This document shows positions 1 to 33,359 of a DNA stretch of 33,359 nucleotides, piece by piece. The stretch lies in the NCBI GenBank assembly GCA_021205205.1, contig JAJPXY010000042.1:1-33359 (forward strand). Direction: 5' to 3'. Both the position numbers and the translations under genes were made by a program. Under the pieces are notes generated by a model. That model was not told the origin of the DNA. It was given only the letters and a program-made list of their open reading frames with translations, and made no database searches. Source of the stretch: Clostridiales bacterium. GTDB lineage: Bacteria > Bacillota > Clostridia > Oscillospirales > Oscillospiraceae. Each line of letters begins with the position of its first letter. The first letter of the stretch is position 1.

Positions 1-70
1 TGTAGGGGCGGCCCGTGGCCGCCCTGGGTAAGCAGGTGGTTCCTGCGGGCGGCCAAGGGCCGCCCCTACA
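1..70. repeat. Palindromic intergenic repeat, copy A (24-bp arms, 22-nt loop)
   Basis: TGTAGGGGCGGCCCGTGGCCGCCC-TGGGTAAGCAGGTGGTTCCTGC-GGGCGGCCAAGGGCCGCCCCTACA. The arms have one mismatch. Same family as 5833, 16619, 18535 and 33199. Confidence 0.95.
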
Positions 71-136
71 GGGTGTGCGAATGAGCGGTCATATTCCGAA
101 CAGTCCCCCCACGGCGAACACGGCTGGACTTTCGGC

Positions 137-171
137 CATTGCACACTGCACATTGCTAATTGCACATTGTC
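137..171. repeat. Heptamer-periodic tandem microrepeat (5 units)
   Basis: CATTGCA CACTGCA CATTGCT AATTGCA CATTGTC in strict 7-nt register. Confidence 0.8.
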
Positions 172-633
172 TTAAGTACGCGCTCTGCGGAAATAATCCC
201 GCACGGCCACCCAGTCATCCACCAGGTTGACCAGCACCGCCTCCCGGCTGTGGGGCGCGTGGCGGGACACCGGCCACATATGGGAGAGGATGATGTTCTC
301 CTCCTTGGCTGTCAGGTCGGTGATCTGCCGGGCGTTGGCCGCGGCCTCCTCCGGGTGGTTGAGGATGACCCAGCCCCGGTACCCGGCGGGGCGGCAGGTC
401 CTGTCGTGGTAAAAGAGGTCGTGAAGCATGGCGGCCCGAGCGGTGGCGCGTTCGTCCAGGCCCAGCCGCCGAGCGATGCGGTAGGAGAGCAGCGCCACCC
501 GGACGGTGTGGTCGTACCGGTTGACATTCCGGTGATGGGAATAGCGGCTGATCTGCCGCAGCTCCGGCCGGAGGGCCAGGGACCCCACCGCCTGGGTAAA
601 ATCGCTTTGCCAGTTCCAGCGTTTTTGAGCCAT
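172..633 (-). CDS. HD domain-containing phosphohydrolase
   Basis: 153 aa ORF with HD-type motifs (YDHTVRVALLSYRIA...AAMLHDLFYHD). Confidence 0.8.
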   Translation of the reverse strand: MAQKRWNWQSDFTQAVGSLALRPELRQISRYSHHRNVNRYDHTVRVALLSYRIARRLGLDERATARAAMLHDLFYHDRTCRPAGYRGWVILNHPEEAAANARQITDLTAKEENIILSHMWPVSRHAPHSREAVLVNLVDDWVAVRDYFRRART

Positions 634-675
634 AAAAAATCACCTCTGGCATTGATTATAACACAACGCCAGAGG
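634..675 (-). terminator. Inverted repeat CCTCTGGC/GCCAGAGG plus T6, between the PrsA-like gene and the HD gene and overlapping the HD-gene RBS
   Basis: Minus strand: CCTCTGGC-17 nt-GCCAGAGG-TGATTTTTT-ATG. Confidence 0.6.
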
Positions 676-718
676 TTTTGTCTGTGGGAAATTCTGAAAA
701 ATTTCTGTTACGAAATCG

Positions 719-1822
719 TTAAGACGCCTCTGCGGAGCTGTCGGCGGCCTCCTGGGCGGTGCTGACCACGGTTTGCAGCTCGGTCAGGTTCTCCAGGAAC
801 GTCTGGGCGTCCAGCTTGTCATAGGCGTTGGCCAGCTCCACCTCGGCCTCGTCGGCCCAGGTGGTCATCTGGGAGTTGAAGTCGGAGCTGATGTAGTCCT
901 CCTTCACGGTGTCCATGTCCACGTCCAGCCGCAGCAGCACGAAGTAGCCGTAGCTGGTCTGGTCGGTCATGCCCAGCTGGCCCACCTCCAGGTCGGCCAC
1001 GGACTCCTTGAAGCCGTCCACCAGGGAGTCGTCGTCGCTGTAGGAGTACTCGTCGGTGTTGCCGTCGGCGTTCTGCTCCTGGTACTCCATGAACTTCTCC
1101 AGCAGCGCGTCGCCCTCCAGCGCGCTCAGCTCGTCGTAAATCTCCTGGGCCTGGGTTTGGGCCTCGGCAACGGCGTCCTCGTCGTCCTCGTCCGCCTGAC
1201 AGAGGATGTAGCGGCAGTTATAGATGCCGTTGTCGGTGATGTAGTCCTGGAGCGTCTCATCGGTGATTTCACGCTCTCCGCCTTCTGCATAGAGCACATC
1301 CTGGAGCTTGGTGGAAAGCTGGTACTGGCGGTAAATCTCCCCCTGCTCCTCGGCGGTGGTGCAGAAGTAGAGCATGGAGTAGGTGTCCTGCAAGTCCATG
1401 TATTCCTGGACGTTGGATTCCTCATCCTCGGTCAGGGTCAGCTCGTATTCCGCTGCCTTCTGGTCCATGGTGGTGTAGCTGACCACCGCCTGATAGGCGT
1501 AGTCCAGCAGGCTGTCGGCAGCGGTGACGCCGTCGCTGACCTCGGCGGTCAGGTCCAGCGTCTCGCCATACATACTGTAATAATAGGCCATCTGGGTCTC
1601 GTAATAGGACAGCCAGTAACACAGGGAGATGGCGGAGACATCCTCGCCGTTGATGGTCATGATGACCGTGTCGTTTTTCAGCTTGCCGTCGGTCAGGTAC
1701 TTGACCTCGTCGTTGGTGGCCTTTGTGATGATCTGCTCGTCGGTCAGCTCGCCGCCGCAGCCGGTCAGCAGGGACATTGCCAGGGCCAGGCAAAGCCCCA
1801 GCGCAAGAATACGTTTTTTCAT
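719..1822 (-). CDS. Lipoprotein, PrsA/SurA-like foldase (peptidylprolyl isomerase type)
   Basis: Lipobox signal MKKRILALGLCLALAMSLLTGCGG at the internal Met (1822) and SurA/PrsA-like layout. The upstream ORF extension is unlikely to be real. Confidence 0.65.
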   Translation of the reverse strand: MKKRILALGLCLALAMSLLTGCGGELTDEQIITKATNDEVKYLTDGKLKNDTVIMTINGEDVSAISLCYWLSYYETQMAYYYSMYGETLDLTAEVSDGVTAADSLLDYAYQAVVSYTTMDQKAAEYELTLTEDEESNVQEYMDLQDTYSMLYFCTTAEEQGEIYRQYQLSTKLQDVLYAEGGEREITDETLQDYITDNGIYNCRYILCQADEDDEDAVAEAQTQAQEIYDELSALEGDALLEKFMEYQEQNADGNTDEYSYSDDDSLVDGFKESVADLEVGQLGMTDQTSYGYFVLLRLDVDMDTVKEDYISSDFNSQMTTWADEAEVELANAYDKLDAQTFLENLTELQTVVSTAQEAADSSAEAS

Positions 1823-1898
1823 TGGAATCCTCCTAAAAATAGATACGCGAAATATGCGAAAGGAAATCAAATCGAGTCTCAGGCAACAAGGCACCGTC

Positions 1899-3890
1899 TC
1901 AATTTTCTTCCGTCTCGTTGAAATAGGCGCTGATGGCGGCGTTCAGCCGCCGCATAGTCTCCTTCACGGTGGTATCCCGCAGCTGTGCCCCCGCCGCGTT
2001 GCCGTTGCCGCCGCCGCCCAGGGTCTCCAAAATCACCTGTACGTTGATTTCGCCGGAGCTGCGGCCGGAGATGTTGACACATTCATCGTCGGCGTAGACC
2101 ACGAAGGAGGCCTCCACCCCCTGGACGTTCAGCAGCTCATCCGCCGCCTGGGCGGCCACGATGCGGTCCACTGACTGCAAACAGGAGGCCACGGCCACCC
2201 CTTTGTGGACGAAGGTGGCGTCCTTGAGGACTTCATAGCGGAGGATGGTGCGGCTCAGGTCGTTTTGGAACAGCTTGCGGACCTCGGTGGTGTCCGCCCC
2301 GCAGCGGCGCAGGAAGGCCGCCGCCTCGAAGGTGCGCCCGCCGGTGCGCAGGGTGAAGTTCTTGGTGTCCAGCTCGATGCCGGCCAGCAGGGCCTCGGCC
2401 TCCACCCGTTTCAGGTCGCTGGGGTCGATGGAGTATTGGATCAGCTCCGTCACCAGCTCCGAGGCGGAGGAGGCATAAGGCTCGTGGTAGTTCAGCACGG
2501 CGTTGGAGATATAGTCCGCCGCCCGGCGGTGGTGGTCGATGACGGCCACCTTCCGGCAGGCGTTCAGCAGCGGCTGGGAGATGACCTGGTCGGGGCGGTT
2601 GGTGTCCACCACCACCAGCAGCGTCTCCTCGTTGACCCGGCCCAGCGCTTCCTCCGGGGAGACAAAGACCGTCTCATACCCCTTTTCTTTTTCCAGCACT
2701 CTGGTCATCACCGTGCCGGGGACGACCTTGTCCTCCTGGACGATATGGACCTCCACTCCCTTTTTCCGGGCGATGGCGGCCACGCCTGCGGCGGCGCCCA
2801 CCGCGTCCAGATCCGCGTGGTGGTGGCCCATTACGTAAATCAGGGGGGAGGACAGGATCAGCTCCTCCAGGGCGTTGGCCATGACCCGGCTCTTGACCTT
2901 GGTGCGGCGCTCCTGCTCCTTGGAACGGCCCCCGTGGAACTCGAAGTCGAAGCGGTTCTTGATGACCACCTGGTCCCCGCCCCGGCTCAGGGCCATCTCC
3001 ATGGCCAGGGCCGCATAGCGGAACATCTCGTCGAAGGAGCCGTCCCGGCCGATGCCGATGGACAGGGAGGCGGAGATGCCGTTGGGGCTGACCACGCTGT
3101 GGACGGTGTCCAGCGCGGAGAAGCGGTTCTGCTTCATCTGGTCCAGATACTGTTCCTCCATCAGGAACAGGTAGCGGTCCCGGTCGTACCGGCACAGGAA
3201 GCCGTTGCAGCCGTCCACCCACAGGTTCAGCTCCCGCTCCACGGCGGCCCGGAGGTTGCTGCGGTCGCTGTCCGGGATGTTGCGGATCAGCTCCTCGTAG
3301 TTGTCGATGATGATGATAAAGACCAGGGGCCTGGTGGCGTAGAACCGCTCCCGGATGTCCGCCAGGTCGGTAATGTCGATCCAGTAGGTGGTGGCCAGGG
3401 CGTCCCGCTCCTCGCTGCTTCGGGTGGCCAGGCTGCCAAAGACCATGTACCGCCGTCCGTGGACGCTGTACTCCACCGGGGACATGGTCTCCCCGTCCAG
3501 CAGCCACTGGGCGTCGAACTCCGGCGCGGCCATGGTGATGCGCACGTCGGCCAGGTGCTCCCGCCGCCCGGTGACCTCCAGAAAGCGGTCGTTGCTCCAG
3601 ATGACCTCGCCGCTCTCCGGCCGAAAGACCACCATGGGAAAGGGGGAGTCCAGCAGGGAGTTCTTCCCCGCCCGGCTCAGGCTCTGGATGGTCTCGGCGA
3701 TGATGGCGTCGGCCCTGTGCTTGCGCCGGTGCCGGGTGACCAGGATAAAGACCAGCAGCAGCGTGGCGGCGACCAGCTCCGCCAGGCCCAGGAAGGGGGA
3801 CACGCAGAGCGTCAGCAGAGAAAACAGGTACAAAAGGGCAAAGGTGACCTTTAGATGTGGCTCAAAAAGTTTATTCAGCGAATCGGACAA
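1899..3890 (-). CDS. gdpP: GdpP/YybT-family DHH phosphoesterase (c-di-AMP phosphodiesterase-like)
   Basis: N-terminal TM helices, PAS/degenerate GGDEF region, DHH motifs (GHHHADLDAVG, VVVDTNRP, VIDHHRR) and a DHHA1 tail. Confidence 0.85.
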   Translation of the reverse strand: MSDSLNKLFEPHLKVTFALLYLFSLLTLCVSPFLGLAELVAATLLLVFILVTRHRRKHRADAIIAETIQSLSRAGKNSLLDSPFPMVVFRPESGEVIWSNDRFLEVTGRREHLADVRITMAAPEFDAQWLLDGETMSPVEYSVHGRRYMVFGSLATRSSEERDALATTYWIDITDLADIRERFYATRPLVFIIIIDNYEELIRNIPDSDRSNLRAAVERELNLWVDGCNGFLCRYDRDRYLFLMEEQYLDQMKQNRFSALDTVHSVVSPNGISASLSIGIGRDGSFDEMFRYAALAMEMALSRGGDQVVIKNRFDFEFHGGRSKEQERRTKVKSRVMANALEELILSSPLIYVMGHHHADLDAVGAAAGVAAIARKKGVEVHIVQEDKVVPGTVMTRVLEKEKGYETVFVSPEEALGRVNEETLLVVVDTNRPDQVISQPLLNACRKVAVIDHHRRAADYISNAVLNYHEPYASSASELVTELIQYSIDPSDLKRVEAEALLAGIELDTKNFTLRTGGRTFEAAAFLRRCGADTTEVRKLFQNDLSRTILRYEVLKDATFVHKGVAVASCLQSVDRIVAAQAADELLNVQGVEASFVVYADDECVNISGRSSGEINVQVILETLGGGGNGNAAGAQLRDTTVKETMRRLNAAISAYFNETEEN

Positions 3891-4139
3891 GCACTCCGCC
3901 CCCTTTCGCGGGAAAAATCAGGCTGCAACACAAATGGTGTTTGAAGGTCAAAGGCCATTATAGCAAATCGGCGGACAAAACACAACCGAAAACCGGTTTT
4001 TTTCCAAGTTTACTGGCAGAGGAAGGGGGAAGCCGTGAAATAATTCCTGCGTTTTGCGAAAAAACGCCTCATTTCCTGCAAAACTGCGTGCAAAAGGGGA
4101 GAACTCCCGCCGCCGGTGGAAAAAAAGAAGGGGATACCC

Positions 4140-4168
4140 TTGCGAACCGGTGGGAAATCCGTTACAAT
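4140..4168 (+). promoter_or_regulatory. sigmaA-type promoter upstream of lysA
   Basis: TTGCGA-17 nt-TACAAT. Confidence 0.6.
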
Positions 4169-4229
4169 AGAAACTGATATTCGTTCTCGGATAGAATCAT
4201 CTGATCTGCAACAGCTAGGAGAGAGAGAA

Positions 4230-5486
4230 ATGAAAACACCCTTTGTCACCAGGGACCAGCTGGAGGCCATCTGCCAGACCTACCCCACCCCCTTCCACAT
4301 CTATGACGAGGCGGGCATCCGTGCCACCGCCCGGGCGGTGAACAAAGCCTTCGCGTGGAACGAGGGCTTCCGGGAATACTTCGCCGTAAAGGCCACCCCC
4401 ACCCCCCAGATCTTGAAGATTTTGCGGGAGGAGGGCTGCGGTGTGGACTGCTCCTCCCTGACCGAGCTGATGATGAGCGAGCGGTGCGGCTTCCAGGGGG
4501 AGGAGATCATGTTCTCCTCCAACGAGACCCCCGCCGAGGAATTCGTCAAGGCTAACGAGCTGGGGGCCATCATCAACCTGGACGACTTCACCCACATCGA
4601 CTTCCTCAAGGACACCATCGGGTATATCCCGGAGACCATTTCCTGCCGCTACAACCCCGGCGGAGTGTTCCAGCTGGGGGAGAGCAAAGAGGGCTTCCAG
4701 GTGATGGACAACCCCGGCGACGCCAAGTACGGCATGACCAAGCCCCAGCTCTTTGAGGCGTTCCGGAAATTGCAGGGCATGGGGGCCAAGCACTTCGGCA
4801 TCCACGCCTTCCTGGCCTCCAACACCATCTCCAACGACTACTACCCCGCCCTGGCGGGCCAGCTCTTCCAGCTGGCGGTGGAGCTGAAGGAGGCCACCGG
4901 AGCCGACATCCGCTTCATCAACCTGTCCGGCGGCGTGGGTGTCCCCTACCGCCCGGAGCATCCCGCCAACGACATCGCCGTCATCGGGGAGGGCGTCCAC
5001 AAGAAGTTCGACGAGATTTTGGTCCCTGCCGGCATGGGCAGCGTCCGCCTCTGCACCGAAATGGGCCGGTTCATGCTGTCCCCCAACGGCCACCTGGTCA
5101 CCCGGGCCATCCACGAGAAGCACACTTATAAGGAGTATATCGGCGTGGACGCCTGCGCCGCCAACCTGATGCGCCCCGCCATCTACGGGGCCTATCACCA
5201 CATCACCGTCATGGGTAAGGAAAACGCCCCCTGCGACCACAAGTACGACGTGGTGGGTAGTCTGTGCGAGAACAACGACAAGTTCGCCGTGGACCGGATG
5301 CTGCCCAAAATCGACCGGGGCGACCTGTTGGTCATCCACGACACCGGCGCCCACGGCTTCTCCATGGGCTACAACTACAATGGCCGTCTGCGCTCGGCGG
5401 AGCTGCTGCTCCAGGAGGACGGCAGCGTGCGGATGATGCGCCGGGCGGAGACGCCGGAGGACTATTTTGCCACGCTGGTTTGGTAA
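4230..5486 (+). CDS. lysA: Diaminopimelate decarboxylase family PLP enzyme
   Basis: Start at 4230 after AGGAGAGAGAGAA. EYFAVKATPTPQIL, NLSGGVGVPYRPE and GAHGFSMGYNYNGRLRSAE are typical of LysA-like decarboxylases. Confidence 0.85.
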   Translation: MKTPFVTRDQLEAICQTYPTPFHIYDEAGIRATARAVNKAFAWNEGFREYFAVKATPTPQILKILREEGCGVDCSSLTELMMSERCGFQGEEIMFSSNETPAEEFVKANELGAIINLDDFTHIDFLKDTIGYIPETISCRYNPGGVFQLGESKEGFQVMDNPGDAKYGMTKPQLFEAFRKLQGMGAKHFGIHAFLASNTISNDYYPALAGQLFQLAVELKEATGADIRFINLSGGVGVPYRPEHPANDIAVIGEGVHKKFDEILVPAGMGSVRLCTEMGRFMLSPNGHLVTRAIHEKHTYKEYIGVDACAANLMRPAIYGAYHHITVMGKENAPCDHKYDVVGSLCENNDKFAVDRMLPKIDRGDLLVIHDTGAHGFSMGYNYNGRLRSAELLLQEDGSVRMMRRAETPEDYFATLVW

Positions 5487-5498
5487 AGCAGTTTTCGT

Positions 5499-5526
5499 GG
5501 CTAGTGGTTAGTGAGTAGCGGCTAGT
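5499..5526. repeat. Heptamer-periodic tandem microrepeat (4 units)
   Basis: GGCTAGT GGTTAGT GAGTAGC GGCTAGT. Confidence 0.75.
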
Positions 5527-5599
5527 ATTTGACATCTGACCAGCACCTTTGCCCAGCATTGCACAAGTTTTCCACAGAGAACTTTCTTTTTACTACTGA

Positions 5600-5782
5600 C
5601 CACCCCTCTTGCCTCCCCTGTGAAGCGCTGGCCGAATGGCCAATTCCTCTTTAGCGCAAATGCAGGGAGCTATGGCCTTTAGGCCACGCGAGTCGCAAAG
5701 GGCCGGGAGGGGCGAAGCCCCGGAAGTGCCGCTTGACGGCGGAGGGGGACCGCCGCCTTTCGGCGGTGGTGGAGGGGTTCCT
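5600..5782. repeat. Mosaic intergenic repeat (module family 2, copy 1)
   Basis: Contains CGGAAGTGCCGCTTGACGGCGGAGG (5721-5745), also at 29042-29066. A CCGCCGCCTTTCGGCGGTGGTGGAGGGGTT module recurs inverted at 28982. Confidence 0.75.
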
Positions 5783-5832
5783 GCCACATGGTTGAAAAAT
5801 TAGGCTACTCAATCCCATTCCCACCCGGCTCC

Positions 5833-5902
5833 TGTAGGGGCGGCCCTTGGCCGCCCTGGGTAAGCAGGTGGTTCCTGCGGGCGGCCACGGGCCGCCACTA
5901 CA
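5833..5902. repeat. Palindromic intergenic repeat, copy B
   Basis: Same 70-bp layout and identical loop as copy A. Arms are mixed (CTTGG left, CCACGG right). Confidence 0.95.
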
Positions 5903-5974
5903 CAAGTTTGGTGTAAATCGGGACAATATGCAGACATTTCCCACAGAAATTCCACCCAAAAGGAGGACACCCCC

Positions 5975-6778
5975 ATGTTTCTAGCGGACACTCATATGCA
6001 CTCCGCCGCCTCCTTTGACAGCACCGCCCCCCGCCGGGAGATGGCGCGGGCGGCGGCGGCGCAGGGGCTGAACCTGATTTGCTTCACCGACCACCATGAC
6101 GTGATCGACGGAAAGAGTCAGCTCTGCCCCACCTTCGACTGGCCCACGGCCCGTGCGGAGCATCAGGCGGCGCTGGCGGAGCATCTGCCCGGCCTGGAGC
6201 TGTGCTATGGGCTGGAGCTGGGCAACGCCTTCGGGGACTGGGACGCCGCGGAAAACTACCTGAAAGAGCCGGGGCTGGATTATGTCATCGGCTCCGTCCA
6301 CAACACCGGCAAAGCCCTGGGGTATCTGGATTACTATTACCAGCACTACACCCCGGAGCTGGCCGCGTCCCATCTGGAGGACTACTTTGCCTCCATGCTG
6401 GAGCTGGTGGAGTGGGGCAAGTTCGACTCCTTGGGCCACATCCCCTATCCCCTCCGCTATATGCGGGACCGGGACGGCTGTGACGTAGGGCTTGGCCCCT
6501 GGTGGGACCAAATCGACGCGATTTTGCGACAAATCGTTTCCTCCGGCATCGCTCTGGAGGTGAACACCAAGGGATTCCGTCAGGCCCGGGGAGACTACGC
6601 CGCCCTGCTGGAGCGCTACCGGGAGCTGGGGGGCGAGATGGTCACCTGCGGCGGAGACGCCCACCGCCCCGCGGAGGTGGGGGTCGCCATTCGAGAGGGA
6701 TACGAACTGATCCGGGAGAAAGGGTTCCGCTATGTGACCGTTTTCCGGCGCAGGAAGCCGGACTTGATCCCGTTGTAG
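5975..6778 (+). CDS. PHP domain phosphatase, HisJ-type histidinol-phosphatase
   Basis: DTHMHSAASFD, CFTDHHD, IGSVHN and GGDAHRPAEVG motifs. Confidence 0.85.
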   Translation: MFLADTHMHSAASFDSTAPRREMARAAAAQGLNLICFTDHHDVIDGKSQLCPTFDWPTARAEHQAALAEHLPGLELCYGLELGNAFGDWDAAENYLKEPGLDYVIGSVHNTGKALGYLDYYYQHYTPELAASHLEDYFASMLELVEWGKFDSLGHIPYPLRYMRDRDGCDVGLGPWWDQIDAILRQIVSSGIALEVNTKGFRQARGDYAALLERYRELGGEMVTCGGDAHRPAEVGVAIREGYELIREKGFRYVTVFRRRKPDLIPL

Positions 6779-6790
6779 GAGGAATACGGT

Positions 6791-7633
6791 ATGAGAGAAG
6801 TACAGTACACAGAAATCGTCTCCGCCGTCCGGGACCTGTGCATCGAGGCCAACTGCAACCTCCCCGCCGACGTGCGGGAGCGCATCTGCGCCGCCTGCCA
6901 GGCGGAGGAGTCCCCGGTGGGGCAGTCCATCCTCAGCGACCTGGTGGAGAACTTCACCTTCGCCGGGGAGAAGCGGCTGCCCATCTGTCAGGACACGGGC
7001 ATGGCCATCGTGTTCATCGACCTGGGCCAGGAGGTCCACATCACCGGCGGCCTGCTGACCGACGCGGTGAACGAGGGCGTGAGCAAGGGCTATACCGAGG
7101 GCTTTTTGCGTAAAAGCGTGGTGGGAGACCCCCTCCGCCGGGTGAACACCGACGACAACACCCCCGCCGTGCTGCACCTGCGGCTGGTGGAGGGCGACAG
7201 GGTGGACATCACCGTGGCCCCCAAGGGGGCGGGCAGCGAGAACATGACCTCTCTGAAAATGCTCAAGCCCTCCTGCACCCAGGAGCAGGTGGAGGACGCC
7301 ATTGTCCAGGCGGTGTCCGACGCCGGTTCCAACCCCTGCCCGCCGGTGGTGGTTGGGGTCGGTCTGGGCGGCAACGCGGAGCAGGCCGCCATCGCGGCGA
7401 AGCGGGCGCTGCTGCGGCCCCTGGATGAGCAAAACGGCGACCCCCTCTATGCCGAGATGGAGCAGCGCATTTTGGAACGGGTGAACCGGCTGGGCATCGG
7501 CCCCCAGGGGCTGGGCGGCACCACCACTGCTCTGGCGGTGTCCATCATTCCCCAGCCCACCCATATCGCGCAAATGCCCTGCTGCGTGAATCTGTGCTGC
7601 CATGTGTGCAGACACGCGCGGCGGGTGCTTTGA
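6791..7633 (+). CDS. fumA: Fumarate hydratase (class I, Fe-S) alpha subunit
   Basis: LPICQDTGMAIVFIDLGQ, GAGSENMTSLKML, GVGLGGNAEQAA and GGTTTALAV motifs. C-terminus appears complete. Confidence 0.85.
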   Translation: MREVQYTEIVSAVRDLCIEANCNLPADVRERICAACQAEESPVGQSILSDLVENFTFAGEKRLPICQDTGMAIVFIDLGQEVHITGGLLTDAVNEGVSKGYTEGFLRKSVVGDPLRRVNTDDNTPAVLHLRLVEGDRVDITVAPKGAGSENMTSLKMLKPSCTQEQVEDAIVQAVSDAGSNPCPPVVVGVGLGGNAEQAAIAAKRALLRPLDEQNGDPLYAEMEQRILERVNRLGIGPQGLGGTTTALAVSIIPQPTHIAQMPCCVNLCCHVCRHARRVL

Positions 7634-7643
7634 GGATAAGGAC

Positions 7644-8414
7644 ATGGATACATCTCTTGATTTCAGTTTAGCGAACGGATATAAGAGTAAAGCGCAGATT
7701 GCACGGGTCTTAACTGAGACTTGGACAGCGGAACATATGTACTGTCCTGTGTGTGGGTGGCCTTCCATCATCAAATTCCCTAACAATCGAGCAGTTGCAG
7801 ATTTTTACTGCCCAAATTGTAAAAACCAATTTGAGCAAAAAAGCAAGAACGGGCCATTTGGAGCCAAAATCGCAGACGGTGCTTATACCACCTTCATTCA
7901 AAGAATCAGCAGCAATGACAACCCTGACTTTCTATTGATGAGTTACTCTCTGGAGAAAATGACGGTTGAAAGCATGGTTTTTGTACCCAAATTTTTCTTT
8001 GTTCCAGAACTGTTAGAAAAAAGAAAACCCCTGTCGGAAATCGCACGTCGGGCTGGTTGGGTCGGATGTAATATTCTGTTTGAAAAAATACCATCTCAGG
8101 GGAGGATTCCAATTGTTGAAAATCAAACCCCACTCAATAAGGATGATGTCCTGCACCGAGTCAGCCAGGCCCAAAAATTCAGAACAAATGATATTTCAAC
8201 ACGAGGATGGTTATTGGATACACTGAATTGTATTAACTCTATCGAATCCAATGTCTTTACGTTGGAAATGGTTTACCAATTTGAAGGGGACTTGGCGATA
8301 AAACACCCCAGCAACCATAATATACGTGCAAAACTCAGGCAGCAACTCCAGCAGCTTCGTGACCGCGGAGTAATTGCTTTTTTAGGAAACGGGCGTTATC
8401 GCAAGAACCTCTAA
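7644..8414 (+). CDS. DpnI-like methyl-directed type II restriction endonuclease (Dam-replacing family)
   Basis: Resembles remembered DpnI sequence along its length: YKSKAQIARVLTETW, YCPVCG, NNRAVADFYCPNCKNQFEQKSKNGPFGAKIADGAY, ARRAGWVGCNI, RGWLLDTLNCI, IRAKLRQQLQQLRDRGVIAFLGNGRYRK. AT-rich relative to flanks. Confidence 0.9.
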   Translation: MDTSLDFSLANGYKSKAQIARVLTETWTAEHMYCPVCGWPSIIKFPNNRAVADFYCPNCKNQFEQKSKNGPFGAKIADGAYTTFIQRISSNDNPDFLLMSYSLEKMTVESMVFVPKFFFVPELLEKRKPLSEIARRAGWVGCNILFEKIPSQGRIPIVENQTPLNKDDVLHRVSQAQKFRTNDISTRGWLLDTLNCINSIESNVFTLEMVYQFEGDLAIKHPSNHNIRAKLRQQLQQLRDRGVIAFLGNGRYRKNL

Positions 8415-8422
8415 AATTATAA

Positions 8423-8626
8423 TGCAGATGTATTTTATCTCACCGTATTTTTAACAAGGTGCTGCGGTTCTACTTTCGCTGCGGTGTTATGCCGTCAAAG
8501 AATGAGGTCGTTGCTATTATGAATGAATTTAGTGTATATCGGGTGCAGAGTGACGTAACGTTTGAACGACGTGCTTCGACAATCAAAGGCTGGATAAACT
8601 GGATTGTTTCGCTTATCAACGAGTAG
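8423..8626 (+). pseudogene. Orphan C-terminal fragment of an unidentified protein (RRASTIKGWINWI tail)
   Basis: Open from the stop at 8420 to TAG at 8624: ...FNKVLRFYFRCGVMPSKNEVVAIMNEFSVYRVQSDVTFERRASTIKGWINWIVSLINE*. Reads like a wHTH-type C-terminal tail without a plausible N-terminus. Confidence 0.45.
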
Positions 8627-8667
8627 CAACAAGAAAAACAGCTTATAACAATATTGAGAAAACGCAA

Positions 8668-8715
8668 ACTCCCCATCCGAACACGGGCTCCCACCTGCGT
8701 CCGGACGGGGATTTT
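8668..8715. terminator. Hairpin terminator between the island and the DUF1294 gene
   Basis: CCCCATCCG...CGGACGGGG followed by ATTTTT. Confidence 0.7.
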
Positions 8716-8726
8716 TCACATTCTTT

Positions 8727-9005
8727 TTACATCATCAGCACCGCAAAGAACCCAACGATCCACACCGCCGCCATCAGCGGGATACCGATGGTAAACTTCT
8801 TCTTGCGGGTCTTATGCCGCCAGGTGTACATACTCAGCAGCGACCCCAGCCAGCCCCCCAGCAGGGACACCGTCAGCAGCACCGACTCCGGCACCCGCCG
8901 CCGGTGGTGGATGGCCAGCGTTTTGTCCAGCCAGAACAGCCCCCAGGCCAGGATGTTCACCAGCGTCATATAGGCGCTGCCGTACTGCCACACCAGCTCT
9001 CTCAT
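8727..9005 (-). CDS. DUF1294 family small membrane protein
   Basis: Start MRELVWQ at 9005. DKTLAIHHRRRVPESVLLTVSLLGGWLGSLLSMYTWRHKTRKKKF is typical of DUF1294. Confidence 0.8.
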   Translation of the reverse strand: MRELVWQYGSAYMTLVNILAWGLFWLDKTLAIHHRRRVPESVLLTVSLLGGWLGSLLSMYTWRHKTRKKKFTIGIPLMAAVWIVGFFAVLMM

Positions 9006-9346
9006 TTCTCCGCCGCCTCCCACTGCTTCCAGACCTCCGGCTGATAGCCTACCGTGGCCTGTCGGCCGTTGCGGACGATGGGGGTCTTGAGCAGCCGAGG
9101 CTCCTCCAGCAGGTGGGCCAGCTTCTGCTCGTCGTAGGCCAGATAGGCCAGCCCCGCCGCGCCGGGCTGCTTGGGGTCAATGACCGCGTCCATGCCCACC
9201 GCCCGGATGACGCTGGTCAGTTCCCCCTTACTCATGCCGTATTTGAGAATGTCCACGTTCTGCACCTTGATGCGGCGCTCCTTGAAGTAGCGCTGGGCCT
9301 TTTTGGTGTCGAAGCATTTGGACTTGCCGAAGATTTGAATGTTCAT
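9002..9346 (-). CDS. ArsC/Spx-family (arsenate reductase-like) protein
   Basis: MNIQIFGKSKCFDTKKAQRYFKERRI plus TPIVRNGRQATVGYQPE. Confidence 0.8.
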   Translation of the reverse strand: MNIQIFGKSKCFDTKKAQRYFKERRIKVQNVDILKYGMSKGELTSVIRAVGMDAVIDPKQPGAAGLAYLAYDEQKLAHLLEEPRLLKTPIVRNGRQATVGYQPEVWKQWEAAEK

Positions 9347-9807
9347 GGTGTTTCCTCGCTTGTCTGTTCCAGCCAGAGCAAATATTCCTTGGCGGCGATG
9401 CCACCGGCGGCGCTGAACCCGGTCAGGGCGCCGTTCTTCCCCACCACCCGGTGGCAAGGGACCAGCAACAGGATCTTGTTCCACTTGCAGGCAGACCCCA
9501 CTGCCTGGCTGGCTCTGGGGTTATTCAGGGCGGTGGCGATTTCGCCGTAGGTGCGGGTCTCCCCGTAGGGGATCTGCCGCAGCTGTTCCCAGACCTGCCG
9601 CTGGAAGGGCGTCCCCTCCAGACACACCGGCAGGTCAAAGACCCGCCGCGTCCCGCAAAAGTATTCCTCCAGTTCCTCTTCCAGCCGGTCCAGCAGGGCC
9701 TCCTCCTCCGGGGTTGGCGGATGCCTTGATGGCGGCATTGCGCCGGAAATCAGCCAAACCACCGCTCCCTTGTCTGCCGCAGCGGTCAGGAGGCCGATGG
9801 GGGTCAT
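9343..9807 (-). CDS. ogt: Methylated-DNA--[protein]-cysteine S-methyltransferase
   Basis: GTPFQRQVWEQLRQIPYGETRTYGEIA and VPCHRVVGKNGALTGFSAAGGIAAKEYLLWLE. Confidence 0.9.
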   Translation of the reverse strand: MTPIGLLTAAADKGAVVWLISGAMPPSRHPPTPEEEALLDRLEEELEEYFCGTRRVFDLPVCLEGTPFQRQVWEQLRQIPYGETRTYGEIATALNNPRASQAVGSACKWNKILLLVPCHRVVGKNGALTGFSAAGGIAAKEYLLWLEQTSEETP

Positions 9808-9821
9808 GATCGCCCGGCAGG

Positions 9822-10433
9822 TCAACTGTACCTCCGAATGACGGCCACCACCTTGCCCAGTAGCTGGCAGTCGCTGCCGTCGATGGGGTCGTAGTTGTCG
9901 TTCTCCGGCAGCAGCCAAATCTTCCCGTTCCGCTTGCTCAGCCGTTTGCAGGTGGCCTCCTCCCCCAGCAGGGCCACCACGATCTCGCCGTTTTGGGCCA
10001 CGGGCTGGCGGTGGACCACCACGTAGTCGTCGGGGAGAATGCCCGCGTCGATCATGGAGTCCCCCCGGATGCGCAGAGCGAAATGCTCCCCGGACTGGCC
10101 CCCGGTGTCAAAGACCAGATAGTCCTCCACGCACTCCTGGGCCAAAATCGGCGCGCCCGCCGCCACGCTGCCCAGCACGGGGACTTGATTTGGACGGGGG
10201 GACGATTCCTCCGGGATGGCGCTGTGTACGGCGGTGATGGCGCGGGTCTTGCCGCTGTCCCGGTTGATGGCCCCGGCCTCCTCCAGCGCTTTCAGGTGGA
10301 AGTGGACGGTGGAGGGGCTTTTCAGCCCAACAGCGGCGGCAATTTCCCGCACAGAGGGGGGATAGCCGTTCTCGGCGGTGAATTTCAGCAGGTAGTCGTA
10401 AATCACCTGCTGCTTTGGGGTCAGTTCCTTCAT
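9822..10433 (-). CDS. lexA: LexA repressor
   Basis: MKELTPKQQVIYDYLLKFTAENGYPPSVREIAAAVGLKSPSTVHFHLKALE; cleavage motif VAAGAP; GDSMIDAGI and catalytic-Lys region. Confidence 0.95.
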   Translation of the reverse strand: MKELTPKQQVIYDYLLKFTAENGYPPSVREIAAAVGLKSPSTVHFHLKALEEAGAINRDSGKTRAITAVHSAIPEESSPRPNQVPVLGSVAAGAPILAQECVEDYLVFDTGGQSGEHFALRIRGDSMIDAGILPDDYVVVHRQPVAQNGEIVVALLGEEATCKRLSKRNGKIWLLPENDNYDPIDGSDCQLLGKVVAVIRRYS

Positions 10434-10528
10434 ATTTATCCCTCCATAGCCCGCAGAGTGGGCGGGCCAGGTTTGTTTGCTCTTGGTATCTCTTTTATTC
10501 GGCTCAGCGCTTTTGGTTTGCAGCACTG

Positions 10529-10549
10529 GGCTAACGGCTAATAGCTAAC
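10529..10549. repeat. Heptamer-periodic tandem microrepeat (3 units)
   Basis: GGCTAAC GGCTAAT AGCTAAC. Confidence 0.6.
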
Positions 10550-10597
10550 ACCTCATCAATGTAACCAATACAATGGGATACCCAATTATCTAATTCC

Positions 10598-10637
10598 AGT
10601 GTACCACACCCTCAACAAAAATGCAAACATTTGTTCC
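10598..10637 (-). promoter_or_regulatory. lexA promoter with candidate SOS box overlapping the -35
   Basis: Minus strand TTGCAT (10626-10621)-17 nt-TACACT (10603-10598). SOS-box-like GGAACAAATGTTTG at 10624-10637 resembles the Firmicutes CGAACRNRYGTTYC box. Confidence 0.7.
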
Positions 10638-10674
10638 AATTTTTTAGAGGGGCGAAAAATTCCCAAAGGAACCG

Positions 10675-10703
10675 TTGCGGGCTTTGGCCCGGCGTGATAT
10701 AAT
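10675..10703 (+). promoter_or_regulatory. sigmaA-type promoter of asnA
   Basis: TTGCGG-17 nt-TATAAT. Confidence 0.7.
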
Positions 10704-10762
10704 AAAAGCCGGTTTTGCCACGCGACCCGTCCAAACCAAGAAAGCGAGGTAGTTTCACATCC

Positions 10763-11776
10763 ATGAACTCTGTTACCATTCCCGAGGGCTACGCCCCCGT
10801 ATTGACCTCTTACGAGACCCAGCAGGCCATCTCCATGACCAAGCGCATCTTTGCCGACAGCCTCTGCGGCGCGCTGAACCTGCGCCGGGTCTCCGCCCCC
10901 CTGTTCCTGGAGGCGTCCACCGGCCTGAACGACGACCTGAACGGCGTGGAGCGCAAGGTCAGCTTCTCCATCAAGGCCACCGGCACCGAGGCCCAGGTGG
11001 TCCAATCCCTGGCCAAGTGGAAGCGCCAGGCCCTGAGCAACTACTGCTTTATGCCTGGCACCGGCCTCTACACCGACATGAACGCCATCCGCCGGGACGA
11101 GGACCTGGACAACCTGCACTCCATCTACGTGGACCAGTGGGACTGGGAGAAGGTCATCACCAACGCCGACCGGACCGTCACCTATTTGCAGGACACGGTG
11201 CGGAAAATCGTGGGCTGCGTCTGCTATACGGAGAAAATCATCCGCAATATGTTCCCCGCCCTGAATACCCACCCGGTCACCGAGCCGGAGATTACCTTCA
11301 TCACCACCCAGGAGCTGGAGGACCTGTATCCCGACCTGACCCCCAAGCAGCGGGAGAACGCCTTTGTGGAAAAGCACCCCACCACCTTCCTGATGCAGAT
11401 CGGCGGCAAGCTGAACAGCGGCATCAAGCACGACGGTCGCGCCCCCGACTACGACGACTGGACGCTGAACGGCGACCTGCTGTTCTGGAACTACACTCTG
11501 CACCAGGCTTACGAGTTGTCCTCCATGGGCATCCGGGTGGACGCCGAGGCCATGGACCGCCAGCTGACCGAGGCGGGCTGCGATGACCGGCGGGCGCTGC
11601 CCTTCCACCAGGGCGTACTCAGCGGGGAGCTGCCCCTCTCCATCGGCGGCGGCATCGGCCAGAGCCGCCTGTGTATGCTGCTGATGGGCAGCGCCCACAT
11701 CGGCGAGGTGCAGGTGACGGTCTGGGACGACGAGACCCGGAGGGCCTGCGAGGAGGCAGGCATCCCGCTGCTGTAA
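10763..11776 (+). CDS. asnA: Aspartate--ammonia ligase (asparagine synthetase A)
   Basis: MTKRIFADSLCGALNLRRVSAPLFLEASTGLNDDLNGVERKVSF and SIGGGIGQSRLCMLLM. Confidence 0.9.
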   Translation: MNSVTIPEGYAPVLTSYETQQAISMTKRIFADSLCGALNLRRVSAPLFLEASTGLNDDLNGVERKVSFSIKATGTEAQVVQSLAKWKRQALSNYCFMPGTGLYTDMNAIRRDEDLDNLHSIYVDQWDWEKVITNADRTVTYLQDTVRKIVGCVCYTEKIIRNMFPALNTHPVTEPEITFITTQELEDLYPDLTPKQRENAFVEKHPTTFLMQIGGKLNSGIKHDGRAPDYDDWTLNGDLLFWNYTLHQAYELSSMGIRVDAEAMDRQLTEAGCDDRRALPFHQGVLSGELPLSIGGGIGQSRLCMLLMGSAHIGEVQVTVWDDETRRACEEAGIPLL

Positions 11777-11808
11777 CAGCGCATATCATATCGTTTTCAT
11801 ACAACGCG

Positions 11809-11853
11809 AAACAACGGCGTTTCGTGGCGGTTTGTCACGGAATGCCGTTGTTT
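11809..11853. terminator. Inverted repeat downstream of asnA
   Basis: AAACAACGGC...GCCGTTGTTT. Confidence 0.6.
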
Positions 11854-11974
11854 TATATCATTTAGGGTCAAATATGGGCAAAGCCGAAACAGGCACCGGA
11901 GTGGGTTCCGGCGCCTTTTCCATTGGATTTTTGGGCAATCCCTTTGAACCCGCCATATTGATGATTCCAGTGGG

Positions 11975-12011
11975 AAACCCCTCCACCATGCTTCGCATGG
12001 TGGAGGGGTTT
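11975..12011. terminator. Perfect 17-bp hairpin between convergent asnA and the topoisomerase gene
   Basis: AAACCCCTCCACCATGC-TTC-GCATGGTGGAGGGGTTT. Confidence 0.8.
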
Positions 12012-12039
12012 CGCGTCGAAACGAAGGGAAAGGATTTCC

Positions 12040-14025
12040 TCACGAAATATCCGCCAAATCCAGATACTTATACCCATTCTCCGAGATGTGGTCCTTCCGG
12101 CCCTGGAGGTTGTCCCCCAGCAGCAGGTCGAACACCGTGGCCGTCCGCTCCACGTCCTCCGGCATGACCTTAATGAGCCGCCGGGTGGCGGGGTTCATGG
12201 TGGTCAGCCACATCATGTCCGGCTCGTTCTCGCCCAGGCCCTTGGAGCGCTGGATGGAACACTTTTTTCCGCTCAGCTCCCCGGCCAGCAGGTCGGACTT
12301 CTCCTTGTCGGAGTAGGCGAACCAGGTCTTGTCCTTCCAGGTGATTTCATACAGGGGGGACTCCGCGATATAGACGTAGCCCTCGGTGATGAGCTTGGGG
12401 GTCAGTCGGTAGAGCATGGTCAAAATCAGCGTGCGGATTTGGTAGCCGTCCACGTCGGCGTCGGTGCAGATGATGATTTTGCTCCAGCGCAGGTTGGCGA
12501 TATCGAAGTCCGCCATATCCTTGGCCTTCTTCACTCCCACCAGGTCCACACCGCAGCCCATGACCTTCACCAGGTCGGTGATAATTTCGCTCTTGAAAAT
12601 GCGGTTGTAGTCGGCTTTCAGGCAGTTCAAAATCTTGCCCCGGACGGGCATAATGCCCTGAAACTCTGCGTCCCGACTGAGCTTGCACGCGCCCAGCGCG
12701 GAGTCGCCCTCCACGATATACAGTTCCCGGCGGCTCAGGTCCTTGGTGCGGCAGTCCACGAACTTCTGCACCCGGTTGGCCAAATCCACGTTGCCGGAGA
12801 GCTTCTTTTTCAGGTTCAGCCGGGCCTTTTCCGCCGTCTCACGGCTGCGCTTGTTCACCAATACCTGCCCGGCGATTTTTTCCGCCTCGATGGGGTTCTC
12901 GATGAAATAGACCTCCAGCTGGCTGCGCAGGAAGTCCTGCATGGCCTCCTGAATGAAGCGGTTGTTGATGGCCTTTTTGGTCTGGTTCTCGTAGCTGGTC
13001 TGGGTGGAGAAGTTGTTGGAGACGAGGATGAGGCAGTCCTGAATGTCGTTCCAGGTGATTTTGCTCTCGTTTTTGTTGTATTTGTTCTGCTTTTTCAGAT
13101 AGGCGTCGATGCCCGCCACAAAGGCCAGCCGCATGGCTTTCTCCGGGCTGCCCCCGTGCTCCAGCCAGCTGGAGTTGTGGTAGTGCTCGATGCGGGTCTC
13201 CGTGTTGGAGAAGCAGAAGGCCACCGACAGCTTGACCTTGTAGTCCTCCCGGTCGGCCCGGTCCCGGCCTACCCGCTCGGTCTGGTAAAAGACCGGGGCG
13301 GTCGGGGGGTTCTCCCCTGCCAGTTCCGTCACGTAGTCCAGGATGCCGTTCTGGTAGCAGAACTCCGTCACCTCGAACTTGTTCCCCACCTGGTTGCGGA
13401 ACCGGAACGTGACCCCGGCGTTGACCACCGCCTGCCGCTTCATCACGTCCAGGTAGTAGTCCACGGGGATGTCGATTTCGGTAAAGACCTCCAGGTCGGG
13501 CTTCCAGCGGAATTTGGAGCCGGATTTGTGCTTCATGGGCTTTTTGTGCAGGCCGCCCACGTTCTCCCCCTTCTCGAAGTGGAGGGTGTACTGGTAGCCG
13601 TCCCGGTAGATGGTGGCGTCGAAGTATTCGGAGGCGTACTGGGTAGCGCAGCTGCCCAGGCCGTTGAGACCCAGGGCGTATTCGTAGTTTTCCGCCCCGG
13701 CGGTGTACTTGCCGCCGGCGTAAAGCTCGCAGAACACCAGCTCCCAGTTGTACCGGCCCTCGGCCTTGTTCCAGTCCACCGGGCAGCCCCGGCCAAAGTC
13801 CTCCACCTCCACCGACTGGTCGGCGTAGCGGGTGACGATGATGACGTTGCCGTGGCCCTCCTTGGCCTCGTCGATGGCGTTGGAGAGGATCTCAAACACG
13901 GCGTGTTCGCAGCCCTCCAGCGAATCGGAGCCGAAGATGACTCCGGGGCGCTTGCGGACCCGGTCCGCCCCCTTCAGGGAGGCGATGGATTCGTTGTCAT
14001 AGGTTCTGGCCGTTTTTCTTGCCAT
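12040..14025 (-). CDS. Type IIA DNA topoisomerase (gyrase/topo IV) B subunit
   Basis: Start MARKTARTYDNESIASLKGADRVRKRPGVIFGSDSLEGCEHAVFEILSNAIDEA; TOPRIM ELYIVEGDSALGACK; ADVDGYQI; GLGENEPD. Confidence 0.9.
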   Translation of the reverse strand: MARKTARTYDNESIASLKGADRVRKRPGVIFGSDSLEGCEHAVFEILSNAIDEAKEGHGNVIIVTRYADQSVEVEDFGRGCPVDWNKAEGRYNWELVFCELYAGGKYTAGAENYEYALGLNGLGSCATQYASEYFDATIYRDGYQYTLHFEKGENVGGLHKKPMKHKSGSKFRWKPDLEVFTEIDIPVDYYLDVMKRQAVVNAGVTFRFRNQVGNKFEVTEFCYQNGILDYVTELAGENPPTAPVFYQTERVGRDRADREDYKVKLSVAFCFSNTETRIEHYHNSSWLEHGGSPEKAMRLAFVAGIDAYLKKQNKYNKNESKITWNDIQDCLILVSNNFSTQTSYENQTKKAINNRFIQEAMQDFLRSQLEVYFIENPIEAEKIAGQVLVNKRSRETAEKARLNLKKKLSGNVDLANRVQKFVDCRTKDLSRRELYIVEGDSALGACKLSRDAEFQGIMPVRGKILNCLKADYNRIFKSEIITDLVKVMGCGVDLVGVKKAKDMADFDIANLRWSKIIICTDADVDGYQIRTLILTMLYRLTPKLITEGYVYIAESPLYEITWKDKTWFAYSDKEKSDLLAGELSGKKCSIQRSKGLGENEPDMMWLTTMNPATRRLIKVMPEDVERTATVFDLLLGDNLQGRKDHISENGYKYLDLADIS

Positions 14026-14151
14026 AAGCTGCTTCACATATCCTTTCACGGCGGCACAATGCCGCGCAGGTTTGCAAAAATAATGTTATCCCTTTGCATC
14101 TGCTTTTTGTTGCGCTGTTAGCGATTGGCTTATTTTATTGAACCGAACAAA

Positions 14152-14197
14152 AGGGACAGTCAAATCATTTTAACAGGGACAGCCAAATTATTTTAAC
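14152..14197. repeat. Two adjacent 23-bp direct repeats
   Basis: AGGGACAGTCAAATCATTTTAAC / AGGGACAGCCAAATTATTTTAAC (2 differences, no spacer). Confidence 0.9.
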
Positions 14198-14406
14198 GGT
14201 TTTAGCCTCCTCTGTCAAGGAAAGGGGCAAAACCGAAATAGTTGCGATACGAACAAATAGACAAAACCGATGGAAATAAATAAAAATTATATTAAATCCT
14301 AAAAATAGAACCAAAATGGCTAAAAATCATATTTTTCTAACGATTTTTTCGTGAAAAAGGGAAAATTTCCGGCAAAACAGACTTTGTTAAATGCTTCACA
14401 GACTGT

Positions 14407-14435
14407 TTGCATAAAATTTTTCTCAATAGTATAAT
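14407..14435 (+). promoter_or_regulatory. sigmaA-type promoter of the oxidoreductase gene
   Basis: TTGCAT-17 nt-TATAAT. Confidence 0.75.
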
Positions 14436-14508
14436 AACCTCATCTTTAGGCACAGTTTGCTTATTTTATTTATCATTCAATTTCATTGGTTTTGGAGGAA
14501 GGACCCCT

Positions 14509-16518
14509 ATGAAAACGGATTACAAGCACATTTTCAGCCCCTTGACCATCAAACGCACCACCATCCGCAACCGCATCGCCATGACCCCCATGGGTACCAA
14601 CTACGGCGAGACCAGCGGCGAGATGATCCCCCGCCACATCAACTACTACGTGGAGCGGGCCAAGGGCGGCGTCGGCCTGATCATCCTGGAGAACGCCAAC
14701 GTGGACTACCCCGTCGGCTCCAACGGCACCAGCCAGATCCGCATCGACCACGACAGCTTTATGCCCCGGTACTACCAGCTGGTGGAGACTCTGCACAAGC
14801 ACGGCGCGACGGTGGCCATCCAGATCAACCACGCCGGCGCCTCCGCCTCCTCCGCCCGGACCGGCGTCCCCACCATCTCCTCCTCTAACATCCCCACCAA
14901 GGCCGGCGGCGAGATCCCCCGCCCCATGACCAAGGAGGAGATCCTCCACACCGTCAAAAAGTACGGCGACGCCGCCAAGCGCGTCCAGGACATCGGCTTT
15001 GACGCGGTGGAGATCCACATGGGCCACTCCTATCTGCTCAGCCAGTTCATCTCCCCCGTCTACAACAAGCGGGAGGACGAGTTCGGCGGCTCCGTGGAGA
15101 ACCGTCTGCGCTTCCCCCGGATGGTGCTGGAGGAGGTCCGCAAGCGCGTCGGCCCCTTCTTCCCCATCATCGTCCGTATTTCCGCCGACGAGAAGGTCCC
15201 CGGCGGCAACACTCTGGAGGACGCCCTGGAGTATTTGCAGTATGTGGACGAGTTCGTGGATATGTACGACGTGTCCTGCGGCCTGAATCCCTCCCTCCAG
15301 TACCAGATCGACTCCAACTATCTGCCCGATGGCTGGCGCTCCTATATGTCCCGGGCCGTCAAAGACAAGTACAATAAGCCCGTCATGAACATGGGCAACT
15401 ACCGGGACCCCAAGGTGGTGGAGGAGACCCTGGCCCGGGGTGACGCCGATCTCATCGGCATGGGCCGCGGCCTCATCGCCGACCCCCAGTGGGTCAACAA
15501 GGTGGCCAACGGCGAGGAGGATATGCTCCGCAAGTGCATCTCCTGCAACGTGGGCTGCGCCGGCAACCGCATCGGCGTCAACCGCCCCATCCGCTGCACC
15601 GTCAACCCCGCCGTGCCGGAGGGCGACGCCTATAAGAAGAAGCACGTCAAAAAGCCCTGCAACGTGGTGGTCGTCAGCGGCGGCACCGCCGGTCTGGAAG
15701 CGGCCTGCACCGCCGCAGAGGTGGGCTGCACCACCTTCCTGCTGGAGAAAGAGGACCACCTGGGCGGCCTGTCCGCTTTCATCTCCCAGCTGCCGGACAA
15801 GCAGCGGATGAAGGACTTCCCCAAGTACCTCATCAACCGGGCCAGCAAGCTCCACAACCTGTTCGTGTTCCTGAACACCGAGGCCACTGTGGACAAGATC
15901 AAGGCCCTGAACCCCGACCTGATCGTCAACTCCACCGGCTCCGTCCCGCTGCTGCCCCCCATCAAGGGCCTGCATGAGAATCTGGAGGCGGGCAACGTCA
16001 GCTCCATCTTCAACATGATCAACGACGTGGTGGCCGGGAAGTACCCGGAGGAAGCCTGCCAGGGCAAGAAGGTGGTTGTCATCGGCGGCGGCGCCGTGGG
16101 CCTGGACGTGGTGGAATACTTCGCGCCCCGTGGCGCCCAGTGCTCCATCGTGGATATGCTGCCCGTCATCGGCGGCCAGTCCGACCCCATCACCAAGTGC
16201 TCCACCGCCGAGCTGTTCGAGAAGTACAACGTCCAGCAGTACACCTCCACCGCTCTGGAGGAGGTCAAGTCTGACCGCTTCGTGGTCAAGCGCAGCGGCG
16301 TCGTAGAGGACCTGGTCTTTGACTATGGCTTCATGTGCCTGGGTATGCGCTCCAACAATCCCCTGCTGCCCGCCTTGCAGGAGGCGTTCGCGGACACCAA
16401 CGTGGAGATCTACACCATCGGTGACTCCGTCCGCGCCCGCCGCATCATCGAAGGCACCGCCGAGGGCCGCGCCGTGCTGCAAATGCTGGAGCACAAGGGC
16501 TTCATCGACCTGGATTAA
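14509..16518 (+). CDS. NADH:flavin oxidoreductase, old yellow enzyme / 2,4-dienoyl-CoA (enoate) reductase family with Fe-S and FAD/NAD domains
   Basis: RNRIAMTPMGTNYGE, INHAGASAS, HMGHSYLLSQFISPVYNKREDEFGGSVENR, CISCNVGCAG Cys cluster and VVIGGGAVGLDVVEYF. Confidence 0.85.
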   Translation: MKTDYKHIFSPLTIKRTTIRNRIAMTPMGTNYGETSGEMIPRHINYYVERAKGGVGLIILENANVDYPVGSNGTSQIRIDHDSFMPRYYQLVETLHKHGATVAIQINHAGASASSARTGVPTISSSNIPTKAGGEIPRPMTKEEILHTVKKYGDAAKRVQDIGFDAVEIHMGHSYLLSQFISPVYNKREDEFGGSVENRLRFPRMVLEEVRKRVGPFFPIIVRISADEKVPGGNTLEDALEYLQYVDEFVDMYDVSCGLNPSLQYQIDSNYLPDGWRSYMSRAVKDKYNKPVMNMGNYRDPKVVEETLARGDADLIGMGRGLIADPQWVNKVANGEEDMLRKCISCNVGCAGNRIGVNRPIRCTVNPAVPEGDAYKKKHVKKPCNVVVVSGGTAGLEAACTAAEVGCTTFLLEKEDHLGGLSAFISQLPDKQRMKDFPKYLINRASKLHNLFVFLNTEATVDKIKALNPDLIVNSTGSVPLLPPIKGLHENLEAGNVSSIFNMINDVVAGKYPEEACQGKKVVVIGGGAVGLDVVEYFAPRGAQCSIVDMLPVIGGQSDPITKCSTAELFEKYNVQQYTSTALEEVKSDRFVVKRSGVVEDLVFDYGFMCLGMRSNNPLLPALQEAFADTNVEIYTIGDSVRARRIIEGTAEGRAVLQMLEHKGFIDLD

Positions 16519-16618
16519 ACAGCAAAACTTTGTAATTGGGGCCATGCAAACGCCTGGCCCCAATCGTTTGTCTGTGAGCGAGAACCATTTTGCGCACGAC
16601 TCTGTTTTTCATCGTGCG

Positions 16619-16686
16619 TGTAGGGGCGGCCCGTGGCCGCCCGCATCCAGAAAGCGGTTTTCGGGCGGCCACGGGCCGCCCCTACA
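16619..16686. repeat. Palindromic intergenic repeat, copy C (divergent loop)
   Basis: Perfect 24-bp arms TGTAGGGGCGGCCCGTGGCCGCCC, 20-nt loop unlike the other copies. Confidence 0.95.
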
Positions 16687-16759
16687 GGTATATGGAGATC
16701 ATTCCCGCAAAGGTACAAGGGATTGCCCAAAAGTTTTTAAAATTTATTTCAAAAAGTGC

Positions 16760-16788
16760 TTGACAATTTTCCTCCGCCGTGGTATAGT
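16760..16788 (+). promoter_or_regulatory. Strong sigmaA-type promoter of the ncRNA candidate
   Basis: Consensus TTGACA-17 nt-TATAGT. Confidence 0.85.
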
Positions 16789-16794
16789 AAGTTC

Positions 16795-17073
16795 ATCCAA
16801 AAGAAAGGCCAAAATCAAAACCGAACAACAGCCTTCACCCATTCGTGGAGGTCCGGCAGCTGACCCGTTACCTCAGCCTTCCCCCTATTCTGCATCCGCA
16901 GGACATTCGGATGATGACGATATTGAGATTGGCGTTTCCCCAATGCGTGGACAAGGAGGTCCCGCAGCAAAATTCAGACGAAAGCGAGGGATAAGCGGTA
17001 TGCGTTTAGATTTCAAAATAGAACAGAAGTGACCTGGTCCAGAGGTTGAATGGACCGGGTCACTTCTTTTTTT
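16795..17073 (+). ncRNA. Candidate free-standing structured ncRNA (~280 nt)
   Basis: Near-consensus promoter, no ATG/GTG/TTG in the open frame before 16943, multiple hairpins, strong terminator; next gene is on the opposite strand. Confidence 0.65.
17025..17073 (+). terminator. Intrinsic terminator of the ncRNA candidate
   Basis: AGAAGTGACCTGGTCCA-GAGGTTGAA-TGGACCGGGTCACTTCT followed by a T-run. Confidence 0.9.
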
Positions 17074-17087
17074 GCCCGCAAACGGGG

Positions 17088-17264
17088 TCACACGAACTGG
17101 TTGCGCTCCGGGCTGTATTCGTAGTTGATGAGGGACAGCTTCTGGCGGAGCTGGCCTTCGTCCACGCAGTTGGCCTTGCAGAACTCCGTCAGGGAGCTGT
17201 AGTTGTCCCGCAGCTGGGTGTTGAGATAGCTCAGCAAAATCACCGGATCGTTGGGAATGTTCAT
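17088..17264 (-). CDS. DUF4250 domain-containing small protein
   Basis: MNIPNDPVILLSYLNTQLRDNYSSLTEFCKAN...NYEYSPERNQFV. Confidence 0.8.
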   Translation of the reverse strand: MNIPNDPVILLSYLNTQLRDNYSSLTEFCKANCVDEGQLRQKLSLINYEYSPERNQFV

Positions 17265-17376
17265 GATCATCACCTCCCGCTCATCATAGCACAGCGCGGG
17301 GGAATTGTCGAGGCGCAAATCTGCCGGGAAAAAGCGAAAATCTCCCGCTCACAGACGTCGAAACGCCGTATTATCT

Positions 17377-17405
17377 TTGACAGGGAAACAACGATGTGAT
17401 ATACT
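17377..17405 (+). promoter_or_regulatory. sigmaA-type promoter of the LacI-family gene
   Basis: TTGACA-17 nt-TATACT. Confidence 0.8.
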
Positions 17406-17455
17406 AACAAATATATTCCTAAAAGATATAGCGCCAACTGGGGGGGGGGATCGCT

Positions 17456-18502
17456 ATGGTGACCATCCGAGACATCGCACAGGCGTGCGGTGTGTCCATC
17501 GCCACTGTGTCCAACGTGCTGAACGAGAAGAAAAACGTCTCTGACGAAATGCGCACGCGGGTCATGGAAAAGGTGCGGGAGATGAACTACGCCCCGAACT
17601 CTGTCGCCAAGAACCTGAAGACCAAAAAGACCCGCACCCTGGGCATCATCGTGGAGGACATCACCATCTTCTCTGTCCCCGACCTGGTGGACGGCATCAC
17701 CGAGTGCTGCGAGGTGAACAACTACCGGGTCATGCTCATCAACCTGCGCCTGTTCAAGAAGTTCGACGACGAATACTATCATGTGGAAGGCTATCGGGCG
17801 CAGTTGCAGGAGGTGCTGCGGCTGCTGCTAGCCGACCAGGTGGAGGCGGTCATCTATATCGCCGCCCACGAGCGGACCATCCGCTGTCTGCCGGAGGATT
17901 TCCCCATCCCTCTGGTCATGTGCTATGCCTACAGCGCGACGCCCGGCGTGCCCTCCCTCCTGGTGGACGAGGAAACGCCGACGGAGGAGCTGATCCAGTC
18001 CGCCATCGACCAGGGCCACCGGCGCATCGGCGTTATCAGCGGCAAACGGGACAGCGCCCACTCCCAGCAGCGCATGATGGCCTACCGGCGGACGCTGCTC
18101 CGCAACGGCATCCCCTTTGACCCCGGTCTGCTCTGTGTGGGGGACTGGACCCGAGAGAGCGGCATCCGCCGCACCGACCGGCTGCTGGAGCATGGGGCCA
18201 CGGTGATTTTCTGCATGAACGACCTGATGGCCGGAGGCGTCTACGCCCGGCTGGGAGAGCTGGGGCTGACGGTGGGCAAGGATGTCAGCGTCATGGGCTA
18301 CGACAACCGGCTGATGAGCCAGTATCTGAACCCGCCCCTGACCACGGTGGACCTGCCCCTCCACGACCTGGGCTGCCGGGCCGGGGAGATCGCCCTGGCG
18401 GCCCTCTCGCAGGAGAGCGACCCGCCCCCACAGCGTACCTATGTGGCGGGAAAGGTGATTTTGCGTGGCTCGGTGCAAACACTCGGTCCATCTCCGGCGT
18501 GA
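17456..18502 (+). CDS. LacI family transcriptional regulator
   Basis: MVTIRDIAQACGVSIATVSNVLNEKKNVSDEMRTRVMEKVREMNYAPN HTH plus periplasmic-binding-like domain. Confidence 0.95.
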   Translation: MVTIRDIAQACGVSIATVSNVLNEKKNVSDEMRTRVMEKVREMNYAPNSVAKNLKTKKTRTLGIIVEDITIFSVPDLVDGITECCEVNNYRVMLINLRLFKKFDDEYYHVEGYRAQLQEVLRLLLADQVEAVIYIAAHERTIRCLPEDFPIPLVMCYAYSATPGVPSLLVDEETPTEELIQSAIDQGHRRIGVISGKRDSAHSQQRMMAYRRTLLRNGIPFDPGLLCVGDWTRESGIRRTDRLLEHGATVIFCMNDLMAGGVYARLGELGLTVGKDVSVMGYDNRLMSQYLNPPLTTVDLPLHDLGCRAGEIALAALSQESDPPPQRTYVAGKVILRGSVQTLGPSPA

Positions 18503-18534
18503 GAAAAACTGGTTGTCCCTTTTACAGCCGTGTT

Positions 18535-18604
18535 TGTAGGGGCGGCCCTTGGCCGCCCTGGGTAAGCAGGTGGTTCCTGCGGGCGGCCAAGGGCCGCCCC
18601 TACA
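18535..18604. repeat. Palindromic intergenic repeat, copy D
   Basis: Perfect 24-bp arms with CTTGG/CCAAGG, loop identical to copies A and B. Confidence 0.95.
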
Positions 18605-18681
18605 GGCTTGTGGAACTCATTCTGAGTAAAATAACTGGGGGCAATTCAAAGGAATCATAAATGAGAAAAAACTGCAAATGG

Positions 18682-18724
18682 AAACGCGCCTGCCCCGGTT
18701 TGACAGCCGGGTGCAGGCGCGTTT
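18682..18724. terminator. Hairpin between convergent lacI-family and metY genes
   Basis: AAACGCGCCTGC...GCAGGCGCGTTTT. Confidence 0.7.
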
Positions 18725-18743
18725 TGCGCTGTTTTGGCAGTTA

Positions 18744-20088
<1,345 letters not shown>

Positions 20089-20170
20089 TCATTATCCGGT
20101 ACACATTCGCCCAAAGCGGAAGTTGTGCCGCAGCAGCCGGGGGAAGGAAACGGTCATGGGGAAAACTCCT

Positions 20171-21103
20171 TTACTCGTCTTGGAACAGGGGGGTGGAGAG
20201 GTAGCGGTCGCCAGTGTCGGGCAACAGCACCACGATGACCTTGCCCTTGTTTTCGGGACGCTGGGCCAGCTGGGTAGCAGCCCACACCGCCGCGCCGGAG
20301 GAAATGCCCACCAACACGCCCTCGGTCTTGGCCACGGCGTTGCCGGTGTGGAAAGCGTCCTCGTTGGAGACGGGGATGATCTCGTCATAGATGGAGGTAT
20401 CCAGCGTGTCGGGGACGAAGCCCGCGCCAATGCCCTGGATTTTGTGGCTGCCGCTCTTGCCTTGGGACAGGACGGGAGAACTCAGCGGCTCCACGGCGAC
20501 GATTTTCACGTTGGGGTTCTGCTCCTTCAGGTAAGCGCCTACGCCGGTGACGGTGCCGCCGGTGCCAACACCGGCCACGAAGATGTCCACCTTGCCCTCG
20601 GTGTCGGCCCAGATCTCCGGGCCGGTGGTAGCCTTGTGGGCGGCGGGGTTGGCGGGGTTGACGAACTGGCCAGGAATGAAGGAGTTGGGGATCTCCTGCG
20701 CCAGCTCGTCGGCCTTGGCGATGGCCCCCTTCATGCCCTTGGCCCCCTCGGTCAGAACCAGCTCCGCGCCGTAGGCTTTCATCAGGTTCCGCCGCTCGAT
20801 GCTCATGGTTTCCGGCATGACGATGATGATGCGGTAGCCCTTGGCGGTGGCGACGGCGGCCAGACCGATGCCGGTGTTGCCGGAGGTGGGCTCGATGATG
20901 ACGGAGTCGGGGGTCAGCAGGCCCTTGGCCTCCGCGTCCTCGATCATGGCCTTGGCGATGCGGTCCTTGACGGACCCGGCGGGGTTGAAATACTCCAGCT
21001 TGGCCAGCAGGGTGGCCTGGAGGTGGTTTTTGGCCTCGTAGTTGGTCAGCTCCAGCAGGGGGGTGTTGCCCACCAAATCGGTGACAGAGTGATAAATTGC
21101 CAT
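20171..21103 (-). CDS. cysK: Cysteine synthase A
   Basis: [48 protein letters not shown] and [11 protein letters not shown]. Confidence 0.9.
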
Positions 21104-21254
21104 AAGAAATGCTCCTTTCAGAGGAAAAACACGAGATGATTCAATATTTTTGCCGGAATTTTATCGTCACGCCCGACATCGGGAAAGGGAAAAGCGCCGC
21201 ATGATAACACATTCTTTCTGCAAGATAGAGGTTCTCTGGGAACCGGATGAGGGT

Positions 21255-21283
21255 ATCTTAGCACAATATTCCCACCAAGTCAA
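21255..21283 (-). promoter_or_regulatory. sigmaA-type promoter of cysK
   Basis: Minus strand TTGACT-17 nt-TAAGAT. Confidence 0.65.
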
Positions 21284-21407
21284 TAGGTAAATAGGGTAAA
21301 ATAAAATTTTCTTTGCGATGCCCCCACTGCCGCAAAAAACGGCTCCCTCCCTGTGGAGAGAGCCGTTTTCCGACAAATATGCTTTTATTGGGACAAAAGA
21401 CGTGATT

Positions 21408-21797
21408 TTACCGCTTTCTTGCCCGCTGTTCAAACTTCCGGTGTTCCTTCACCAGCTCACGGGACAGCATGGCCGCGCTCCAGTACTGGTTAGCGGGGGT
21501 CAGGACGGCTTTCAGCGCGCCGGTACACAGCCCCGCGCCCCGCAGGGCGTCCAGTGCCCGGTCCACAGTCGCCTCCGGCACGCCGCAGAACACCAGCACC
21601 GGCGCGGCCAACGTTACCGCGCCGCCCTTTTTCACCGGCGGCAGCGGCCCGTCCCCGGCCAGCAGGCCGATGGGCTGGCCGTACCTGGCCCGCTCCGGCG
21701 TGCGCACCTCCATCCCCAGGGGGGACAGGACGTTCTGCACCATGGGACCTTCCAGCGCCTTTGCGCCGAAGAATAAGACACAGGATTTCATCTTCAC
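21408..21797 (-). CDS. DUF3783-like protein
   Basis: 129 aa ORF, VLVFCGVPEATVDRALDALRGAG...LKAVLTPANQYW. Confidence 0.55.
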   Translation of the reverse strand: MKMKSCVLFFGAKALEGPMVQNVLSPLGMEVRTPERARYGQPIGLLAGDGPLPPVKKGGAVTLAAPVLVFCGVPEATVDRALDALRGAGLCTGALKAVLTPANQYWSAAMLSRELVKEHRKFEQRARKR

Positions 21798-21801
21798 CGC
21801 C

Positions 21802-23238
21802 TCATTCCGCCAGAGTCAGGGTGAATTTGAACTCCGTGACTCCGTTTTCGCTGGTGACGGTGATGGACTCCTTGTGGTTGTTCAAAATCGTCTTGACGAT
21901 ATAGAGGCCCAGGCCCACGCCCTCTTTGTCCAGGCTGCGGGAGCGGTCGCTCTTGTGGAACCGGTCAAACACCATGCCCAGTTCCTCCGGCGGGATGGTC
22001 TCGCCGGTGTTGCGCACCGAGATCCACGCCTTGTTCCCCCGGGGGAAGATGGAAACTCCGATGGCGGTGCCCGGGGTGGCGAACTTGATGGCGTTGTCCA
22101 TCAGGTTGTAGCACACCTGGGTGATGGAGTCCGGGTCGCCCCAGACCATCACGTCCTGGTCGGGGAAGTTCACGTCCACGTCCAGCCCCCGGCTGGTGAT
22201 TTTCCGCTCCAGGCTGATGAGCACCTGGGCGAAGGTTTCCACCACGTTAAACTGGGACTGGCAGATGTCCCCCTGCCCCTTGGCGGAGAGCCGGCTCATG
22301 TCCAACATTCGCCGCACCAGGCGGCTCAATCGGCGGGTCTCGTCCGAGATGACCTGGAGGGACTCCCGCTGCTTCTCTGGGGGGATGGTGCCGTCCAGAA
22401 TACCGTCGCTGAATCCCGCGATAGTGGTCATGGGGGTCTTTAGCTCGTGGGAGATGTTGGCGACGAACTCCTGCCGCCGCTCCTCGGCGCTGGCGATGGA
22501 GTCCGCCATGGTGTTGAAGGCCGTGGCCAGCTGGCCGATCTCGTCTCTGCGGTGGTAATCCTTCACCCGCAGGTCATATTCCCCCATGCCGAAGCGGTTG
22601 ACCACGTCGGTCATCTCCTGCAAGGGGCGGGACTGCCGCCTGGTGGTGAAGAAGCTGGAGAAAAACGCCAGCAGCAGCACCACCGCCGCGGCGATGATAT
22701 ACAGAATACCGAAGGTCCGCCACAGGGAGGTCAGGTTTTCCGTGCTGGAGGTGACGAACACATACCCGGCCAGCTGGTCCTGAACCACCACCGGCGCGCC
22801 CACGGCGAACTTAGAGGCACTGTACACCCCCAGGTCGCTCATGCCCTGGTACCCGCTGTCGCCTCCCAGGGTCTCCTCCAGGACGCTCTGACTGACGGTG
22901 TCGCTTTTCAGCTCGTCTCCGCTCTGGTCGCCGTCGTAGCTGTAGATCACGATGCCGCTGGACTGGCAGACCAGCACGTCCACGTCCGGCACGGAGGTCA
23001 CATAGACCAGATTTTCCGTCAGCTGCTGGTCCCCCAGGTCCCTGCCGTCCTCCAGGAAGATGCCGACAATGTTGGCAATGTAGGTGGCGCTGCTGTTCAT
23101 GGAGTCCTTTTTCTCCCCGATGGCGTAGCGGTAGGTCAGCACCATAAAGGAGGCCCCCAGCATGGCGAAGGCCAGCAGGATCATCCCCGCCGTCAGGAAA
23201 AAGTGCTGCTGATAAATGGAAGCGATCCGCTTGTTCAT
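21802..23238 (-). CDS. Sensor histidine kinase (HAMP/HisKA/HATPase)
   Basis: FVANISHELKTPMTTIAGFSDGILDG; DNAIKFATPGT; GVGLGLYIVKTIL. Confidence 0.95.
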   Translation of the reverse strand: MNKRIASIYQQHFFLTAGMILLAFAMLGASFMVLTYRYAIGEKKDSMNSSATYIANIVGIFLEDGRDLGDQQLTENLVYVTSVPDVDVLVCQSSGIVIYSYDGDQSGDELKSDTVSQSVLEETLGGDSGYQGMSDLGVYSASKFAVGAPVVVQDQLAGYVFVTSSTENLTSLWRTFGILYIIAAAVVLLLAFFSSFFTTRRQSRPLQEMTDVVNRFGMGEYDLRVKDYHRRDEIGQLATAFNTMADSIASAEERRQEFVANISHELKTPMTTIAGFSDGILDGTIPPEKQRESLQVISDETRRLSRLVRRMLDMSRLSAKGQGDICQSQFNVVETFAQVLISLERKITSRGLDVDVNFPDQDVMVWGDPDSITQVCYNLMDNAIKFATPGTAIGVSIFPRGNKAWISVRNTGETIPPEELGMVFDRFHKSDRSRSLDKEGVGLGLYIVKTILNNHKESITVTSENGVTEFKFTLTLAE

Positions 23239-23251
23239 GGCTTGCCTCCGG

Positions 23252-23935
23252 TCAGGTCTCCAGCTCGAACTTGTAGCCCACGCCCCAGACGGTTTTCAGG
23301 CTCCACTTGGGGGAGACGCCCTCCAGCTTTTCCCGCAGGCGCTTGATGTGGACGTCCACGGTACGGCTGTCGCCAAAGTAGTCGAAGCCCCAGACCTCGT
23401 CCAGCAGCTGGTTCCGGGTGAACACCCGGTTAGGGGAGGACGCCAGGTGGAACAGCAGCTCCATCTCCTTGGGGGGCGTGTCCACCCGCTTGCCGTCCAC
23501 CAGCAGCTCGTAGGAGTCCATGTTGATGACCAGCTTGTCGAAGGTCAGCTTCTTCTCGGCGGTCTCCTTGGAGCCGTAGCGGCGCAGCACCGCGTGGATG
23601 CGGGCCTGCACCTCCTTCATCTCAAAGGGCTTGACGATGTAGTCATCCGCGCCCATCTCCAAACCGTTGACCTTGTCCACGGTCTCGCCCTTGGCGGTCA
23701 TCATGATTATGGGCACCTTGGAGGTCTCCCGAATCTTCTTGCAGACGGTCCACCCATCCAGGCCGGGGAGCATGATGTCCAGCAGCACCAGGTCGGGGCT
23801 GCTCTCGTGGAACAGGTTCAGGCCCTTGCTGCCGTCCTCCGCCACCTGGGTCTCGAAGCCCTCCTTCTCCAGGTACAGCTGGAGCAGTTGGGCGATATTG
23901 CTGTCGTCCTCTACGATCAAAACTTTCAGTGCCAT
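23252..23935 (-). CDS. OmpR-family response regulator
   Basis: MALKVLIVEDDSNIAQLL, LVLLDIMLPGLDG, C-terminal wHTH RTVDVHIKRLREKLE. Confidence 0.95.
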   Translation of the reverse strand: MALKVLIVEDDSNIAQLLQLYLEKEGFETQVAEDGSKGLNLFHESSPDLVLLDIMLPGLDGWTVCKKIRETSKVPIIMMTAKGETVDKVNGLEMGADDYIVKPFEMKEVQARIHAVLRRYGSKETAEKKLTFDKLVINMDSYELLVDGKRVDTPPKEMELLFHLASSPNRVFTRNQLLDEVWGFDYFGDSRTVDVHIKRLREKLEGVSPKWSLKTVWGVGYKFELET

Positions 23936-24067
23936 AGGTATAACCTCACTCTCCCCTTGCTCGGGTCTGTTTTGGGAGTTTCCGGGCAGCCACAGGCCGC
24001 CCGACGTCATTTTTAGTATAAGGTATTTTGATTCGCTTTGAGTGAATTTTTTGTAAAAGGCGGGGAT

Positions 24068-24763
24068 CTACTGCGTCCGGCGATGGTCCGCCGCCAAGAC
24101 CTGCCCCAGTCCGGCGCGCAGCGCCGCCTGACAGTGCCGGTTCAGCGGTGTCGGCAGAGGCTGGGGACCGACGGCCCAAATCTCCCGGGCCAGCGCCAGC
24201 AGATACCCCGCCATGCGCCGCCCAGTCCCCTCCCGGGGGAGCTGGGCCAGTGTCCACAGCAGCTGCCGCCGCTCCGCTGTCCAGTCCAGCGCCGGGTTCG
24301 CACGAGGCTCCAGCGCGGCCAGCCGCCGGGCGGTGTACCGCACCAGCCAGCCGGGGTTTGCGGCGTCCTGCCGGGCCGCCAGCGCCGGGTCGGGGGCCGT
24401 CCCCCGGAGGGCCTGCCAGAAGGCCCAGTCCACCGGGTGGATGGCGGCGGGAAAATCCACATCCAGAGTTGGCAAAGCCGTCTCCGGCCCCGCCGCGGGC
24501 AATCTCTCCACGGCGGCGCTGTACCACGCCGGGGCGGGAAAAAAGTTCAGATAGCCGCCCTCTGCTTCCACCGCCTGGAACCAGCTGCCCGCCAGGTCGA
24601 TGCGCCCGGCCAGCGCCGTTCCATCCAGCCCCAGGGCCTGGGGCGCGGCGTTGGCCACCGTCCCCCGCTGGGAGGGGCGGCTTTTCACCGGGCAGCTGCC
24701 GCCCAGGGCGGCGCGAGTCAGCCCGTCCGCCTGGGCGACGGCCTCGGCCAGCAGGGGGTTCAC
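24068..24763 (-). CDS. ArgRS-like protein with N-terminal-like and DALR-like domains and no catalytic core
   Basis: LAGSWFQAVEAEGGYLNFFPAPAWYSAAVERL resembles the ArgRS N-domain end. NPGWLVRYTARRLAAL...QLLWTLAQLP...MAGYLLALAREIWAV resembles the DALR domain. No HIGH/KMSKS region. GTG start, 4-bp overlap with the upstream gene. Confidence 0.65.
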   Translation of the reverse strand: MNPLLAEAVAQADGLTRAALGGSCPVKSRPSQRGTVANAAPQALGLDGTALAGRIDLAGSWFQAVEAEGGYLNFFPAPAWYSAAVERLPAAGPETALPTLDVDFPAAIHPVDWAFWQALRGTAPDPALAARQDAANPGWLVRYTARRLAALEPRANPALDWTAERRQLLWTLAQLPREGTGRRMAGYLLALAREIWAVGPQPLPTPLNRHCQAALRAGLGQVLAADHRRTQ

Positions 24764-25206
24764 TGGGTCACCTTGGCCTCCCGCACCTTCAGGGAGAAGG
24801 AGTTCTCCCCGGCCAGCCGGTGGTCGATGTCGATGGAATAGTTGACCTCCAGCTCGCCGCCCTGGTCGCCGATGGTGGAGCGGATTTTCCGGGCGGCCAC
24901 CCCCACCTCCAGGCTGCCATAGGGGGTGTTGTAGAGGGAGAGGTGCCGGACGCCCTGCTCAAAGACCATTTCCGAGCAGACCTGCCACGTCCGGGTCAGC
25001 ACCACGGAGTGGGGAAAGATTTCAATGTTGGTCTGGGTCCCCTCCATGCCGGTCATGGCGCTCTCCTGATAGCTAAGGTGGTAGCCCTGCGCCGTCCGGG
25101 TCAGCTTACCGGCGGTAGTCAGCTCCACGCTGTCCCCGTCGGTCCCCTCGTAGTCCTGGAGGCCCAGGATGGAGATAAATACGTCCTTTGTCTGTTTTTC
25201 TGTCAT
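24760..25206 (-). CDS. DUF1934 (YwiB-like) calycin-fold protein
   Basis: MTEKQTKDVFISILGLQDYEGTDGDSVELTTAGKLTRTAQGYHLSYQESAMTGMEGTQTNIEIF. Confidence 0.8.
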   Translation of the reverse strand: MTEKQTKDVFISILGLQDYEGTDGDSVELTTAGKLTRTAQGYHLSYQESAMTGMEGTQTNIEIFPHSVVLTRTWQVCSEMVFEQGVRHLSLYNTPYGSLEVGVAARKIRSTIGDQGGELEVNYSIDIDHRLAGENSFSLKVREAKVTQ

Positions 25207-25235
25207 AGATGGATGCCCTTTCCGGTTTTGCTCCG

Positions 25236-25640
25236 TTAAAAGTATTGTTTCAGTTCCCTGGGGTATTCATATACCTTGGCATAGCCCTGAATCGTTGCGA
25301 CACGGTACCCGCCCGTGCAGTAAACAGCGTGGATGGTCCCGCTTTGCTCCTGCACCAGATACAGGTCGTGCCAGGAATCGTACTCCCGGTCCCCGGAGTC
25401 GAAGGTGGGCATATCCTTGCAGAGACGAACCACCTTTGGATACTGCCCGCCGGTATACACCAGCACATCGCATTTGTCGTATTTGTATTCTCCGGTCTGG
25501 TATTGCGCATAGGGCTTTTGCAGCGTGCCGGTCTTGTAGGTTTCCAGCGCTTCCTCGGTCACGTTGAGCGTCTTTTCGGAAAAGAGAAATCCTTTGCCAA
25601 AATCCCGTTCAACGGATTTGTCAACTGTCCTTTTAAACAT
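25236..25640 (-). CDS. Hypothetical protein (134 aa)
   Basis: Intact ORF between DUF1934 and murI, no family recognised. Confidence 0.6.
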   Translation of the reverse strand: MFKRTVDKSVERDFGKGFLFSEKTLNVTEEALETYKTGTLQKPYAQYQTGEYKYDKCDVLVYTGGQYPKVVRLCKDMPTFDSGDREYDSWHDLYLVQEQSGTIHAVYCTGGYRVATIQGYAKVYEYPRELKQYF

Positions 25641-25684
25641 ACCGCTTCCTCCTTACATTCTGTTCAGGTCGCAGGTGAACGATG

Positions 25685-26500
25685 TCAATAATCCTCGATG
25701 CTGATCTGCTCCACCGGCTCCGTCACCGGTCGGCCCAGGAACAGGGAGGCCAGGCTCTGGAACCCCTCGGTGGAGTCGCTGACGTACCAGCGGCAGCGGC
25801 CCTCCCGGCCCGGGTCGGCCTCCTGGCCGCTGGCGCTGAGCCGCTCGGCCACCTGGCGGACCACCTCTGCGCCGGAGTCCAGCAGCGTCACCTCCGGCCC
25901 CATGAAAGCGCCGATGACGTCTTTCAGCAGCGGGTAGTGGGTACACCCCAGCACCAGGGTGTCGATGCCCTTTTCCTTCAAAGGGGTCAGGTATTCCCGC
26001 ACCACCGTCTCGATGACGATGTCCCCCGGCTGGGTGCGCCCGTTTTCCACCAGCGGCACAAACAGCGGGCAGGCCAGGGAGGTGATTTCCGCCATGGGGT
26101 TGGCGTGGCGCATGATGCGCTCATAGGCCCCGGTGCGGACGGTGGCGGCGGTGGCGATGAGTCCGATTTTGTTGTTGCGGGTGACCTGGGCCGCCCTGAG
26201 GGCGGTGGGGCCGACCACGCCGAAGATGGGGATGTCCTGCTCGGCGGAGAGCACCCCCAGCGCCGCGCTGGAGACGGTGCCGCAGGCGATGACCACGGCC
26301 TTCAGGTCAAAGGTGCGCAGGAAGGCCACGTCCTGCCGGGCGTAGCGCACGATGGTCTCCTGGGGGCGGCCCCCATAGGGGACCCGCCCCGTGTCGCCAA
26401 AATAGACGATGTCTTCCGCCGGCAGCTGCTTGGCCAGGGCGCGGACGGTGGTCAGCCCGCCCATGCCGGAGTCGAACACGCCGATGGGTCGGTTGTCCAT
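25685..26500 (-). CDS. murI: Glutamate racemase
   Basis: PIGVFDSGMGGLTTVRALAKQLPAEDIVYFGDTGRVPYG; VIACGTVSS; VLGCTHYPLL. Confidence 0.95.
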   Translation of the reverse strand: MDNRPIGVFDSGMGGLTTVRALAKQLPAEDIVYFGDTGRVPYGGRPQETIVRYARQDVAFLRTFDLKAVVIACGTVSSAALGVLSAEQDIPIFGVVGPTALRAAQVTRNNKIGLIATAATVRTGAYERIMRHANPMAEITSLACPLFVPLVENGRTQPGDIVIETVVREYLTPLKEKGIDTLVLGCTHYPLLKDVIGAFMGPEVTLLDSGAEVVRQVAERLSASGQEADPGREGRCRWYVSDSTEGFQSLASLFLGRPVTEPVEQISIEDY

Positions 26501-26772
26501 AGCGGCGGCCTCCTTTCACAGTTTCAAGATAGAAGAATGGGTTTATCCTCTGTTCCTGTAATCATATAATACACGGGAGGTAAAAACAAGAGAAATTTCT
26601 CACAACTTTATTTCTGTCCCACGCCTGGCGCAAGAATCCATTTGACAACGGCGGGATTTTGCATATACTATATGCTTAAAGGCGGTATTATGCGCCCGCC
26701 GGGCGCGGCCTGCCGCCGGACACGCTTCCTGTGTAAGGATTTGCTGCATCTCACGGAAAGGACGGAATCGTT

Positions 26773-27186
26773 ATGCAGATTGAATTGACCCCCAAACAGT
26801 ATCGCCGTCTTCTGGATATGGCCTATATCGGCAACTGGGTGTTGAACTCCGCCCGGGGCGCGGACCGCTTCACCGATTACGACGAGGTGGAGTCGCTCCT
26901 GTTCTCCAAGGCGCCCTCCCTGGGCATGAACGACCTGAGCCAGCGCTGGGCCGGTCATGTAATCCCCAGCCAGGCGTTTGTCAACGGCGGCATCCACGAG
27001 GCCATCGCCGATTACGAGGACTCGGTGTTCTTCGACATCCTGGCCGAGGAACTGGCCCGCCGGGACATGGACGACGCTCCCATCGACGAGAGCAACTACG
27101 ACGAACTGAACCGCCGCATCGACGAGTATATGGCGGAGTTCGAGCTCCACGGCACCGACAACGTGCAGGTGGAGCGGGACGTGTGA
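26773..27186 (+). CDS. Hypothetical acidic protein (137 aa)
   Basis: ORF preceded by GAAAGGACGG, no family recognised. Confidence 0.65.
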   Translation: MQIELTPKQYRRLLDMAYIGNWVLNSARGADRFTDYDEVESLLFSKAPSLGMNDLSQRWAGHVIPSQAFVNGGIHEAIADYEDSVFFDILAEELARRDMDDAPIDESNYDELNRRIDEYMAEFELHGTDNVQVERDV

Positions 27187-27190
27187 AGTG

Positions 27191-27232
27191 AGCAGGCCCT
27201 GCCCCGGCGTGGGAAACCACCGGAGCAGGGCC
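27191..27232 (+). terminator. Hairpin downstream of the 26773 gene
   Basis: AGGCCCTGCCCCGG...CCGGAGCAGGGCCT. Confidence 0.7.
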
Positions 27233-27436
27233 TGACTGATTCTTCCGCAAAAAGAGGGAAATCCTCCTGAAAAAGGGGCTTTTCCCGCCAAAAAAGACAG
27301 TCGTGCGCTGAGAGCGCACAGGGAATTGTAAATTTGTCGAAAGGCAAGAATTTGGCCCGTGAATAATTTCGATTTTTGTCGTATTTTTTTCGGGAAAAGG
27401 GTTGCATTTTGGGCCTAATTGGTGTTAAAGTAACCA

Positions 27437-27540
27437 CAGTGAGACTGACCGTTGGCCGGGCTTTGCAAGAGCGTTGCCAGAAAGCGAGCGTGTTAGTCTT
27501 ATTCCAAAGCGCCTGAGCCGCCGCTCAGACGCTTTGTTAC
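27437..27540 (+). ncRNA. Candidate small structured RNA with H-type pseudoknot and terminator
   Basis: Promoter-like TTGCAT (27402)-17/18 nt-TTAAAGT. 12-bp helix AGTGAGACTGAC (27438-27449)/GTTAGTCTTATT (27492-27503). Internal TGGC/GCCA and GCTTT/AAAGC cross. Then hairpin AAAGCG-C-CTGAGC...GCTCAG-A-CGCTTT. Confidence 0.55.
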
Positions 27541-27578
27541 TTTTCCGGGGCCGTTGCCGCCCTTTTCCCGAATGAATC

Positions 27579-27836
27579 TCAGAATAGCAGCAGCACCGCC
27601 GCCAGCGCGCTGACGGTCAGGGCCAGCGAGGCCGCCAGGTCCAGCGCGTCCCCCGCCCGCTGGAGCAGGGGGCGGCGCTCCTGCCGGGGCTGCTCCTGGC
27701 TCAGCTCGGGCGTTTCCTCCGGCACGTCGTAGGCGGGCAGGTCGCCCCGCTCCATTTTGCGCTTGTAATCCTGAAAATCAATGACGTTTCCCTGGGTTTT
27801 GACAAACCGGCGGGTGGTAAGATATGTGGTCTCCAT
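27579..27836 (-). CDS. Hypothetical small protein with C-terminal TM segment
   Basis: METTYLTTRRFVKTQGNVIDFQDYKRKMERG...LDLAASLALTVSALAAVLLLF. Confidence 0.6.
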   Translation of the reverse strand: METTYLTTRRFVKTQGNVIDFQDYKRKMERGDLPAYDVPEETPELSQEQPRQERRPLLQRAGDALDLAASLALTVSALAAVLLLF

Positions 27837-28079
27837 CACAGACGCCTCCTTTGGGCAGCGCCGCCGGGGAATTGCTGCGGCGGCCTTCATCGAACTTCTG
27901 TTCTAATTATGAACGGATGTTCGATAAATGTCAAGAGAAATTTTGCGGGGAGCGTCCCATAAAACGGACTATGCGGGGAGAAAAAATTTTTTCGTCAATG
28001 CGCTGACAACGGCGGAGAAATGCGTTAAAATAATATCCACTGATTCAACCGCTTCGTTTCAGAAAATGAGGGTGCGCCT

Positions 28080-28844
28080 ATGAGAACTTACCTTTACCCC
28101 TGTCTCGGCCTGCTCCTGGGGGGAGCGGGCTGCGCCCTGCGCCGGTGGCAGCTGGCCACCTGCTTCGATGAAAACGGCCTACCGGTGCCCGGCGGGGCCG
28201 CGGACCTGCTCATCGCCCTGACGGTGTGCGGGTTGGTGTGCTTCCTGCTGCTGGCGCTGACCCGGCGGGCGGGAAACCGGGACTGGGCTGGGGCCTTGGG
28301 GCCGGGGCCGCGCCCGGAGCTGGCGCTGGGCGGCGCGCTCTATCTGGCTGCTGGGGCCGCCTATGTCCTCTGGACCAGACAGGCCGACCCGGCCAGTTCT
28401 GTCTTTCAGGCCATCAACGTGGTGCTGCCGGTGCTGCTGGGGGCGACGCTGTTCTGCGCTGGCGTCGGCGTCTTTCTGATGGCCCGGCGGGGGGCGGTGG
28501 AGCCGCTGGCGGCCATGGTCCCGGGGTTTTGCAGCTGCTTCTGGCTGATTCAAATCTACCACTCCAACGCCAATAACCCGGTGGTGCAGGCGTTTGTCTG
28601 GCAGATGCTGGCGGCGGTGGCTTCGGTCGCCGCCTGGTACTACCTGGCGGGGTTCTCCCTGGGCCGCGGCAAGGGACGGTCCGCCCTGTTCTGGTCGCTG
28701 GCGGCGGTGATGCTGTCCTTCACCGCGCTGGCGGACGAAGGCGCCCTCTTTACCCGGCTGCTGCTGCTGGCGCAGGTGCTGTGTCTGACGCCACTGCTGA
28801 CCCGGCTGGTCGCCGGGATGGAACGGGCTGGGCGGAAAACGTAA
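28080..28844 (+). CDS. Hypothetical multi-pass membrane protein
   Basis: 254 aa with repeated hydrophobic helices, family not recognised. Confidence 0.65.
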   Translation: MRTYLYPCLGLLLGGAGCALRRWQLATCFDENGLPVPGGAADLLIALTVCGLVCFLLLALTRRAGNRDWAGALGPGPRPELALGGALYLAAGAAYVLWTRQADPASSVFQAINVVLPVLLGATLFCAGVGVFLMARRGAVEPLAAMVPGFCSCFWLIQIYHSNANNPVVQAFVWQMLAAVASVAAWYYLAGFSLGRGKGRSALFWSLAAVMLSFTALADEGALFTRLLLLAQVLCLTPLLTRLVAGMERAGRKT

Positions 28845-28852
28845 GTAAAATG

Positions 28853-28880
28853 TGCAATTAGCAATGTGCAATGTGCAATT
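28853..28880. repeat. Heptamer-periodic tandem microrepeat (4 units)
   Basis: TGCAATT AGCAATG TGCAATG TGCAATT (reverse complement of the ATTGCA class). Confidence 0.75.
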
Positions 28881-28889
28881 AACGTGAAA

Positions 28890-28928
28890 AAGGCGTCCTG
28901 TGGAAAGCTCCACGGGACGCCTTTGTTG
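28890..28928. terminator. Hairpin terminator
   Basis: AGGCGTCCTGTGGAAAGCTCCACGGGACGCCTTTGTTGTTT. Confidence 0.8.
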
Positions 28929-28979
28929 TTTCTACTTATTTGGCAAACTAGTTATCCCTTTGAATCGGCTTTGTGCCAG

Positions 28980-29075
28980 AAACCCCTCCGCCACCGCCTA
29001 AAGGCGGCGGCCCTCCTCCCCTTTCAGGGCATGGAGCGCAGCGGAAGTGCCGCTTGACGGCGGAGGCAAGGGGGG
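28980..29075. repeat. Mosaic intergenic repeat (module family 2, copy 2)
   Basis: Shares the 25-mer CGGAAGTGCCGCTTGACGGCGGAGG and the inverted AACCCCTCCGCCACCGCC module with 5600-5782. Confidence 0.75.
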
Positions 29076-29144
29076 AATAGTGCTTATCATCTGATGTCAG
29101 TTTTACTCCAAAGAAGTGGAATTTTCAGCAGAGAACCCCTCTCT

Positions 29145-29165
29145 CTAGCCACGAACCATTAACTC
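29145..29165. repeat. Degenerate heptamer microrepeat (3 units)
   Basis: CTAGCCA CGAACCA TTAACTC. Confidence 0.45.
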
Positions 29166-29196
29166 TAAAAAGCAGTTGATTCGCAGGGGCAACCAT

Positions 29197-29224
29197 AATT
29201 GCTAATTGCACATTGCAAATTGCT
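29197..29224. repeat. Heptamer-periodic tandem microrepeat (4 units)
   Basis: AATTGCT AATTGCA CATTGCA AATTGCT. Confidence 0.75.
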
Positions 29225-29232
29225 AATTAAAC

Positions 29233-29814
29233 TCAGTACAGGCTGGAGATCAGCTCCACGCACCGCTCGATGCCCAGCTCGCCGCTGTCCAGGGCGATGT
29301 GGTAGTTCCGGGCCACGCCCCACTCGGTGTCGGTGTAGTACTGGTAATAGGCCCGGCGGCGCTGGTCCTTGTCCTTCAGCCGCTTCTCCGGGGACTCCTC
29401 CCGCTGGCCGTAGACCTGGACGATGCGGGCGGCCCGCTTGCCCATGCTGGCGTGGATGAACACCCGCAGGCAGTCCGCCGACCCCCGCAGGATGTAGTCC
29501 GCGCAGCGGCCCACGATGACGCAGGGGCCTTCCTCCGCCAGCTCCAAAATCACGTCCCGCTGGTGGTTCCACAGGTAGTCCTGGGTGGACTTGCCGGTGG
29601 AGTCCCGCCCGGCGAAGGCGTTGATGAACCAGTTGCCGTGGACGGTGTACTCGCCCCGGTCCTGGATATACTCCCTGGTGAAGCCGGACTTCTCCTCGAT
29701 TTTCTCCAGCAGCTCCTGGTCGTAGCAGGGGATGCCCAGCTTCTCAGCGGTCAGCTTGCCCACGGTGCGGCCGCCGCTGCCGAACTCCCGGCTGATGGTG
29801 ATGATCCTGTTCAT
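29233..29814 (-). CDS. Cytidylate kinase-like family protein
   Basis: MNRIITISREFGSGGRTVGKLTAEKLGIPCYDQELLEKI; CVIVGRCADYIL. Confidence 0.9.
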   Translation of the reverse strand: MNRIITISREFGSGGRTVGKLTAEKLGIPCYDQELLEKIEEKSGFTREYIQDRGEYTVHGNWFINAFAGRDSTGKSTQDYLWNHQRDVILELAEEGPCVIVGRCADYILRGSADCLRVFIHASMGKRAARIVQVYGQREESPEKRLKDKDQRRRAYYQYYTDTEWGVARNYHIALDSGELGIERCVELISSLY

Positions 29815-29868
29815 AGTTTTGCCTCCTTTGTTTGATGTGGGTATCGGTATTTTTATTATACACGAAAA

Positions 29869-31263
29869 TCAGTCGGTACTCAACTCCCGATAAGTCCTGC
29901 GGATGACCACCGCCGCGATGAGGAAGGTCAAAATGTCCGCCGCCGGGAAGGAGTACAGCAGGCCGTCCAACCCGAAGAACATGGGCAGCAGCAGGGCGAA
30001 GCCCACGCCGAACACGATTTCACGCACAAGGGAGATAACGGTGGAGGCCAGCGCCTTGCCGATGGATTGCAGGTAGATGAAGGTGCCTTTGTTCACCGTG
30101 GCCAGCACCATCATGCACAGGTAGGTGCGGAAGCACTTGATGGCGAAGGTGGTGTAGTACTCGCTCTCGTTGGCCGCGCCGAAGATGCCGATGAGCTGCC
30201 GGGGGAACAGCTCCACAATGAGCAGCGCCACGAAGCCCACGATGGCCTCCAGCGCCAGCAGGTGGGTGAAGAAGCTCTTGGCCCGGTCCTTGCGTCCCGC
30301 GCCGATGTTGTAGCCCACCACGGGGATACACCCGGCGGAGAGGCCCACGGAGATGGAGATGACGATTTGGAAGAACTTCATGACGATGCCCAGCACCGCC
30401 AGGGGGATCTGGGCGTACTCCTCCTGTCCAAAGACCGGGTCCAGTGCGCCGTATTTGGTACACATATTCTGCACCGCCGCCATGGAGATCACCAGCGAGA
30501 TCTGAGACAGGAAGCTGGTGATGCCCAGAGGCAGGAAGCGCTTCATCAGGCCGGGGAACAGGCCGAAGCTGCTCCGCTCCAGCTTCACCGCCTTCATGTG
30601 GAACAGATACCACACGGACAGGATGGCGGTGATAATCTGGCCGGTGATGGTAGCCACAGCCGCGCCCATCATGCCCCACTTGAAAACATAGATGCAGATG
30701 GGGTCAAAGACGATGTTGAACGCCGCGCCCACCAGAGTGGAGGCCATGGCGAAGGTGGGGCTGCCGTCGGACCGGATGATGGGGTTCATGGCCTGACCGA
30801 ACATATAAAACGGCACGCCCAGGGTGATCCAGAAGAAGTATTCCTTGGACAGGGCAAAGGTGTTGTCGTTGACCCGGCCGCCGAACAGGGTCAAAATCGG
30901 CTCCTGGAACACCAGATACGCCGCGGTCAGAATAATGCTGACCAGGACGCACAGCACCACGGCGTTGCCGATGCTCTTGTGGGCGTTCTGCTTGTTGTTG
31001 GAACCCAGGCTGATGCTGACGAAGGCACAGCAGCCGTCGCCGATCATCACGGCCAGGGACAGGGCCACCACCGTCAGCGGGAACACCACCGTGTTGGCGG
31101 CGTTGCCGTAAGAGCCGAGGTAGCTGGCGTTGGCGATGAAGATCTGGTCCACGATGTTGTACAGCGCGGCCACCAGCAGAGAGATGATACAGGGGACGGA
31201 GTATTTCCGTATCAGGGTGCCGACCTTTTCCGTCTCCAGAAAAGCGTTGGATTTTTGCTCCAT
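29869..31263 (-). CDS. MATE family efflux transporter
   Basis: Polytopic, start MEQKSNAFLETEKVGTLIRKYSVPCIISLLVAALYNIVDQIFIANA; GYNIGAGRKDRAKSFF. Confidence 0.95.
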   Translation of the reverse strand: MEQKSNAFLETEKVGTLIRKYSVPCIISLLVAALYNIVDQIFIANASYLGSYGNAANTVVFPLTVVALSLAVMIGDGCCAFVSISLGSNNKQNAHKSIGNAVVLCVLVSIILTAAYLVFQEPILTLFGGRVNDNTFALSKEYFFWITLGVPFYMFGQAMNPIIRSDGSPTFAMASTLVGAAFNIVFDPICIYVFKWGMMGAAVATITGQIITAILSVWYLFHMKAVKLERSSFGLFPGLMKRFLPLGITSFLSQISLVISMAAVQNMCTKYGALDPVFGQEEYAQIPLAVLGIVMKFFQIVISISVGLSAGCIPVVGYNIGAGRKDRAKSFFTHLLALEAIVGFVALLIVELFPRQLIGIFGAANESEYYTTFAIKCFRTYLCMMVLATVNKGTFIYLQSIGKALASTVISLVREIVFGVGFALLLPMFFGLDGLLYSFPAADILTFLIAAVVIRRTYRELSTD

Positions 31264-31311
31264 TTTGACGTTCCTCCTCAAAAAATAAAATGCGCCCACG
31301 CAAAGCCGGAC

Positions 31312-31332
31312 TTACGCTTTACGCAACACGCA
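31312..31332. repeat. Heptamer-periodic microrepeat (3 units) in the MATE leader
   Basis: TTACGCT TTACGCA ACACGCA. Confidence 0.5.
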
Positions 31333-31415
31333 TGAAGATACCTCGCCGGAAAAACCGCCCGGCGAAGCGGGTATAAAATTGTCCGCCTGTTTTCCCTTTG
31401 GAGGAAAACCAGACC

Positions 31416-31508
31416 ATAAAAAGAACAGCGTGTAACGCACAACCGGATTTACGAGCTGAACACTACACGCTGCATTGTTATTGTAGCAAGACCGCCGGAA
31501 TTTGTCAA
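31416..31508 (-). promoter_or_regulatory. Promoter plus terminator-like hairpin in the MATE 5' leader (candidate attenuator)
   Basis: Minus strand TTGACA-17 nt-TACAAT (31508-31480), then CAGCGTGTA...TACACGCTG-TTCTTTTTAT (31472-~31416). Confidence 0.6.
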
Positions 31509-31567
31509 ACGCATTTTTGCCGATTTTTCTCCCGGAAAAATCCGGCTGCTTTAGCGATTTTGGGGAC

Positions 31568-32848
31568 TTATCCCTCCCCATACACCCACAGGCTGGAGGC
31601 GTCGTCGAGGTAATCGTCCCCCAGGGCGACGACCTGGTATTTTGTGCGGCCTGTCCCCGCCTCGTCGGTGTAGGCGGTGGTCTCCGCGTCCAGCGCCGCC
31701 AACGTTTCACCGCTGCCGTCGGTGACTTCGTAACCGGTGGCCCCTTCCGCCGGCGTCCAGGTCAGGGCCTGGCCGTTCTCCTCCGCCTGGACGGTCAAAG
31801 TGGGCTGCTCCAGTGCCGGGGCGGTTTCGCCCTGCTGGGTGATGGCGTAGGGGGTCTGTTCGGAATCCGCCACGCATTGGCGCAGCAGCGGCAGGTGCAG
31901 GGTGGAGAGGGTGGTCCGGGACTTGGACGAGACAGACGTATCCAGCTGGTCCACCCCGGACAAATCCATGCCGCAGCCAGAGGCCACGCTCATGGCCGCC
32001 AGGTAGCGGCCTAAGTCGTAAGAGAGGTGCTTGCCGTCCCGGTCCAGGGTGTCCCCCAGGTAGCTTGTGCGGGCGTTCTGGATGGCGGTGCCGGTGGCGA
32101 TGATGAAGTCTGCCGTGCCGATGTCCTCCACCTGGGTCTGGACGGCGGCGCAGATTTTTTCATAGAGGTCCAGCTCCCCGGTGAACCGCTTCACGTAGTA
32201 CCGCTCAGTACACTCCCGCAGGGACCAGGTCATCTGCCAGCCGATTTTGACCGCCCCGTTGGAGCAGTGCGCCCGGGCGAAGTCCGCCAGCAGGGTCACA
32301 TAGCTGGTCTCGTCGTTGTGGTAAGAGGAGGCCACCCCCGCCATATAGCTCTGCTGCTGGAACAGGATGATGTCCCAGTCCTCGTCCTCCAGGGCCTGGG
32401 CCATGATGGCGCTCTTGTCTGCCACGATGTCCCAGCTTCCGGCACTGTTTTTACGGTAGGTGTACACAGCATCGCTGTTTCGGGCGTAACGCCAATGGTC
32501 GGCCAGCGTGGTGCTGCTGCGGTTCAGGTTGGCAATCAGCACCTGATACCCGGCGTCTGTGGCTACTTCATAGAGGAACTCGGAGGAGTCCACGCTGAAG
32601 CTGTTGCCCACCACCAGAATTTTCAGCAGGGTATCCGGGTCGGCGGCAGAGAGGCGATAGAGGCTCCCCTCGTCCGGTTCCTCCTCCGGCTCCGGTTCCT
32701 CAGCGGCGGAGGAGTCGTCCGCAAAAGCCGCCGACTGGGCGGAGCTTTCACTGCTGCTGTCTGTGGACGCGGAGGAATCGGCCTGTCCCCCGGCGCAGCC
32801 AGTCAGCAACAGGGCAAGGAGCAGCAGCAGAGAAAGGGTGCGTTTCAT
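31568..32848 (-). CDS. Lipoprotein with DUF4886/SGNH-hydrolase-like domain
   Basis: Start MKRTLSLLLLLALLLTGCAGG at 32848; LKILVVGNSFSVDSSEFLYEVATDAGY; DWDIILFQQQSYMAG. The ORF-track extension upstream runs through another gene and a repeat. Confidence 0.8.
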   Translation of the reverse strand: MKRTLSLLLLLALLLTGCAGGQADSSASTDSSSESSAQSAAFADDSSAAEEPEPEEEPDEGSLYRLSAADPDTLLKILVVGNSFSVDSSEFLYEVATDAGYQVLIANLNRSSTTLADHWRYARNSDAVYTYRKNSAGSWDIVADKSAIMAQALEDEDWDIILFQQQSYMAGVASSYHNDETSYVTLLADFARAHCSNGAVKIGWQMTWSLRECTERYYVKRFTGELDLYEKICAAVQTQVEDIGTADFIIATGTAIQNARTSYLGDTLDRDGKHLSYDLGRYLAAMSVASGCGMDLSGVDQLDTSVSSKSRTTLSTLHLPLLRQCVADSEQTPYAITQQGETAPALEQPTLTVQAEENGQALTWTPAEGATGYEVTDGSGETLAALDAETTAYTDEAGTGRTKYQVVALGDDYLDDASSLWVYGEG

Positions 32849-32850
32849 GG

Positions 32851-33132
32851 CTACACCTCCCGACGGAGACCGCAGAGGACGGCGTTGAGCAAAATCGTCA
32901 CCAGCAGCAGCACCGCCACGCCGAAGATGGTGACGTCGATGGTGTCCAGCAGCCCCGCGATGTCGTTCGCACTCAGCCGCAGCCGGACCTCGAAGAACTG
33001 AGCCAGCACAGCGAGAGAGCGGGCGGTCAGGCTGGCCCCCGCCGCGAGGCCCCGCGAGCGGAGCTTGCCCGCAACGCCCAGCCCGGCGATGGCCCAGGCC
33101 AGCAGGCCGAAAAGTAACGAAAAGAGCAGCAT
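32851..33132 (-). CDS. Hypothetical small membrane protein (93 aa)
   Basis: Two or three hydrophobic segments; 2-bp gap to the lipoprotein gene suggests an operon. Confidence 0.6.
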   Translation of the reverse strand: MLLFSLLFGLLAWAIAGLGVAGKLRSRGLAAGASLTARSLAVLAQFFEVRLRLSANDIAGLLDTIDVTIFGVAVLLLVTILLNAVLCGLRREV

Positions 33133-33198
33133 AAGCGCCTCCTGACGGTGATTTTTGTACTTGATTATCTCTTTGAATAAGTTTTAATCGTTCCTTCC

Positions 33199-33268
33199 TG
33201 TAGGGGCGGCCCGTGGCCGCCCGCAGAAACCACCTGTTTACCCAGGGCGGCCACGGGCCGCCCCTACA
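33199..33268. repeat. Palindromic intergenic repeat, copy E (inverted orientation)
   Basis: Perfect 24-bp arms; the loop is the reverse complement of the A/B/D loop with 2 changes. Confidence 0.95.
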
Positions 33269-33359
33269 GATATGCGGGAATATTTTCAAATAAGGTTGAT
33301 GGGGTTCTGATATAGTCCCCTTAGAGTAGACACTCGAAAAGCAAAAATTCGAGGCTACA

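Follow-up and report, generated by a model that had tools for sequence, protein, structure and literature searches.

Dual-function sRNAs, among them SgrS, RNAIII, SR1 and Spot 42, encode longer peptides than those considered here and regulate known targets, and they resemble the RNA described below in that structure and a small ORF are joined in one molecule. We know of none of these four that has mini-ORF arrays, start-stop stems or a terminator-embedded stop codon as a family hallmark. A second point of comparison is the bacterial minigene, of which phage lambda bar is an example. Two-codon minigenes also occur in mRNA leaders such as axe-txe (PMC8708949). The present family shares with them the succession of Shine-Dalgarno sequence, ATG, one or two codons and stop, and possibly a role in RNA stabilisation or tRNA depletion, but its minigenes belong to free-standing RNAs with no gene downstream and are accompanied by a conserved ten-codon ORF at the terminator. 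Leader peptides and attenuators are similar in having a short ORF that adjoins or overlaps a terminator; the difference is that here there is no downstream cistron and the orientation of the next gene is random. The raiA-motif RNA (ModT) and 6S RNA of Clostridia are likewise stand-alone and 200-300 nt long, but no tested member of the family matches Rfam, and 6S RNA (RF00013) was rejected as an identity for the locus, the own-genome copy being a separate locus at C128:508-700, outside the window.

We analysed a stretch of 33,359 nt from a Clostridiales bacterium (contig JAJPXY010000042.1; hereafter the window) that carries a predicted transcript, one of five own-genome copies of an apparently uncatalogued RNA gene family of gut Clostridia. 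Comparison established a promoter common to paralogues and a 3' module made of a Shine-Dalgarno sequence, a mini-ORF of nine or ten codons encoding a conserved L-D-x-K peptide, and a terminator. On this comparative evidence, the locus is probably a stand-alone RNA gene of dual character, coding as well as structured, belonging to a large family in gut Clostridia.

Organisation of the locus

A preliminary description, made from the letters of the window, proposed a free-standing transcript of ~280 nt, a proposal now supported by whole-length homologues, by a promoter shared with paralogues and by the lack of an Rfam match. The whole RNA is present in five genomes of the same genus at 89-91% identity in a DNA search. 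Its promoter is as first described, with TTGACA at 16760-16765, a 17-nt spacer and TATAGT at 16783-16788, agreeing with the consensus at 11 of 12 positions and having TG before the -10 element. The terminator hairpin could also be retraced (stem 17025-17041 / 17051-17067, T-run up to 17073); a simple terminator scan misses it because its loop exceeds 8 nt, and the loop sequence AGAGGTTGAA is found again in several paralogues. The stretch from promoter to terminator holds ~200 nt without a long gene on the plus strand, and the next gene, said to lie on the opposite strand, indeed encodes a DUF4250 protein (17088-17318, minus strand) and is convergent with the RNA. Further downstream comes a LacI-type regulator, while a NADH:flavin oxidoreductase-type protein is encoded upstream of the RNA. 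The failure to assign the RNA to a known class was borne out when Rfam was searched: against Rfam 15 the window gave weak sub-threshold matches only, far under the cut-off and below every family's gathering score, and 20 family loci gave nothing but nearby tRNAs. A long inverted repeat, GTAGGGGCGGCCCGTGGCCGCCCG...CGGGCGGCCACGGGCCGCCCCTAC, occupies 16619-16689, just before the promoter; a near-identical palindrome lies downstream of the own-genome C50 member (L261), which suggests a REP-like element dispersed through this genome.

Table 1. Features of the RNA gene, in window coordinates.
Feature	Position	Strand	Basis or remark
Promoter AAAAGTGCTTGACA-N17-TATAGT	16752..16788	+	Consensus scan; common to 3 of 4 paralogues in own genome
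Hairpin A, GCTGA/TCAGC	16859-16863 / 16873-16877 (16859..16877)	+	Kept in homologues
C-rich linker CTTCCCCCTATTCTG, hairpin A to hairpin B	16878..16892	+	
Hairpin B, CATCCG/CGGATG	16893-16898 / 16908-16913 (16893..16913)	+	Predicted fold, sequence comparison
Small hairpin GGAC-AAGGAG-GTCC inside second module	16949..16962	+	Sequence comparison
Shine-Dalgarno sequence AAAGCGAGGG of terminal mini-ORF	16981..16990	+	AGTGAGG / AGAGAGG in relatives
Ten-codon ORF MRLDFKIEQK, family hallmark	17000..17032	+	Stop codon within terminator 5' arm
Intrinsic terminator	17025..17073	+	17-bp stem, nine-base loop GAGGTTGAA, T-run

The core of the window RNA consists of GCAGCTG, hairpin A, the C-rich linker and hairpin B, the CATCCG/CGGATG pairing of the latter having been noticed in the preliminary description. 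The last pair of hairpin A is A-U, G-C (L014, L015, L017) or U-G (C29 and C138 types), which, given the few sequences, is modest support. The linker is among the best-conserved core stretches in L014, L015 and L017, and the C29 and C138 types carry a TTCCTTCC version of it. The duplicated GGAGGTCC module is present as first written, at 16838-16860 and 16940-16968, and the duplication is real, but it is no general feature, the second copy being missing in the distant homologues L014, L015 and L017; only the closest relatives share it, and it is not what matters most in this RNA. The hairpin at 16949-16962, inside the second copy, reads GGGC..GCCC in L010, with both sides changed, and its region is missing from the same three distant homologues. 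A CsrA-like reading of its AAGGAG loop was set aside as a passing resemblance, the loop not being conserved.

The terminal ten-codon ORF

When the window RNA was used in a DNA search, it retrieved, besides the five orthologues, many loci matching just the last ~65 bases, and these have in common a Shine-Dalgarno sequence and, behind it, a ten-codon ORF that begins with ATG and whose stop falls within the 5' arm of a strong terminator. The preliminary description, in noting the absence of a start codon between the predicted transcription start and 16943, overlooked a downstream ATG, that at 17000 after AAAGCGAGGG, which opens this conserved ORF. Terminal peptides, each followed by a stop codon, include MRLDFKIEQK (window), MVLDFKSEQK, MKLDFKIAEK, MKMDFKIAKK, MKLDFKTEQK, MVLDFKIAES and MKLQIDSEQK, and the codons for Leu, Asp, Phe and Lys differ synonymously among them; members from beyond the genus typically encode MLDIKSEQK, MMLDTKSEQK or similar peptides. 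An ORF ending in the terminator arm was found at 27 of the 29 family terminators but at just 5 of 316 further terminator-like sites taken from the same sequences, and a covariance-model match of the terminal ORF module reached E=9e-13.

A codon test on 18 distinct terminal ORFs gave a synonymous fraction of 0.27 against 0.12 in column shuffles (p=0.005, relatedness being ignored), and the BLOSUM score was matched by none of 2000 shuffles, which ignore phylogeny; the other frames of these ORFs gave no signal. At family level the synonymous measure alone was not significant (p=0.17) and the BLOSUM score gave p=0.02, again with shuffles that ignore phylogeny. Internal ten-codon ORFs, which lie clear of any terminator, yielded p=0.02 (synonymous) and p=0.001 (BLOSUM) under shuffles of the same kind. 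Taken as computational evidence, these tests indicate selection on the peptide of the ten-codon ORFs, and the family would thereby resemble dual-function sRNAs in having a small ORF under peptide-level selection. The last codons of the terminal ORF double as terminator stem. The length of the ORF is also constant: counting from Leu, the eighth codon is the last sense codon in 163 of 175 modules. In members from beyond the genus, TTA GAT hardly varies at the DNA level, and a pattern that itself fixes TTAGATA supplied 105 of those 175; RNA-level constraint may therefore explain part of the conservation of the terminal module. The earlier preference for a structured RNA over a protein stands as far as the long open frame discussed below is concerned, which is non-coding, but not for the best-conserved part, which is a translated-looking ten-codon ORF. 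A hydrophobic toxin of a type I toxin-antitoxin system was rejected as an identity for the peptides, these being hydrophilic and charged (MLDIKSEQK, MRLDFKIEQK).

Upstream mini-ORFs and the variable middle

Most members have AGAAAGGGTGATACCAATGTACAGGTAA, or a sequence like it, next to the predicted transcription start; it consists of a Shine-Dalgarno sequence followed by two or three codons (MYR, MY, MF, MI, MFR or MRN, then stop). The 9-mers of this 5' element are the commonest in the whole upstream region, and 145 such mini-ORFs were counted in 168 upstream regions, against ~30 in dinucleotide shuffles. The minigene arrangement of Shine-Dalgarno sequence, ATG, one or two codons and stop is therefore seen in most members but not in the window copy, whose own subfamily has no 5' ATG mini-ORF. 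In L066, L260 (own C29) and L003 (own C138), the place of the 5' start codon is taken by AAG (e.g. CCAAAGAACACCTGA), with the usual Shine-Dalgarno spacing and a stop two or three codons on; this may be either decay or an odd start.

The two ends are separated by a middle that is all but absent in L072, L086 and L128 and elsewhere reaches several hundred bases. L128, from a class-level genome (G669:C13), has three tandem MFR minigenes with near-identical spacers, then MTLDIKNEQK and its stop in the terminator, and no structured middle. In members from other families (L123, L124, L127, L129, L132, L133, L263), the middle contains a structured core with CACGRCGGTG and ATATAGAT blocks; the window copy lacks this core, which has no Rfam match in the loci tested.

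Some paralogues, in the own and in related genomes, alternate upstream ten-codon ORFs with ORFs of three to five codons. The own-genome C29 array reads MRLNFKSPIK, MYS, MRVAFQAPIK, MCN and MVLDFKSEQK, every one ending at a stop. A longer array is found in L066 (G011:C10, minus strand), where a predicted transcript of ~1.4 kb, covering ~0.2-1.7 kb of the locus, holds at least nine mini-ORFs: MYSFH, MKLDFKIASK, MNSLA, MKLDFKIAVK, MNSFD, MKLDFKKPGK, MCSLT and MYR, with a final MKLQIDSEQK, all closed by stop codons. Pentapeptides of the form M-x-S-x-x alternate there with MKLDFKxxxK decapeptides, before a long stretch free of mini-ORFs and the terminal module. In the internal ten-codon ORFs the start region pairs with the stop region through a stem TGTGTTAT/ATAACACA; eight variants keep 7-8 pairs, and in two of them, TATGTTAT/ATAACATA and TGCGTTA/TAACGCA, both sides are changed.

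In the paralogues C29 and C138, the 3' arm of hairpin B, GGATG, is the Shine-Dalgarno sequence of an internal ten-codon ORF, after which comes ATGTGTTATG; this ORF is lost in the window copy. The same leader, with CATCC/GGATG as its hairpin B, precedes the first internal ten-codon ORF in members of the C29 and C138 types, so that the window RNA, whose core is this leader without the internal ORF, is a short form made of leader hairpins and the terminal mini-ORF.

Proposed mechanism and alternative explanations

We propose that the stand-alone RNA would be transcribed from its strong promoter and its ten-codon ORFs translated, and that local hairpins would gate this translation, hairpin B over a Shine-Dalgarno sequence, the start-stop stem over an internal ORF and the terminator arm over the terminal stop codon. 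The tiny 5' ORF could hold a ribosome at the 5' end, protecting an abundant RNA and preventing run-through into the structured core; the strong Shine-Dalgarno sequence of a minigene has been reported to stabilise its transcript (as discussed in PMC8708949). The output, acting away from neighbouring genes, would lie either in the conserved decapeptide or in ribosomes occupying the ORF that encodes it. In the window copy, the hairpin leader and the terminal mini-ORF are kept and the internal mini-ORF has decayed. More tentatively, we put forward as one joint claim that the family is a new, autonomous class of trans-acting RNA genes, widespread in gut Clostridia and built of tiny-ORF arrays (two to five and nine to ten codons), with start and stop codons placed in their own hairpins and terminator, in which the passage of the ribosome reads or switches the RNA and decapeptides are made; the conjunction of all these elements is possible, though below an even chance.

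The strongest competitor holds that only the act of translation matters, the mini-ORFs being ribosome-binding devices, whether 5' stabilisers, 3' stops for ribosomes or sinks that absorb ribosomes or tRNAs, and their peptides functionless. The two- and three-codon 5' ORFs, which vary in sequence and keep their length, fit this idea, as do start and stop codons built into stems, and both cis effects and tRNA depletion have been reported for minigenes (as discussed in PMC8708949). The peptide-level selection detected on both terminal and internal ten-codon ORFs speaks against it, and we judge it rather unlikely. The C-rich linker raises another possibility, that of a trans-acting noncoding sRNA in which an exposed CTTCCCCCTATTCTG would bind target mRNAs by pairing at their Shine-Dalgarno regions, the mini-ORF playing a lesser part. 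Lying between two conserved hairpins, the linker is nearly invariant in the window subfamily and has related versions in the C29 and C138 types, but over the whole family CCTTCC/TCCC motifs occur 14 times against 5 in shuffles, no enrichment of note, with 36 against 19 for the reverse complement, and L072, L086 and L128 lack any middle. A family-wide C-rich anti-Shine-Dalgarno seed was thus dropped as unsupported, and the sRNA reading as a whole appears unlikely.

Two further readings fare considerably worse. If the RNA were a transcription attenuator, a ribosome translating the mini-ORF would open the terminator so that the next gene is expressed; this calls for a ribosome-sensitive terminator, and the position of the stop codon in the 5' arm agrees with that. 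The next gene of the window is convergent (DUF4250), and over the family the next gene lies on the same strand in 40 cases and on the opposite strand in 47 (27:25 in an earlier set), with no recurring neighbour and no common downstream gene in the comparison; since orientation is random and no co-oriented downstream gene is consistent, leader peptide and attenuator were rejected, and a cis-acting role of this kind is very improbable for the family. The lowest standing goes to the long SPIRGGPAA frame as a small protein or decayed gene, which the preliminary description had allowed. The frame runs open through the window copy and through parts of its relatives, but although the RNA is ~90% identical, the frame is broken by an in-frame TAG in L011, a frame shift in L012 and a 2-nt deletion in L009, L010, L011 and L013. 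Nor is there a codon signal in the stretch common to the relatives, where the synonymous fraction of this frame is 0.30 against 0.27 in column shuffles (p=0.37) and no frame shows an excess of synonymous or conservative changes (p=0.37, 0.91, 0.59). It is hardly conceivable that this frame is a gene. An alternative mini-ORF in L009, MQMKVRDK..., was discarded as not conserved. The probable reading remains that of a stand-alone RNA, coding and structured.

Distribution of the family

The family is defined by the module of Shine-Dalgarno sequence, mini-ORF and terminator. A census of the own genome by model, promoter-pattern and DNA searches found the five members C24 (the window copy), C29, C50, C90 and C138. 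One exact promoter pattern, AAAARYGCTTGACA-N16-19-TATANT, compared in this one genome, has five matches there (control 0), four of them at C24, C29, C50 and C90 and the fifth before a tRNA-like sequence; because the pattern is common to a tRNA gene, it suggests that the family RNA may be abundant. Two covariance models of the 3' module, both with rough calibration, were applied more widely. The first matched 32 of 32 genomes of the genus at E≤0.1 (weakest near E=0.05) and, at E≤0.001, 26 of 106 genera sampled in the family; the second, at E≤1e-4, matched 26 genera of the order's sample of 148 and 9 of the 158 in the class sample, with a best value of 7e-16. A phylum-wide sample of 250 genomes gave no match except the own genome.

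A DNA pattern matched at least 118 stretches of named genomes, and among the matches listed are uncultured Clostridia, many out of gut samples. In one cultured strain, Vescimonas fastidiosa MM35, a member around NZ_AP023416.1:65,213-65,271 is flanked by a TetR-family gene and spoVAC; the listed record shows no gene in this stretch and leaves the member unannotated. Its 5' ORF reads MT and its 3' ORF MMLDIKSEG, both followed by a stop. The exact pattern had no match in 2.9 million viral contigs and none in phage records, and the one match in plasmid records lies on an 861-kb Vescimonas replicon; a phage or plasmid element was rejected on these grounds. In open-licence PMC text we found no description of such RNAs; MetaRibo-Seq considered ORFs from 5 aa (PMC7324362).

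Many gut Clostridia carry several copies per genome of a gene family that Rfam lacks and that is too short for routine gene callers. RNA structure and translation meet in it at the scale of two to ten codons, for which neither ncRNA searches nor small-protein searches are built, and it offers concrete peptides, start codons and stems for testing. At L097, L107, L079 and L188 two members stand in tandem within ~0.5-0.8 kb, and local duplication of the whole unit therefore occurs.
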